From a virus: a stretch of DNA of 52,010 nt. This document shows, piece by piece, positions 1 through 52,010 of this stretch. Position numbers and translations under genes: made by a program. Location: the IMG/VR virus record IMGVR_UViG_3300021088_000016, positions 1 through 52,010 of that record; one strand, given 5' to 3'. The notes under the pieces were generated by a model that was not told where the DNA came from, searched no databases, and saw nothing but the letters and a program-made list of their open reading frames with translations. Numbering within the stretch: position 1 is the first letter of the stretch; each line of letters opens with the position of its first letter.

Positions 1-114
1 ATTTCGGCCGATAAGGGGGTGCCATCCCCCTCTAGGGAGGGGCAACGATGTTTGATTGGTCAGGAAAAGCATGCTTCAATCAACAATCAAACACCAATCA
101 ACAACCAAACAAAC
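1..114. repeat. Left copy of 114-bp terminal direct repeat
   Basis: Positions 1-114 are identical to 51897-52010. This is either a true short direct terminal repeat or the overlap left when a circular or concatemeric phage genome is assembled. The repeat holds a G-rich/C-rich hairpin pair (14-42) and the start of an A/C-rich tract. A constant overlap ending in the middle of a low-complexity tract (CAACCAAACAAAC) looks more like an assembly overlap than a natural end, but the sequence alone cannot decide. Confidence 0.9.
14..42 (+). promoter_or_regulatory. Two mutually exclusive hairpins before a possible start codon
   Basis: GGGGG, CCCCC and GAGGGG segments follow one another. The C-rich segment (26-32) can pair either with the preceding G run (GGGGG-TGCCAT-CCCCC) or with the following one (CCCTC-TAG-G-GAGGG). 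The second G-rich segment, GGAGGGG at 36-42, is also a good Shine-Dalgarno sequence for the ATG at 48. The arrangement could therefore switch translation of the small frame that follows. Inferred from base pairing only. Confidence 0.35.
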
Positions 115-158
115 AACCGAGCACAATACAATCAAAGGACTGTTTGTTTGATGATTGA
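48..158 (+). CDS. Possible 36-aa Asn/Gln-rich peptide
   Basis: The ATG at 48 lies five bases after a strong GGAGGGG Shine-Dalgarno and opens a 36-codon frame (MFDWSGKAC..., then many Asn, Gln and Pro) ending TGA at 156. Its low-complexity composition follows from the CAATCAA/CAAACAA repeats, so the frame may be incidental. In the circular or concatemeric form it continues the series of small rightward genes at the far right end. No homology recognised. Confidence 0.3.
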   Translation: MFDWSGKACFNQQSNTNQQPNKQPSTIQSKDCLFDD

Positions 159-165
159 TTGATCC
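78..165. repeat. A/C-rich repeats facing their complement
   Basis: The stretch 78-114 (iterated CAATCAA, CAAACAA) is largely complementary to 139-163 (TGTTTGTTTGATGATTGATT). CAAACAAAC at 106-114 pairs exactly with GTTTGTTTG at 142-150. The result is an imperfect long hairpin across the terminal repeat boundary. It could be an origin, a regulatory region or a DNA end structure; no protein is assigned to it. Confidence 0.5.
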
Positions 166-187
166 CTCATTGATAACTTATTGTACC

Positions 188-252
188 TAGAGTAAGAGCT
201 ACTCTACAACAACTAACTATCAATAGTTATTGATAACACTAGTAACACTAGT
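188..252. promoter_or_regulatory. Cluster of palindromes and tandem repeat (operator-like)
   Basis: Three compact symmetrical elements lie side by side: TAGAGTA-AGAGC-TACTCTA (188-206), TATCAATA-GT-TATTGATA (218-235), and the 9-bp tandem repeat AACACTAGT x2 (235-252). TTGATAAC also recurs at 172 and 230. Such density in non-coding DNA suggests protein-binding sites in a control or origin region. Nothing else was seen between 159 and the terminator at 296. Confidence 0.5.
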
Positions 253-295
253 ACTCTAGGGGGCGCAATAGCCCACTGAATATAACGCAGGACAA

Positions 296-331
296 TAAAA
301 AACCCGCCGAGCTGTGAAGCCCGACGGGTTT
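296..331 (-). terminator. Rho-independent terminator of leftward genes
   Basis: AAACCCG (300-306) pairs with CGGGTTT (325-331). Read leftward, the hairpin runs straight into TTTTATT, the normal layout of an intrinsic terminator. It lies about 18 bp after the stop of the leftward gene at 349-648 and would end the transcript from the 705-2021 gene. Confidence 0.85.
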
Positions 332-348
332 GTTTGGTAGGTGTTAGA

Positions 349-648
349 TCAAAGGCGAGCCATTGGACACTCTAGACCGCGCTTGCCATCTGCCCGATGA
401 CGCAGACAACGTAACTCGTGAACCGGACAAGTCAGACATTGCTTGCCGCACCATGCGCAAGTGTCCAACGCGGGCACAGGGTAATTAGGTGGCGACACAC
501 CTAGTAGGTACACATGCTCGCTTCCATAGCATGTACGCTTATCGCTCTCACAGTGTCCTGAACCATAACGCCTGCACGTAATTGTAACATGCTCATTAGG
601 CCATGGACATGGCGTATGCCAACGTACCTTGCCATCCCAATTAGGCAT
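349..648 (-). CDS. Cys-rich putative zinc-binding protein
   Basis: A 99-residue protein of unknown function. Its second half has closely spaced cysteine pairs (CAWCGKQCLTCP, then RCL and ECP), a pattern typical of small zinc-binding proteins. The longest frame opens with GTG at 660, but GGAG at 655-658 places a six-base spacer before the ATG at 648, so that start is preferred. It lies downstream of the 438-aa gene on the same strand and just before the leftward terminator. No family recognised. Confidence 0.65.
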   Translation of the reverse strand: MPNWDGKVRWHTPCPWPNEHVTITCRRYGSGHCESDKRTCYGSEHVYLLGVSPPNYPVPALDTCAWCGKQCLTCPVHELRCLRHRADGKRGLECPMARL

Positions 649-704
649 TGTCATCTCCACTGATTAGAGAGCGGCATGATTGCCGCCCTCTGTTGTTGTT
701 TAGA

Positions 705-2021
705 TCAAGCGGCCTTTTCCTTACGATTGGCGATCTTCTCTTTAGCCTTCATTTCCAGGTAGTCCGCTTTGTACGTTTCCCATATCGGGCCAAGGGCCGT
801 CATCATTGATCCAAGGTCATCCAAGGCGCTCTCTTTGGTCTCTTTGTCTTCCAACGCCTTGGTTATCAGTGTCGTGCCACCAGCGGGAATGAAGCGCGAG
901 ATGACATCAGCAGCCATAAAGAACTGTTTGGCTGTTACGACCTTGATTGATCCCTCTTTCTTGCGCTCTTTCTGCGGCATTGCCGCTTTGAACGCTGCGA
1001 ATGTGCCACCCTTCGATAAGGCGACATCAACAACATTCTCGCCTTTGGCATTGGTCTTTAGCATGGTCTTCATATTGGAGAGGGTAAAGCTCTCCGCTTT
1101 GCCAATGGCATCTTGTGGCCAGATACGCAGAGGGTAAGGTGTGCCGCGTTGCGGCGATCCATCTTCCTCTCGTTGTACCTGATATGTTACCTTGCCTTTG
1201 AAGCGCTCAAACTCTATGAGCGCCTTTGCTACGGTCACGCCATCGCTCAAGAACTTGGCAACGTTGTTGAGACGCTTGCGCAACATCTCCTTGTTCTTTT
1301 TGTCTTCGTCATTGGGGTCGGTCTTCGCATTAAGGATTTCCAACATATCCGAAATGCGGGAACCGACATCAGTAGCCAACGCAGCGTCCTTATAGAAAGA
1401 CGAATTTATTACCGTCTTTCCATCCTTGTACCGATAATGGTCCCACATATGACGATTGCTATTGTCAATGTTGGTTCCACTCGGCGCCTTGGTCCCAGGT
1501 ACGGGAAGTTTGACAATGTCTTCCTTTGACCATGCGCCACCCTTCCAATTGCGGTCCGTAGTTGTGTTCATGAATACGCGGCCCGCAACGTCATCCAAGC
1601 AAACTAGGCAAGCAAGTTTGACATCGTCGATAGCTTCTAGAAACACATTGACGTGTTCCGAGAATACCTTGGGAAGTTTTGCACCGTAGTTGGTTGCATC
1701 GGCCCTAACACGTTGCGCCGATATTGCATCCATTATTGGTGTGACGTCTTCCCCAACTTCGCCTTGCTTGCGAGCCTTGAGGGCATCAAGAACCATCTGT
1801 TCTTTGTCCTCATCGTCCATACCATCGAACTCAAGAGCATTGATGGTATCGACGATTTCATCGGTAGAGAGACCAAGTTCATCTTCCGCCCATTCCTTAT
1901 AAATCAGATTGAAATAGGCGACGATGATTGGCGTACGGGTTAGCTTGGCGCCTTCCTCGATATTGATTTCCGTGAATGGCGCTGTTGCTGTGAAGCCCAA
2001 TTCCATATTGGTCTTTGCCAT
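705..2021 (-). CDS. Unknown 438-aa leftward protein
   Basis: A long, clean open frame with an AAAGGACG Shine-Dalgarno upstream of ATG. The protein is rich in Lys, Asp and Glu and ends in a basic helix (KAKEKIANRKEKAA). There is no signal peptide, membrane segment or catalytic motif I recognise. It is the largest leftward gene outside the late unit, faces the early rightward genes across an AT-rich region, and shares one terminator with the Cys-rich gene after it. An early host-takeover or replication-accessory role is possible from position only. Confidence 0.8.
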   Translation of the reverse strand: MAKTNMELGFTATAPFTEINIEEGAKLTRTPIIVAYFNLIYKEWAEDELGLSTDEIVDTINALEFDGMDDEDKEQMVLDALKARKQGEVGEDVTPIMDAISAQRVRADATNYGAKLPKVFSEHVNVFLEAIDDVKLACLVCLDDVAGRVFMNTTTDRNWKGGAWSKEDIVKLPVPGTKAPSGTNIDNSNRHMWDHYRYKDGKTVINSSFYKDAALATDVGSRISDMLEILNAKTDPNDEDKKNKEMLRKRLNNVAKFLSDGVTVAKALIEFERFKGKVTYQVQREEDGSPQRGTPYPLRIWPQDAIGKAESFTLSNMKTMLKTNAKGENVVDVALSKGGTFAAFKAAMPQKERKKEGSIKVVTAKQFFMAADVISRFIPAGGTTLITKALEDKETKESALDDLGSMMTALGPIWETYKADYLEMKAKEKIANRKEKAA

Positions 2022-2039
2022 AGTCTTTCGTCCTTTCTG

Positions 2040-2270
2040 TTTTCCGATAGTCCATCGCTAGGGCACGGTTAGAGAGCTAACGAAGTTTAGTTAACCCTTG
2101 CCACAATTCCGGCCGGTAACCCGTATCAAACAACGCTTCAAAAGCTATGATTGCGGTGTCGTGTTCATTGAACCACATTTCATGTATTCGGCCTCTATGA
2201 ACTAGCCTTATCATATATTTCACGGCGGTATCCTTTCCCATTTGTGCCCTAGGGAAGGACTATCGGAAAG
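2040..2270. repeat. 27-bp inverted repeat framing a small gene
   Basis: The minus-strand sequence at 2066-2040 and the plus-strand sequence at 2244-2270 agree at 24 of 27 positions. Both begin GTGCCCTAG and end GGACTATCGGAAA. They point away from each other and enclose the 54-aa gene. The left copy sits directly upstream of the 438-aa gene; the right copy points toward the early rightward genes. They could be divergent promoter or activator sites. The 13-base end GGACTATCGGAAA recurs at 15548-15560. Confidence 0.65.
2077..2241 (-). CDS. Small 54-aa leftward protein
   Basis: ATG at 2241 to TAG at 2077 encodes MGKDTAVKYMIRL... ending in WQGLTKLR. The mix of charged and hydrophobic residues (IRLVHRGRIHEMWF, IIAFEALFDTGY) looks like a small folded beta-alpha protein. 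No strong Shine-Dalgarno is visible. The gene lies wholly within the inverted repeat at 2040-2270, upstream of the 438-aa gene on the same strand. Unknown function. Confidence 0.5.
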   Translation of the reverse strand: MGKDTAVKYMIRLVHRGRIHEMWFNEHDTAIIAFEALFDTGYRPELWQGLTKLR

Positions 2271-2665
2271 ATGTAGGTTTCGCGGCTGGTTGCCCCATGG
2301 CAACCGATGTCCGCTAACCGTTGTCAAAGAACTCTATGCATTGGCATAGCCGTTTCTTATTGTCCCTTACATAAGGATTGCTTTTGAACATTTCAAATCA
2401 CGACTTCGTGATAATCCAAGTATAAGCCCATACTCTAGTACCACAAGCGTGATATCCATGTTTATACGAAATTTATATCTTACAAATATAAAAATGGTGT
2501 AAACACGGCATAAATATCACGTAAATATTAGGTAATTGATGATGACCTTTTTCCCACTTAGCTACGCACAATCAAGGTAGCCGCAAATAAATAAAGAAAT
2601 ATATATGTTTCGCCACGTATGTAACACAATCAAAGGACCAAGCGTTAATAATAGGCAACTTGCGG
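2271..2665. promoter_or_regulatory. AT-rich divergent control region with CGTGAT motifs
   Basis: No gene is seen in these ~395 bp. CGTGATA occurs at 2407 and 2448, its complement TATCACG at 2515, and ATCACG at 2397. The first two together form the hairpin ATCACG-ACTT-CGTGAT (2397-2412). CGTGATAT (2448-2455) and ATATCACG (2514-2521) form an 8-bp inverted repeat. TATGC-ATTG-GCATA lies near 2336. The stretch separates leftward from rightward genes, so operators, divergent promoters or an iteron-type origin are all possible. Confidence 0.5.
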
Positions 2666-2693
2666 TTGTCTCATGCGTGAATGAGTTTATAAT
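2666..2693 (+). promoter_or_regulatory. Sigma70-type promoter of early rightward genes
   Basis: TTGTCT (2666-2671) and a perfect TATAAT (2688-2693) are separated by 16 bp. The element lies 36 bp before the first small rightward gene. The -35 box is imperfect, but the -10 box and position are convincing. Confidence 0.65.
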
Positions 2694-2729
2694 GGAGTAG
2701 TAGGGAACTGTAACAAATAGGAGATGGAA

Positions 2730-2921
2730 ATGTACTTAGTAGAACGAGTTAGCGAAATCTTGAAGCCTTATGATTATTACTATCTTGTGGCTTCAGTTGG
2801 AATACCAGGCCCTGGTAATATCGTTGTTACCTTTGCCACGCAAGGAGATTTCTATACTGCCTGCATTAATGCCAGAGGCAAAGTCCTCTGGTGCCATACT
2901 TGCGGAGGCACAGGTGAGTGA
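2730..2921 (+). CDS. Small early protein, 63 aa
   Basis: AGGAG at 2719-2723 gives a six-base spacer to the ATG at 2730, which is preferred over the in-frame ATG at 2724 that touches the Shine-Dalgarno. The protein is beta-rich (YYYLVASVGIPGPGNIVVTFATQGDFY) and ends with a CHTCGG pair of cysteines. First gene after the 2666 promoter; its end overlaps the next start. Function unknown. Confidence 0.6.
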   Translation: MYLVERVSEILKPYDYYYLVASVGIPGPGNIVVTFATQGDFYTACINARGKVLWCHTCGGTGE

Positions 2922-3150
2922 ACACAAGCCCAAACGCGGGGATAAGTTCTACGATCAAAGTAGGATGCCCGAGCAACCTAATGGATTTATCCTGATGGTT
3001 GATTGGAAGGAAAGAGAAGTCACTGTGCAGTTCCACAATGACGATAAGACGTGGAAACAATACTCCTTTGATGACATTGAAGATTACTATGACAGCTCGT
3101 TCATGGGAGGGGGCTACTACCTATACAATAGAATATCGAAGCTCTCCTAA
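2914..3150 (+). CDS. Small early protein, 78 aa
   Basis: GGAGG (2904-2908) stands five bases before a GTG at 2914, which opens a 78-codon frame (MSEHKPKRGDKFY...). It overlaps the previous gene by eight bases. The segment GFILMVDWKEREVTVQFHND-TWKQYSFDDIEDYY resembles a small beta-barrel with acidic patches, but no family is recognised. Longer versions of the frame start inside the upstream gene without a ribosome site. Confidence 0.65.
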   Translation: MSEHKPKRGDKFYDQSRMPEQPNGFILMVDWKEREVTVQFHNDDKTWKQYSFDDIEDYYDSSFMGGGYYLYNRISKLS

Positions 3151-3171
3151 GTAATAGTTGCGTATTCTCAG

Positions 3172-3200
3172 TTGGTGTAAAGAAATGTGCGTGGTACAAT
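3172..3200 (+). promoter_or_regulatory. Probable sigma70-type promoter
   Basis: TTGGTG (3172-3177), 17 bp, then TACAAT (3195-3200), 36 bp upstream of the 176-aa gene. Four of six bases match consensus at -35 and five of six at -10. Confidence 0.5.
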
Positions 3201-3236
3201 AATGAATAGGGAAATGCAACTCAACGGGGATGAGAA

Positions 3237-3767
3237 ATGGGAAAGCGAATACGAAATAAGGGTGCGCGTAACGGTCATATGAAACGCTTTTCTTCGACGA
3301 TGGTTAATGCGGGGAAATCAGCTAATCGTCTGGTAATTGGAGAGTATGCAGCCCGGGCGAATACATTAGCTATTCCCCCCAAAGAAGCGAACTACTCCAA
3401 CAACGAAGAATATTATCGTGAGCGGAGGATACTAGAGCTTAAACCCATTGACGTGGTCCTCGGTAAACTCAAAGAGCTCTGGACCACTGATTTCTGGCAA
3501 GGGTACGATATCTTCAATCGTATATGCCATATTAATACGCCTAAACGTAAATTGTTTTTATTCTTTTCTGGACCTAGATGGTTCTGGGTTCAGGAAATCC
3601 AAGTAAGGGATGCGTGGGAGATTAAAAGGTCGATCATCTATCCCGATAGAGAGATCGCAATGAAGCGGTACTTCCACGCATCCATTTGCTGGATCGAGAA
3701 GAGACACATAGGCTCTCAGCTTTGTGAGCGAGAGCCTCCCCCCAAACTAGACTTAACAGTTATCTGA
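3237..3767 (+). CDS. Unknown 176-aa protein
   Basis: A single open frame with a basic N-terminus (GKRIRNKGARNGHMKRF) and an aromatic middle (RKLFLFFSGPRWFWVQE). There is no membrane helix or known motif. It is alone between the promoter at 3172 and a structured non-coding leader, so it is probably a monocistronic early gene. The basic start suggests possible nucleic-acid binding, which is inference only. Confidence 0.65.
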   Translation: MGKRIRNKGARNGHMKRFSSTMVNAGKSANRLVIGEYAARANTLAIPPKEANYSNNEEYYRERRILELKPIDVVLGKLKELWTTDFWQGYDIFNRICHINTPKRKLFLFFSGPRWFWVQEIQVRDAWEIKRSIIYPDREIAMKRYFHASICWIEKRHIGSQLCEREPPPKLDLTVI

Positions 3768-3779
3768 GGACAAGCCAGC

Positions 3780-3935
3780 GGTTAGGCCCTGAGTCCCACC
3801 AACCCCCGTGCCCGCTCAGGGTCGGCAGCCTCAGATGACGGTGGGGGTGGATGTACCGTCGTACCCTTCTGCCCCCACACGTATTTCCGACTAGGTAGTT
3901 CCCCGGTATCCCATCCCCAGCCTAGTCGGTTGTGA
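3780..3935 (+). ncRNA. Multi-hairpin non-coding leader RNA
   Basis: Three long-range stems follow each other in non-coding DNA. CCCTGAG (3786-3792) pairs with CTCAGGG (3815-3821). GTGGGGG (3841-3847) pairs with CCCCCAC (3873-3879), with an inner GTAC-CGTC-GTAC. CCGACTAGG (3887-3895) pairs with CCTAGTCGG (3921-3929). A perfect terminator follows at once. Consecutive stems ending in a terminator look like a riboswitch, attenuator or stand-alone small RNA ahead of the zinc-finger/tRNA segment. No known family is recognised. Confidence 0.45.
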
Positions 3936-3936
3936 G

Positions 3937-3974
3937 AGAGCCAGGTGTCTCAGTCGAGATGCCTGGCTCTTTTC
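3937..3974 (+). terminator. Rho-independent terminator or attenuator
   Basis: AGAGCCAGG...CCTGGCTCT forms the base of a 15-bp stem that continues through two wobble pairs and TCTC/GAGA to an AGTC loop, and is followed by TTTTC. It separates the multi-hairpin leader from the gene at 3993 and could act as an attenuator. Confidence 0.8.
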
Positions 3975-3992
3975 ATTCATAAAGGAGAGCAA

Positions 3993-4229
3993 ATGATTAT
4001 TGAATGTGCCTGTGGTCGTTTGGAGACTCGGCACGATACCTCAAGTCATCGTATTAAGGGATTGTGCCATCGCTGTAGAGCAGAGAAGTTGGCGCGAATT
4101 AAGTACCTTTCACGTATGTATCCGGCGGTATTTGCGCCGATCCTGCGGTATGCAGGTAAAGGCAAGCTAGCTACACGTGTGCCTGGCGGAATAGGTAGAC
4201 GCAAGGGACTTAAAATCCCTCGGCAGTAA
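3993..4229 (+). CDS. Small zinc-finger protein running into a tRNA gene
   Basis: AAAGGAGAG at 3981-3989 sets the ATG at 3993; the longer frame would begin inside the terminator stem. The 78-aa product has CAC near its N-terminus and GLCHRCRAEK about 20 residues later, a likely single zinc site, then a basic tail. Its last 17 codons and stop lie within the 5' half of the tRNA-Leu gene. Processing of the tRNA would therefore destroy this reading frame. Confidence 0.6.
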   Translation: MIIECACGRLETRHDTSSHRIKGLCHRCRAEKLARIKYLSRMYPAVFAPILRYAGKGKLATRVPGGIGRRKGLKIPRQ

Positions 4230-4263
4230 TACCGTGCGGGTTCGAGTCCCGCGGCACACACCA
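4177..4263 (+). tRNA. tRNA-Leu (anticodon UAA)
   Basis: The cloverleaf is complete. GTGTGCC (4177-4183) pairs with GGCACAC (4253-4259); A and an encoded CCA end at 4263. The anticodon stem AGGGA/TCCCT holds the loop CTTAAAA, giving TAA. A long variable arm (CGGC...ACCG) marks the leucine/serine class, and the T arm is GCGGG-TTCGAGT-CCCGC. It is the only intact tRNA in the window and probably supplements UUA decoding in a host that rarely uses that codon. Confidence 0.95.
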
Positions 4264-4286
4264 AGTAAGGAGAGAGGAGAGGGAGA

Positions 4287-4832
4287 ATGTTTAGTACCTG
4301 GATCACAGAGAACCAACAAACAATGGCTCAAGATACTCTCTTAGCTTTGTTTATTGTGGCCATTTGTTTGATGCTATATCATTCGAATTGGCGTGCTGGT
4401 TACGCTTGGTTGCGAAATACATTCTACCCTTGGCTACGCCAGGTATGGGGAAAGTATATGTACCCCATACGCTGGCTAAAGAAATGGAAACGTCATCGAG
4501 ATAAAATACGCTCTGAGCGTAAGGCTGAGGTGCGTTTCTGGACTGACATACTATGCCAAGCAGGTGAGAATGCAGTTCATGCAGGCCAGTTCTCTCGTGA
4601 ACAGATTGATGGGTGGTATCAGACATTTGGGAAGAACGCCAGTTTAACTGGATTGCTTCCCAAGCACATATCCTTCACGCGCAAGGATCAACGGGACCTG
4701 AAAGACGCTATCTTGAAGCGCATCGGTCCCGAAGCCAGGCAAGCTTACAAAGAGAAGGTGAGCAAGCCAAAGACGTTGACTGCCAAGATGCTTCGCTACC
4801 AGTTCAAACGTGCGTTCCGTAATGCTGCCTAA
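4287..4832 (+). CDS. Membrane-anchored protein, 181 aa
   Basis: A hydrophobic helix at about residues 16-33 (TLLALFIVAICLMLYHS) follows a short polar N-terminus. The long, strongly basic C-terminal part (IRWLKKWKRHRDKIRSERK and later KAYKEK, RYQFKRAFRNAA) would lie in the cytoplasm. A purine-rich GGAGAGGGAGA precedes the ATG directly. Function unknown; tethering of DNA or another phage protein to the membrane is a guess from charge alone. Confidence 0.7.
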   Translation: MFSTWITENQQTMAQDTLLALFIVAICLMLYHSNWRAGYAWLRNTFYPWLRQVWGKYMYPIRWLKKWKRHRDKIRSERKAEVRFWTDILCQAGENAVHAGQFSREQIDGWYQTFGKNASLTGLLPKHISFTRKDQRDLKDAILKRIGPEARQAYKEKVSKPKTLTAKMLRYQFKRAFRNAA

Positions 4833-4874
4833 TACCTAGTTCTACCCACCAGCGCAAGAAAAGGAGACATTCAT

Positions 4875-6440
4875 ATGTCTGCGCAATACACTGGGCTGAT
4901 CGCTGAACTCTCTGCCAACGCTACAATACCAGGGAAGCAACTGGAAGCGATCATGACTGCATACCCTACTTGTTGGGGTTATGCCGCACCTGTTACGGAC
5001 GCAAAGACAGGGGTGAAGAAGATGTTGATGGCTGCCACCAAGCTCCCTGAGGGCTGGTCAGCCAAGGACCTTCAAGATATGAAGGCTGAAATACGAGGAA
5101 CTCCTGAGATGATGGAGTACTTCGGCAAGATGCCCGACAATACGGAAGATGTCTGTATGCAACCGTTTCCTCTACTGGAGAACGACGGCGGCGGAGTTAC
5201 GCTGTGTCTCTTCATGGAGGGAGATTTCGAGCATTGGGCCAAAGAGGATGAACCTAATCATTCCCCGGAGTATATCTGCTACCGGGACAAGATTACTCCG
5301 TTGGTCAACAAGTTGAATAACTTGGTTGGTGGGAACATCACCAAGTTGGTCAAGGAGTTGGGTTCCTCTGAGTTCCAGGACATCCTGGAAGGGACATTCA
5401 ACGAGCGGGGTGTGATCTACTTCCTCGCTGACAATGGCGCCAGTCAGTTGATTGAGGGCGGTAACGATAAGCGTAAGGATGAAGACTGGGGTTCTACGTC
5501 CAATGAAGTCCCCGAAGTCGAAGCTCCTGTTGTGGAGGCTCCTGTCGAAGAGCCTGCGAAGGAGTTAACTCTGGCAGAGAAGCGTAAGCTTCGGCAGCAG
5601 GGTTCCAGCGCTGTGAAACCGAACCCTCCGGGTGTCCACACGGTTCCCACCAAGCCTGCGATTCAGCAGAAAGATACTTCGCTGTCCGAACAGCGGATTA
5701 AAGAGTCTTTGAATAGTTCTACGACTGCTTCGGCCTCCAAAGGGCCTTTTCTTTTCACTCTTCCGCAGACTATCAAGACCGAAGATGAAGCCAAGAACTA
5801 TTGGCGGACTAACTTCGGGACTTGCCCGGACAACTGGAAACACAAGGATGCCAATAGCAAGTGGGTTCCCAGTTACACCGCTGGGTTTCCATATGAGAAG
5901 TCAGCCAAGGGCTCCGTTATCCGTGACAAGTACAATGCGGATGGAAGTCTTAAGTCTGGCAGTAAGGGCTTCGCTGCACTGGACGATATTGCCAACGGGA
6001 AGACTGCCACAACCCCAACCACGAGTGCGGGAGACGGTGATACTCGACCCGCCTCGGCCCCGGCTAAGCTTCCTATAATGCCCGTGGCTGTGAGGGACAA
6101 GGTTATTGCGGAGATCACCAAGCTGGACTTGAAGTCTCGGAAGATCATGTCCAATGATGAGATCAAAGAGACGGAGAAGAAACACTCCACGCTCTTTGCC
6201 CAGTTGAATAATACTCCGCCTGAGGACCTCTGGCGTCTGTCGTACGCAGAGATCGACAGGCTCAATCGTACCTACCCAGATTTCGGAAGTGTTTGGTTAT
6301 TCTCCCTACGCAACTTCCAAATTCAGAATTGGAAGATCTTAGGAGATACCACTAAGAAAGAAGAACCCGAAGCAACGGGTCCCGAGCCGGAGCTCACTCT
6401 GGCTCAGAAGCGTGCCGCTCGAAAGGCGGCTGCCGCATAA
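4875..6440 (+). CDS. Unknown 521-aa multi-segment early protein
   Basis: An AAGGAG Shine-Dalgarno precedes ATG by eight bases. The first ~200 residues look globular (PTCWGYAAPVTDAKTG, then GGGVTLCLFMEGDFEHW and ERGVIYFLADNG). Acidic and Pro-rich linkers (about 215-295) and a second domain with WRTNFG and Trp/Gly motifs follow. ELTLAEKRKLR in the middle recurs as ELTLAQKRAAR at the C-terminus, perhaps a short docking helix used twice. The N-terminal part reminds me weakly of phage amidotransferase-like proteins that accompany cyclotransferase-like genes, but no N-terminal catalytic Cys is present. Function open. Confidence 0.8.
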   Translation: MSAQYTGLIAELSANATIPGKQLEAIMTAYPTCWGYAAPVTDAKTGVKKMLMAATKLPEGWSAKDLQDMKAEIRGTPEMMEYFGKMPDNTEDVCMQPFPLLENDGGGVTLCLFMEGDFEHWAKEDEPNHSPEYICYRDKITPLVNKLNNLVGGNITKLVKELGSSEFQDILEGTFNERGVIYFLADNGASQLIEGGNDKRKDEDWGSTSNEVPEVEAPVVEAPVEEPAKELTLAEKRKLRQQGSSAVKPNPPGVHTVPTKPAIQQKDTSLSEQRIKESLNSSTTASASKGPFLFTLPQTIKTEDEAKNYWRTNFGTCPDNWKHKDANSKWVPSYTAGFPYEKSAKGSVIRDKYNADGSLKSGSKGFAALDDIANGKTATTPTTSAGDGDTRPASAPAKLPIMPVAVRDKVIAEITKLDLKSRKIMSNDEIKETEKKHSTLFAQLNNTPPEDLWRLSYAEIDRLNRTYPDFGSVWLFSLRNFQIQNWKILGDTTKKEEPEATGPEPELTLAQKRAARKAAAA

Positions 6441-6504
6441 CGGTAGTACTGTAGCGTTGAGTAAGGGGGGTCCTTCGGGACTCCCCTGTCCTCTTAACCG
6501 TTAT
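6437..6504 (+). promoter_or_regulatory. Nested intergenic RNA hairpin with UUCG tetraloop
   Basis: ATAACGGT (6437-6444) pairs with ACCGTTAT (6497-6504). Within it, GGGGGGTCC-TTCG-GGACTCCCC (6465-6486) forms a nine-pair stem with one wobble and a very stable UUCG loop. It begins in the stop codon region of the 521-aa gene and ends 14 bases before the next ATG. There is no T-run after it, so an mRNA-stabilising, processing or translation-control element is more likely than a terminator. Confidence 0.6.
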
Positions 6505-6518
6505 CGGAGCCACCATCC

Positions 6519-7217
6519 ATGTTCGGCATCAAGAAACCCGCCCTCGTAGTGCCTGATACGCACAACTACAACCTCCAAGAACTGGTTAAAACGGCGGCTG
6601 AACGTAATAAGTTCACGCCAGATATCTGGGAGTTGGAGCGGTCTGAATTCCAACGTGTGTTCATCTACGATGAGATGAAACATGGTCATAGGTCCAATGC
6701 CTTTCTCCCCGAAGAATTAGCTGAGAGAGATGCTACGTGCTACACGGAGAGTTACTTTGTGTTGCATAAGAAGCAACTCGGCCAAGCCAGTCAAGCCATA
6801 GCTACAGATGGCGATGTATGGCCTCATCCCTTTGGGGCTACTGCTGAAAGGGCTAGAATACAGGGAGAGATGTATGTGGTGTTTTCCAGCCACATCCCTG
6901 TCTTGGATACATACCACCAGAATACGATAGAGTTCGAACGTAGACGAGTTCGTATTCTACGCCCATGGAGGCATGTAGTCAAGGCCAAAGATGGTTTCCC
7001 TCTCAACGGAGAGATATTAGAGAGTTTTAAGGCCAGAGGCATCGTGCATTCCATGCGTGGTTGTGCTACCATGGACGCATGGATGTACGTGGGACGCCAG
7101 GAATACTGGGGTGAGCAGTTGGCCAGGCAGTTTACTCCAGTCAAGATGTTCACATCTCCTAATGAACCCTGGTTAAAGGAATACTACGCCTTCACCCAGA
7201 AGGAGTATGAGACGTGA
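6519..7217 (+). CDS. Gamma-glutamylcyclotransferase-like protein (probably non-catalytic)
   Basis: 232 aa. The order of motifs matches the GGCT/AIG2 fold: VFIYDEMKHGHRSN (about 47-60, where family members have a YG-T/S-L-x-x-G strand), RIQGEMYVV...VLD (113-130), FERRRVRI (139-146) and AWMYVG (187-192). The fold normally acts on gamma-glutamyl groups with a Glu in LDxxEG. Here that site reads LDTYHQ with His133, and the YGxL turn is YDEM. The cavity is therefore altered and the protein may be inactive or changed in chemistry. It follows the 521-aa gene after the nested hairpin. Confidence 0.6.
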   Translation: MFGIKKPALVVPDTHNYNLQELVKTAAERNKFTPDIWELERSEFQRVFIYDEMKHGHRSNAFLPEELAERDATCYTESYFVLHKKQLGQASQAIATDGDVWPHPFGATAERARIQGEMYVVFSSHIPVLDTYHQNTIEFERRRVRILRPWRHVVKAKDGFPLNGEILESFKARGIVHSMRGCATMDAWMYVGRQEYWGEQLARQFTPVKMFTSPNEPWLKEYYAFTQKEYET

Positions 7218-7247
7218 GACAGTTGGAGAAAGATTCGTGGAGTATGA

Positions 7248-7451
7248 ATGATGGGTTGGAAACCTATAGCCACTGCACCTAAAGATGCTTCTTGGCATCT
7301 TGTAAGAAACGAAAAGAAGAAGGAATTCCTAGCACATTGGGCTTCTGATTTATCTGGTTCGGAACAACCTCCTTTCCAAGGATGGTTTGAAAGAGTAGGC
7401 GATCTATACTTTTCGCGTCTTGAACCCCAGCCTACAGAATGGTGGGACTAA
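7248..7451 (+). CDS. Small Trp-rich protein (GWKPIATAPKD start)
   Basis: 67 aa starting MMGWKPIATAPKDASWHLV and ending EPQPTEWWD. The pattern W-x-P-I-x-T-A-P-K-D with a terminal W-x-P-x-P...W is common in short proteins of phages and prophages (DUF551-like), whose role is unknown. Its stop overlaps the next start as TAATG, so the two are translationally coupled. Confidence 0.7.
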   Translation: MMGWKPIATAPKDASWHLVRNEKKKEFLAHWASDLSGSEQPPFQGWFERVGDLYFSRLEPQPTEWWD

Positions 7452-7618
7452 TGCGTCATCCCGGTCTCTTTGTAGCTGAGCCAGGTTCTTTACTCGAAAG
7501 GACCTGGCGGAAGCTCGTAGGTCAGGTACGAATACAGGCGAGATACAAGGAAGGTAAGCTTGTATCTTGGTTCTCATATATCGACTATGCGGTCACTTCT
7601 CGGTGGTTTGGAGATTAG
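7451..7618 (+). CDS. Small basic protein, 55 aa
   Basis: ATG at 7451 shares a base with the preceding TAA. The 55 codons (MRHPGLFVAEPG...) end TAG at 7616, three bases before the -35 box of the replication promoter. The protein is basic with aromatic residues near the C-terminus (VSWFSYIDYAVTSRWFGD). No family recognised; coupling and absence of other content in this gap support it. Confidence 0.55.
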   Translation: MRHPGLFVAEPGSLLERTWRKLVGQVRIQARYKEGKLVSWFSYIDYAVTSRWFGD

Positions 7619-7620
7619 AC

Positions 7621-7648
7621 TTGACAAATTAGAAAAAGTGTGTATAAT
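7621..7648 (+). promoter_or_regulatory. Consensus sigma70 promoter of the replication operon
   Basis: Perfect TTGACA (7621-7626) and perfect TATAAT (7643-7648) with a 16-bp spacer. It heads the run of replication genes starting at 7737 and is one of the two strongest promoters seen. Its match to consensus shows that host RNA polymerase reads the phage. Confidence 0.9.
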
Positions 7649-7662
7649 GGCCGAACGGGCCA

Positions 7663-7699
7663 TATATACTTAGTATATAGTTCTTAACCGCTTGGTTAA
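7663..7699 (+). promoter_or_regulatory. Two operator-like palindromes after the replication promoter
   Basis: TATATACttaGTATATA (7663-7679) and TTAACCgcttGGTTAA (7684-7699) are perfect inverted repeats in the ~90-base leader between the promoter and the zinc-ribbon gene. They can act as DNA sites for a dimeric repressor or as leader hairpins. No repressor gene is obvious in the window. Confidence 0.5.
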
Positions 7700-7736
7700 C
7701 CGGAAGGTAGGATAGCGGTAGGTATACGGAGCCCCG

Positions 7737-7907
7737 ATGAGTAAGATGCTTGAACGCCATGTTCCTTGTCCAATGTGCACCAGTTCCGATGCATATTGTG
7801 TATATGCAGATGGACATGGCTATTGTTTTGCTTGCAAAAGATCTAAAAGAGGGTATAATATAGAACCTATTATAATTAATAACAAGAACAAGGAGCCCAA
7901 GTGGTAG
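7737..7907 (+). CDS. Stand-alone primase-type zinc ribbon
   Basis: 56 aa with GGAG five bases before the ATG. Residues 11-34 carry CPMC...DAYCVYADGHGYCFACK, which matches the N-terminal zinc domain of T7 gp4 primase (CPxC, then a GHxYCFxC second half). In T7 this domain reads template sequence for primer synthesis and is fused to the TOPRIM-helicase. Here it stops with TAG seven bases after the helicase start, which is in another frame. It probably works in trans with the helicase, or by a rare -1 shift. Confidence 0.8.
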   Translation: MSKMLERHVPCPMCTSSDAYCVYADGHGYCFACKRSKRGYNIEPIIINNKNKEPKW

Positions 7908-9310
7908 ATGATGAACCAGAGTTCACTTATGAATTTTACGGACGACGAGGCATTACGTCAGAGTGTTTTAGACATTATGGCTGCCAGACTAAAATTAATA
8001 GAGAAGGAAAACCTATCTCCGTTGGGTATAAGTATCCAAACGGGTCGGTTAAAGTTAGAGATTTAGAACAAAAGAACTTCTATTGGTTTGGTTCACCTAC
8101 CCCGGGGTTGTACGGCACAGATATCTTCGCCTCTGGGTCCAATAAATACTGTGTCGTAACAGAAGGAGAAGAGGATGCTCACACCCTTTGGCAAGTTCTT
8201 AAGGTTCCAGCTTGTAGTGTTCAATCTAGCGCTACTGCTCGTCGTGACTGTGTGGCTAGCTTCGATTGGCTATCTGGGTTCGATCGGGTCTACCTATGCT
8301 TCGACAATGATGGACCAGGCCGGGAAGCTCTTGCAAGTGTCGCGAGACTGTTCGACTTCAATAAAGTCTACGTGGTTCGACTCGCAAGAAAGGACGCGAA
8401 CGAACATCTCCAGCACGGAGAAGTAAACGAACTCCAGAACGTCTGGGCTAACGCCAAGCGTTACGTACCGGACAATATCATCTCCACGTTTACGGAGTTC
8501 GAAGATGCTCTGTCCAAGGACACGAGTAAGGGGGTCCCTTATCCATGGCCCACCTTGACTGAGATGACCGGAGGAATAAGGCAATACGAAACAGTCCTTG
8601 TCACCGCTCCTGAAGGTGTAGGTAAGACGGAGTGGATGAAGGCTGTTGAGTACAAACTCTTGAAGGAGACAGATGACAATGTCGGCGCGATCTACATTGA
8701 AGAACCTAAAGAGTGGCACCTCCGAAGCCTTGTCGGTATTGAAAAAGGAGCACCCGTTCATCTTCCAGACCAAGCCCTTCCGGTGGGTGAGCAAGTTGAT
8801 ACCCTCCGAAGCCTACTCAAAAGAGATGAGCGTCTTTTTCTGTACTCTCACTTTGGGTCAGTTGATCCTGACTCTCTCTTGGACACTATTAGGTTTCTGG
8901 TGTCTGCCTGTCTTTGCCGGTATATCCTGTTGGATCATATCACCATGGCTGTTACGGGCCTGGCCGGGGAAGACGAACGACGAGCACTAGACTACCTCAT
9001 GTCCCGGCTCGAGATGATGGTCAAAGAGCTGGGCTTTGCCCTCATAGTAGTGAGCCATGTCAATGACTTTGGACAGACACGTGGCAGCCGGGCTCCTGGA
9101 AAGTTGGCTGATATCCGTATTGATCTTGCCCGTGATGTTCTCAACCCTGATCCACTTATACAGTCCACTATTACCCAGACAATTAGCAAACCTTGTCGCT
9201 TCACTGGTAGGTCTGGTTTTGCTGGATCTATTACTTTTGACTCTCATCGTCGTAAGTTTACCGAACTAGCCAATGACAATGCAGAATGGAAAGGGGTTGC
9301 AAATGGTTGA
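7901..9310 (+). CDS. TOPRIM primase-helicase, T7 gp4-like
   Basis: 469 aa; AAGGAG five bases before GTG fixes the start. The TOPRIM region has VVTEGEEDA (85-93) and CFDNDGPG (133-140), the metal-binding Glu and Asp residues of primases. The RecA-like helicase half has Walker A APEGVGKT (236-243), an EE pair in IYIEEP, Walker B ILLDH (342-346) and sensor VVSHVN (383-388). It unwinds DNA 5' to 3' at the fork and makes primers together with the separate zinc ribbon upstream. The zinc domain is missing from this chain. Overlaps both neighbours. Confidence 0.92.
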   Translation: MVDDEPEFTYEFYGRRGITSECFRHYGCQTKINREGKPISVGYKYPNGSVKVRDLEQKNFYWFGSPTPGLYGTDIFASGSNKYCVVTEGEEDAHTLWQVLKVPACSVQSSATARRDCVASFDWLSGFDRVYLCFDNDGPGREALASVARLFDFNKVYVVRLARKDANEHLQHGEVNELQNVWANAKRYVPDNIISTFTEFEDALSKDTSKGVPYPWPTLTEMTGGIRQYETVLVTAPEGVGKTEWMKAVEYKLLKETDDNVGAIYIEEPKEWHLRSLVGIEKGAPVHLPDQALPVGEQVDTLRSLLKRDERLFLYSHFGSVDPDSLLDTIRFLVSACLCRYILLDHITMAVTGLAGEDERRALDYLMSRLEMMVKELGFALIVVSHVNDFGQTRGSRAPGKLADIRIDLARDVLNPDPLIQSTITQTISKPCRFTGRSGFAGSITFDSHRRKFTELANDNAEWKGVANG

Positions 9311-9503
9311 TGTAGTGTTCATGTCTAATAAGCACCGCACCTTAATCATCGCCAAGACTCCTTTGGCTAAGCTCAAGTTCACGGAGTACCAAGACGTCTA
9401 TAAGAACTCCGCAGGTGACTCCTTCATCATGCGGAGTAACGAGACTGCCCGGGAACTCAAACAAGACTTTATAACCTTGGGTTATATCATTGAGGATAAG
9501 TGA
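9303..9503 (+). CDS. Small replication-operon protein, 66 aa
   Basis: AAAGGGG precedes the ATG at 9303, which lies within the helicase stop region. The product (MVDVVFMSNKHRTLIIAKTPLAKLKF...) looks like a small alpha/beta protein without a recognised family. Its TGA overlaps the glycosylase start. Confidence 0.65.
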   Translation: MVDVVFMSNKHRTLIIAKTPLAKLKFTEYQDVYKNSAGDSFIMRSNETARELKQDFITLGYIIEDK

Positions 9504-10162
9504 TGTGTCTCTCCGAGTGGAAACTCAAGTTCTTTGATACGGGAGAGTGGCAAGTATTAGAGGAGAGACTCCGTGACCGCTTGGAACAAGGTATTGTGGA
9601 TAATCCTGACCGCGGAAATCTATTTGCTGCGCTTGATGCTATATCTCCTGAGAGTGTTAAAGTTGTTATCCTGGGGCAGGACCCGTATCCCACGCATCTA
9701 TTGGCGACTGGGATTGCATTTAGCATCCCGGTTGGGGAAACAAAGATGCCACCGACATTACTTAACATCTTTAAAGAATACTCCAACGACTTAGGGCTTC
9801 CGTTCCCCTCCTCCGGGAGCCTTCTACCGTGGTGTAAGCAGGGAGTTCTTCTCTGGAATGTAATACCTACATGCCAAGAGGGACTACCTGCTTCCCATAG
9901 GGATTGGTGGGAATGGTACTTCTTAACCCAGGAGATACTGGAGAAGGTCGATGCACAAGGAGCTGTTGTGGTTAGCCTTGGTAGCTTTGCTCGTACTTTT
10001 AGTGATGGCATTGAACCATCCCGAGTCCTCTCCCTCTCTCATCCTTCACCCTTGGCAGCACTCAAAGGTAATAGGCCGTTTCTAGGGTCACGGATGTTCT
10101 CCACTATCAATGTCATGCTCGTTAAGCAAGGCATGAAACCTATTGATTGGAGGCTCGAATGA
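9503..10162 (+). CDS. ung: Uracil-DNA glycosylase, family 1
   Basis: 219 aa. GQDPYP (58-63, the catalytic-Asp motif, usually GQDPYH), AFSIP, LLWNVIPT (116-123) and HPSPLA (180-185, the leucine-intercalation motif) are in family order. The enzyme flips out and cuts the bond of uracil in DNA, starting base-excision repair. The last motif residue of GQDPYH is Pro here, also seen in divergent phage forms. Its place after the helicase suggests removal of uracil from replicating phage DNA or attack on uracil-containing DNA. Start at ATG 9503 (TGATG overlap). Confidence 0.92.
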   Translation: MCLSEWKLKFFDTGEWQVLEERLRDRLEQGIVDNPDRGNLFAALDAISPESVKVVILGQDPYPTHLLATGIAFSIPVGETKMPPTLLNIFKEYSNDLGLPFPSSGSLLPWCKQGVLLWNVIPTCQEGLPASHRDWWEWYFLTQEILEKVDAQGAVVVSLGSFARTFSDGIEPSRVLSLSHPSPLAALKGNRPFLGSRMFSTINVMLVKQGMKPIDWRLE

Positions 10163-10326
10163 ACCTCTTATCCAATCATTGGCTGAAGATGGAGATGGAA
10201 CGTGCATGGAGAGAAACTTCATGTTTATGTCCTAATCATTTAGTTCGTTGGAATCAAGAGGGATTAGGCTGGAGGTTTTCAAATTGGTTATTTTATATGC
10301 GCGGTACACGGAGGGTTTGGAAATGA
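10159..10326 (+). CDS. Small Trp/Arg-rich protein, 55 aa
   Basis: ATGA overlap with the glycosylase stop at both ends: it begins at 10159 and ends in a TGA that overlaps the next ATG. Sequence MNLLSNHWLKMEMERAWR... is amphipathic and basic, with CLCPNH in the middle. Unknown function. Confidence 0.6.
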   Translation: MNLLSNHWLKMEMERAWRETSCLCPNHLVRWNQEGLGWRFSNWLFYMRGTRRVWK

Positions 10327-10604
10327 GTGAACCGAGATTAGCAGTTAATAACGACTTAGGGCCTGGTCCTCCTCATCGGACTAAGGATTGGGTAACTCCT
10401 TTATCCGTAGGAACTAGATTCCTGTGTATGGACAAAGTAACCAAAGGAATATTAGCCCTAGAGATATTAGCTCGTAGTCCGAAAGGGTATGTCTGTTTGA
10501 TTGATACTGGAGATGACAGCATCGTATGGCACGATCCAACTATGTTCTGTCATCAGAAGGACTTTTTAGATCTACTTGGAGAATACCATGGGAACTGTGA
10601 TTGA
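10323..10604 (+). CDS. Small acidic/beta protein, 93 aa
   Basis: The ATG at 10323 overlaps the previous TGA, preferred to the longer frame that starts inside the upstream gene. It reads MSEPRLAVNNDLGPG..., with TRFLCMDKVTKGILALEILAR and a Gly/Asp turn (YVCLIDTGDDSIVWHD), suggesting a small beta-sheet domain. No family recognised. Confidence 0.65.
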   Translation: MSEPRLAVNNDLGPGPPHRTKDWVTPLSVGTRFLCMDKVTKGILALEILARSPKGYVCLIDTGDDSIVWHDPTMFCHQKDFLDLLGEYHGNCD

Positions 10605-10746
10605 TTTTAATACCTTTAACACTTTGTCTCTACTGAGAAATTCTGTTAAATGGTTTAAGGAACACAATAAAGAGGGTATCTTTGACCCGGCTATTAAGGT
10701 TGAAGAAGGCGCTTACCAAGAGTATTTGAGAGCCGCCAGACAATGA
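10588..10746 (+). CDS. Small protein, 52 aa
   Basis: ATG at 10588 lies inside the end of the previous gene; TGA at 10744 overlaps the next ATG. The product is MGTVIDFNTFNTLSLLRNSVKWFKEHNKE..., mixed charged and helical. Supported by tight packing on both sides; unknown function. Confidence 0.6.
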   Translation: MGTVIDFNTFNTLSLLRNSVKWFKEHNKEGIFDPAIKVEEGAYQEYLRAARQ

Positions 10747-10904
10747 GTATTCTCGCTCAAGAATTAAACGATAAAGTCATGGATTTAGTCCGGGATGGGC
10801 TGAGAGGGTTCTGCGACAACGAAATTCTACTAAGCTGTATGACTATCGCCGTAATTCGTAACATCAACGAAGCTGGGTACAAAATAGGAGTTAGTCATGT
10901 TTAA
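10743..10904 (+). CDS. Small helical protein, 53 aa
   Basis: ATGA overlap with the previous stop; ends TAA at 10902 inside the next gene. MSILAQELNDKVMDLVRDGLR... is predicted helical, with two Cys (GFCDN and LSCM). Unknown function. Confidence 0.6.
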   Translation: MSILAQELNDKVMDLVRDGLRGFCDNEILLSCMTIAVIRNINEAGYKIGVSHV

Positions 10905-11136
10905 AGATGTTAAGGTTGGGGACGTAGTCTGTAGAGAGTTCTGCGGCAGACAACTCATGAAGGTTACTGCCGTGGATGATGAACTCATTACCGCAGGGAT
11001 GGGTTGGCAGTTCAATCGTGAAGACGGTCACGAGTGGGACCCAGATGTTCCCTCCATTGGAAGTATGTCTCGCTTAGTTAAACTTACTGAAGAAGAGCAG
11101 AAGAAGGCCGACAAATGGTTAGCTGCATCCAAATAA
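10897..11136 (+). CDS. Small beta-barrel-like protein, 79 aa
   Basis: AGGAG seven bases before ATG. MFKDVKVGDVVCREFCGRQLMKVTAVDDELITAG resembles the short SH3-like or KOW-like barrels used by many small phage proteins (KVGDxV...xxVTxVxDxxI), followed by a Lys/Glu tail. That fold is inferred from pattern only. Confidence 0.7.
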   Translation: MFKDVKVGDVVCREFCGRQLMKVTAVDDELITAGMGWQFNREDGHEWDPDVPSIGSMSRLVKLTEEEQKKADKWLAASK

Positions 11137-11148
11137 AGGAGGTTGGCT

Positions 11149-11814
11149 ATGCTCCGGGGAATATGGGTAAGCATACTTCTTCTTGCAACAATCGGGGGGA
11201 CAGATGCACACACAAGATACAGCACTGATGTACATAGTAGCCCTAATAGCTGGGCTGACTGGGTTAGGGCTCCTGCAAAGCAGGCAACCGTTGAGCACCA
11301 CGGAGAGCGAAGCAGTCATCGAGTGCATAGGGGACGCACACGATCTGGACACACAACCGTTCCAGTACTTCCCTCAGGCTCGGGAGACTTGGTTACTGTC
11401 CCCACAGCCGCTGGCATTGCAATCACCGTTCAAAGAAAATTAGTACCCAACTTCCAAGGATTTGTTGACGACTTAGTGAAAATAGGGTATACGCCCAAAC
11501 ACATAGGGTGTTGGGCACCCGTTGGTACACACGTACGAAACTCTAATCACTACCATGGAGGTGCCTGTGACTTCGACCAAACAGGGTGGGGCCGAACTGC
11601 TCCTCAAATGTACCATATCGCTAGTTTGGCGAGCAAGTGGGGGCTTCGAGATGGTTGTTCATTCAGACGATCAGACTGTGGGCATGTCGATGATGGAACA
11701 AATATTGGTTGGAAGCATCCGAATAATCTTATTGCCCGATATGTTGATTATCAAACCACCCCCGTCCCCGTCGTCAGACGATACCCTGCAATAATTGATA
11801 ATTTTGAGGAATGA
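11149..11814 (+). CDS. Secreted M15-type peptidase (probable peptidoglycan endopeptidase)
   Basis: 221 aa; AAAGGAGG six bases before the ATG at 11149. Residues 1-20 (MLRGIWVSILLLATIGGTDA) form a signal peptide or anchor. Residues 21-90 are Arg/His/Ser-rich and low in structure. The C-terminal half has SNHYHGGACD (132-141), an exact match to the S-x-H-x-x-G-x-A-x-D zinc motif of VanY/M15 peptidases, and a later His in CGHVD (H179). It would cut peptide cross-links in the periplasm or cell wall. It is separate from the late lysis cassette and rightward, so it may act early or in another step. A second frame is nested in its N-terminal third. Confidence 0.8.
   Translation: MLRGIWVSILLLATIGGTDAHTRYSTDVHSSPNSWADWVRAPAKQATVEHHGERSSHRVHRGRTRSGHTTVPVLPSGSGDLVTVPTAAGIAITVQRKLVPNFQGFVDDLVKIGYTPKHIGCWAPVGTHVRNSNHYHGGACDFDQTGWGRTAPQMYHIASLASKWGLRDGCSFRRSDCGHVDDGTNIGWKHPNNLIARYVDYQTTPVPVVRRYPAIIDNFEE
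11204..11443 (+). CDS. Possible nested membrane protein inside the peptidase gene
   Basis: In another frame, ATG at 11204 follows GGGGGA by three bases and opens 79 codons. They contain a clear hydrophobic helix (LMYIVALIAGLTGLGLL, about 9-25) and a polar C-terminus. It overlaps only the low-complexity linker of the peptidase, where a second coding layer would be tolerated. A small membrane protein over a cell-wall hydrolase suggests a holin- or spanin-like role, but chance cannot be excluded. Confidence 0.4.
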   Translation: MHTQDTALMYIVALIAGLTGLGLLQSRQPLSTTESEAVIECIGDAHDLDTQPFQYFPQARETWLLSPQPLALQSPFKEN

Positions 11815-11895
11815 ATGATTATCTCCTGGCGGGACGCATGTGCCCGTAAAGCAATGATCTGTCTCGCTGGTCGCGCGGGAGACAGGGAGTTTTGA
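11815..11895 (+). CDS. Micro-ORF, 26 aa
   Basis: The ATG directly follows the peptidase stop; the frame MIISWRDACARKAMICLAG... ends TGA at 11893. It may serve only to couple translation between its neighbours. Low support. Confidence 0.35.
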   Translation: MIISWRDACARKAMICLAGRAGDREF

Positions 11896-12143
11896 AGAGC
11901 CGCTTGCTTTGCATCGGCCCGTTGTCTAGAGATGTAAAGAAATATAAGTATCGGCTACCCAGGAGATATTCATTGTCGTATAAAACATTAAAGCGTAGAT
12001 TGCAAAGAAAGAAAAGAGCCGCCAATTTAAAGTGGTGGGCAGACTACCGCAGAGAAGAAGCGGATCGAGCATTTAAGGATTGGAAGTTAGTTAATGAACA
12101 TTTATTAGAGATTAATCGACTTGAAATGCGTAGTGGACATTGA
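11892..12143 (+). CDS. Strongly basic small protein, 83 aa
   Basis: A TTG at 11892, preceded by AGGGAG and overlapping the micro-ORF stop, opens the frame. The protein is packed with Lys, Arg and Tyr (DVKKYKYRLPRRYSLSYKTL, then KRRLQRKKRAANLKWWADYRR), then a helical tail. It is likely to bind nucleic acid and sits just before DNA polymerase, overlapping its start. No ATG is available in frame. Confidence 0.6.
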   Translation: MKSRLLCIGPLSRDVKKYKYRLPRRYSLSYKTLKRRLQRKKRAANLKWWADYRREEADRAFKDWKLVNEHLLEINRLEMRSGH

Positions 12144-14076
12144 GACTGACAAACTATATGACCCGGAGCATATCTGGGTCATAGTCTGTAAAGATATTGA
12201 CACTAATGAACATCATATATTTAGAGAGGTAACAAAGAATAAACATGAAGCAGACAGATTTAAAGAGTTTACAAAGGACGTTGAACTTTGGATCGGCCAC
12301 AATTTTCTTGAGTTCGATCATCCTTGCATCGAGCATCTTCTTTCCATTAGCCTACTTAGCCCAACATGTGACAATGTTATTGACACACTGATTGTATCTA
12401 GATTAGTTAATTACAATCGGGAATGGGGCCACTCTCTAGCTCAGTTCGGTACAGAGTTAGGAGTTGAAAAGATATACTTCAGTGACTTCTCCGCCTACTC
12501 GAAAGAGATGGAGGTGTACTGTGTCCGAGACGTCGACCTCACCCACTTGGTATATAATAGCTTCGCTAGCGTTATCAACGATGTGGCTTGGCGTCCAAGT
12601 ATTAATCTCGAACAGCAATTTCAACTCATTCTTAATGGGGTACATGAACGGGGTTTTGCTTTTAATTCTTCTGCTGCTAATAAGCTTCTGCTTGAAGTAA
12701 AGGGAGAGTTGGATGCATTGGATGCAGAAATTAAGGAAGTATTTCTCCCCAAGGCCAAACCACTACGAGAGGTACATCCAAGACTTACCAAATACGGTAC
12801 TCTTAATCGAAGTGATTTCCGGTTCGTGTCACATGGTGATCTATCGGAATACAACGGCGGTCCTTTTACCCGCATCGTTTACGAACCGTTTAATGCTGCG
12901 TCTCATAAGCAAGTTGTTGATGTCCTCTGTAGCGCAGGCTGGGCTCCCACAGAGAAAACAGACACGCACATCAAAGTCCTCCGAGAACTGGCCCAGTGTA
13001 AACGATCTAGAAGTCCGGAGAAAGAACTTGACATAGAGAAACTTTCTGTTAAACTAGGTACATTGAGTAAGTACGGATTTAAGGTCAACGAGAATAACTT
13101 AGCTACTTTACCCTCCTCTGCTCCTCCTCCTGCCCTCCTCCTTCATAAGAGGATCCTTCGTGAGTCCAGGCGTCGAACTCTTACCGAATGGCTTTCTCTC
13201 CTTTCCCCAGACGGTAGAGTCCATGGTGAATTCCAAGGTATCGGCGCTTGGACCCACAGGATGGCTCATCAGAAGCCTAACCTCGCAAACATCCCTAATG
13301 AGTTTGTAAACTCTACGGGGGCTGTGAAGTATCTAGGTAAGGAATTACGGTCTCTATGGACACATGGCGAGGGTCGTATCCTCTGGGGAGTAGACGCAGA
13401 CAGCATACAATTCCGTGTTGCTGCACATTACATCAACGACAAGAATTTAATTGAAAGAATTGTCAATGGACGAAAATCAGATAAGACCGACACACATTCC
13501 TTTAATAAGATCCTCCTTGGCCCCGTCTGTAAGTCCAGACAAGCTGCTAAGCAATTCCTCTTCTCTACATTCCTTGGCGCAGGAATTGGTAAATTTGCTT
13601 CAATTCTGGATGCCTCTGAAAGGCAAGCGGCAGAGGCTCTCGCTATCTTGCTTAGGGAATATCCTGGGATTGATTACATTAAGCGAAAAGTCGCTCCAAG
13701 TGACGCTAAGCAAGGATATTTTATCGGTCTCGACGGACGCAGAGTTCCAATTCCAGGAGATACCGTGGACGAGCGAAAACACCTCGCTCCCTCCGGGTAC
13801 CTCCAGTGTGGCGAAGCGGTCATTATCAAACTCGCAGCTACGCATTTCCGCCCACAACTCTCGGCCTTAGACAGTTTCTTAGTCGATATAGTTCATGATG
13901 AATACCAGGGTGAGTCTCCCAATAAAGAGATTGCTTTAGAGGTTTGTGAGATAGTCTCCCAATCAATCAAATGGGCGGGAGAAGAGCTTAAACTAAACTG
14001 TCCTATGGCAGGGAGTTACTATGATGAAGACCATCAACGTCATACAATTGGTGAGAACTGGTATCAGACGCATTAG
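12121..14076 (+). CDS. Family A DNA polymerase with 3'-5' exonuclease, T7-like
   Basis: 651 aa from a TTG start; later starts would cut into exonuclease motif I (VVDIETD, residues 4-10). Other exonuclease motifs are GHNFLEFDHPC and CVRDVDLTHLV. Polymerase motif A is VDADSIQFR (D425), motif B R473-QAA-K477-QFLF481-STFL485-GAG, and motif C HDE (592-594). It copies the phage genome, and the exonuclease proofreads. Compared with E. coli Pol I, the near-invariant motif A Glu (710) is Gln430 and the O-helix Tyr (766) is Leu485, while position 762 is Phe481. Upstream overlap with a basic protein; downstream overlap with a CPYC protein. Confidence 0.95.
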   Translation: MKCVVDIETDKLYDPEHIWVIVCKDIDTNEHHIFREVTKNKHEADRFKEFTKDVELWIGHNFLEFDHPCIEHLLSISLLSPTCDNVIDTLIVSRLVNYNREWGHSLAQFGTELGVEKIYFSDFSAYSKEMEVYCVRDVDLTHLVYNSFASVINDVAWRPSINLEQQFQLILNGVHERGFAFNSSAANKLLLEVKGELDALDAEIKEVFLPKAKPLREVHPRLTKYGTLNRSDFRFVSHGDLSEYNGGPFTRIVYEPFNAASHKQVVDVLCSAGWAPTEKTDTHIKVLRELAQCKRSRSPEKELDIEKLSVKLGTLSKYGFKVNENNLATLPSSAPPPALLLHKRILRESRRRTLTEWLSLLSPDGRVHGEFQGIGAWTHRMAHQKPNLANIPNEFVNSTGAVKYLGKELRSLWTHGEGRILWGVDADSIQFRVAAHYINDKNLIERIVNGRKSDKTDTHSFNKILLGPVCKSRQAAKQFLFSTFLGAGIGKFASILDASERQAAEALAILLREYPGIDYIKRKVAPSDAKQGYFIGLDGRRVPIPGDTVDERKHLAPSGYLQCGEAVIIKLAATHFRPQLSALDSFLVDIVHDEYQGESPNKEIALEVCEIVSQSIKWAGEELKLNCPMAGSYYDEDHQRHTIGENWYQTH

Positions 14077-14221
14077 GGTTTGTTTTAGAGACCGTCACCC
14101 TACATATGCATCGGCAAACATGCTTGCGAACGATCTGTGGTTGAAGACCGGTAAAGTATATATCATCACGGAATGCCCTTATTGCGAGGGGTTCCACATT
14201 AGCAGAAGGAAGAATAAATGA
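14021..14221 (+). CDS. Small CPYC protein, 66 aa
   Basis: GGGAG five bases before ATG at 14021, within the polymerase 3' end. The product ends TGKVYIITECPYCEGFHISRRKNK. This C-P-Y-C-x-G-[FYW]-H signature is widespread in short phage proteins with one zinc knuckle, role unknown. TGA at 14219 overlaps the next start. Confidence 0.75.
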   Translation: MMKTINVIQLVRTGIRRIRVCFRDRHPTYASANMLANDLWLKTGKVYIITECPYCEGFHISRRKNK

Positions 14222-14355
14222 GGATTGCAGACCAGTTGAGTGAGGACCTGTACATTTACGGGAATGCTTTCTATACGAAGATTGATGAACCTGATCTATT
14301 CATGATCGAACGTATTCCACCCATGGTAATTCTAGGAGGTTACTATTATGGCTAA
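14218..14355 (+). CDS. Small protein, 45 aa
   Basis: ATGA overlap with the CPYC gene. It reads MRIADQLSEDLYIYGNAFYTK... and ends LGGYYYG, overlapping the next ATG by eight bases. Its C-terminal codons contain the AGGAGG site used by the next gene. Unknown function. Confidence 0.55.
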   Translation: MRIADQLSEDLYIYGNAFYTKIDEPDLFMIERIPPMVILGGYYYG

Positions 14356-14515
14356 GTATGAAGTTGAGTTGAGTGGTTCTGTGGTGGTTGATGCACCCTC
14401 GGAGGTGGATGCGGAAGACCTCGCAATGAACCTAATCCATGGTGATATTTCCACCTGGGCAGAGACCAATGCCGATATTGAATTTAATGTGGATGACGTG
14501 AAGGAGATTGATTAA
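14348..14515 (+). CDS. Small acidic protein, 55 aa
   Basis: AGGAGG (14335-14340) seven bases before ATG. MAKYEVELSGSVVVDAPSEVDAEDLAMNLIHG... has a beta hairpin and helix with many Asp and Glu. The pattern resembles short phage proteins with an alternating V/x strand and an EDA helix, role unknown. It ends three bases before the OB-like gene. Confidence 0.65.
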   Translation: MAKYEVELSGSVVVDAPSEVDAEDLAMNLIHGDISTWAETNADIEFNVDDVKEID

Positions 14516-14518
14516 TTT

Positions 14519-14995
14519 ATGCCGAGTGAGAAGATGACTTTTAAGGGGAAGGTCAAATGGTGTCGACCTGATCAGACGAACGAGTGGGGGAAATACTCCA
14601 CTCGTTTCTACCCCGATGCAGCTAGTTTAGAACCAATGAAAGCTCTTCCAATCAAGAATGAATGGAAGAAAGATGAAGATGGAGAATACACCAACATATC
14701 CTGCCCAGAGTCTCGTGAGTATCGTGGAAGAAAGATTATCAACAGGATCGTCATCACTGATAAAGACGATAAAGACTATTTCTCGGATGTAAATGGCTTT
14801 ATCGGAGATGGTTCCGATGTTGAGATCGGGGTTGATTTTTATGATCATCCCATCAAAGGTAGTGCACGGAGAGGCCATGCCATTAAGTGGACCTCGATGA
14901 AGGTATTAAATTTAGCTCCGGCTTATACTGCTTCTCAACCAGGTCTTCCTTTGCCTGATTGGGGTGAGAAGCCTTTGCCTGTTACTTACGCTTAA
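14519..14995 (+). CDS. Probable ssDNA-binding (OB-fold) protein
   Basis: 158 aa, MPSEKMTFKGKVKWCRPDQTNEWGKYSTRF.... A basic strand (KGKVKW) is followed by an aromatic-rich strand (GKYSTRFYPD), a middle with charged loops, and a later YDHPIKGSARRGHAIKWTSMKVLNL strand pair. This is the usual layout of phage T7 gp2.5-like or single-strand DNA-binding proteins, which coat ssDNA at the fork. Position just after polymerase supports it. No acidic C-terminal tail like that of T7 gp2.5 is present, so the assignment is tentative. Confidence 0.55.
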   Translation: MPSEKMTFKGKVKWCRPDQTNEWGKYSTRFYPDAASLEPMKALPIKNEWKKDEDGEYTNISCPESREYRGRKIINRIVITDKDDKDYFSDVNGFIGDGSDVEIGVDFYDHPIKGSARRGHAIKWTSMKVLNLAPAYTASQPGLPLPDWGEKPLPVTYA

Positions 14996-15003
14996 TTTAA
15001 TTA

Positions 15004-15066
15004 GGCCCTTTGCTCAGTGTAGGAAAGCTGAAACGGCCTCCGAACGTTTGATTTGGGTAAAGGGCC
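15004..15066 (+). promoter_or_regulatory. 8-bp inverted repeat in the leader of the next gene
   Basis: GGCCCTTT (15004-15011) is perfectly complementary to AAAGGGCC (15059-15066). Between them lies a 47-base loop containing CAGTG and AACGG segments. It could close a structured 5' leader for the 15097 gene. No T-run follows. Confidence 0.4.
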
Positions 15067-15096
15067 ACCTTACTTTAACCAAGAGGGACTGTCAGC

Positions 15097-15441
15097 ATGA
15101 TGAAAAAGCAGAAGTCCCATACAGGAGAGTTTATTATGGGCAGGAAGAATAGGTTCTCAAACACACTGGTAGCAGGTGCTGACGAGACTTTCTTCGTCAT
15201 CACCATGGACAATGGTAAGTCCAGTCCTGCCTTGAATGCCAAACAGGAGATCGTTGATTGGCTCGACGAACATTTCGTTAATACTGAGACCAATGTGTCT
15301 CAGATCACAGTCAAGAGAAAGAAGAGGAAGTCCGCTCTCCTGCGTGAGGCCGAGAGAAACTCGGAGATCGCAATCTTGGAGAAGCGTTTGGAGTTCCTCA
15401 AGGAACAGCCTTCTGTCGTCGATGGCAAGGGGGCTCTCTAA
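15097..15441 (+). CDS. Small basic/coiled protein, 114 aa
   Basis: The first ATG (15097) has GAGGG at nine bases; an internal ATG at 15136 has a better AGGAG site, giving 101 aa from MGRKNRF, and may be the true start. The protein has a strand-rich N-terminal half (DETFFVITMDNGK), a basic stretch (KRKKRKSALLREAERN) and a C-terminal helix (SEIAILEKRLEFLKEQ) suitable for dimerisation. Last gene before the large non-coding region. Unknown function. Confidence 0.65.
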   Translation: MMKKQKSHTGEFIMGRKNRFSNTLVAGADETFFVITMDNGKSSPALNAKQEIVDWLDEHFVNTETNVSQITVKRKKRKSALLREAERNSEIAILEKRLEFLKEQPSVVDGKGAL

Positions 15442-16400
15442 TCCGGCCGAGTACCTGCCTGGCTGTCTACCAGGCGTGAGGGAAAGCTGACTGCACTGGC
15501 CTGCTTGTGCGGAGAAAGTAAGGTGCACAACCAAAGCGGGATAGAAGGGACTATCGGAAATCTTGGCGACGCAACCGGCTTCTACAATGGAAAGTCCCAG
15601 CTGAGGGTGGCCGTCTCCTTAAGTGGTACTTACGGCGTATCAGCTATTGCTGGTCCAAACAGCGATCCAGGTAGAGCAGAGATGGAAGATTTGTCCGCCT
15701 CATTGACGATGCGCAATTCGATGAGGAAATAGCAAACAGCCCGTATGACGTCCGGTTCGACTCCGGTAACCCTTAAGTGGGTGGGTGTATCTCATACGAC
15801 GAGCCTTACAGACGGTATAGATTAAGGGCCTGGTGCCACGATACTGTCCATGTCTGGGGCTAATACCTCGATGACGAGGACAACGTATAACCTAAGTAGT
15901 GTCCCACTAAACAACCGGCGTACGGGTCCCCTGAGTGACCCTTGTGGGCACGTAAGTTCCGAAAGTACGGGTGCACAGTGGGTTCGACTCCCTACTCCGT
16001 GAGACGGAGACCGGCGGTGCATAGAAGGTAGTCAAGTGCGAGGCGCTATCCTTTGGGTAGCGGGCTTGGCATTACTAGTAGGAACGTGGGTTGACTGGCC
16101 AGTGTGAAAAGCTGGCATTGTGCGTCCATTCGCACTACGCCTAGATCTATCGTCTAGAGAAAGAAGAGGTGTTAAGTTGACTCTGTCAGCCACTGACATC
16201 CCGAGTGATAAAGAAGCCTACACAGGCGGCCTATAAGTCCGATGCTAATCCTTGAAGGGACAAGGAGCATACGTGGTCGGCACGGATCCTCGAAGATACA
16301 ATACGTTAACTCTGGTCCGTCTCGTTGAAGATGTTCAAGAGAATGGATTATCAGGGACGAAGCGCGTAACCCACACAAGAGGTGAACAACCATGTGCAGG
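15442..16400 (+). ncRNA. Candidate giant ornate non-coding RNA (GOLLD/ROOL-like)
   Basis: About 1 kb lacks a credible gene in an otherwise tightly packed genome. Perfect stems include GCCTGG/CCAGGC (15457/15470), TTGTGC/GCACAA (15505/15525), GGGACT/AGTCCC (15547/15593), CCTCAT/ATGAGG (15698/15721), GGGTC/GACCC near 15925, GCTATCC/GGGTAGC (16045/16055), GCCAG/CTGGC and GTGCG/CGCAC (16098-16135), CTAGA/TCTAG (16141), TGTCAG/CTGACA (16184) and TCCTTG/CAAGGA (16249). CGTATGA/TCATACG (15742/15792) closes a three-way junction. Two tRNA-type T-loops (GGTTCGACTCC, 15754 and 15979) are present without a complete tRNA. Ends are uncertain; structure may run to 16490. Known phage RNAs of this size and complexity are GOLLD and ROOL, but I cannot prove membership. 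Confidence 0.65.
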
Positions 16401-16493
16401 AAACAACGCATCATTCGCCCCATCAGACCTCCTTAATGGAACCCCGGGGATGGGACCCCTCGTCACGCTACCAGATAACAATGGAGAGAAACC

Positions 16494-16790
16494 ATGAATT
16501 GGTGGCAGACTCCGTATAATCCGCCACCCTACGGGTGGCCTCCGCAGCAGATACCTTGTCCTCCTGGCGTTGATCCAATTAAAGTGATGGAGTTTATGGA
16601 TCGAGTTCAGAGGAGGGCTCAGAAAGCAAAGGAAAAAGATAAGGACCCTAAGAAAGATGAGAAGAAGCCCAGTCCTTGGAAAGATGCCTTGTGGTACTTC
16701 CAGGCTGCATGTATATTGTACTTCTTGTCTCCCCCTCTTGCTGCTTTGCAGCATATAATTTCCACCATCGTAACACAGGTCATGAAGTAA
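16494..16790 (+). CDS. Pro-rich protein with C-terminal membrane segment, 98 aa
   Basis: ATGGAGAG precedes the ATG. The N-terminus is proline- and tryptophan-rich (MNWWQTPYNPPPYGWPPQQ). The middle is a Lys/Glu helix (RRAQKAKEKDKDPKKDEKK), and the C-terminus has a hydrophobic stretch (DALWYFQAACILYFLSPPLAAL). Probably a small membrane-associated protein. First gene after the large RNA region; its TAA is followed directly by the TTG start of the nuclease. Confidence 0.65.
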   Translation: MNWWQTPYNPPPYGWPPQQIPCPPGVDPIKVMEFMDRVQRRAQKAKEKDKDPKKDEKKPSPWKDALWYFQAACILYFLSPPLAALQHIISTIVTQVMK

Positions 16791-16791
16791 T

Positions 16792-17655
16792 TTGCCTACC
16801 ATCGACACACTCATTCGCGACGTTTACAAGGTTTTGGAGGTACGGGATGGAACCTTCTGTGGAGAGACTGTTGATGTTTTATCCACGAATATCACTAGCC
16901 GCTTATTACATCAACTGGGTGAGGGACCCGCGGGACGAAGACCTACACTCCGATTGTCAGGAATGGGTCCTAAATGTCCTCGCGCTCTCTGGTACTCAAT
17001 TAACAAGCCAGAACTTGCGGAGCATTTACCTCCGTGGGTCCACGCTAAATTCGCGTTTGGGCATATCTTGGAAGCGTTCGGAATAGCGTTATGTAAAGCA
17101 GCAGGACACACAGTCACAGGAGAACAGGATGAACTCTGCGTGGACGGTGTGGTCGGCCATAGAGACGCTGTGGTGGATGGCTGTGTTGTGGATTTCAAGT
17201 CTTGTAGCAGTCGTTCTTTTGAGAAGTTCAAGAACAAATCTCTTGCTCATGATGATCCTTTTGGGTATCTGGATCAGATGGATGGATACTTGGTGGGATC
17301 ATTTAATGACCCTCTGGTCACAGTAAAGGACAGGGGGTACCTATTCGCCATTGATAAAACATTAGGACATATGTGCTTATATGAACACAAAGTCAGAGAA
17401 GACCACATTAGAGAAAGAGTTAAACAGTCTAAAGAAATCGTTAACCTCCCTGAACCTCCACGTTGTAGATGTGGAACACAACCTGTCGGAGAGTCTGGAA
17501 ACGTTAAGCTCGATATCAAAGCTAGTTACAGCGACTTCAAACACTGTTGCTTCCCTGGCCTACGAACATTCATCTACGCTGGTGGCCCAGTCTACCTCAC
17601 AGAAGTGAAAAGGGTACCCGATGTCCCAGAACTCCACAGACACCCTGTCCATTAA
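16792..17655 (+). CDS. PD-(D/E)XK exonuclease, RecB/Cas4-like
   Basis: 287 aa from a TTG start. KCPRALWY (61-68), FGHILEAF (89-96), GHRDAVVDG (122-130) and VVDFKS (132-137) are the ordered motifs of the RecB/Cas4 nuclease superfamily, with D125, D134 and K136 as metal and catalytic residues. Cysteines at RCRCG and HCC near the C-terminus could, with C62, hold an Fe-S cluster as in Cas4/AddB. It probably degrades or processes DNA ends during replication and recombination, the job of gp6 exonuclease in T7. Its 3' end overlaps the next gene. Confidence 0.82.
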   Translation: MPTIDTLIRDVYKVLEVRDGTFCGETVDVLSTNITSRLLHQLGEGPAGRRPTLRLSGMGPKCPRALWYSINKPELAEHLPPWVHAKFAFGHILEAFGIALCKAAGHTVTGEQDELCVDGVVGHRDAVVDGCVVDFKSCSSRSFEKFKNKSLAHDDPFGYLDQMDGYLVGSFNDPLVTVKDRGYLFAIDKTLGHMCLYEHKVREDHIRERVKQSKEIVNLPEPPRCRCGTQPVGESGNVKLDIKASYSDFKHCCFPGLRTFIYAGGPVYLTEVKRVPDVPELHRHPVH

Positions 17656-17818
17656 CTTTACTGGTTCAATGCGTACCAACAATGAACTGTTAATCATTAA
17701 GTTCATTGACGATGTGAAAGAATTATTTGCTGAGTGGCAGGAGACAGTACAGATTACCAGTTTGAATATTGCAGTACACGATAATAGGAATTATGAAGTT
17801 AAAGAAGACCCGAAATAA
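17621..17818 (+). CDS. Small protein between the two nucleases, 65 aa
   Basis: An AAAAGGG site stands before ATG at 17621. MSQNSTDTLSINFTGSMRTNNELLIIKFIDDVKELFAEWQE... is a mixed beta/alpha acidic protein. It overlaps the nuclease before it and the resolvase after it. No family recognised. Confidence 0.6.
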   Translation: MSQNSTDTLSINFTGSMRTNNELLIIKFIDDVKELFAEWQETVQITSLNIAVHDNRNYEVKEDPK

Positions 17819-18143
17819 GTTTGAGGCGAAGATCGAGAAACAACTCAAGAGAGCTAGAGTTGTATTCAGCTACGAAGCCAAGAAGATACCCTACCTCTTA
17901 TCAGGGCATTACATCCCTGACTTCTGCATACAGACCCCTACTGGTGTTCTATACGTAGAGACCAAAGGGTATTTCAGACCTGAAGCCAAAAGGAAGATGG
18001 TCGCAGTTAAGAAATTAAATCCCCATCTGGATATACGAATAGTTTTCTATGCCCTCAAGAAAAAAGATATAGCTTGGGCAATTAGAAACGGATTCAAATA
18101 TTCGGTGGGGACAATACCGAAGGAGTGGTTAGATGGACTTTAA
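17793..18143 (+). CDS. T7 endonuclease I-like Holliday junction resolvase
   Basis: 116 aa from ATG 17793 (AGGA three bases upstream). RNKFEAKIEKQLKRARVVFSYE (7-28) with E11, HYIPDF with D43, and LYVETKG with E56 and K58 match the active-site order of T7 gp3. LDIRIVFYALK and the C-terminal IPKEWLDGL also match. The enzyme is a dimer that cuts branched DNA and frees concatemers for packaging. It sits two genes after the exonuclease, as in T7-like replication-recombination blocks. Confidence 0.9.
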   Translation: MKLKKTRNKFEAKIEKQLKRARVVFSYEAKKIPYLLSGHYIPDFCIQTPTGVLYVETKGYFRPEAKRKMVAVKKLNPHLDIRIVFYALKKKDIAWAIRNGFKYSVGTIPKEWLDGL

Positions 18144-18228
18144 TATATCGCATGTAGCCTATTTCTTTGCAGGAATGATTGTTATGTTCTTATTCCTGCT
18201 TGCAGTAGGATCTATTCTAGGTGTCTAA
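18133..18228 (+). CDS. 31-aa membrane microprotein
   Basis: ATG 18133 overlaps the resolvase end; TAA at 18226 is followed immediately by the next ATG. MDFNISHVAYFFAGMIVMFLFLLAVGSILGV is nearly all one membrane helix. Unknown role; size and helix recall phage toxins or small membrane modulators, without proof. Confidence 0.5.
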   Translation: MDFNISHVAYFFAGMIVMFLFLLAVGSILGV

Positions 18229-18375
18229 ATGGTTAAACATCCCAATTCCCGCGCAGAGCGCATCAGATTGAAGTTGATATATGAAAAGAAAGAACCGACA
18301 GGTAAACGACGCCGCAGCACACCTCCAAGGGAGCGCGACCCAGATGAAACCGATCCGAAAGGTCTCGAAGGTTAA
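18229..18375 (+). CDS. Small highly charged protein, 48 aa
   Basis: ATG begins directly after the microprotein stop. MVKHPNSRAERIRLKLIYEKKEPTGKRRRS... is very basic, then acidic (RERDPDETDPKGLEG). Probably a disordered nucleic-acid-contacting peptide. It overlaps the next gene by 32 bases. Confidence 0.5.
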   Translation: MVKHPNSRAERIRLKLIYEKKEPTGKRRRSTPPRERDPDETDPKGLEG

Positions 18376-18568
18376 GGAAGAGTATCCCACATTCGTTACA
18401 CCAGAGACTGTGGAAGATGCATTGTTTGTCCATTGGAACGCAATGAAGGTCATCGGTGACACTGATGAAATCTTCGTAGATCTTCCTAAGATCATCCAGG
18501 TAACCATAAAGAAGAAAGGAAAAGATAGCCGGGCTAGGTATCGAATACTAAATGGTGAGAGCAGCTAG
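18344..18568 (+). CDS. Small beta-rich protein, 74 aa
   Basis: ATG 18344 follows GGGAG at ten bases; an in-frame ATG at 18281 is possible but has no ribosome site and a larger overlap. The sequence MKPIRKVSKVKEEYPTFVTPETVEDALFVHWNAM... with DEIFVDLPKIIQVTIKKKG suggests a compact alpha/beta domain. Unknown function. Confidence 0.6.
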   Translation: MKPIRKVSKVKEEYPTFVTPETVEDALFVHWNAMKVIGDTDEIFVDLPKIIQVTIKKKGKDSRARYRILNGESS

Positions 18569-18797
18569 AGATTACCGAAAGGAGTACGATGAGTACCATA
18601 AAAAGCCAGAACAAAAGCTTAGGCGTGCTCAGCGTAACGCGGCGAGAAATAAAGCTATACGTGCTGGGAAAGTACGTAAGGGTGACGGAAAAGAGATTGA
18701 CCATACCGGTAGCCACAGAAGAGGCTCACTGGCACATGTGCCGACTAGGATTACTAGTAGGTCAGCAAATAGGCGTAGACAACCTAAACGTTCTTAA
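18552..18797 (+). CDS. HNH-like basic protein, 81 aa
   Basis: MVRAARDYRKEYDEYHKKPEQKLRR... is very basic; GDGKEIDHTGSHRRGSL, then HVPTRITSRSANRRRQPKRS, matches the small phage HNH-like type (E-I-D-H ... G-x-L ... N-R). Several of the usual HNH residues are present (DH, N), but the zinc-knuckle Cys pairs are missing. Could nick DNA at packaging or recombination. Overlaps its upstream neighbour; followed by a terminator. Confidence 0.6.
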   Translation: MVRAARDYRKEYDEYHKKPEQKLRRAQRNAARNKAIRAGKVRKGDGKEIDHTGSHRRGSLAHVPTRITSRSANRRRQPKRS

Positions 18798-18808
18798 TCT
18801 GTTTCATA

Positions 18809-18835
18809 TTCACCTTCTTAGGTGAATGTTTTGTT
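18809..18835 (+). terminator. Rho-independent terminator
   Basis: TTCACCT (18809-18815), loop TCTT, AGGTGAA (18820-18826), then TGTTTTGTT. It closes the 16.5-18.8 kb block, just before a new strong ribosome site. Confidence 0.75.
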
Positions 18836-18860
18836 ACATTGAAACTGGAGGAGGACGACA

Positions 18861-19268
18861 ATGACTGAGGTTTCCAAGAAGGTGATGGAGCAACTCCTTG
18901 ATCTCTCTGCTGGTTCAGAGGATGTCGAGGCAGGTCTGAGTGATCTCTTGGTCAAGGAGGACTTGAACAAGAAGGTCACTGCTTTAGCTTCTTGTTATAA
19001 GAAGTGGCTCAAGCTCCGAGGCGAGATTAAGAAGGCGGAACGTCCTGACCAAGTACAAGTGGATAAGGACGGGAAGCCGGTTTCCTCTGCTTTCTCTAAG
19101 AAGGCATTCGAAGCTCTCAAGGTCCTCCGCGAGAAGGCGGGTAAGATTGAACGGGCAGTTGAGAAGGCTCTCAAGGAGGAAGATTATGGAGACGTCTACA
19201 ATATTGCCCAATCTAAGGACGACGGTGGAAGCAAGAGTGAGGAAGCTTCTGATACCGACGCTTCTTAA
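18861..19268 (+). CDS. Helical acidic/basic protein, 135 aa
   Basis: GGAGGAGG seven bases before ATG is one of the strongest ribosome sites here, so this protein may be abundant. It is almost wholly alpha-helical (KKVMEQLLDLSAGSEDVEAGL, then KKAFEALKVLREKAGKIERAVEKALKEE), with a disordered acidic tail (DDGGSKSEEASDTDAS). Unknown role; abundant helical proteins with acidic tails sometimes act as chaperones or DNA mimics. Confidence 0.7.
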   Translation: MTEVSKKVMEQLLDLSAGSEDVEAGLSDLLVKEDLNKKVTALASCYKKWLKLRGEIKKAERPDQVQVDKDGKPVSSAFSKKAFEALKVLREKAGKIERAVEKALKEEDYGDVYNIAQSKDDGGSKSEEASDTDAS

Positions 19269-19272
19269 GCGT

Positions 19273-19518
19273 ATGATCGCCTACCACACAAGCCGCGGCA
19301 TCAACTATGATTGTGACTGCGAGTTCTGTGTGGCGAAGAAGCAGATCACCTACCAGATCGGGAATGCTCATTACTTGATGCGTACCTCCAAGACTCAACC
19401 ACAATCTCTTCGTCCTTACTGTCTGGACTCTGATGCCATCGGTAACTGGATATGGCAGTTACGTAGGACAGCCAGACGTGAGGCAAGAGAAGAACTTAAC
19501 CAACTTAAGGAGCGTTAA
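19273..19518 (+). CDS. Cys-containing small protein, 81 aa
   Basis: ATG 19273 lies four bases after the previous stop; longer frames start inside the upstream gene. MIAYHTSRGINYDCDCEFCVAKKQ carries a CxCxxC cluster, then a Trp/Arg-rich helix (WIWQLRRTARREAREEL). Possibly a zinc or nucleic-acid-binding protein. Confidence 0.6.
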   Translation: MIAYHTSRGINYDCDCEFCVAKKQITYQIGNAHYLMRTSKTQPQSLRPYCLDSDAIGNWIWQLRRTARREAREELNQLKER

Positions 19519-19671
19519 ATGGATACAAAGATTACAGATGCTGAACTGGAAATCCCTGCTTCGTTGAAGAGGGCGCCTTCAGCTACTGAGATCATCCCGG
19601 ATATTCCGGTGGAGGTCGAACGTCAGTTCGTCACCATCGAGGAAGAAGGGGGCATCGAAGTTACGGAGTAA
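19519..19671 (+). CDS. Small acidic protein, 50 aa
   Basis: AAGGAG (19507-19512) six bases before ATG. MDTKITDAELEIPASLKRAPSATEIIPDIPVEVERQF... is acidic and mostly extended. It ends three bases before the next ATG. Unknown function. Confidence 0.65.
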   Translation: MDTKITDAELEIPASLKRAPSATEIIPDIPVEVERQFVTIEEEGGIEVTE

Positions 19672-19674
19672 CGG

Positions 19675-20334
19675 ATGAACGCGTATGAACAGGATTGCTG
19701 GGATCGGTTCGAGGAGTGGTGTGATCTGATCCCGGGTTACGTCGGTGCGGATAAGAACAAGAAGAAAAGACTGAAGAAGGAATATAAGATGGCCAATTTA
19801 GGATTCGCTCAAAGTTGTCTTGCTAAATGTATTGTGTTAGACGATCGCATCAAGCAGTCGCCCATGCCGTGCACCGCTAAAGCGAATGCACCAAGAAAAG
19901 GAAACGACAACATGTACGTCGAACAGAACATGACTGTGAAGGAGAAGACCACCGAGGACGTCCGTCGGGAGCACTTCCTTGTTCAGCTGGACGCCATCTA
20001 TTGTAAGAAGGATGCGGAGCTTCGTGAGAAGTTCGGCATCTCGGTCAAGAAGGCTCCCAAGACTCCGAAAGAGTTGGTGGAGTGGATCAAGTCCGGCGAG
20101 TATACGTTTACCAAGGGTTACGATCCGGAAGATGAGGATACCTGGGATACCTGGGAGATCCCCTACTATGGCATCCGTTGGACCAAGGTCAAGGAAGACC
20201 GCAAGGGCTACGATGAGGCTTACAAGGCTCTGCATCTGGAACTGAACGAATTCCGGAATGAGTGCTGGGCCGAGGTTGAGCCTGCGAACTTCCTCAAGAT
20301 CCTGGAGAAGTTCAAGAAGTCCAAGCTCCACTAA
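19675..20334 (+). CDS. Unknown 219-aa protein
   Basis: CGGAG seven bases before ATG. The first ~75 residues (basic, with a Cys/Trp-rich start MNAYEQDCWDRFEEWCDLIPGY) are joined by a Lys/Asn-rich linker to a second, charged domain with Trp-rich motifs (DTWDTWEIPYYGIRWTKV). An internal ATG at 19912 with an A/G-rich upstream stretch could make a shorter second product. Last rightward gene, before the main terminator. Confidence 0.7.
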   Translation: MNAYEQDCWDRFEEWCDLIPGYVGADKNKKKRLKKEYKMANLGFAQSCLAKCIVLDDRIKQSPMPCTAKANAPRKGNDNMYVEQNMTVKEKTTEDVRREHFLVQLDAIYCKKDAELREKFGISVKKAPKTPKELVEWIKSGEYTFTKGYDPEDEDTWDTWEIPYYGIRWTKVKEDRKGYDEAYKALHLELNEFRNECWAEVEPANFLKILEKFKKSKLH

Positions 20335-20385
20335 TAACCCTGCCCCCTAATGCCTCCCAGGTGAGGTAGGGAATAGGGCAAACTT

Positions 20386-20436
20386 AAGGCCCCTAGAGGA
20401 TTCCGAGTTGTACTCGGGCCTCTGGGGCCTTTTTTA
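20386..20436 (+). terminator. Strong terminator between converging transcripts
   Basis: AAGGCCCC (20386-20393) pairs with GGGGCCTT (20424-20431), with inner AGAGG/CCTCT and CCGAG/CTCGG stems, followed by TTTTTT. It ends the rightward unit. A weaker stem TGCCC/GGGCA (20341/20376) precedes it. Read leftward the T-run is missing, so termination of the late transcript here is less certain. Confidence 0.88.
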
Positions 20437-20457
20437 TTGTCTAAATGCTTTTTAATC

Positions 20458-21861
20458 TTATCTAGGCGAGTTTAACTGCTTACTCCTAGGCACGTCCTCA
20501 GTTAGTTCTGGTTCGAATATCTTGGCTGCATAAGGATGTTTATGCCTGAACTGTACGTTCCTGGCTTCAACCTCTCCGGCTACATTCTGGTATGCGGTGT
20601 GTCGCGCCTCCAGGAATTCTTGTTTAGTGGGAATTAAACTAGCGTTAGGATTTTCACGATTAGCTCTTATAAGCGCCTCTACCATATACGGGTGCATTCT
20701 TTCTGGAGAAGATCCACCGGTAAAACCTTCTCTATCTTGAATCAAATGTTGTATTTCATGAAGTAGCGTAGAGTGCATGGATTCCGCTGTCATGGGGGAC
20801 AGCGCTATTGTCTGCCCGACTTTATCTGTCAAACCTTTTATTCCTTTTTTTAAATCTGCATCTTCAACAGGTTCAATCTTAACATCTCTTAATCCAGGGT
20901 AAGACTTATATAGTTCAGGATGATGAAAGATATCTTCAAGCTTTACACTCTTGTTCTCTGGAACAGCGAATTGATCATCACTTGCACTCTTGCCTAATAC
21001 TGTGTCTAATTTTCCAGTCTTTAGCTTAGAACCTTCATCAGATATCTCTTGTCTCCATTTACCCTCTGCACCTCGAAACCAAGGTCTCTCTGCAGAAGCG
21101 TGTGCGCCTGGGTTAGTATAGCCAGGTTGCATGGGATTTAACGGTTGAAAGGTGGCGTCGGTAGCATTGATACCAGCACCTCTCAAGCCACGGAATAGGG
21201 CTTCTCGTATAGGAGGGAATTGTTTCCCGGTTTCAGATTCATCTAAGCCATGCTTAGTAGTATGGGCATCTGGATGTCTAGGTCTATCGGTAGGCTCACT
21301 GGCAATACTTGCAGCATCTCTCCAGTGTTGTTTATAGTCTTCTAGACCCTTCTCTCCGAACTCTGCAGTCACTGCAGCAGACTCTCGTGCAGTAGACCAG
21401 TCATGAGCCTTATGATATGCGTCTTGAGAACTCATCCCGTTCTTCACGAGATCGTTCATATAATCATTCTCATAGGCTTCATGGTTCCAGAGGTGTTTCT
21501 CATACTCTGGGTTAGGCGATATACGATGGTCAATGGCCATCCCGTACATCTGCCCCTTGTCATCTGTTAAAGCAGAGGCAACTAGAGGAACGTGGTGATC
21601 TCTGTCTATAGATTCAGATTCTGGTTTAGGAAAAGGAACTACTTGACCCCCTCCACTTTTTAAATTCTCAAACTCTTTCATAAGTTGATCAAATATTAAA
21701 CCGTCTCTATTCGTTCCAGGTTTATTGTCATTAGCAGGCTTAGGTGGAGTAGCCATTGCTGATTTAGACGCACCCGCGGCCTTCTCTGGGTCTTCTACGG
21801 GCCTTCCAATGGCCAACCCTAGGCCAGTCTCATACTGCTTACCGTCTGAGGAACCAATCAT
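20458..21861 (-). CDS. Polyvalent virion protein with HExxH zincin-like domain
   Basis: 467 aa, last gene of the late unit. A first conserved block (DHRISPNPEYEKHLWNHEAYE...DAYHKAHDWSTARESAAV, about 111-164) is a domain common in phage polyvalent proteins. The C-terminal block has STLLHEIQHLIQDREGFTGG (364-383) with H368, E369 and H372, the metal-binding pattern of zinc peptidases in the LPD23-type domain. A Pro/Asn-rich linker joins the blocks. Polyvalent proteins are thought to travel with or into the host with phage DNA. Position after the internal proteins fits an ejected effector. ATGA overlap with its upstream neighbour. Confidence 0.72.
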   Translation of the reverse strand: MIGSSDGKQYETGLGLAIGRPVEDPEKAAGASKSAMATPPKPANDNKPGTNRDGLIFDQLMKEFENLKSGGGQVVPFPKPESESIDRDHHVPLVASALTDDKGQMYGMAIDHRISPNPEYEKHLWNHEAYENDYMNDLVKNGMSSQDAYHKAHDWSTARESAAVTAEFGEKGLEDYKQHWRDAASIASEPTDRPRHPDAHTTKHGLDESETGKQFPPIREALFRGLRGAGINATDATFQPLNPMQPGYTNPGAHASAERPWFRGAEGKWRQEISDEGSKLKTGKLDTVLGKSASDDQFAVPENKSVKLEDIFHHPELYKSYPGLRDVKIEPVEDADLKKGIKGLTDKVGQTIALSPMTAESMHSTLLHEIQHLIQDREGFTGGSSPERMHPYMVEALIRANRENPNASLIPTKQEFLEARHTAYQNVAGEVEARNVQFRHKHPYAAKIFEPELTEDVPRSKQLNSPR

Positions 21862-23924
21862 TGATGTGTTGCAACCATTGCTTTAATCATCTGATCTACT
21901 AAGCTTCCCTCTGGAGCGTTCATACTTCTGAGGATTTGGTACACTGCGACAGTAGGATCTTCGTCGTGATTAGGATCCTTCTGAGCTACATCAGCGGCTC
22001 TCTTTAAGTTGCTAGAGAGTGCTCTAAGGTCAGGTCTATTGACCATTCCACGGTCTGATAGGAAGCTAAATGTGGAAGTATCAGGGTTGTAAGCAGCCCT
22101 CAATTTACCGAATGGAGTGACGTCTCCCTGCTTCCTTAACGCTTGTTGAACAGTACTGACACGCCCTGTATCCTCAGGAGGTACATCTGTAAGCGTAGAG
22201 TGATCGGCTAATAGATATCTGATGTTAGATCCCACCCAGTTACGGTAGTGTTCATATAATTCAGGGTTCTCTTTAGCTCTCTTGGCAACACGGTCTGCCA
22301 TACCTTCGGAAGTGAAAGTGTCATAGACGTACTGCTGACCTAGCCCCTTACCCCCGGTGCCTGTACCAGTCTTGGCGAAGTACTTTAGGACGTCTGCACT
22401 CTGAGGCCCGAAGGCTGAATTGATTAGGGCATCTGCACTCTCATCAGAGATTGCTTGAGGTCCCTTAGTGGCGATGGTGGAGTATAGCTCAACCAGTGAC
22501 TTCCAGTTCTTCCCGTCCTTGTTGTTCTTAACTTGCATCTCCTGAGCTATCTGCCCGAAAGACTTACCGCCTTTAGAAGGAGATGTTGCTGCAGCAGCAG
22601 CATTATTCATCAATTCCCCAGCTTGTTCAGCAGAAGCTTGCTGACCTGCTTGTATCGCTATTTGAGGACCTAAAGGGTCTTTAACCTCAGCTAGCCCAGT
22701 AAGAACAGCATGCGTATGCGCGTACTTATCTTTGTCAAAGTAGGGAGTAGCCGCTTCAATAGATTTAGCCTTGATTAAATTCTTCTGTTGCTCTGCTAAA
22801 GAAAAGTCTCCCTTACCTAAAGCATCCATATAAGGATCGTAGAATAACTTGAGCTCATCAGCTACAGTCTTCTGAATCTCCTCTGTCTTCATATTAGGGA
22901 AGGCATGAGACAGGTCAGCAGCTCGTTCCGCGGATAACGCACCACGCTGCTGTTCCATGAAGGTTCTTAACTGCACGGACTCCTGCGGGGTTACGTCTCG
23001 GGCAAATTCACCCCGACGCATCTTATTCATGATGTCCTGCATACGGTCGTTAGTCTTAGGATCAATGTCTAAGTGTGTAGCAATAGTGTCTAACTTGCTA
23101 GAATAGTAATGAGCCCCAGACTCAGTAACCCCCTTATTCTGAATATCTGTTTCCTTCTCTCTGTTGAGAGTATTAGAAGCCTTCTCGAAGTCAATTAGCT
23201 TAGTAGCCATCTCTAAGGAGTGGTCCTTGGCCTCCATGGAGTTAAGCCAAGACAGAGCCTGGGGGCCGTACTTCTCTGGGTCTTGTTGTACCTTCTGGTA
23301 CCACATATTCCCTTCCTTGTACTTGAACCCGGACTCCAGTATTCTATTCGCTAACTTATCTTGTCCACTTCTACGTGCAGCAGTGAAGGAGTCTACGTCC
23401 TGGATTACAGAACGGATGTACTGATTAGCTGAGTCACGGCCTGTAACCCGCTTGAATGTTTCATCTACATATTCACGATAACCAGGGTACTTACCCCGCA
23501 CCTCTTTAGCCAAGGCGTTTAGACGTGCATCATAGTCTGTCTGGGACAGTTTACCATTAGCCCGTGCACTATCTAGTTTACCTAGGGTATCAGGAAGTCC
23601 CTTAACATCTCTAGGAGCATCTCGCCCTAAGGGATCGGGGGTATCACGTCCTTGTAGAGATTGATCTGCAGAATGCAGACGTTCCATATACTGATCACGA
23701 AGAGGATCTACTGCGGCATAGACGGTATTCTGAATGCCCTTCTCATACGCAGCCGTAATGCCTTGAGCCCCTTCCTTTATCGCTGAGCCCCCTGCATCTA
23801 GAGCCTGCCCAATAGCCTTACCTCGGATCTCTCCTGAAGTATCTGGCTTAGGTTCAGAAGTAGGTCTGGCCCAGAAGTATGGCTGACTCGGTTGCCCTTG
23901 AACTGGAGATGCGAAGTCGACCAT
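21858..23924 (-). CDS. Internal virion protein (T7 gp15-like position)
   Basis: 688 aa, largely helical, no signal peptide or membrane helix. The N-terminal GQALDAGGSAIKEGAQGITAAYEKGIQN and repeated Gln/Ala/Lys-rich helices are typical of T7 gp15-like proteins that line the ejection tube across the periplasm. It lies between the very large internal protein and the polyvalent protein. Its start overlaps the upstream stop as TAATG. Assignment rests on size, composition and gene order. Confidence 0.72.
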   Translation of the reverse strand: MVDFASPVQGQPSQPYFWARPTSEPKPDTSGEIRGKAIGQALDAGGSAIKEGAQGITAAYEKGIQNTVYAAVDPLRDQYMERLHSADQSLQGRDTPDPLGRDAPRDVKGLPDTLGKLDSARANGKLSQTDYDARLNALAKEVRGKYPGYREYVDETFKRVTGRDSANQYIRSVIQDVDSFTAARRSGQDKLANRILESGFKYKEGNMWYQKVQQDPEKYGPQALSWLNSMEAKDHSLEMATKLIDFEKASNTLNREKETDIQNKGVTESGAHYYSSKLDTIATHLDIDPKTNDRMQDIMNKMRRGEFARDVTPQESVQLRTFMEQQRGALSAERAADLSHAFPNMKTEEIQKTVADELKLFYDPYMDALGKGDFSLAEQQKNLIKAKSIEAATPYFDKDKYAHTHAVLTGLAEVKDPLGPQIAIQAGQQASAEQAGELMNNAAAAATSPSKGGKSFGQIAQEMQVKNNKDGKNWKSLVELYSTIATKGPQAISDESADALINSAFGPQSADVLKYFAKTGTGTGGKGLGQQYVYDTFTSEGMADRVAKRAKENPELYEHYRNWVGSNIRYLLADHSTLTDVPPEDTGRVSTVQQALRKQGDVTPFGKLRAAYNPDTSTFSFLSDRGMVNRPDLRALSSNLKRAADVAQKDPNHDEDPTVAVYQILRSMNAPEGSLVDQMIKAMVATHQ

Positions 23925-26900
23925 TACTGAGTATTCCTTTGTTTCATTTCTTGTACCTTATTGTAGATGTTCTGGGTACGTTGTTTATCTGCGTCTGGGA
24001 CACTCCGATCGTAAGTGAAGGACCAGTTAATGCGGTCTACTAATGATTGGTTATCCTTAGCTGCCTGAGCTATAGCCCTAGCTTTCTCAGTCGCAGGGAT
24101 AGCATTGAGAAGCCATGCAGCCCTCTTGCCATACTGTGTAGCTTGGGTAGGATTATTATCGTTCAGGGCCTGGAAGTATCTCTGCATCTCTTTATTGTAC
24201 TGTTTAAACGTCTCTGCTTCCCCAGCTCTACGTTCTCTGATTGTAAGAGTCTTCTGGTAGATATCTGGTACCGATTGGTCAGATAGACCTGTGATACCTG
24301 TGAAGACTGCATTCTCCGGAGAAGTAGGTAATAGGTACGCACCATTACGAGACATCCACTTACCTGTCTCTACCCCCATGTATGTACGCCATGCGTAGTT
24401 GAAGGTGGATATCTCTTTAAACATATCTACGAAGTCATTGGCAGTTAAGGTGTATTGTCCATCGCCTCTGAGCATGGAGACCATTGCATTCCGAAAGCCT
24501 GAGCTATTAGCCCACGTATTCGCGAGTGATGAATAAGCGGCTCCGCCGAAGACCTCCCAGATAGATCTGTCTCCGTTAAGTGCTGAGTCAACGAGGTCGA
24601 GGTCCTTGGCTCCATAAGACTCTCCAAAGTCATAGACGTGCCCTGTAAGTTCATTAACTACAACTGGAAGTAAACCTTCCATTACTGCTGTTGAGGCAAA
24701 GTCGTATCCGGGTACGTATTCTTGTAATCCAGGGACATTGCCTTTATCTACCTGACTGCGAAGTACAGTGCTGAGACCAACAATACCGCCAGCAGTAGGT
24801 ACTCCAAAGATACCCGCATAGCCGAAGAATAGCCTGGCCTTCTCGGGTCCTGTAAGTCTCTTGCCAATTAACAACTCCGCTAATCTGAGGTTATAGGAAG
24901 AGAACATAGCCCCGAAGGTCATTAGTCCTTTCTGAACCGCAGACGTAGAAGCTCTGCTCATGTTATGAGATAAGTCATTAGCCCTTAAGAGGATTGCATC
25001 ATAGTCTTTATCCTTAAGAGGACCCGTAGGGTGTAGGTCTCTGTATTCTTTAAAGGCTGTATACCAAGAGGCTGTCTTCAAGGACTTAACACCAGCACGG
25101 AAAGGAGACATACCAGCGTCTAGGAACTGGTGTGTCTTATTCTGGATGATGTTATTAGCCATTGGATTATCTTTTAAGGCTAATTGATTAAGGTCTACGT
25201 GGTTAAAACCAGAACGTATTAAAGCCTCATTAGCCTCAATCCACTCTCCAGGCTTCCATCCAGATTGTCCAGGAAACCTGAACTTGGATGCCTTCTCATC
25301 TAAAGCTCTGAGGATGTTTGCATCCCTGCTTAAGGAACTCCAGCCATGGAGCATTGCTCCAAAAGCACCGGACCCTGCGTACTTAGGCGCTATTAGCGCA
25401 CCGTTGATGAAGGTAAAGGCGTGGATAAAGAATTGTCTGGGGGAGAAGAAACCCATCTTGCTGTTGAAGATTATACTACGTAAGAACGTAGGCGCATGAG
25501 ATAAAGTAGATATCTTCCAAAGAGGTTCTAGCCGAAGAGCTTTAGGTCCGAACTTCCCGTAGATGGAGTCAGACATCTTCTGCTCCATACTATTCAAGAA
25601 TGTATCGAACTTAGAAGGAATACCGATGAATGCTTTGATCTTCATCATGTCTGCTTCTAATGCAGACTTAACAGCTAATGGAGTTCCTGTTTTAAACTTA
25701 GGGTTGTTGAAGAAGTGGAATGGACTTTGTGCAATCTCTTCTCTGGTCGCTTCTAAGTATTCAGCAGCACCTACCAGCTTAGAGGCATCTTGGAAAGAAG
25801 GAACAGAAGCACCAAACAACCAGTGATTAACAGCAGATGTTTTGTAGTCATCCATAAACAGACTATTAATAATACGCCCTAAGCCCCTATTCATCATAGG
25901 GATCGCGTCTATGTAGTCATCCTTATTTAGATTAAATACGGGATTGTACTTGGTACCCACGTCTCTGGCACCCCAGAAATCGTAGCTATCTCGTTCCCCT
26001 GTATACTGGATTGCGTTAGATCTCGCGGGGTTACCGTGACGAGTTCCATCTATAATACCTCCTAAGTCCTTATAACGATCTTCTAGAGCAGACTTACCTA
26101 AGTCCATTATCATCTTATCTTTAGGACGATACTGAATAGGCTCTCGCATATTCAGACGCGGAGGTACAGTCTCCCCTTTAACATCCTTAGAAGGATCGAA
26201 TGCTTCCCAAAGGTCCTTGAACCCAGATGGAAAGCCTTCTCTCTGAAAGTGAGCTTGAGCCCCGGCTTCATCGTTGTTAAGCTTGAACTCTCGGATCTGA
26301 TCTGCGATCTTAGCTAACTTACGTCCTTCTTCTGCAGTGTGAATACCGAATAGGTTAGTATCCCCTCGATACACAAAGCTCTTGAAGTACTTACTCACCT
26401 TAGCCTGGGAGAGATACCCGTTATACTCACGTTCTAAATGGCCGCCTTCTGTCCTGCCCAGTTGCTTGCCCCAGGACAATGGGCGGTCTTTTGCATTATA
26501 AGCTAAGACATATTCAACTCGATGGCTTTCATCAATACTGCCAAAGCCTTTCAATTGGTTAAGATCAGTATCCCAAATCTGGAGAAGCTTGGCTTTGCCA
26601 GTCTTCATATCTTCTTCAATCTCTCCAATACGCTTGTCAGAGAAGTCGTGGGCCTGCCATACTTTAGTAGCATTACCGTTAGTCTCTTGACTGTCAATAA
26701 CAGCGATAGAAGTATCTCGTCCACGAGGAAACTTATCTGTTACTCGACGAGCATTGATCCAAGGGGATTGCTTGAGTGATCCATCCTCAGCCTTAACCTG
26801 AGCCTGCCATTCCTGTGCGCCCCACCTGGCTTGGTTACGGATGATGGAAGCTTCACGATACCAATAATCTGACTCTAGATTTCCTCTGAATTCAAAGTAA

Positions 26901-29017
26901 GCAGCAACTTCATCGTCTGTAGGAATACGTCCTATGTTCCTTTGGAACTCATCGTCGTACTCTCCAATGCTCTTGAAGAAATACCCAGGCTTCTGGAGTT
27001 CTTCGTTGAACTTCTCTTGCCCAGCCTTCAACATCCTATTAAGATCGTCTGCCTGAGACTTAGACAGCTTCTTCATATTCTCCACACTGTCTTTAGCTAA
27101 CTGGTAGAATGCAGAAGGTCCTTCAGTAGCAATCTGTCTATTAACCCGTTGGTCTGCAGACATAGATGCTTCTGGTGTGGATAACCATGAGGTAAACGCG
27201 CGTATAGGTCCCCAGGGTGCTTGAGATTCTTTAGTCGATCCGTAGAACTGGCGGATAATTGGGTGGGTCTCATTAATAGGTACATCCTTAATAATATGGA
27301 AACCACCCCCTTGCTGTTCGATATACGCTCCCCCCCACTCAGTCTTAGGGAAACGTTTACCAAAAGCAGGAACCCATCTAGCCAAACCCTTAGGAGTCTT
27401 GGTCATAGCCAAGCCCTCGTAGCCTGGTTTATTCAGGGAGACGTTAGCGTATTCCGCCCAGGCTTTTGCTTCTGCTACAGATTGGAATTGAGTGGCATCG
27501 CTTCTACCTAAGACCATTTGCGCATACCAGTTATTAGACGTAAGATCTCTTAGGAAACCTCTTGTATCTAAGATATGATCAGATAGTTCCGGGTATAGTC
27601 TTGTAGTAACTTCTTTCGCTGCACGAACAGCGTCTTCATTCTGAGAGATGTCGGATATACGATCAATACGTCTTTGGTTACGAAGCAGATCCATCTGTCG
27701 GGCATACTTCGTATAAAGCATTTCATTAATACGATTCTTTAACTCTTGAGCATGTAACCCAGAGTCTTGCTGCTGTAGCTTCCTAAAGGCAGAAGCCATA
27801 GGCTCTACAGCACGCTTCGTGGGGTTATTCTTTACAGTGCCGGTCTCTACTTTAAGATCATTAGCTACCCCTTTGACCGCAGCTTCACCTAAGTCACCTT
27901 GAGCAGCTGCTTGCACTTCATCAGAAGGTTTACCAGTAGCTCCACCTTCAGCTTCCCAACGAGCCTCCGCATCAGGTTCAGTATTTACATCAGGGAGATG
28001 TCCTACTTCCTTAGCTGTAGTTGCGAGATCTTTAGCCTGGGTCGTAATCTCTTGCTTCAGGGCTATACGGGCATCTGCAACAACACCAGCAGCTTCTCCT
28101 GCAATTTTACCATACTTCAGTGCTGAACTAGCACCACCAGCCAACATTGCCCCAGTCCAGAAGTTATCCCATGCGGGACCTTCCTCTTGGGAGATGTACT
28201 GAATGAAGTGTGCTTGTAGAGTAGGGTTACCTTCCAGGCTCTTTAAGACAGCGTCTAGCTTAGGTTTGAAACCATCTAAGGTAGGTTCAGCTAGAAGTGC
28301 ATCTGCTTGGGCCTTGAGGTTGTTCCCTAATAATCCCCCAGCAAATGCAGAAACACCGTCTACATTGCCACGGAGTTTATATTCATTGTAAGGCTGGAAT
28401 GCTTCTTTAAGTTGGTCCCATCCCCAGCCAATCCAAGACTGGTTCTCTACTTTATCGTGTACTTCTTCTAGCTTCTGACGAATATACTGATCTTTCCCCA
28501 TAACCTCTTTAGTGAAGTAATGGAGGTTGTCTACATCCTGCGGTATCTCTTTCTTAGCTTGCCCTAAGGATGAGTACTTAATCCAGGCAGAGTTATTATC
28601 TCCGAAGGAAGGTGCTGCGAAAGCATTAGCAAAGGACTTCTCGAAGACTGTAGATGGGTCTGTAGGCTTAGGCTGCTGAAGCATCTCGTTGGGGAGTTCT
28701 TTCCCCTGGCGGATAGTATCCGCTATGCCTTGAACTCTTAAATTCTGGTTATACGCATCTAGCCGAAAGGCTGACTCTTGGCGAAGGTCATTCTCCTTTC
28801 CCTTCTCGATAGTATCTTTAATCTCCCCTTGTGTCTTGCCTATGATTGCGGATACACCCACAGAAGCTCTAGTAGCCCTGCTGTCGGCTGTATTCGGTAG
28901 CACACTGCCTTGCCCATCCGTGGGCATAGTAATAGGTTCCGGGGTACTAGGGTTCCCGTAGAATTGATCAGCCATTTGAATAGGATCAGGCGCCACCAAC
29001 GGATCCTCCTGATGCAT
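23924..29017 (-). CDS. Giant internal virion protein (T7 gp16-like position)
   Basis: 1697 aa, the largest gene. The helical N-terminal part lacks the lytic transglycosylase motifs of T7 gp16. The C-terminal third has hydrophobic segments (LMTFGAMFSSYNL, LFFGYAGIFGVPTAGGIVGLSTVL, TAVMEGLLPVVVNEL) like those by which gp16-type proteins insert in the inner membrane during DNA entry. The start is uncertain: ATG 29017 has no upstream Shine-Dalgarno, but AGGAGG inside the frame could serve a TTG at 28999; ATG 28975 is also possible. Cell-wall digestion in this phage must come from another protein. Confidence 0.8.
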   Translation of the reverse strand: MHQEDPLVAPDPIQMADQFYGNPSTPEPITMPTDGQGSVLPNTADSRATRASVGVSAIIGKTQGEIKDTIEKGKENDLRQESAFRLDAYNQNLRVQGIADTIRQGKELPNEMLQQPKPTDPSTVFEKSFANAFAAPSFGDNNSAWIKYSSLGQAKKEIPQDVDNLHYFTKEVMGKDQYIRQKLEEVHDKVENQSWIGWGWDQLKEAFQPYNEYKLRGNVDGVSAFAGGLLGNNLKAQADALLAEPTLDGFKPKLDAVLKSLEGNPTLQAHFIQYISQEEGPAWDNFWTGAMLAGGASSALKYGKIAGEAAGVVADARIALKQEITTQAKDLATTAKEVGHLPDVNTEPDAEARWEAEGGATGKPSDEVQAAAQGDLGEAAVKGVANDLKVETGTVKNNPTKRAVEPMASAFRKLQQQDSGLHAQELKNRINEMLYTKYARQMDLLRNQRRIDRISDISQNEDAVRAAKEVTTRLYPELSDHILDTRGFLRDLTSNNWYAQMVLGRSDATQFQSVAEAKAWAEYANVSLNKPGYEGLAMTKTPKGLARWVPAFGKRFPKTEWGGAYIEQQGGGFHIIKDVPINETHPIIRQFYGSTKESQAPWGPIRAFTSWLSTPEASMSADQRVNRQIATEGPSAFYQLAKDSVENMKKLSKSQADDLNRMLKAGQEKFNEELQKPGYFFKSIGEYDDEFQRNIGRIPTDDEVAAYFEFRGNLESDYWYREASIIRNQARWGAQEWQAQVKAEDGSLKQSPWINARRVTDKFPRGRDTSIAVIDSQETNGNATKVWQAHDFSDKRIGEIEEDMKTGKAKLLQIWDTDLNQLKGFGSIDESHRVEYVLAYNAKDRPLSWGKQLGRTEGGHLEREYNGYLSQAKVSKYFKSFVYRGDTNLFGIHTAEEGRKLAKIADQIREFKLNNDEAGAQAHFQREGFPSGFKDLWEAFDPSKDVKGETVPPRLNMREPIQYRPKDKMIMDLGKSALEDRYKDLGGIIDGTRHGNPARSNAIQYTGERDSYDFWGARDVGTKYNPVFNLNKDDYIDAIPMMNRGLGRIINSLFMDDYKTSAVNHWLFGASVPSFQDASKLVGAAEYLEATREEIAQSPFHFFNNPKFKTGTPLAVKSALEADMMKIKAFIGIPSKFDTFLNSMEQKMSDSIYGKFGPKALRLEPLWKISTLSHAPTFLRSIIFNSKMGFFSPRQFFIHAFTFINGALIAPKYAGSGAFGAMLHGWSSLSRDANILRALDEKASKFRFPGQSGWKPGEWIEANEALIRSGFNHVDLNQLALKDNPMANNIIQNKTHQFLDAGMSPFRAGVKSLKTASWYTAFKEYRDLHPTGPLKDKDYDAILLRANDLSHNMSRASTSAVQKGLMTFGAMFSSYNLRLAELLIGKRLTGPEKARLFFGYAGIFGVPTAGGIVGLSTVLRSQVDKGNVPGLQEYVPGYDFASTAVMEGLLPVVVNELTGHVYDFGESYGAKDLDLVDSALNGDRSIWEVFGGAAYSSLANTWANSSGFRNAMVSMLRGDGQYTLTANDFVDMFKEISTFNYAWRTYMGVETGKWMSRNGAYLLPTSPENAVFTGITGLSDQSVPDIYQKTLTIRERRAGEAETFKQYNKEMQRYFQALNDNNPTQATQYGKRAAWLLNAIPATEKARAIAQAAKDNQSLVDRINWSFTYDRSVPDADKQRTQNIYNKVQEMKQRNTQ

Positions 29018-29609
29018 TCATTGTGTTGCTAATTGGGTTAGACGCAGAAGGATCATTCTTGTTTCCGAAGAAGTTCCCTAGAATGTTTCCTAAGGGTCCT
29101 GCAGAGTTAGCTAAAGAACCGCCTAGTGATCCAATACCTCCGAAGATTGATGCTTGCCCCTGCAGAGTATTCATCTGTCCTTGTAGACCAGCCATCTGGA
29201 TTTGGTTCTGACTCTGTTGACCTTGTAGCCCAAACAGTGTATTTCCAATCTGTAAGTTCTGGTTAATGCCTTGTAGGTTATAAGCCCCACCAGATGTAGC
29301 GCCTTGCTGTCCTGCGGTAACCCCAGATGAAGATGTTCCTCCTGTCTGACTTACTCCAGCAGCTAGATTTCTAGCAGCTGTCATTTGTGCGTTACGGGTA
29401 TCTTGTGTCGCTTGTCTACGCGAAGATATCTGCATAGCTAGTTGACGCTGAGCATTCTCTTGTATTTGCAGTTGAGTATTCTGCTGAGATAAAGCAGTCT
29501 CTTGACTTGAAAGACCTGCTTCTGAGTATGTAGTATCTAGTGTACCGACACTCCCAAATAACTTCAGACCTAGTCCAGCAACACCAATTGCAGCAGTAAT
29601 AGGATCCAT
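28986..29609 (-). CDS. Internal virion protein (T7 gp14-like position)
   Basis: 207 aa from ATG 29609, which shares a base with the stop of the preceding tail gene (TAATG). An initial helix MDPITAAIGVAGLGLKLFG is followed by Gln/Ala-rich coiled coil (QETALSQQNTQLQIQENAQRQ) and a Gly/Ser/Asn-rich tail. Size, membrane-active N-terminus and position ahead of two larger internal proteins fit the smallest ejection protein, which in T7 spans the outer membrane. Overlaps the next gene by 32 bases. Confidence 0.75.
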   Translation of the reverse strand: MDPITAAIGVAGLGLKLFGSVGTLDTTYSEAGLSSQETALSQQNTQLQIQENAQRQLAMQISSRRQATQDTRNAQMTAARNLAAGVSQTGGTSSSGVTAGQQGATSGGAYNLQGINQNLQIGNTLFGLQGQQSQNQIQMAGLQGQMNTLQGQASIFGGIGSLGGSLANSAGPLGNILGNFFGNKNDPSASNPISNTMNASGGSVGGA

Positions 29610-32005
29610 TAAGAAATTCCTAACGTATTGACAACAGACCAACCAGAGATATTAAACGGCTGTCCTGTCTGAGAGCCTACTTTAAACTGGAGGACATACC
29701 CATTGCCTCTTACTCTAAGTTTACGTATTGTTTTGTTATACAAAGGTTGAAACGTAGTTACGACTTGAACTGAGGATGTTCTATTAGATAAAGGACTGTT
29801 GTTAAAGTCCCATAGACCTTGAAAAGTGTATGCAGTCGTAGGGATTTCCGAGTACATCCAAATGTACTGCGGCTGAAACTTCTTCTGGCCCTTACCTGCA
29901 AGATTATAAGCAGTTACGAAATAACTGGTATAGTCACTTAATGTACCTGTTGAGTTCCAATCTTGCCAATTGACGTTGTCCCTCTCTTCAGAGAATGTAA
30001 AGGTATTTAGATTTGTAAATGTAAAGTATTTAAACGTAGGCGTAGGGTATAAGGCCGGAGTAGCTCCTGTGAACTCAATATAGTTCACGCCCAGAAGATT
30101 AGCGGTAGGCGATATAGTCCAGTTGTAGAAAGCTTCTGTATACGTTAAGAAATTCAATACTGAGTCAAAAGTATAACGCGAAGTAATGTCTGTCTCTTGA
30201 GTACTTTTATATAACCATTGAACAACCCCGGTGATATGGTTATAGCTTCCCCTTGCATAGAGTTTACTAGCTAAGGGAATGCTTTGGTAAAACTGTTTAA
30301 TGGAGGGTAGAGTAAGATTCTTTACTTCTAATGATCTCTGTCCTGAAGTATAGGATTGCCCGGGCACTACTGCGTATATAGCTTCATTGTTCCAGAACAT
30401 AGGGTAGCCTGCAACATCTACGAAAGATGTACCTGATATACAATGTTCTCCTGAAATTTTAGTTACCGTATAATCGTTGGCAGTAAAACCTAGTCCAGCA
30501 TTTCCTGTAATAAACCAAATACCGTTTGCAGCAAATACAAGAAGACCATTGGAGACAGAGAACAATTTATAGATGGCCCCTGATCCTTGGATGGTTATTA
30601 CTCCGCCATCAGTAGGTAAGAGATCAAACAAAGTCTCGCTAGTGGGATCGTTAGCTTGGTAACACATCCCAAATTGATTAGGTGTTTGAATGATCTGCGA
30701 GAAGTAGATATCTTCTGTCCACGTAGTGAACGTACCATTACCGTCTACATACGAAGCATTAACACCTGAGTACCACACCCTGCCTTGAAACCAAGATCCC
30801 GTGGAAGCTCGGTTTAAAGTAAAGGCTCTATCCGCATTAGTTAACCCAGATACAGCGTTTCTGTTTCTATCAAAAGTAGAGAAGATGTAGAAACCTTTAG
30901 GTGCTGGACCTGAACTTAAGGTAATATTAGAGACAGTTACAGCAGGATTAAAAGCTCCTGTAGAATCTTTGAAAGTCCACCATACGTCTGCATTAGAAGG
31001 GAAGGCACTTGCTGCAGCACCGAAAGTGGCGATTTGTCCACCCGGAACATTTGGAACTATATTCCAGGTAATATTTGTTGGCGTCTGTCCAGTGAAAGAT
31101 GACGGATTTATGGAGGTTACATTAATAGTTATGTTAGTTCCTGCGTATGCAGAAACAGATCCTCCTAAAGTTACGTTTGAATATCGTTGCCCAAATTGTC
31201 CATACCCAGTAGCAGTTATTGCAGTGCCTGTAGTAATTGAAAGACCAGATTGAGCTACAAAAACTTGTAACCCTAGATTAAGAGTAAAAGCAGATGTGGA
31301 CGTTGCGTTCCACGCAGAGGATCTCGTCCATCCTTGGTTCATTAGATTATATAAATGAGTACCCGTATCTGCAATAGGGCGTAAGTCAACCGGTACTCCA
31401 GGTTCTTGGTTACCTACAAAATCTCTGATTAAAACAGAGATGACACTCGCAGTAATAGTACTTGGAGGGCCCGGTGTATACGTGCAATAGATTGGGTCTA
31501 TGTTTGTATTAAAGACAAACAAATATCCATTACCTGCTGCAAATTGACATTCTGTAGTACTGGGAGAACCACCCCCGGTAGGCATAAATTGCGTTAAAGA
31601 TACAGTGGTGGCAACCCTATTAGATGATAAAGAGTTGCTTGTAGTTGTCCCACTTATATTATAGAAAGCTAACAAGGATCCTACTTGCGCTACTAGAATT
31701 TGAGAGTTTCCATCCCCTCCGGCATTTGTCCATACGAAAGTGCTTATTGCTAGGTTGGTTCTAGGACCAAGATTAGCAGTAACAAAATTCAATTCGTAGT
31801 CGATGCCCTGACGGCGGGTAACGTTGCCAACACGCGTGAACGTGCAGTTCTGTGTATCCGTAGCTGCGTTCTCAGGGAAATTAAGGCCGGTGAACTCAGT
31901 TTTAAGCCCTCCCACGAAGCTATTCATTAAGGAGGGCACAGAAGGCTGAGGCTGACCTTGAGGTAGTGAAAACTGGCTGGTCCTACGACCAGAAGGCTTA
32001 GCCAT
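29609..32005 (-). CDS. Tail tubular protein B-like (T7 gp12-like)
   Basis: 798 aa. The N-terminal NSFVGGLKTEFTGLNFPENAATDTQNC followed by GNVTRRQGIDYELN is the characteristic opening of phage tail nozzle proteins (S-F-x-G-G ... R-P/Q-G). The long remainder is beta-sheet rich, as expected for the nozzle through which DNA leaves. Lies two genes after tail tubular protein A, as in T7. Confidence 0.87.
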   Translation of the reverse strand: MAKPSGRRTSQFSLPQGQPQPSVPSLMNSFVGGLKTEFTGLNFPENAATDTQNCTFTRVGNVTRRQGIDYELNFVTANLGPRTNLAISTFVWTNAGGDGNSQILVAQVGSLLAFYNISGTTTSNSLSSNRVATTVSLTQFMPTGGGSPSTTECQFAAGNGYLFVFNTNIDPIYCTYTPGPPSTITASVISVLIRDFVGNQEPGVPVDLRPIADTGTHLYNLMNQGWTRSSAWNATSTSAFTLNLGLQVFVAQSGLSITTGTAITATGYGQFGQRYSNVTLGGSVSAYAGTNITINVTSINPSSFTGQTPTNITWNIVPNVPGGQIATFGAAASAFPSNADVWWTFKDSTGAFNPAVTVSNITLSSGPAPKGFYIFSTFDRNRNAVSGLTNADRAFTLNRASTGSWFQGRVWYSGVNASYVDGNGTFTTWTEDIYFSQIIQTPNQFGMCYQANDPTSETLFDLLPTDGGVITIQGSGAIYKLFSVSNGLLVFAANGIWFITGNAGLGFTANDYTVTKISGEHCISGTSFVDVAGYPMFWNNEAIYAVVPGQSYTSGQRSLEVKNLTLPSIKQFYQSIPLASKLYARGSYNHITGVVQWLYKSTQETDITSRYTFDSVLNFLTYTEAFYNWTISPTANLLGVNYIEFTGATPALYPTPTFKYFTFTNLNTFTFSEERDNVNWQDWNSTGTLSDYTSYFVTAYNLAGKGQKKFQPQYIWMYSEIPTTAYTFQGLWDFNNSPLSNRTSSVQVVTTFQPLYNKTIRKLRVRGNGYVLQFKVGSQTGQPFNISGWSVVNTLGIS

Positions 32006-32007
32006 GC

Positions 32008-32343
32008 TTAATCAATTACTTCTCTAATCTGAATGTTACGGGTATTGAAGTACTTTGTTAAGAACTTCTCAGCTTGATCAAATTTAGTGAACTTTACATC
32101 CTTAAGAGCACCAGGTAGATCTCCCTTATCGTACTTGAAGTACCAAAGGTTGAAGGACCCTTCGTCCCTTAAAGCATGGATTTTATTCTCTCCACTAAAC
32201 AGTCTTTTATCGACTAATCCTGTGCTACTGATTGGAGCCTTATCATCAATCAATTCTAAAGCGAATGCACGGTCATTCCCCCGCATCTTGGTATTCTTAT
32301 TAGGGTCAAGGAATGATTCTCTGTAATAGCCTAGGGCCACCAT
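32008..32343 (-). CDS. Small protein between the tail tube genes, 111 aa
   Basis: MVALGYYRESFLDPNKNTKMRGNDRAFALELIDDK... is alpha/beta with charged loops. It overlaps the tail tubular A gene by 13 bases and is followed two bases later by tail tubular B. Position suggests an assembly factor or minor tail component; no family recognised. Confidence 0.7.
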   Translation of the reverse strand: MVALGYYRESFLDPNKNTKMRGNDRAFALELIDDKAPISSTGLVDKRLFSGENKIHALRDEGSFNLWYFKYDKGDLPGALKDVKFTKFDQAEKFLTKYFNTRNIQIREVID

Positions 32344-33206
32344 TTACGTCTCCCAAAGTTAGGTAGTTGGTCGAACCAACTTGGTTTATTTACGACAGCT
32401 TTAGTCTTCTGTAGAGCTACCCATTGTCTGTCAATCTCACGTTCTGCGTGTGGGTGTATGGTCTGTTTAAGCTCATAGAAGGCAGCTGCTTTAGCTTCGT
32501 TCAATAATAGAGGGACAGCCCAATCATCCAGGTCAGGGATAAAACTATCCACCATCTGCCACGAAGGAGTGATGAAACCAGAGCATAAAGTCTTACTGGT
32601 CTGTAATGTGGAGTCCTGTGTATTATCGTACGAATCAAATATGAAGTAGTAATTCTGTATTACGGTGCAATACTGAGGTTGCTTATCATTCCTATAATTA
32701 ATCTGGAATGAATCTAATAGTTCAGTGTTAGGGTATAATTGATCATTAAAAGTAAACGTCCCTACGTTAGACGCTGTAGTGTCTAAGCTATTAACCATAG
32801 CCAAGAATTGATCACTGGGAAGGATCTGGACAGCAGAGAAAGAAGGAGGCGATGTAGATCCTAATCCTAACTGAGCAGCTAAGTCTAAGTTCAAATCGTG
32901 GTCTGTTTGGTTCTCTCCAGTCTGAGACCCCAACACATTAGTGTTAAAGTATTGGATATAGTTTAACTTGGCTACGCCCTCGTTAGGCCTGAACATCAAT
33001 GTAGGCTTAGTAGGATCTCCCGAAGACGTAAGCTGGAATAGCTTCTCATGCTCGGGTAACTCGGCTCTACCTAGGATGTTATAATAAGTAGTCCTAAGTA
33101 TTTCAGCAACCTGAAGAGACTCAGGGGTATCTCCGATAGAGTTTACCTGGTCTGAGTTAAGAGAGCTTAAGATACTTTGGGTATAGTCAAGGAGAGTCCT
33201 TTTCAT
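32331..33206 (-). CDS. Tail tubular protein A-like (T7 gp11-like)
   Basis: 291 aa. Helical N-terminus with repeated NSIGDTPES...VAEILRTTYYNILGRAELPEHEKLFQL, the usual opening of gatekeeper/adaptor proteins that dock to the portal. A beta-rich middle and an Arg/Trp-rich C-terminus (REIDRQWVALQKTKAVV) follow. Adjacent to tail tube B. It connects the portal to the tail nozzle. Confidence 0.82.
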   Translation of the reverse strand: MKRTLLDYTQSILSSLNSDQVNSIGDTPESLQVAEILRTTYYNILGRAELPEHEKLFQLTSSGDPTKPTLMFRPNEGVAKLNYIQYFNTNVLGSQTGENQTDHDLNLDLAAQLGLGSTSPPSFSAVQILPSDQFLAMVNSLDTTASNVGTFTFNDQLYPNTELLDSFQINYRNDKQPQYCTVIQNYYFIFDSYDNTQDSTLQTSKTLCSGFITPSWQMVDSFIPDLDDWAVPLLLNEAKAAAFYELKQTIHPHAEREIDRQWVALQKTKAVVNKPSWFDQLPNFGRRKWWP

Positions 33207-33577
33207 TTAAACATACTCGCTACAGAGTGTAAGAAGTAGAAACCCACCACAACCATAATAACATTCCATAAAGAGCTATCGTTAGGTATGGTTGTTGTTC
33301 CAAATCCAGTCTCATCGTAGAAGAAGATCTTACAGAGGATAAAAGCTGGACCCGCAGCGATTAGAGTTTGTATGTAAATGGGTAACTTAGATACACTAGT
33401 CTCTGTGATTAAAGCATCTCGTTGAGCTTGTAGCGTAGCTACGCGTTCCTGGGAAGCGATCTGTGCTTGTTGTGTAGTAGCAGTAAGCGCAGCAATCTTC
33501 TCATTAGCAATGGCATTGGTAATGCCGTTGATAGTAGAGAAGGCCCCGGGGATAAGTCCTAATAAGAAGGATAACAT
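33203..33577 (-). CDS. Putative holin-like membrane protein, 124 aa
   Basis: A hydrophobic N-terminus (MLSFLLGLIPGAFSTINGI), an amphipathic Gln-rich helix, then two likely membrane segments at about 66-86 (PIYIQTLIAAGPAFILCKIFFY) and 100-120 (SLWNVIMVVVGFYFLHSVA). It closes the group of membrane genes after the lysozyme. Holin or a membrane tail/lysis accessory is the best guess. TAATG linkage with its upstream gene. Confidence 0.6.
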   Translation of the reverse strand: MLSFLLGLIPGAFSTINGITNAIANEKIAALTATTQQAQIASQERVATLQAQRDALITETSVSKLPIYIQTLIAAGPAFILCKIFFYDETGFGTTTIPNDSSLWNVIMVVVGFYFLHSVASMFK

Positions 33578-33861
33578 TATGCTTGTAATCCAGCTTTAGT
33601 GGTTAAGCTGCTGACTGTTTGATTATCAGCTAGAGGTTGGACAGTAACTCGCCGTAGCCACTCAAATGTAACCCCTGTCCCTATTACTAACAAAGGCCAT
33701 ACCCAAGAAGGTAACTTCTGGGAAATAGGAGTGATGTCTGTAGTTGATACATACGGTGCAGCCACATCGTGAATAGCAACTGCAGACCCACCTATGGCGT
33801 ATACCCGGGCTACTAAGATAGTTTTAGAGTGTGCGAATAAAGATTTAAGTTTAGACCACAT
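33577..33861 (-). CDS. Small membrane protein of the lysis region, 94 aa
   Basis: One clear membrane segment (KLPSWVWPLLVIGTGVTFEWLRR, about 49-71) and a weaker hydrophobic stretch (ARVYAIGGSAVAIHDVAAPYV). The layout fits a holin-class protein. Overlaps its upstream neighbour and shares TAATG with the next gene. Function not proven. Confidence 0.6.
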   Translation of the reverse strand: MWSKLKSLFAHSKTILVARVYAIGGSAVAIHDVAAPYVSTTDITPISQKLPSWVWPLLVIGTGVTFEWLRRVTVQPLADNQTVSSLTTKAGLQA

Positions 33862-34048
33862 GAACCGGAGGAACCTGAGATACAGGGGCTACAGTAGGCA
33901 CTACGTGAGACTTAATGGTTGAGATATCTGCCTTGACCGTAGCCAAGTCAGCCTCAAGTCCGGCTAAGCCCACGCGACCTGCATAGAAGCCGAAGCCTCC
34001 TGAAGCCAGCATCAGACCTAGTGTAATATAGAAAGGAGTGAGATCCAT
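33851..34048 (-). CDS. Single-helix membrane protein, 65 aa
   Basis: Begins at ATG 34048 rather than the TTG at 34072. MDLTPFYITLGLMLASGGFGFYAGR forms one membrane helix, then a heptad-like helix (LEADLATVKADISTIKSHV) and a Pro/Val-rich tail. The N-in helix with a coiled C-terminus resembles inner-membrane spanins or antiholins, but no partner with a lipoprotein signal was found. Confidence 0.6.
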   Translation of the reverse strand: MDLTPFYITLGLMLASGGFGFYAGRVGLAGLEADLATVKADISTIKSHVVPTVAPVSQVPPVHVV

Positions 34049-34049
34049 T

Positions 34050-34151
34050 TTAATTTCTTTCTCGTGTTGCAATTAAAACTAAGACAATGATGAATAGCGC
34101 TACACCTGCGGCACCAATCATCAATTCATGCTCTGTTAAAAAGATAAACAT
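34050..34151 (-). CDS. 33-aa membrane microprotein of the lysis cassette
   Basis: ATG 34151 shares its A with the lysozyme TAA (TAATG), and TAA at 34050 is just before the next ATG. MFIFLTEHELMIGAAGVALFIIVLVLIATRERN has one membrane helix and a basic tail. Coupling to the lysozyme makes it a candidate pinholin or lysis regulator. Confidence 0.6.
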   Translation of the reverse strand: MFIFLTEHELMIGAAGVALFIIVLVLIATRERN

Positions 34152-34804
34152 TATTTCACCGGTGGGGTTGGAGTATTTGAATATTCGTAAACCAGAAGAC
34201 CGATGACTACAGCTGCTAAAACAAAGAGACCCATAATCATCCAGAAGTATTCCGGAGAAGATCCAGACGCTGCGGCAGCACCTGCAACAACCACTGCACC
34301 CGCAGCAGCAGGACCAGATGTCTTGTTGACTGGAGCAGGAGAAAGGAACAGAGCCTTTTCTGCAGCACGTCTACGAACTAAGCCTTGGAGAACATGTCCG
34401 CCTGCCATATTGTATAGTGCAAGGTGGTCTGCAGCTTCTGCGTAGTGACCTTCATTAAGCAATGGCAGTGCAGAACTATGACCTAGCGCACCAGTGTTGT
34501 ACTGGAAGCTAACCAAAGCATCGTACTGATTCTGGTTCAAAGGAACCTTCACTAGAGTATTTACTTGATTCTCAACTACAGCCAGATCATTAGATAAGTA
34601 CTGGTCTGCTTGAGCTTGGGTAATCTTGTCTCCTACATGAACTGAAGGAGGACCTGCAGACGTAGTATGCCCATAACCAATAGTAAGAACACCGATAGGA
34701 CTTTGCCCAGGCTCTACAACCTTATCGTTATGGTCATCATAAGCTTGAAGGATAAGTCCTTCGAAGCCCTCAATAAACTTTCTTCCATTAGCACTAGTTT
34801 TCAT
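34151..34804 (-). CDS. GH24 lysozyme with C-terminal membrane anchor (endolysin)
   Basis: 217 aa. E15, D24 and T41 correspond to the Glu-Asp-Thr triad of T4-type lysozymes (FEGLILQAYDD, then LTIGYGH), with a longer loop than usual between D24 and T41. QYDALVSFQYNTG and GLVRRRAAEKALF are also typical. It cleaves the glycan strands of peptidoglycan. After the domain comes an Ala/Gly/Val linker, then a membrane helix at about 186-207 (FWMIMGLFVLAAVVIGLLVY). This is unusual, since most membrane-held endolysins use an N-terminal SAR helix. It heads a group of four small membrane genes. Confidence 0.88.
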   Translation of the reverse strand: MKTSANGRKFIEGFEGLILQAYDDHNDKVVEPGQSPIGVLTIGYGHTTSAGPPSVHVGDKITQAQADQYLSNDLAVVENQVNTLVKVPLNQNQYDALVSFQYNTGALGHSSALPLLNEGHYAEAADHLALYNMAGGHVLQGLVRRRAAEKALFLSPAPVNKTSGPAAAGAVVVAGAAAASGSSPEYFWMIMGLFVLAAVVIGLLVYEYSNTPTPPVK

Positions 34805-34813
34805 TTTAGTCCT

Positions 34814-35746
34814 TTAAATTTCAAATGCGCTGCAAGTCAATGCGCCTATAGTTGAAGTTCCTCCAACTTGAACTGAAAGAGTTAAATCAAACCAGATTGG
34901 AGTTCCGATTGTTAACCCAGTAATTACTGCACAAAGATTAAACGGCCAGGTAACATTTGCGTTGGAGCCTCCCCCTACACCTATAGTAGTCCCATAGACA
35001 GTTCCGGTAGCCGCGGCACCATTTGCGGGTGCAGATCCTGTACCTTGTCTTAAACCAATAGTTGAAGCATCGCTGGTAGTGTTATTACTTACCTGTCCTT
35101 GGATAGTCACAAATACTCTAGTACTTGTAGCCGGAGTAATATGACAAACACCCCCAATCCCCATCATTACTGGAGAAGTACTTGTAGTTCCTGTAGGGTT
35201 TGATGGGCCAACTAATAATGTCTGCCCAGTCGCATAAGGATTGGTAGTCCAGGTCATTGCTGAACTAGAACCACCTTGAGATGTTAAATATTGTCCTGCG
35301 GAGCCTGCGGTGGTAGGGAGGTTGAAGTTATATGTTCCTGCAGCTGCCTGGGGAAGAACAGAAACAACTCCGCTGGAACTTCCAGATATTGGTAAACTTC
35401 CTACGTGAACTGTACTGTTAAAAGTATTAGTGCCAGACCAGGTATTATTCCCATCTAAGAAAGGAACAAAGTGTCCTGAAGTGCCTGTCCCTGGAACAAC
35501 AATAGTCGGGTTAGAAACCACATCAATAAGTCTAGCCGGAGAGTTAACAGAACTTGGAGCCGGAAGATTAAGTATTTGATAACTATTCATATCCAAGTTA
35601 GACTGCATTTGATTAGGAGTGCTTCCGTCTAACGATAAGGTATTGTTCAACGCAGTAGTAATACTTGCGCTATTAGCGTTGAGTAATGTCTGCGATGTAG
35701 TGGTGTCTTGAAGATTAGAAATATTGGATAGAGGATTTATTTTCAT
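34814..35746 (-). CDS. Tail fibre-like protein, 310 aa
   Basis: Ser/Thr/Gly-rich, low in charge. The first ~110 residues (LSNISNLQDTTTSQTLLNAN, PNQMQSNLDMNSYQILNLPAP, NSPARLIDVVSNPTIVVPG, GNNTWSGTNTF) match the beginning of the next gene, showing duplication. The C-terminal part is different and ends in a beta-rich domain (VFVTIQGQVSNNTTSDAS...). Probably a trimeric fibre or appendage that attaches by the shared N-terminus. Confidence 0.72.
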   Translation of the reverse strand: MKINPLSNISNLQDTTTSQTLLNANSASITTALNNTLSLDGSTPNQMQSNLDMNSYQILNLPAPSSVNSPARLIDVVSNPTIVVPGTGTSGHFVPFLDGNNTWSGTNTFNSTVHVGSLPISGSSSGVVSVLPQAAAGTYNFNLPTTAGSAGQYLTSQGGSSSAMTWTTNPYATGQTLLVGPSNPTGTTSTSPVMMGIGGVCHITPATSTRVFVTIQGQVSNNTTSDASTIGLRQGTGSAPANGAAATGTVYGTTIGVGGGSNANVTWPFNLCAVITGLTIGTPIWFDLTLSVQVGGTSTIGALTCSAFEI

Positions 35747-37185
35747 TATGCTATCGCCAACTGAGTATCAGTCGTAGGACCTCTGTAATGTAAAGCTCCT
35801 GCTGAAGTTACATACAATATACCTGATCCAGCTAAAGCTAATGGAGCAGAACCAGCCTGTAGCTTCATTGTGATCGTACCTTGTCCTCCCGTAAAAGAAT
35901 TACCAGAAGCAGGGTAATTGCCTACGGCAAGAGTACCTGGCCAATAGAAACCACCTACGCCTGTTTCAGGGGAAGTAGCGGCAATTGGAATTCGGAAGAC
36001 AATGTTACTCGGTGCAGTGTATGTCCCGTCGTTCGTTGTCCCAGTAAAAGCTTGATCTGCATAACCGTTAATAGACCAGGTTTCAGTCTGGGTAAACTTG
36101 CCGTCAGGAGTAACCCCTTGTCCGGCAATTTCACCTAATCTTGAACCGGCCTGAGTAGCTGTAAGGGTTCCATTCCAAGCGCTGGTCCCTGTTCCGTTAA
36201 AGAAGGTGATTAGATTCTGAGTACCCCCTATAGAGTCTGTCCCCCAGATTTCAAGAATGGCACTATTATAAGCTCCGGTAGAAGCTCCGCCAGTATTTAT
36301 AATACTTACGTTACAAGCAGCAGACCCGGATACCCCGTTAGTAATAAGACCTATCCCTGACTGATTCCCACCGTTTAAAACAGGGACTCCAAGTACATTA
36401 GTATCTGCAATTATAATCTGAGGATTATTGCCTGTTCCGCCAGGCTTCTGCGCCATCAACTGCAGTCGGCCTGTAGTATATAGCTGCATAGTCTGGACAG
36501 ATGAAGTTGTTTGGGTGGGAACGTATGATATTTGAAACCTAGGTCCAGTCAGGCTTAGGTTACTAGTTACAAAATTAGAATTACTTCCTACGGATACAAG
36601 CGTAGTCGGATTATTCCCGTCTGTATAAGTACCTGTTCCTGTCCAAGTTTCATTAACAGAAGTAATACCTGAAGTAAAAGTTACTGTGTTATTAAAGGTA
36701 TTGGTGCCAGAATAAGTATTAGTTCCGGTGGAAACTATGGCAGCTAAGTTAGTAGTATTAGAAAAGGTGTTGACACCGCTCCAACTATTTGTAGCGCTGT
36801 TGGTTTGGTTAGAGCTGTTAGTAATAGAAGATCCGCTGAAAGTAACAGCACCAGTGAAGGTGCTGGTACCTGAGTATGTATTGTTACCATTCAAGAACCC
36901 TACCGTACCTCCTGAAGTACCTGTAGGTGGAACAGAGATAGTAGGATTGCTTGCAACATCTACTAATCTAACTGGAGAGTTAAGAGTAGCAGGTGCAGGA
37001 AGATTGAGAATCTGATTACCATTCATGTCCAGATTGGATTTCATCTGATTAGGACTAACTCCACTCAGAGACATGACATCTAAGAACGCAGCCGTAATGG
37101 CCGCATTATTATTGTTAATCGTAGTTACCGCTGTCGTCTGATTAGACAGATTAACTAGATTGGATAGTATCGGTGCTTCCGCCAT
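35746..37185 (-). CDS. Tail fibre-like protein, 479 aa
   Basis: Its N-terminal ~110 residues are a paralogue of those in the next gene (ILSNLVNLSNQTTAV, PNQMKSNLDMNGNQILNLPAP, NSPVRLVDVASNPTI). Repeats of the type NTFSNTTN / NTYSGTNTFNNTVTF and a large beta-rich region follow. Likely the longer of two fibres sharing one attachment module. TAATG links it to the shorter copy. Confidence 0.75.
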   Translation of the reverse strand: MAEAPILSNLVNLSNQTTAVTTINNNNAAITAAFLDVMSLSGVSPNQMKSNLDMNGNQILNLPAPATLNSPVRLVDVASNPTISVPPTGTSGGTVGFLNGNNTYSGTSTFTGAVTFSGSSITNSSNQTNSATNSWSGVNTFSNTTNLAAIVSTGTNTYSGTNTFNNTVTFTSGITSVNETWTGTGTYTDGNNPTTLVSVGSNSNFVTSNLSLTGPRFQISYVPTQTTSSVQTMQLYTTGRLQLMAQKPGGTGNNPQIIIADTNVLGVPVLNGGNQSGIGLITNGVSGSAACNVSIINTGGASTGAYNSAILEIWGTDSIGGTQNLITFFNGTGTSAWNGTLTATQAGSRLGEIAGQGVTPDGKFTQTETWSINGYADQAFTGTTNDGTYTAPSNIVFRIPIAATSPETGVGGFYWPGTLAVGNYPASGNSFTGGQGTITMKLQAGSAPLALAGSGILYVTSAGALHYRGPTTDTQLAIA

Positions 37186-37318
37186 CAGTCTCTCCTGTCT
37201 GCTTCAACCAGTAGTTAGCTTCTTGCAGAGCCCCTTCATACGCAATCAGATTAGCCCTAGTCTGATCTCGTTCTTTTTCCAATAACTTAATTCGCTCTTG
37301 AATGGTGTCTTTCTGCAT
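37151..37318 (-). CDS. Small coiled-coil protein, 55 aa
   Basis: ATG 37318 shares a base with the preceding stop (TAATG) and the frame overlaps the fibre start by 35 bases. MQKDTIQERIKLLEKERDQTRANLIAYEGALQEANYWLKQ is a strong coiled-coil helix. It could be a fibre chaperone or a small virion component. Note GGAGAG near its end is the ribosome site of the fibre gene. Confidence 0.6.
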   Translation of the reverse strand: MQKDTIQERIKLLEKERDQTRANLIAYEGALQEANYWLKQTGETDGGSTDTIQSS

Positions 37319-37839
37319 TACATATAAATCACATAAGCTTCTGAACCAGAAGTGACATTAGTCAAGCGGAGTAAGATCCATTTAATATTGCTACTCACGG
37401 CAAGAGTCTTTGCAGCAGTATTAATATTCGCATCGAATGTTCCCCCAGAGCCTGCGGCTACTGTGATCGTATTAGCTGCAGATCCATTACCCATTGCAAA
37501 CTGGATAACATCTCCAACCTGAGCACCGGCAGAGATCTTATTAACCCCTGATACGATATTAGCGGCAGTGTCTAAAGTAGATGTATTTCCGGCTGAAGGA
37601 GCCTGGATGACAATACCCGTTAAGATCTGTCCAACATCAATAGTAGAAGAGGCCCCTGGAACTGTAGAAATAGGAGTACCTGTTCCTGCGATCCAGTTAG
37701 TCCCCAGAGGATTAACCGGGAACGTCACTGTCCCGACTGTCTGAGGGTAGAGTGATGCCCGCATACGTGAACTGGTTACGACCTGGTCGCTTCCTGCTTC
37801 GTTATCGATACGGGCGTAGTCAATACCACCGTAAGGCAT
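37318..37839 (-). CDS. Virion-associated beta-rich protein, 173 aa
   Basis: MPYGGIDYARIDNEAGSDQVVTSSRMRASLYP... is rich in Ala, Gly, Thr and Val with beta pattern (NTSTLDTAANIVSGV, ANTITVAAGSGG). Low charge and its place between capsid and fibres suggest a decoration or appendage protein. No family recognised. Confidence 0.65.
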   Translation of the reverse strand: MPYGGIDYARIDNEAGSDQVVTSSRMRASLYPQTVGTVTFPVNPLGTNWIAGTGTPISTVPGASSTIDVGQILTGIVIQAPSAGNTSTLDTAANIVSGVNKISAGAQVGDVIQFAMGNGSAANTITVAAGSGGTFDANINTAAKTLAVSSNIKWILLRLTNVTSGSEAYVIYM

Positions 37840-37863
37840 ATTTAATTCCTTTTATAAGGAGGA

Positions 37864-37879
37864 GCCCCCTTACGGGGGC
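37864..37879 (-). promoter_or_regulatory. Intergenic GNRA hairpin in the late transcript
   Basis: Read leftward, GCCCCC-GTAA-GGGGGC forms a six-pair stem with a GTAA (GNRA) tetraloop, between the 239-aa and 173-aa genes. It is followed by TCCTCC, not a T-run, so it is more likely to be an RNA-stabilising or partial attenuation element that sets the ratio of capsid-side to fibre-side mRNA. Confidence 0.45.
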
Positions 37880-37896
37880 ACCTCGATTAGATACCC

Positions 37897-38616
37897 TTAA
37901 TAAGGGATGTTACCGTACATCGTATAACGCATACGAAGCTTAATGAGACCGTTGGTAAACGTACCGGTCTGGATCGTAGACAAATACGCACTTGTAGGAA
38001 GTGGCGTAATTGCATTAGTCACCAGAGGCATGTTAACACCAACCCACGTACCACCACCAGCGACTGGCGTAGCGCCTACGCTCCACACCAGACCCGTAGT
38101 ACCGGGCTGAGTGAAGGACACGCGCTGTCCTGCCACCATGTTTGCGGCTAACAGACCATTAACGATCTGCACACCAGCATTAGGTGCAACCTGGGCGAAG
38201 CTCGAGTTAGGAGTACCCGGAGAGGCTGTTACCAACCCTACTGAAATACTCGTGCCACCCGCTGAAGTAATCAAACCTTCAATAGTCACCTCTTCGATAA
38301 AGATCTGAGGGTTATTGAAGATGAGCGTACCACTAGTCGTGGTGATCATCGGAGCTGTCTGTTGAAGAGGGATAAGAGTCGTCAACGACTGAATACCCGC
38401 AGCAGCAGCAGTACCCGTTCCGGAGAACGTGGTCTGTGCGGGAGCCGGAACCGGCTGACCGCTAGCTGTGAGCTGCATAGGCACCAGAGGAATGAGTTGC
38501 TCAATCTCTCGTGTTTCGCCGTAGACGAGGTAGTCGCCTCCGACTTCGGGGACGGCCTTCTGCGTACCATACTGCAGATAAAGACCATCCGGATTAAACC
38601 ATTGTCCTGAAACCAT
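37897..38616 (-). CDS. Capsid-proximal virion protein, 239 aa
   Basis: MVSGQWFNPDGLYLQYGTQKAVPEVGGDYLVYGETREIEQLIPL... is low in charge and beta-rich with Gly/Thr/Pro-rich loops. It follows the major capsid gene directly on the same strand. A capsid decoration or head-completion protein is the likeliest role. Unrecognised family. Confidence 0.68.
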   Translation of the reverse strand: MVSGQWFNPDGLYLQYGTQKAVPEVGGDYLVYGETREIEQLIPLVPMQLTASGQPVPAPAQTTFSGTGTAAAAGIQSLTTLIPLQQTAPMITTTSGTLIFNNPQIFIEEVTIEGLITSAGGTSISVGLVTASPGTPNSSFAQVAPNAGVQIVNGLLAANMVAGQRVSFTQPGTTGLVWSVGATPVAGGGTWVGVNMPLVTNAITPLPTSAYLSTIQTGTFTNGLIKLRMRYTMYGNIPY

Positions 38617-38634
38617 GTTTCTATTCTCCCATTA

Positions 38635-39594
38635 TTAGGTCGGAACGACCGACGTGTTAGTGAGAATGGAGATGAAGTTTTCAGGCCGGTATAGCTTGAA
38701 GCCCCATTCGGCAATCGTCAGGTATTCCTCTTGCTGGAGATCTTTATTGAACTCCGAGTAGACAGTAGGCATCTGACGGAAAGCACCCACGAAAGGCATT
38801 GTATCGCCGGGAGCCGCCGAGAAGAAGTAATTGGCCACGCCGTTAGTAACGGTGTTTCCAGAGATAGTTTCCGAAGCAATACTAGGCAAGTAGTTCGACA
38901 CATACACGTCGAAGCCATAGATATTGAACCGGAACTTAAATCCAGTCACAGCACCATCATGAACCACTGACTGCCACATGCGGTCAGGAGTAAGCAATGA
39001 TACGATGTTGGCCTGAGTCTGAAGCGTATATGCAACAGACGGGTCAACAATTGCCACCAGGTTCGTCAGTGGCACGTTAGCGCGGGTTAGCGCGTAATGT
39101 GCACGTGCGAAGTCTTGGTAGGCGATACCGCTATTAAGACCTGAGCCAACCCATCGGTGGTCAGCCGTATTAATTGCGTTAACGTTGCCAGCAGTTTGAC
39201 CTGCATTACCCTTAGCCAAGATGTTACTCTCGACCGACTCCATCAGGGCACGGTGTTGGCGAGGCACGAAGGCCGCGATAACATCAGCACTGTAGAAGGA
39301 GTCACGCTTGAACTTCTCGGAGATTGCGTTGGCAGAATACTTGTAGTTATCGAAGGAGAAGGTAAAGTTACCTGTATCCATCGTGTTGTACTTGATGGCT
39401 TGACCTTCGGTAAAGTCACCAGTTTCTGCTTCACCAATCGACGGGATGTTTAACGTAACACCATCTGGGAAGTCTGAGATAATACGGACAAACTTCATGG
39501 CGTTTAATTCGTCCAGCAATAGCTCCTTGATCTGCCGGGACCAAATATTAGTCCTTAACAGATTCTGAGTATTGCCAGTCATAAAACCAGCCAT
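38635..39594 (-). CDS. Major capsid protein
   Basis: 319 aa. Begins MAGFMTGNTQNLLRTNIWSRQIKELLLDELNAMKFVRIISDFPDG and contains long helix, beta and loop patterns seen in T7-like coat proteins (SFDNYKYSANAISEKFKRDSF, LVAIVDPSVAYTLQ, GFDVYVSNYLP). Preceded by the scaffold gene and portal, exactly the T7 order. It forms the icosahedral head in the HK97 fold (inferred from family). Confidence 0.85.
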   Translation of the reverse strand: MAGFMTGNTQNLLRTNIWSRQIKELLLDELNAMKFVRIISDFPDGVTLNIPSIGEAETGDFTEGQAIKYNTMDTGNFTFSFDNYKYSANAISEKFKRDSFYSADVIAAFVPRQHRALMESVESNILAKGNAGQTAGNVNAINTADHRWVGSGLNSGIAYQDFARAHYALTRANVPLTNLVAIVDPSVAYTLQTQANIVSLLTPDRMWQSVVHDGAVTGFKFRFNIYGFDVYVSNYLPSIASETISGNTVTNGVANYFFSAAPGDTMPFVGAFRQMPTVYSEFNKDLQQEEYLTIAEWGFKLYRPENFISILTNTSVVPT

Positions 39595-39607
39595 TTAAGT
39601 TGTCTCC

Positions 39608-40369
39608 TTAGAAGGCAGATTGCTGCCCATAGGCTAGGAAGTTACCATCCTCGAACTTTGATCCGAGGCGTGTGTAATCCTTTAGCATCTGCTCTTGAAT
39701 TTTAGGGGACCGGAAAGTGTCTGGCTTTTCTTTCTGAAGCTTCTCGTAGTAGGCCCAAGTATGCTCGGGTTCTACAGTAGGGGAGAAATGAACACTTCTT
39801 CGCGGAGGTGTTTCAAAGGTCTCCGGTGCCCTAGCCTGATCTAAACCTAAAGTCTTGAAGAAGGCTCTAGGTGCAGTCTCTGCTAAGTACGTGACAGCTT
39901 CTTTAGTCAAACCTAACTCTTCGGTCTGTTTCTGAAGAACTTCTGAGAATGAATTCCCATAACGTTCCCGTAATGCGTCCGTAACAGCTCTAACATTCTG
40001 CTCCTTGGTCTTCGAAGCTTCATATTCCTTTATTCGTTTATCAAACATAGGTTCGAGTTGTCGTGGATCAAATGGCTGGGCATCACTAGGCTTTGGGTTG
40101 GTGCCGTCTGATGTTGGATGAGAACTTGCTGAAGCACTCTTAGTAAGTTGGTCTACATACTCTTCCAGTTTAGCCTTGGTCATATTATCTTCACGAAGTG
40201 CAAGATTTGAAGCACGGAGCTCCGCATTCTCACGCTCTACGTTGCTAATATGACGGTCCTTCTCGTATGCTCCTTTGGCTAATTCATCTAAGCTTTTATA
40301 CTTGGATGCTTCACCTGGGATATACGCAGCGATCTTTGACTGGTCGTCGTTAGTGAATAAATCTGTCAA
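39608..40369 (-). CDS. Capsid scaffolding protein
   Basis: 253 aa, highly charged and helical, with a Ser/Pro linker (SASASSHPTSDGTNPKPSDAQP). Coiled regions YEKDRHISNVERENAELRASNLAL and KTKEQNVRAVTDALRERYG. Its placement between portal and major capsid, with its composition, is diagnostic for an internal scaffold that leaves the head before or during packaging. Confidence 0.82.
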   Translation of the reverse strand: MTDLFTNDDQSKIAAYIPGEASKYKSLDELAKGAYEKDRHISNVERENAELRASNLALREDNMTKAKLEEYVDQLTKSASASSHPTSDGTNPKPSDAQPFDPRQLEPMFDKRIKEYEASKTKEQNVRAVTDALRERYGNSFSEVLQKQTEELGLTKEAVTYLAETAPRAFFKTLGLDQARAPETFETPPRRSVHFSPTVEPEHTWAYYEKLQKEKPDTFRSPKIQEQMLKDYTRLGSKFEDGNFLAYGQQSAF

Positions 40370-40370
40370 T

Positions 40371-42251
40371 TTATTGAGTCCCTAATAAACCCCCAGGAGT
40401 TGCTCCTTCGGGCGGCTGTCGCCTTAAGTTAAATGGTTCTTGTTTGCCACCAGGACTAGGCTTCTGAGGATGAGGTCCTTCCATGTCGAAGTCTTCGCCC
40501 ATACCTGTGGCAGTCTGTGTCTGTTGTGCTAGTTGCTCTTGGAGAGCTTGGACTAGCTTCTGGCCTTCTGCTTGCTCAGCTAAAGCTACGAAGGGGGTCA
40601 CCAATTCATAGTCCTTTAGATCGAATATATCTTCGATGATCTTAGCCATCTTTTTGCCAGAAAAATGAGCCTGCACGGATTGCCAGAGTCCTGAGCCAGT
40701 TAAGTTAGTTAAGTTCTGGATGATCTCAGCTTGCTCTGCGAAATGCCGTGCTGCTATTGGCTTAATACGTCCAATCCCTGTAATGTCTTCGACAGTAAGG
40801 TCTTGGAACGATGCAACCTTAAAGTCGTCATCGAATACGCGAATGGCGGTAGTCCCCACCATATTGCGCCGAGCTAACTCCAACATTGCATTTAGAAGAG
40901 GTTCAATTATTTGCTCTTCAAATTGATTGATCTTATTTTGATAAATGCGAGACGCAGCATTTTCCAATCGTTGTACTTCATACTTGGTCTTCTCTCCAGG
41001 AGATCTAAAACCCATGGCTTCCTTAGGTGCGCCTGCCATGGCCTCCATAGTATCTTCGAGACGTTGCATCTCCATATTTAACTGTAGAGGTTGTACTTCA
41101 GGGGTAACGAGTTCTACGTCACCTTCATCTGAAGTAAAGATCTTCTCACCTGGTTGCCAGATGAATTCCTCTACGAAGCCTTTGATCTTCTGAACGGGAT
41201 ATGTGCAGAGGTCTACAATGTCCGCCTTCATATTCTCCATATGATCTAGACGATACTGCATTCCTATGAGATTGTCGAGCGGGCCCATACCCCAGAGGTT
41301 ATCTTGTTTCTTCCGCCAAGGGGCGTGGAAGATGGGAGGGTATCCGAAGAAAGAAGGATTCGACTTATTTGAAATAAGCTTGTGGCGGTCAACCACCATA
41401 ATAACGCGATTCTTTTCAAACGTGTCATTAATGTAATCGAACCAATCTCCGTAAAAGGTAAGAACTTCAACGAAATCGGAAAGTAGATAAGCCCTGAAGG
41501 AGGTAAAGCCGTCCATGTCGTATAGACGGTCTCGTTGTGTCCAATCACCTTCGAAAGTTCTGGCGTGAAAGCGGATGTTCTTAAGGTACTCGTAGAGCTG
41601 TTCATAGGACTCTCTGTTCTCGTCCGTAGACATACGTTGGAGTAATTCCTTAAGCTCGCCCATGGAAATCACGGAGCGTATCAGCTTAGGGGATTGTAAG
41701 AAGTTCTCGGCTGTAGGATTACAGACTAAGTCTAAAGGATTTATTCTTCGAACGGTGGGGCCGACAAACCCGGATTGTGTTCTTCCGTCTTCACGTTGCA
41801 CCCGTTGATCAGTCCACTCGACAGTAGCAAAACAATTGCCAAAATCGATATAGTCCAGGATAATTTTATCAATCTCATGCTTAAAACTTGGTTGGTCGAT
41901 ACACCAGGCCATGTAGTTGATGATCGCATCTCTCTTCTGTACAGAATTCGAGTCACGTTCATTAGCTTCCCATTCTAGCCACTTACGTTTCGGGAATAAC
42001 GTTGCGGTGTAATTGGAATATAGGTTATCCCTAATTTGGCACAGCTTTGGGATAGTTGTTTTATTTTTCCAAGGTAACTGAGCATTCGTGGTGTATGTAG
42101 TGTCTGTTGCGTATACATACCTTCTAATCTCTTCCCAATCTGTTTTCTTGTTTCGACGTAATGTTTCCCACTCTGTCCAGCGTTCCGTGAGCCTTGTTGC
42201 GAGTAAATCAGGAGATATTACGTTAAGTAGTTCTAGTGCGCGACCGGTCAA
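40371..42251 (-). CDS. Portal protein
   Basis: 626 aa. KKTDWEEIRRYVYATDTTYTTNAQLPWKNKTTIPKLCQIRDNLYSNYTATLFPKRKWLEWEAN and IILDYIDFGNCFATVEW are typical of portals in this virus group, as are GMGPLDNLIGMQYRLDHMENM and a Gln-rich C-terminus. Twelve copies should form the packaging and ejection channel at one head vertex. Overlaps the terminase end by four bases (ATGA). Confidence 0.88.
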   Translation of the reverse strand: MTGRALELLNVISPDLLATRLTERWTEWETLRRNKKTDWEEIRRYVYATDTTYTTNAQLPWKNKTTIPKLCQIRDNLYSNYTATLFPKRKWLEWEANERDSNSVQKRDAIINYMAWCIDQPSFKHEIDKIILDYIDFGNCFATVEWTDQRVQREDGRTQSGFVGPTVRRINPLDLVCNPTAENFLQSPKLIRSVISMGELKELLQRMSTDENRESYEQLYEYLKNIRFHARTFEGDWTQRDRLYDMDGFTSFRAYLLSDFVEVLTFYGDWFDYINDTFEKNRVIMVVDRHKLISNKSNPSFFGYPPIFHAPWRKKQDNLWGMGPLDNLIGMQYRLDHMENMKADIVDLCTYPVQKIKGFVEEFIWQPGEKIFTSDEGDVELVTPEVQPLQLNMEMQRLEDTMEAMAGAPKEAMGFRSPGEKTKYEVQRLENAASRIYQNKINQFEEQIIEPLLNAMLELARRNMVGTTAIRVFDDDFKVASFQDLTVEDITGIGRIKPIAARHFAEQAEIIQNLTNLTGSGLWQSVQAHFSGKKMAKIIEDIFDLKDYELVTPFVALAEQAEGQKLVQALQEQLAQQTQTATGMGEDFDMEGPHPQKPSPGGKQEPFNLRRQPPEGATPGGLLGTQ

Positions 42252-43816
42252 TTAACACCGCCCCAGCGTTCGTTATATGTAATTGGATTCACTCTTTGTC
42301 TCATTATTGAAAAGGTGGGTGCCTGTGCAAAGTCTATGCAAGAAGCGAGTGCGTCTTTGACGTCATCGTGTGGAGGGTTGTAATAAATCAACTCCTCTTC
42401 TAATAACTGGCAGTTGCCTGAGGCATAGTGCCATATTTGTCCATTGGCATACTTAGGCTCTAAGACCGCCATGATGCGTTCACTCTTAGAACCTTGCCAT
42501 CTAGAAGGTCTGAACTCTTCAACCGACAGGGCTAGGCCATAAGGTTTGATGTAGCTTTCTTTTAAGTCTTTGACTATTACTTGCTGAGCTACCGAAACCT
42601 CGGCTCTAATCCTTCTAAACCCCCACTTTTGGTGAAGACGTAAGATATGGTTGAAGTATTCAGATATTTTATCTGTTTTAAACCTGTCGATATCTAAGAC
42701 GTAGTAGTTGCCTGATCCATCGACACCGACGACGACGATTGACGTCGAGTCCGCTTTCGCGGCTTGGGAGTAGGCGAAGTCAACTGCGGCGAAGACATTA
42801 AGGGCGTTGTGTTGGTAGAACCATCTGGTTTCTCGTTTAAAGAGATTACCTGGTTCGTAATATTGGAATAGTTCTCTTTTGATGGGCGACGACTCGACGT
42901 CGTGCGGATCGTTATAATATTGGGCCCTGAAGTGTAGCTGGTTAATATAACCCGACCTCTTTTCTGCGAGGCTCTGCTTATCGAACCCAAACCACTTACC
43001 ATCTGTGCGGCGTTGACGTGGCCAAAGAAATTCCCCAGAACCGTCTCCAATTGATTCAACCTGTCTCTCAAAAACTTCGAATAGAGGTTTTGATTTTGTA
43101 ACATTCCCCAGTTCATCAAATTCTTTAATCTCCAATTGTATTAGGTCTGAATAAAGATCCAGAGGGTGGTACCGAGTACCTACAACCCATTCCTTAGCGC
43201 CTACCCCCTCGATGGATGATAGGAAGCTGTACTGATCTTTTGCTTTTTCACGACCTTCTTCTGTATATGCATTACTCTGAGTTACTACGTCATCTAGCAC
43301 TGCAATATCGCAGTGAAGACCCACAATGTTAGAAGTAAGACCTGCAGTAAAGATAGAAGGATCGCGAATATGTTCTTCTTTACGCAAGGGGTGGTCTAAG
43401 GATATTTCCCGTTCAGTCCACTTCTCACGTCTAGCTTCTTCCTTTTCTACCATTTCTGGCCAGAACATACGATACCTGTCGCAGGTAAGGATGTCCTTCA
43501 TAAGCTTTAACTGCTTAGTAGCTAAATTGGATGTAGAAGAGATATATAGAATTCGCAGGGTAGGGTTACGGGTTAGTTCCCATACAACCCTAAAGGCTGC
43601 ATATGTAGATTTACAATGATCCCTAGGAAGAAGGACTAATTGTCTGTTGTTAGCTTCTGGCTTTGTCCACCACGAGATTAATTCTCGGTGGACATTTCCG
43701 ATTAACTGTTTAGGGACAATCAGTTCGATAAAATATGTTAGATCTTGTTCAGCTCTATCCCGATGAGCCTTACGCTCATCAGACATTTCTACTTTAGTGC
43801 GTCTAACTCTAGGCAT
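42248..43816 (-). CDS. Terminase large subunit
   Basis: 522 aa. ATPase Walker A LLPRDHCKST (62-71) in the phage variant form, Walker B IAVLDDV (171-177), and a downstream nuclease with FAAVDFAYS and DSTSIVVVGVD acidic motifs. It pumps DNA into the head and cuts concatemers. Its start codon lies within the 43-aa gene, close to the three 32-bp-spaced repeats. A separate small subunit is not evident. Confidence 0.92.
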   Translation of the reverse strand: MPRVRRTKVEMSDERKAHRDRAEQDLTYFIELIVPKQLIGNVHRELISWWTKPEANNRQLVLLPRDHCKSTYAAFRVVWELTRNPTLRILYISSTSNLATKQLKLMKDILTCDRYRMFWPEMVEKEEARREKWTEREISLDHPLRKEEHIRDPSIFTAGLTSNIVGLHCDIAVLDDVVTQSNAYTEEGREKAKDQYSFLSSIEGVGAKEWVVGTRYHPLDLYSDLIQLEIKEFDELGNVTKSKPLFEVFERQVESIGDGSGEFLWPRQRRTDGKWFGFDKQSLAEKRSGYINQLHFRAQYYNDPHDVESSPIKRELFQYYEPGNLFKRETRWFYQHNALNVFAAVDFAYSQAAKADSTSIVVVGVDGSGNYYVLDIDRFKTDKISEYFNHILRLHQKWGFRRIRAEVSVAQQVIVKDLKESYIKPYGLALSVEEFRPSRWQGSKSERIMAVLEPKYANGQIWHYASGNCQLLEEELIYYNPPHDDVKDALASCIDFAQAPTFSIMRQRVNPITYNERWGGVN

Positions 43817-43940
43817 TCTTAGCTAATTGTGCTTTCTTCATATTACCTAGTTTACCTAGGATTTTACCGTATTCGCTTAATGCTTGCCGCGTCTTCTTTG
43901 ACTTGGTCTTTATGCTTGCCGCGTTCGTCATTTCTTCCAT
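43809..43940 (-). CDS. Small basic protein upstream of terminase, 43 aa
   Basis: ATG 43940 to TAG 43809 encodes MEEMTNAASIKTKSKKTRQALSEYGKILGKLGNMKKAQ..., basic and helical, overlapping the genes on both sides. It contains two of the three TGCTTGCCGCGT repeats in two frames. It is too small for a normal terminase small subunit. It could be a DNA-binding packaging accessory or merely open because of the repeats. Confidence 0.45.
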   Translation of the reverse strand: MEEMTNAASIKTKSKKTRQALSEYGKILGKLGNMKKAQLAKNA

Positions 43941-43956
43941 CTTGTGCTTGCCGCGT
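43881..43956. repeat. Three 12-bp direct repeats at exact 32-bp spacing next to terminase
   Basis: TGCTTGCCGCGT occurs at 43881-43892, 43913-43924 and 43945-43956: identical copies, period 32 bp. Because 32 is not a multiple of three, and the copies span two genes, each lies in a different reading frame relation. Protein-level conservation cannot explain them. Three helical turns between copies would place them on one face of the DNA. A packaging (pac/cos) recognition site bound by the terminase is the best explanation. Confidence 0.75.
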
Positions 43957-45265
43957 GAGCTGCAATGCTAGATCTTTGAGATGAGCTTAAACTCTTTGCT
44001 CTTGCTTCTCCACCTCGCTTAGCTAATGCTGCAGCAGCTTCATTAATACTTAAAGGTTTACCTTGCCTAAACTTCAGGGCAAATTCCATCGCCCTGGCAT
44101 AAGCTTGCGTTAGCTCATCTACATCTTCTTCAGTATATTGCCCACCGATAGTGGCTGGAGGTATTGGAGCTGGTACTGCAAATTGTGAAGTGTATGTCCA
44201 GCTAGGATTAATAGCTAACGGGGGGTAGGGTACTGTCCAATCATATTGTCGAATAGGTGGATTAGCTGGGGTAGTGAATAAGGTAGTCTGTAATAGGTTT
44301 ACCTGGTAATTTTGGTACCACTGTACTGGATACGGGGTAGGCCAATGTTGCTGTCTGTTAGGCAGACTGTCTTGGCCGTATAAATTATAGGTCTTTGCCC
44401 AAGTCTGCTCTATACGAGAGGGTTGAGCAGGGTTAGCCCAATCAGATTGAAAGAAAGGTTTAGTAGGCGGTATCGCTAAAGTAGTCTGTAGAAGATCTAC
44501 TCTTTGATCTTGGTACCAATTTATATATGTTGGTACATCCCAGTTGGTAACTACCGAAGGAATAAACACCGGCATGTTTAATGCTAGTGCGTTATTCCAG
44601 TCCTGGTACCAATTAACTGGTTTAGGATTAGGCCAATCTGATTGGGAGAATGGACTGCCTATAAACCCTAAGGCATTGCCAGACTCTACCCAACTCTGAT
44701 CTAGTCTATAAGGTTGACTAGAAAGGGGCCAGTCTTGTTGACTAAATGGTGCACTTAAAAAACCAGGAGTAGGGAAACCTTCGCACCAGGACTGATCTAT
44801 CCTACTTAATGTTGGGGGGTTAGGCCAGTTAGTTTGACTAAACGGACTACCTGCGGTAGCCTGTATCCCTGGCTGAGTCCAACTTTGATACCACTGAACC
44901 GGTTGTGGATTAGGAAAGTCGTACTGCCTCGTAGGTAATTTGTCTTTACCTATTTTATCTACTTGACGCCAAAGCCAAGTTTGCTCAATTCGATAAGGCT
45001 GAACAGGGTTTGGCCAATCAAAATCTGGGCCATACCCAGAAGGGCCGTAAAACTTGTCCTTACCTAAGAAAGGGGTATGGTCTACTACCCAAGTTCGAAG
45101 ACTCGTATCAAAGTACGGTCCTGGGTCAGGAAGACGATTAATATAATCGTAATCCAAACCACCGTAAATCTTATCTTGACCTAGTAAATTGACATGACTG
45201 AAGGTCCAGGTCTCGCCTGATCGCAGCGGATCGTTTCGCTGTTGATTTACGCCGCGAATAGTCAT
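43928..45265 (-). CDS. Tandem WPNP-repeat protein with basic C-terminal domain
   Basis: 445 aa. About nine units of roughly 30-40 residues begin at [DN]W-P-[NLT]-P and carry a second core R-x-[EDY]-Q-[TS]-W or V-[QN]-W-Y-Q, e.g. FDWPNPVQPYRIEQTW and SDWPNPKPVNWYQDW. These look like short repeated aromatic strands or PPII segments of an elongated or solenoid protein. Residues ~375-445 form a separate helical, Arg/Ser/Ala-rich domain (GGEARAKSLSSSQRSSIAAHA...). Virion appendage is likely from position; no known fold is assigned. Confidence 0.7.
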   Translation of the reverse strand: MTIRGVNQQRNDPLRSGETWTFSHVNLLGQDKIYGGLDYDYINRLPDPGPYFDTSLRTWVVDHTPFLGKDKFYGPSGYGPDFDWPNPVQPYRIEQTWLWRQVDKIGKDKLPTRQYDFPNPQPVQWYQSWTQPGIQATAGSPFSQTNWPNPPTLSRIDQSWCEGFPTPGFLSAPFSQQDWPLSSQPYRLDQSWVESGNALGFIGSPFSQSDWPNPKPVNWYQDWNNALALNMPVFIPSVVTNWDVPTYINWYQDQRVDLLQTTLAIPPTKPFFQSDWANPAQPSRIEQTWAKTYNLYGQDSLPNRQQHWPTPYPVQWYQNYQVNLLQTTLFTTPANPPIRQYDWTVPYPPLAINPSWTYTSQFAVPAPIPPATIGGQYTEEDVDELTQAYARAMEFALKFRQGKPLSINEAAAALAKRGGEARAKSLSSSQRSSIAAHAASTRWKK

Positions 45266-45268
45266 GAA

Positions 45269-45538
45269 TTATAGAGCTGTTAAAGAGGAACTAGCCGTAG
45301 TCAATTTACCATTTAAAATGGTTGAGATAGTATTTAAGATAGTCGCAGAATCTGTTGAACTCTGCGTAACTATTATTAGAGGGATAGTGTTGCCTGTGGA
45401 AGGATCTTGAAGAGTAAGATTACCTCCAGACACAATAAAGTTACCAGAGATAGCCGCGTTTATAGCGGCTATTTCTGTGTTCAATGCTTGTATTGCTGTA
45501 GCTAAAGAAGCTGCAGACTGCGCCGTTGTCAGAAGCAT
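45269..45538 (-). CDS. Small Ala/Thr-rich protein, 89 aa
   Basis: MLLTTAQSAASLATAIQALNTEIAAINAAISGNF... has a helical first half and a short beta hairpin (GGNLTLQDPSTGNTIPLII). Low charge, likely a virion component or fibre-trimerisation piece. Shares TAATG with the gene upstream. Confidence 0.6.
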   Translation of the reverse strand: MLLTTAQSAASLATAIQALNTEIAAINAAISGNFIVSGGNLTLQDPSTGNTIPLIIVTQSSTDSATILNTISTILNGKLTTASSSLTAL

Positions 45539-46059
45539 TAGTATGCTTCGTAGATGATATGCGCTGCCGCAGTTGTAGACTGTCCACCCGGACCTGAGTT
45601 ATTCCAGAGAACTGATTGACCGGCTACGCCCGAACCTGCCACTGCGCTACCTACTTGTGTCCATTGCTGGGTAGGCGCTGCATTCCATCGGATAATTCCA
45701 CCGAAGGCATTAAGCCCCAAGTTCAATGCAGACAGTGTGGCTGCCGCAGAGGGGAATGGTCCCGTAGTAGCTGCGAATCCTACAACTGCTGGAGCCGAGA
45801 GAGCCGAACCCGAAGCGTTCATAAAGCCGTCCGTTGCAGGAGCAGCGATAGCTGTAGGTGTGGCAGCTAGAGTAGACGCATAACGTACGCCCGTAGCAAG
45901 AATAGCTGAAGCAGCCGCCGTCCCGGAGATCAAGACCTCTAACCAGTCAATGACCATGGTGGTGCTGCCACCTGTAATTGACATCCAGTTAGTAGCCGCA
46001 GCACCAGTAGCTGTAGGTGCCCACGTCTGACCCGGATGGTTGAATACTCGTTTTGCCAT
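45538..46059 (-). CDS. Ala/Gly-rich virion protein, 173 aa
   Basis: MAKRVFNHPGQTWAPTATGAAATNWMSITGGSTTMVIDWLEVLISG... is beta-rich, almost without charge, like phage head-decoration or fibre-tip proteins. No family recognised. It lies upstream of the WPNP-repeat gene. Confidence 0.62.
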   Translation of the reverse strand: MAKRVFNHPGQTWAPTATGAAATNWMSITGGSTTMVIDWLEVLISGTAAASAILATGVRYASTLAATPTAIAAPATDGFMNASGSALSAPAVVGFAATTGPFPSAAATLSALNLGLNAFGGIIRWNAAPTQQWTQVGSAVAGSGVAGQSVLWNNSGPGGQSTTAAAHIIYEAY

Positions 46060-46062
46060 AGT

Positions 46063-46401
46063 TTAATAAATTCCTTTTCTTAGCGCTAAGTTTGCTGTTT
46101 CGATTATGTTTTGACGATGTGTTCTATGTTCATACCCGGGTAATTTTCGCTCGAGCGCACAATTATCACATATGTACATATCGCATTGAGAACACCATTC
46201 ACGATCCCGCTTTCTATTTGGGTTCATTACAACTACGGTTCCACAATGATTGCAGCCCATCGTCGGGGCTTCAAATACTTTACCTTCCGCTAATACGCCT
46301 GGGGCATATCCTAATCTAATCGCTTGTTCGTCTGTTAGACCTGGGGAAGCCCTGTGGTCTACGCATAATTCACCTTCGTGTGATCTTTTTGTCAAAACCA
46401 T
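46063..46401 (-). CDS. Zinc-binding protein with CxxC pairs, 112 aa
   Basis: Start ATG 46401 follows the TAA of the Gly-rich gene by one base. MVLTKRSHEGELCVDHRASPGL is followed by MGCNHCGTVVVMNPNRKRDREWCSQCDMYICDNC (two CxxC pairs and a third). The same small protein with G-C-x-H-C ... Y-I-C-D-x-C is frequent in phages of aquatic and soil bacteria, near structural genes, role unknown. Confidence 0.78.
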   Translation of the reverse strand: MVLTKRSHEGELCVDHRASPGLTDEQAIRLGYAPGVLAEGKVFEAPTMGCNHCGTVVVMNPNRKRDREWCSQCDMYICDNCALERKLPGYEHRTHRQNIIETANLALRKGIY

Positions 46402-46402
46402 T

Positions 46403-47359
46403 TTATAACCATATTTGAGAGGATAAAACATCCCCGCCACCTGCAGGGGTATACGTTATTACAATAATTCCTTGAGCTCCAGAACCAAACGTAGTTGAAG
46501 ATGATCCGCCTGACCCGGCGCCACCACCTCCGTACAATCCGCCATTGCCTGGTTGATTGCCTGCTCCACTACCACTGCCACCTCCACCACCTCCAGCGCC
46601 AGCAGTTCCACCTGCCGTCGCAGTCCAATCTGCACCAGCACCGCCAGTCCCGCCAGTGCCTGTGGATGTTATTCCTGCGCCGCCACCTCCGCCGCCTAAA
46701 GTACCGTTAGTCCCTGACGCAGCGGTAGTTCCACCGCCGGCTCCTGATCCGGCCCCCGCAGCATTATTGCCGCCAGCACCACCTGTAGTTACAACCCCCC
46801 CAGTCCCTGCGCCACCATTTGTGCCGCTACCGCCACCTCCTGAGCCTCCACCTCCTGATCCGCCATCAGTCACGGCATTAGCGCCTCCCCCAATTCCGCC
46901 ATTTCCTTGGGGTCCTGCAGCTCCACCTCCGCCGTTACCTCCTGCAGGCGCGTCAGCTGTGTATGTCCCTCCTGCACCTCCCGTATGTAGAGTAGAACCG
47001 TTAACGCCTGCCCCCCCCGTTCCTCCAGTACCTGCGGTAGGAGAACCTCCGCCACCGTGTGCTGAAACAGAAGCGCCGCCTACTGTAGTTCCATTAAACC
47101 AAGTATCTCCGCCTGCTGTTTCTTTAGTTGTAGCTCCAACACCTACGGTATAGCTAACCGGAAAAGTAACTGTTAAAGCCGTTGTTTTGGCATAGCCGCC
47201 GCCGCCACCTCCGCCGCCTTGCCCCGGAGTATCTGCGGAAGGACTTCCCGAGCCTCCTCCGCCAATGACTTCAACAGAGTCTAGAAGACCGCCGTTAGTA
47301 TTGCCAGGATCAGGCCAGGTATGTGCCCCTGTAGTTGTTAAAAAGACAACAGTAGCCAT
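46403..47359 (-). CDS. Glycine-rich adhesin
   Basis: 318 aa. A short beta N-terminus (MATVVFLTTTGAHTWPDPGN, then SVEVIGGGGSG) is followed by ~230 residues with many GGxGG, GGAG and GGGGSG runs, and a closing GAQGIIVITYTPAGGG. Such glycine-rich modules form polyglycine-II helix bundles in phage adhesins (T4/S16 gp38-type). The flanking strands match the common cap of these domains. It probably recognises the host surface, with variable loops between the Gly runs. Confidence 0.75.
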   Translation of the reverse strand: MATVVFLTTTGAHTWPDPGNTNGGLLDSVEVIGGGGSGSPSADTPGQGGGGGGGGYAKTTALTVTFPVSYTVGVGATTKETAGGDTWFNGTTVGGASVSAHGGGGSPTAGTGGTGGAGVNGSTLHTGGAGGTYTADAPAGGNGGGGAAGPQGNGGIGGGANAVTDGGSGGGGSGGGGSGTNGGAGTGGVVTTGGAGGNNAAGAGSGAGGGTTAASGTNGTLGGGGGGAGITSTGTGGTGGAGADWTATAGGTAGAGGGGGGSGSGAGNQPGNGGLYGGGGAGSGGSSSTTFGSGAQGIIVITYTPAGGGDVLSSQIWL

Positions 47360-47360
47360 A

Positions 47361-48602
47361 TTAAGAAGAACCTAAATGTACATTGCCGTTAGCTTGAGTA
47401 AGTAAAGCTCCGGTATTTAAGCAAGTATTCCCCGCTGGCATCGCATTACTGCTGAAAAGATTAGTTGGGGGGAAAACATTATTAATTGTTCCACTTTGTA
47501 CTCCTTGACTTGGCGAACCACTGCCAAAATCACTACCGAGCCAGAAAGCTCCGCCGCTGAAGTTACCACCTACTGTATACAACGTATTATCGAAATAGTT
47601 ATTTTGAACCAACATATTCCCGGATAAATTCTTTGGAACTATAATTTGTTGCTGGTTAACAAATGGACCCCCCGTATTGCTTGGAGTCACTCCTGTACCA
47701 ATCATTACATTGTTAGATACAGAACCATTCTGCAGTAACCCTGCGTTTCCGGCAGCAGACCACAAAGATAATCCTTGGGTACGCGGACCTGTGGTATTGC
47801 TAGTTACTTGGACAAATTGAAAAAATACATTGAAATCCATATTCATGCTTGTAGTAGAACCAGAAGTTCCATTATACGTTTGAATCCAATCTCCATGAAG
47901 ACTGGAATCAAAACCCATACCTGAATTACCCATTACATTGTATTTTACGACCCAGACATCTCCGGAAGCATTATTGGTAGTACTTATAACTGCACATTCG
48001 CCAGGAGCTTGTAATACATAATTATAAGTTATTGTTGTAGTCCCCCGGGCATTCATAGAAAGAGTGCCGTTTTGCGCACCTGCGCCATTAGCGTAGGTCA
48101 CAGAGCCCCCATCGACAATACATTTTGTAATAGTAACCGTCGTGCCTCCGCCAGGAGGACACCAAATAGGTGTTTGAAGATTCGCCCCTACGGCAAAGTT
48201 ACAGTTACTGATGGTAAGGTTAGTCCCACTGGAAAACTCAACCATCCAACCGTTATTTAACGAAAAATCATACCCGTCCAATACTACATTGCTGCCCGTT
48301 ACAGTAACTATGTGAGTAGAATTATTCCCGGATGCGCCAGAGGTAGTGCTTAAAATCGTATTAGGGTCTTTTAAACTTGCATTTGTAGGATAAAGACTAC
48401 GATCTATTCCTACCGCATAGTCTACCCCCGCTACTCTCCAAGGAGGTCTAGCCGCAATAGTTTGCCCGTTTAATTGATTAGACGGATTATTAACCAGAAG
48501 AAGTGTCGGAAATGGGTATGCAGGTCCTGCAGGAGCATTAGCAAATCCATCAAAGTTCAGAAATGGATTTACGCTTATCTGTTTCGGGCCTTGCGTAAAC
48601 AT
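47361..48602 (-). CDS. Beta-helix tailspike (possible polysaccharide depolymerase)
   Basis: 413 aa. Repeated short strands with the spacing of a right-handed parallel beta-helix: VVLDGYDFSLNNGWMVEFSSGTNLTISNCNF, TTVTITKCIVDGG, TTTITYNYVLQAPG, VWVVKYNVMGNSG. Pectate-lyase-like folds of this kind bind or cut surface polysaccharides. No catalytic residues can be named from sequence. Lies between the Gly-rich adhesin and small proteins of unknown role. Confidence 0.75.
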   Translation of the reverse strand: MFTQGPKQISVNPFLNFDGFANAPAGPAYPFPTLLLVNNPSNQLNGQTIAARPPWRVAGVDYAVGIDRSLYPTNASLKDPNTILSTTSGASGNNSTHIVTVTGSNVVLDGYDFSLNNGWMVEFSSGTNLTISNCNFAVGANLQTPIWCPPGGGTTVTITKCIVDGGSVTYANGAGAQNGTLSMNARGTTTITYNYVLQAPGECAVISTTNNASGDVWVVKYNVMGNSGMGFDSSLHGDWIQTYNGTSGSTTSMNMDFNVFFQFVQVTSNTTGPRTQGLSLWSAAGNAGLLQNGSVSNNVMIGTGVTPSNTGGPFVNQQQIIVPKNLSGNMLVQNNYFDNTLYTVGGNFSGGAFWLGSDFGSGSPSQGVQSGTINNVFPPTNLFSSNAMPAGNTCLNTGALLTQANGNVHLGSS

Positions 48603-48908
48603 TTATTGATAAAGAATAGTTACGTCTGCTGTAGTTGCTGTTGCTGCTGTATAGCTTAACCCATTGATAAACCCAACATCAAGTTCATAAGTTTGTGGGA
48701 CTGAACTAGCTGCTGGGGCTATAATTGTTATGGGGTTAGTGGTATTAGGCACAACGTTATCTGCGAGAGTAATAGTCCCTGGTGTAGCCCCTGTCGTGCC
48801 AAAACAGACACCGCGAAGAACTCCGGGGCCTGTTTTAATCTGAGTGCTGGCTACTGAACCAGCCTGGTGCGAGTATTTGAATATAGGCCGTGTAAAACCG
48901 TCAGCCAT
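48603..48908 (-). CDS. Small beta-rich virion protein, 101 aa
   Basis: MADGFTRPIFKYSHQAGSVASTQIKTGPGVLRGVCFGTTGATPG..., then ELDVGFINGLSYTAATATTADVTILYQ. The alternating pattern and low charge resemble decoration or fibre proteins. TAATG links it to the membrane gene upstream. No family recognised. Confidence 0.62.
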   Translation of the reverse strand: MADGFTRPIFKYSHQAGSVASTQIKTGPGVLRGVCFGTTGATPGTITLADNVVPNTTNPITIIAPAASSVPQTYELDVGFINGLSYTAATATTADVTILYQ

Positions 48909-49183
48909 TAAGGATTAACTCCATTTGATTGTTTAGGGATGTGCCTCCCATCCAAGGACGCATTACGCACGCGAATCTCCCAAATGTCTTTAGACAAAGA
49001 ATTGAAACGTTCGTCATCGTGTTTCTCGTGATAATCAAGTTTATCTAAGACTTGATCCTTAATTTCGTAGCAGAGTTTACGAACTCCTGCAAACTGGGTG
49101 GATAACCACCAAACTAAACTCCCTAGAAAGACAATAAACCCGGCAGTGAAGCTAACTAAAGTTAGCACCGTATTAACATCCAT
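48908..49183 (-). CDS. Single-pass membrane protein with coiled tail, 91 aa
   Basis: MDVNTVLTLVSFTAGFIVFLGSLVWWLSTQFAG gives a membrane helix at 6-28, then a charged helix (EIKDQVLDKLDYHEKHDDERFNSLSKDIWEIRVRN). Related in layout to the protein at 50657 but reversed in order. Possibly a second membrane system of lysis or entry. Confidence 0.65.
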   Translation of the reverse strand: MDVNTVLTLVSFTAGFIVFLGSLVWWLSTQFAGVRKLCYEIKDQVLDKLDYHEKHDDERFNSLSKDIWEIRVRNASLDGRHIPKQSNGVNP

Positions 49184-49419
49184 TAATAAAAGTCTTCTCC
49201 CGATGGATTGTTGCCCATGGCTTGCCCAATACGTTCAGGAGACATCGGGTGTCCAGCTTGACCGGGGTTAATTAATGGAGACGAACCCTGACCCATAGGG
49301 GTTACTGGAAGCTGTTGATCATGTCCTAATTGTTCTCCGCCGATGCCCTTGAAGACATCAGACTTAGAACCATGAAGTTCAGAGAAAGACTTGAACTTCT
49401 TACTAGGTCTTTTAGCCAT
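49183..49419 (-). CDS. Small basic/disordered protein, 78 aa
   Basis: MAKRPSKKFKSFSELHGSKSDVFKGIGGEQLGHDQ... with Gly/Pro/Gln-rich remainder. TAATG overlaps both neighbours. Low structure, possible virion or packaging accessory; unknown. Confidence 0.55.
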   Translation of the reverse strand: MAKRPSKKFKSFSELHGSKSDVFKGIGGEQLGHDQQLPVTPMGQGSSPLINPGQAGHPMSPERIGQAMGNNPSGEDFY

Positions 49420-49643
49420 TAGAACCTACGTCTCATCTCACCCGCGGCGTACGAATGGGATTTATTCATCCCTCCGCCCTTACGGGTCTCTGTAGTCCCT
49501 TCCATAGAGATTTCATTGCTCATAGCCTCACTAAGTGAGTGGGTCTGATACCCTTGGAAGTTCCTCCGCTCCGTATCCGTGTCTGTAGCGGAAAGTTTAA
49601 AAGACGAGATGTTGGAGCTTTGCTCACCAGTGATTTCACGCAT
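49419..49643 (-). CDS. Small Ser/Glu-rich protein, 74 aa
   Basis: MREITGEQSSNISSFKLSATDTDTERRNFQGYQTHSLSEAMSNE... polar throughout, ends SYAAGEMRRRF. TAATG overlaps both sides. Unknown function. Confidence 0.55.
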   Translation of the reverse strand: MREITGEQSSNISSFKLSATDTDTERRNFQGYQTHSLSEAMSNEISMEGTTETRKGGGMNKSHSYAAGEMRRRF

Positions 49644-49792
49644 TAAAACCCACCGCCGCCGGGATTGTGTCCAGGCATAGAACCACGCGTGTGATTAGCT
49701 GTGACGTGTTTATCTCCGCCCTTAGCCTGCATATGTCCATAGGACTCTCCAGACTTAGGATGGATATGATTGTAGTCTTGTGCCGAAGCCAT
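49643..49792 (-). CDS. Small His/Gly-rich protein, 49 aa
   Basis: ATG 49792 to TAA 49643, TAATG with the gene below. MASAQDYNHIHPKSGESYGHMQAKGG..., with six His in the sequence and a GGGGF end, might bind metal. It fills a gap between tightly packed genes. Confidence 0.5.
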   Translation of the reverse strand: MASAQDYNHIHPKSGESYGHMQAKGGDKHVTANHTRGSMPGHNPGGGGF

Positions 49793-49793
49793 A

Positions 49794-49901
49794 TTATTTC
49801 TTTCCCTTCTTGAGTTTCTTCTCGGTCTTGCCGCCGGGGTCCCTTACGGGAGCCCCAGCTTTAGAACCGCCTTTAGGAGTTTTGGATTTTCCCTTAGGCA
49901 T
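49794..49901 (-). CDS. 35-aa lysine-rich peptide
   Basis: ATG 49901 to TAA 49794 encodes MPKGKSKTPKGGSKAGAPVRDPGGKTEKKLKKGKK, almost half basic. A small, positively charged peptide of this sort could neutralise DNA in the head or bind RNA. The frame starts directly after the next gene's stop region. Confidence 0.45.
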   Translation of the reverse strand: MPKGKSKTPKGGSKAGAPVRDPGGKTEKKLKKGKK

Positions 49902-50231
49902 TTAAGCAACAGTTGTAGCTGTGGCCGGTACTGGAGTAGCCGTCACCGAAGCGGTGGCAGCAGCAGTAGCTGCAGCAGGCGTAATCACAGGCGTAGTAGG
50001 CGTAATCACCGGGGGAACTGCCGTTCCGGAGACAATAGCGGCTGCCAAAGCGGCCTTCTTGGTAGAAATATCAGAGACCAAAGCAGTAATCTTAGCTGAA
50101 GTCGCTGGGTCCGTGGTTGGCGTAGGCAGCGCTGCTACCTGTACCTGCAAGCCATTGAGCGCCACAACTGCGGAGTCAACGACGGTGTCTTCTGCGGCAA
50201 CCGCAGTTACGAGATCGTCAATAGTAGCCAT
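49902..50231 (-). CDS. Ala/Thr/Pro-rich protein, 109 aa
   Basis: MATIDDLVTAVAAEDTVVDSAVVALNGLQVQVAAL..., then a Pro/Thr/Ala-rich tail. This layout (short helical hairpin with SAV and a VxVAAL segment) is common in small phage virion proteins near adhesins. TAATG with the gene above it. Confidence 0.62.
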   Translation of the reverse strand: MATIDDLVTAVAAEDTVVDSAVVALNGLQVQVAALPTPTTDPATSAKITALVSDISTKKAALAAAIVSGTAVPPVITPTTPVITPAAATAAATASVTATPVPATATTVA

Positions 50232-50464
50232 TATTTTGTATTCCTTTTATCGATGAATTTAGGGTGAAATGCGTCTGCGACTACAGCGATAGGCACATGT
50301 GCCGAGAGCTGCTCTGTGTGTCCAGGCTTAATATCCTTAGCCTTGACTCTGTCGGTAGACGTCTCCCCATTCTTTGGGTTAGTGATGTGAATTACGGCGT
50401 AATCATTATCGTCATGCGGGAGTTCCTGCAAGACGATTACGTCTTTTCCTTTGTATTGAGGCAT
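50231..50464 (-). CDS. Small KOW/SH3-like protein, 77 aa
   Basis: AGGAGAGG stands just upstream of ATG 50464, preferred over the longer frame from 50530. MPQYKGKDVIVLQELPHDDNDYAVIHITNPKNGETSTDRVKAKDIKPG... looks like a small beta barrel (KGxDVxVLxE ... VKAKDIKPG). Unknown role. Confidence 0.62.
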   Translation of the reverse strand: MPQYKGKDVIVLQELPHDDNDYAVIHITNPKNGETSTDRVKAKDIKPGHTEQLSAHVPIAVVADAFHPKFIDKRNTK

Positions 50465-50475
50465 ATCCTCTCCTC

Positions 50476-50646
50476 TTAGTGGATGATGGGACCAAAGACT
50501 CTCCAACCTAAGAGAGCGAATAGTATCCATTGTAATACGTTATTGAAGCCTAAGAGCATGGGGTTATCCCTCCATGCCGTATAGCCCCCTATGATTCCGA
50601 TCCCACAAAGGATCATCAAGAACCAAAATAGTAAACCTACGTCCAT
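50476..50646 (-). CDS. Two-helix membrane protein, 56 aa
   Basis: AAAGGAG five bases before ATG 50646; TAA at 50476. MDVGLLFWFLMILCGIGIIGGYTAWRDNPML and VLQWILFALLGWRVFGPIIH are two hydrophobic helices joined by a short loop. Small two-span proteins in late phage operons are often holins or membrane modulators. Confidence 0.6.
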   Translation of the reverse strand: MDVGLLFWFLMILCGIGIIGGYTAWRDNPMLLGFNNVLQWILFALLGWRVFGPIIH

Positions 50647-50656
50647 GCCATCTCCT

Positions 50657-51061
50657 TTATTTAATAATTGCTACAGCTAGAACAGCAATTGAGACTACAA
50701 TTGCGATACCACCTGTTAGTATTCCCCAGATATCCGACCTACCTGCTGATCTTTCTTTGAGTTCACCTATAGATCTTTCGACTAAATTCATCCTTACAGT
50801 CACGTCATCCATCTTTTCGCTTAGAGCTTGATGTTGAAGATTGTATTCGTTTCTGGTCAAGAAAGAAGCTGTCTGATCACTTAAGGTCTTACGGAATTCA
50901 TTTACTGATTCAAAGCGCTTTTCAGCGGCTACTTCAGCCTTAGTTACTGCTTTTTCAGCGGCTGCTAGTGCAGCCTGTACTGCCTTCTCTTGTGCATCGA
51001 AACGTTGTCCATTACGCTTTTCAGCTTCTTCTATCTTTACGTAGAGGACTTCGTCTTGCAC
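50657..51061 (-). CDS. Coiled-coil protein with C-terminal membrane helix, 134 aa
   Basis: Opens with GTG 51061. Residues ~8-105 form an Ala/Glu/Lys-rich coiled coil (KIEEAEKRNGQRFDAQEKAVQAALAAAEKAV..., ERSIGELKERS). Residues ~112-133 form a C-terminal membrane helix (ILTGGIAIVVSIAVLAVAI). Many phages of environmental bacteria carry this type of protein near structural or lysis genes, with unproven role. Its start lies within a zinc-ribbon microprotein gene. Confidence 0.72.
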   Translation of the reverse strand: MQDEVLYVKIEEAEKRNGQRFDAQEKAVQAALAAAEKAVTKAEVAAEKRFESVNEFRKTLSDQTASFLTRNEYNLQHQALSEKMDDVTVRMNLVERSIGELKERSAGRSDIWGILTGGIAIVVSIAVLAVAIIK

Positions 51062-51156
51062 TGGTATATTTTACATCTTGGGCAGGTTTCTTGGGAAGTT
51101 GGAGACCATGCCCCGCATCTGGGGCATTTCCAATAATTGCCTGAAAACTCTGTCAT
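51037..51156 (-). CDS. Zinc-ribbon microprotein, 39 aa
   Basis: ATG 51156 to TAA 51037: MTEFSGNYWKCPRCGAWSPTSQETCPRCKIYQCK.... CPRC (11-14) and CPRC (25-28) spaced by ten residues are a perfect two-CxxC zinc ribbon. It overlaps the start of the coiled-coil gene in another frame. No clear ribosome site except AAGGA touching the ATG. Confidence 0.5.
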   Translation of the reverse strand: MTEFSGNYWKCPRCGAWSPTSQETCPRCKIYQCKTKSST

Positions 51157-51194
51157 TCCTTAGATTATTCCGTTGACTTCCATACCATAGCATG

Positions 51195-51293
51195 TTATTG
51201 TTTAATTCTTCCACACTTAGTGCACTTGGAGGTATTATTCCATTTCTTACAATACGTACAATACCATGTATCTTTAAGCTTCGTCACGTTCAC
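51195..51293 (-). CDS. Zinc-ribbon microprotein, 32 aa
   Basis: GTG 51293 (or GTG 51287) to TAA 51195. The core TWYCTYCKKWNNTSKCTKCG has two CxxC pairs eight residues apart. It starts within the end of the 51-aa gene. WYCxxC...K-W is close to the microprotein at 51781, suggesting relatives. Support is from the motif, not from a ribosome site. Confidence 0.45.
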   Translation of the reverse strand: MNVTKLKDTWYCTYCKKWNNTSKCTKCGRIKQ

Positions 51294-51429
51294 GTTTAGT
51301 TATTTTATCATCTCTTGATTCATATTGTTTTTCATAGTCTTCTCTTTCTTGGGAAGAGAGGTTATCCCACTTATTCCAGTGGTATTGGTTAAATCTTTGA
51401 GATAAGGGAAATCCTTGTTTTCTAGACAT
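51274..51429 (-). CDS. First late-unit gene, 51-aa charged protein
   Basis: ATG 51429 to TAA 51274: MSRKQGFPLSQRFNQYHWNKWDNLSSQEREDYEKQYESRDD.... It is helical and charged, ending in KITKRERDEA. A different open frame on this strand would start upstream of the promoter and is rejected. The predicted transcription start (near 51431) is only about two bases before ATG, so the mRNA may be nearly leaderless. Confidence 0.6.
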   Translation of the reverse strand: MSRKQGFPLSQRFNQYHWNKWDNLSSQEREDYEKQYESRDDKITKRERDEA

Positions 51430-51437
51430 TGCCGCCG

Positions 51438-51466
51438 AGTATAACACAAATAAAAGGACTTGTCAA
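51438..51466 (-). promoter_or_regulatory. Consensus sigma70 promoter of the leftward late unit
   Basis: Read leftward: perfect TTGACA (51466-51461), 17-bp spacer, TATACT (51443-51438). It is the only strong leftward promoter seen ahead of the ~31-kb block of structural and lysis genes. It lies head to head with the start of the rightward gene at 51472. Confidence 0.88.
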
Positions 51467-51471
51467 GTAAA

Positions 51472-51723
51472 ATGTTAAATACTGCCAATTTTTCTTGGAA
51501 AGACAATAAATTGTACTTAGGGCCTAAAGATACTAAGTATTCTTTACAACCTTGTCTAGTTGAAGGTACTTTAGTTAGTTTCTATAAAGTTAAATACCCT
51601 GATGGAGAATTGTCTGAAGGTTACTATAATCTGTCCTGGGCTAAGGAACATTGCATTGCCGAGGCTACTAAGTCTATTAACAACGGAGTTTTACCCCCTG
51701 GCGTGGCTCAGGGATGCGTTTAA
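51472..51723 (+). CDS. Small rightward protein, 83 aa
   Basis: ATG 51472 lies just upstream of the late promoter's -35 and opens MLNTANFSWKDNKLYLGPKDTKYSLQPCLVEGTLVSFYKVKYPDGELSEGYYNLSWAKEH..., a beta-rich then helical protein. The frame from TTG 51460 would start within the promoter. No good Shine-Dalgarno; AAGGA is 13 bases away. Unknown function; probably a host-interaction gene. Confidence 0.65.
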   Translation: MLNTANFSWKDNKLYLGPKDTKYSLQPCLVEGTLVSFYKVKYPDGELSEGYYNLSWAKEHCIAEATKSINNGVLPPGVAQGCV

Positions 51724-51780
51724 TTAACTTCTGGCTACTAGGGTAGCCAAACGCCTATTTTTGATAAACTGGAGGTACCT

Positions 51781-51864
51781 GTGTGGTATTGCTTAAAATG
51801 TTATAAATGGGGATTTAAGAAACCTGTAGTTCCGAATACGTTTTATTGCAAGGAGTGCCAATAA
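51781..51864 (+). CDS. Zinc-ribbon microprotein, 27 aa
   Basis: GGAGG (51771-51775) five bases before GTG 51781 is a very good ribosome site. MWYCLKCYKWGFKKPVVPN... continues to FYCKECQ, giving CxxC and CxxC spaced by 15 residues, a minimal zinc ribbon. It is the third and best-supported member of a microprotein set at this end. Its WYCxxC-x-K-W start matches the one at 51195. Confidence 0.65.
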   Translation: MWYCLKCYKWGFKKPVVPNTFYCKECQ

Positions 51865-51896
51865 ATTTTCTGTCCGATATTTTTGAGGTGTAATTC

Positions 51897-52010
51897 ATTT
51901 CGGCCGATAAGGGGGTGCCATCCCCCTCTAGGGAGGGGCAACGATGTTTGATTGGTCAGGAAAAGCATGCTTCAATCAACAATCAAACACCAATCAACAA
52001 CCAAACAAAC
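51897..52010. repeat. Right copy of the 114-bp terminal repeat
   Basis: Exact duplicate of 1-114. The joined molecule continues from 52010 into 115. Contains a second copy of the GGAGGGG-ATG start described at 48, which is cut by the window end. Confidence 0.9.

Follow-up and report, generated by a model that had tools for sequence, protein, structure and literature searches.

A giant structured RNA encoded in the replication module of uncultured phages, with a probable circularly permuted tRNA elbow in its relatives

What is encoded by a kilobase of phage DNA that lies among replication genes and yet appears to hold no gene of its own? The window (the whole stretch of DNA analysed, a 52-kb IMG/VR phage record) has such an element between a 114-aa gene, whose stop lies at 15441, and a 98-aa gene that starts at 16494, and the limits 15442-16490 given for it in the preliminary description are thus correct. 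The gene order is primase/helicase, polymerase, SSB-like gene, 114-aa gene, the element, a small protein, a Cas4-type exonuclease (phrog_1990) and endonuclease I, which places the element inside the replication module of the phage. The label "SSB-like" is our interpretation from where that gene lies and how long it is; it matched no family. The window DNA polymerase was nearest to those of Zobellviridae/Cobavirinae and allied Roseobacter phages (34-39% to CRP-5, CRP-4 and CRP-13). No cultured phage gave a DNA match to the locus, those nearest by protein had no long interval, and a genome_contigs search returned no bacterial genome with the locus. Promoter-like sites were not in excess around the element, and the sole terminator-like site downstream of it falls within the next gene. 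In what follows L-numbers label the contigs or loci compared and W the window. One of them, L002, has an in-frame insert of ~135 codons in its DNA polymerase gene (~3150-3590) that is absent from the window polymerase and matches no Rfam family; it is possibly an intron or an intein.

A comparison of W with L002 showed how the element differs from the genes beside it. Mismatches were spread evenly over the codon positions of the element (92/98/87), whereas the flanking genes had a third-position excess (23/14/51 and 14/7/35), and 20 of the 25 indels in the element were not multiples of three and so frame-breaking. A coding region is ruled out by the absent codon periodicity together with these indels, which bears out the earlier impression of ~1,050 bp with no credible gene. 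A conserved coding frame, the finding that the preliminary description had set against an RNA, was looked for, and the element showed none of the codon periodicity of its flanking genes.

Folded as a single sequence the element was unremarkable (z -0.45, with 5 of 20 shuffles folding equally well), and thermodynamic stability of the single sequence was therefore dropped as evidence. For the same reason the at least fourteen perfect stems counted beforehand prove nothing by themselves; the structured RNA that they were taken to indicate is supported by comparison, which was needed because the single-sequence fold was no better than shuffles and an Rfam match was absent. The window RNA has two independent homologues: L002/L003, a pair of contigs whose RNA sequences are identical (L002:5942-6997, 74% identity), and L010/L090, which is a single contig (L010:4494-5475, 71%). 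The alignment of the three sequences had an energy z of -9.7 against column shuffles that preserve the conservation pattern, and its consensus fold spans the full length with 253 pairs. Double-sided changes were seen in 56 consensus pairs, against 21.3 +/- 3.6 in shuffled alignments and 2-8 when the partners were slid; this close alignment holds three sequences only and the structure was derived from the same sequences, which favours the real fold over the slid control, although the margin over the shuffles is nonetheless large. Covariation among homologues, for which the preliminary description had asked, is seen in the three sequences of this alignment. The CGTATGA/TCATACG helix that it had pointed out lies at 15742-15748/15792-15798, within the consensus fold; both homologues retain it, and one of its pairs has changed in a compensatory way from A-U to G-C. 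Judged by this comparison, it is near certain that window 15442-16490 is a functional, selectively maintained structured RNA. Its features, and the gene that follows it, are listed here.

15442-16490, plus strand: large structured non-coding RNA of ~1.05 kb with putative ends (non-coding tests, 253-pair consensus, two homologues)
15457-15475, plus strand: 5' hairpin GCCTGGCTGTCTACCAGGC, with a 7-nt loop CTGTYTA that recurs in other clade members
15609-15636, plus strand: hairpin region with a GTCTC-TTAAG motif, which looks like the recurrent GTCTCATTAGC hairpin loop
15697-15726, plus strand: 10-bp hairpin GCCTCATTGA..TCGATGAGG (helix 15, four pairs with double-sided changes)
15742-15798, plus strand: junction closed by CGTATGA/TCATACG, containing T-arm hairpin 1 (consensus fold)
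15751-15767, plus strand: tRNA T-arm-like hairpin 1, TCCGG-TTCGACT-CCGGT (identical in the three homologues)
15867-16159, plus strand: central domain with closing long-range helices, ~15867-15894 with 16087-16093 and 16136-16159 (helices 20-22, with six double-sided pairs in helix 21)
15971-16022, plus strand: junction GTGCAC/GTGCAT, which encloses an acceptor-like hairpin after T-arm 2 and is followed by ACCGGCGG (helices 26 and 27)
15978-15995, plus strand: tRNA T-arm-like hairpin 2, GTGGG-TTCGACT-CCCTAC, with one bulged base (stem sequence changed in L002 and L010, pairing kept)
15995-16009, plus strand: acceptor-stem-like hairpin CTCCGTGAGACGGAG (helix 27)
16098-16116, plus strand: hairpin GCCAGTGTGAAAAGCTGGC (helix 30; L010 has a different stem sequence here, including four double-sided changes)
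16317-16346, plus strand: long hairpin CCGTCTCGTTGAAGATGTTCAAGAGAATGG (helix 41)
16416-16456, plus strand: 3' region with the conserved motif CCTCCTTAA, found near the RNA 3' end in many clade members
16494-16790, plus strand: 98-aa protein with a K/E/D-rich segment and one C-terminal hydrophobic helix, a candidate RNA partner

The preliminary description had offered the RNA as a relative of GOLLD or ROOL or else as a new class, and had proposed a search of Rfam. At gathering score no Rfam family matched the window element, nor any of 18 related loci. GOLLD is a giant phage or prophage RNA, in many cases >800 nt, with a complex fold and often near tRNAs, and ROOL is a large phage-encoded RNA with many hairpins whose function is unknown (PMC12286853). 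Neither model reached E <= 10 in the window region. Across 15 records the best GOLLD match (RF02032, cut-off 150 bits) had 9.4 bits and lay in another genome, far from its RNA locus, and ROOL (RF03087, cut-off 99.1 bits) gave no match at E <= 10; these negatives were obtained without a positive control for either model, and ROOL also gave none in control genomes, so its sensitivity is unproven. The models thus do not score, and of the two possibilities the new class stands, kinship to GOLLD or ROOL being unsupported. The OLE family was likewise unmatched in the window and related loci. Neither ARAGORN nor Rfam recognised the element as tRNA or tmRNA, and it has no anticodon loop and no CCA end; the Rfam group I and II intron models, including RF01998 (group-II-D1D4-1), were unmatched and both neighbouring genes are intact. 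Mimicry of ribosomal RNA, suggested by GTAAGTTCCGA and CCTCCTTAA, was rejected as shared k-mers were near background, and an anti-Shine-Dalgarno decoy was not favoured, as CCTCCTTAA lies in the predicted 3' hairpin region.

A position next to tRNAs, also expected beforehand, holds only loosely: a tRNA-Leu lies 11 kb upstream in the window and a tRNA is found at the locus in two outgroup phages, while no tRNA island adjoins the RNA, as that single tRNA is the only one in the window and none was found in 60 clade loci scanned. The window gene (4177-4263) is an ordinary tRNA-Leu(TAA), and the permuted elbow of the family described below is likewise Leu-like (class II). In the outgroups one tRNA occupies the locus of the RNA in each phage (L026:8822-8897 and L027:8911-8982); the giant RNA could have grown out of a tRNA at the locus.

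To place the RNA among phages, an alignment of 14 exonucleases was used to pull 80 IMG/VR loci. Within one clade the SSB-like gene and the exonuclease were 1.4-4.1 kb apart, with ORF-free runs of roughly 0.5-2.4 kb inside these intervals, whereas in outgroups the spacing was mostly 2-460 bases; L031 (846) and L036 (1,515) have intervals occupied by ORFs. In the exonuclease phylogeny one change accounts for the long interval, on a branch of 63 uncultured phages with support 100/100. Sequence similarity between the RNAs was found only within clusters, and across the clade they are beyond alignment. Windowed consensus folding of eight clusters gave many RNA windows with z of -3 to -8, with the following genes nearer 0. 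In L120:2301-4358 and L119:1560-4945 about 2 kb of common, mostly ORF-free and covarying sequence was found at the RNA locus, possibly an RNA larger than 16S rRNA. Taken together, comparison of the loci shows an RNA family that is new, fast-evolving and, among the genomes searched, confined to one Zobellviridae/Cobavirinae-like clade.

Short motifs recurred across the clusters, namely GGTTCGAGTCC, GGTGACAGACG, GTCTCATTAGC, GGAGGCTAAAA, GGCTGTYTACC and CCTCCTTAA. The first of these is the tRNA T-arm motif; the preliminary description had not noticed the tRNA-like parts of the RNA. When at least four stem pairs were required, 100 T-arm hairpins were counted in 74 intervals against 0.4 expected, and 59 of the 74 carried one, with 0 on the reverse strand of the intervals and 2 in 571 kb of flanking DNA; these counts come from kin phages and are not independent events, yet the stems differ between phages and remain paired. 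The loops fit the tRNA consensus TTCRANY. This was further supported by a motif-free loop census in which TTCGAGT ranked first among 7-nt loops (26 vs 0). A search for GGTGACAGACG beyond the clade gave 16 contigs, of which two match by chance within genes that belong to other phages, and L308 could not be assigned by its gene content. The hairpin loop AGTATCCTAGAA, conserved in L117, L132, L134, L150 and L157, lies within the variable arm of some RNAs but within the acceptor-like hairpin of others, which may point to a docking loop that is portable.

In ~16 relatives of the window RNA the T-arm is joined by a D-arm. We found 17 D-arms (TGGYG-NAA..GG..A-CRC, 3-bp stem), two of which (L122, L124) are near-copies, and every one lies 16-52 nt downstream of a T-arm, the two being separated by a 3-5 nt linker or by a hairpin that stands where a tRNA has its acceptor stem. 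In tRNA the order is the opposite, with the D half before the T half. The T-stem, the acceptor-like stem and the D-stem covary in 12 sequences (covariation 0.449 vs 0.138 shuffled; 94% of cells paired vs <=58% when slid), as exemplified by a D-stem change of GCG/CGC to GTG/CAC. The bases directly 3' of the D-arm pair upstream of the variable region, in the fashion of an anticodon stem. For this closing stem the summed Watson-Crick helix length was 93, against 58.7 +/- 4.1 in shuffled sequences and 52.9 +/- 5.0 with swapped upstreams, and neither control reached 93 in 2,000 draws. Case by case it stands out in no more than about half of the sequences, among them L117 (9 pairs), L109 and L115 (8) and L102 and L148 (7), and it is missing from L122, L150, L158 and L096. 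The established tertiary rules of tRNA, in tRNA numbering, are U8-A14, A15-U48, G18-U55, G19-C56 and U54-A58. Position 48 is T in 27 of the 31 T-arms with a D-arm, which fits an A15-U48 Levitt pair, and ~16 relatives combine a TTCRANY loop, G53-C61, A14, G18G19, a pyrimidine at 48 before the T-stem and, usually, the closing stem; an anticodon loop, a CCA end and a fixed acceptor length are not kept. At E <= 1 a covariance model of the module (R1) matched 93 times across 77 sources; once the loci were oriented, 92 of these matches were on the plus strand, and a few of the 93 are ordinary tRNAs. We conclude that a Leu-like, circularly permuted tRNA-elbow module, T then D, is very probably present in the RNA family.

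The window's own RNA has two T-arms and the acceptor-like hairpin, with no D-arm and no complete elbow. Because R1 gave no match at E <= 1 in its element and was weak in L090 (13.7 bits) and L002 (12.2), we count the window RNA as a reduced or derived form, the complete elbow belonging to relatives. The trio of T-arm, hairpin and ACYGGCG(G) was also found in L113, L138, L143-L145, L155, L167 and L016, and in L144 and L145 it is continued by a D-arm-like TGGCGGCAATGGTGGCGC.

When the permuted-elbow pattern was searched in all viral contigs, 116 of 124 matches overlapped ordinary tRNAs and mostly reflect tandem tRNA arrays. A T-arm followed by a D-arm, not called by ARAGORN, was seen in L182:770-820, L183:6667-6717, L193:3266-3313, L240:3957-4008, L255:5957-6001 and L279:4092-4141, several with complementary acceptor-like bases between the arms; these are possible permuted tRNA-Leu-like genes. 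Apparently separate from the giant RNA, a canonical class I tRNA-like fold that is circularly permuted lies between ORFs in L165:2220-2330, with a 7-bp acceptor, a 4-bp D-stem, a 5-bp anticodon stem, a 5-nt variable loop, a 5-bp T-stem and an anticodon loop without U33.

The gene 3' of the RNA is another recurrent feature of the locus. The last ORF before the exonuclease typically encodes a protein of 85-140 aa that combines a stretch rich in K/E/D with a single hydrophobic helix at its C terminus; the mean hydropathy over 19 residues exceeded 1.6 in 53 of 74 intervals and was just below in several others, the window protein having 1.54 and matching neither Pfam nor PHROG. Outgroups without the RNA had no such membrane ORF at the locus, except for a 60-aa ORF in L032. 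In L099, L110, L111, L128 and L163 a metallophosphoesterase-like ORF (SDTHFFH...GNHDK) lies between the RNA and the exonuclease.

We read the elbow as architecture because the nucleotides of the tertiary fold are kept and those for aminoacylation and decoding are absent: it would be a T-loop/D-loop clamp that locks the RNA fold or clips copies together, and would not serve decoding. The RNA may form a ribonucleoprotein with the product of the gene immediately 3' of it, the small membrane protein (98 aa in the window). In such a complex the charged part of the protein would bind the RNA and the hydrophobic helix would anchor it in the inner membrane, close to the replication machinery that the neighbouring phage genes specify. 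It is quite possible, if still short of probable, that the family is a new giant-RNA class that combines a permuted elbow with a ribonucleoprotein carrying its own membrane anchor and is maintained across the clade while its sequence turns over. The function as a membrane-tethered ribonucleoprotein scaffold near replication is about as probable as this, or slightly less so. The membrane protein could merely be the next gene of an operon, and against it as a partner stands the metallophosphoesterase-like ORF that is nearest the exonuclease in several members.

We know of no counterpart in GOLLD or ROOL of the recurrent membrane-protein neighbour, and this counts against an RNA-only scaffold or nanocage, a homo-oligomer of the GOLLD/ROOL type that would need no protein and in which elbows would provide intra- or intermolecular contacts. 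Size, phage origin, complex fold and rapid sequence change do resemble GOLLD and ROOL, but model homology to either is lacking and the terms "T-loop" and "tRNA-like" are absent from the main text of the cryo-EM paper (PMC12286853), and we consider such a cage unlikely. A shade less likely again is an RNA that acts on translation, with an elbow that binds the ribosome or as a cis leader that boosts or controls the membrane-protein gene. Such a role has been proposed for the yjdF riboswitch, whose aptamer contains a tRNA-like elbow, associates with ribosomes and increases translation in cis (PMC9142559), and in most clade members a single gene follows immediately 3' of the RNA; however, at >1 kb the RNA is far above the usual leader length, hundreds of bases separate its elbow from the start codon, the anti-SD-like CCTCCTTAA is in a predicted hairpin region and not free, and rRNA-like sequence is not above background.

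The RNA might also be a decoy that soaks up, or is modified by, host tRNA enzymes such as TruB and TrmA. T-arm hairpins are sufficient substrates for these enzymes, and the T-loops of 59 of the 74 members follow TTCRANY, but a decoy would have no need of a D-arm, a closing stem or a further one to two kilobases of conserved structure, which makes it improbable. A tRNA at the locus in outgroups L026 and L027 would suit an ordinary origin, as a self-splicing intron, a decayed tRNA array or decayed genes; with both neighbour genes intact, the group I/II models unmatched and compensatory changes that are not a product of decay, this is largely contradicted and scarcely credible.

The tethered ribonucleoprotein that we favour has in the recurrent membrane-protein neighbour a direct, testable handle on function. 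To our knowledge very few giant RNAs have been described from bacteria or phages, GOLLD and ROOL among them and still without a function; the window family is a further lineage, apart from both by every model test made. With dozens of divergent natural members at a single syntenic position, the family suits covariation analysis, probing and cryo-EM, and the permuted elbow would show how parts of tRNA can be reused as architecture. A search of the open-access literature found no account of the RNA or of a permuted phage tRNA elbow, and we know of no description of a tRNA elbow in permuted order inside a giant RNA.

Compared with known systems, the window family shares with GOLLD its nature as a giant phage RNA of complex fold, and differs in the absence of a covariance-model match, in the permuted elbows of its relatives and in the recurrent membrane-protein neighbour. 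Like ROOL it is phage-encoded, large and hairpin-rich; unlike ROOL, whose model gave no match, it is longer and has tRNA-like modules and no adjoining tRNA island, a setting common but not universal for ROOL. The membrane protein partner of OLE is OapA, and a candidate partner here is the one-helix charged protein encoded 3' of the window RNA. OLE is likewise a large ornate RNA and is membrane-localised (PMC11332333), but it is bacterial whereas the window family is from phages and has no Rfam match, and the small protein matches no family tested. In the yjdF aptamer a D-loop and a T-loop likewise form a tRNA-like elbow within a bacterial RNA that is not a tRNA and lacks a free 3' end; that aptamer is short, and its published comparison is to tRNA-Lys (PMC9142559), whereas the elbow of the relatives is permuted, Leu-like, with a long variable region, and part of an RNA of 1-2 kb. 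Natural circularly permuted RNAs are listed in PMC10085705. Permuted tRNA genes are like the elbow of the relatives in that the T half precedes the D half and the acceptor side is capped; the elbow differs from them in having no anticodon loop or CCA end, in an acceptor-like stem that varies in length or is absent, and in being embedded in a giant RNA.
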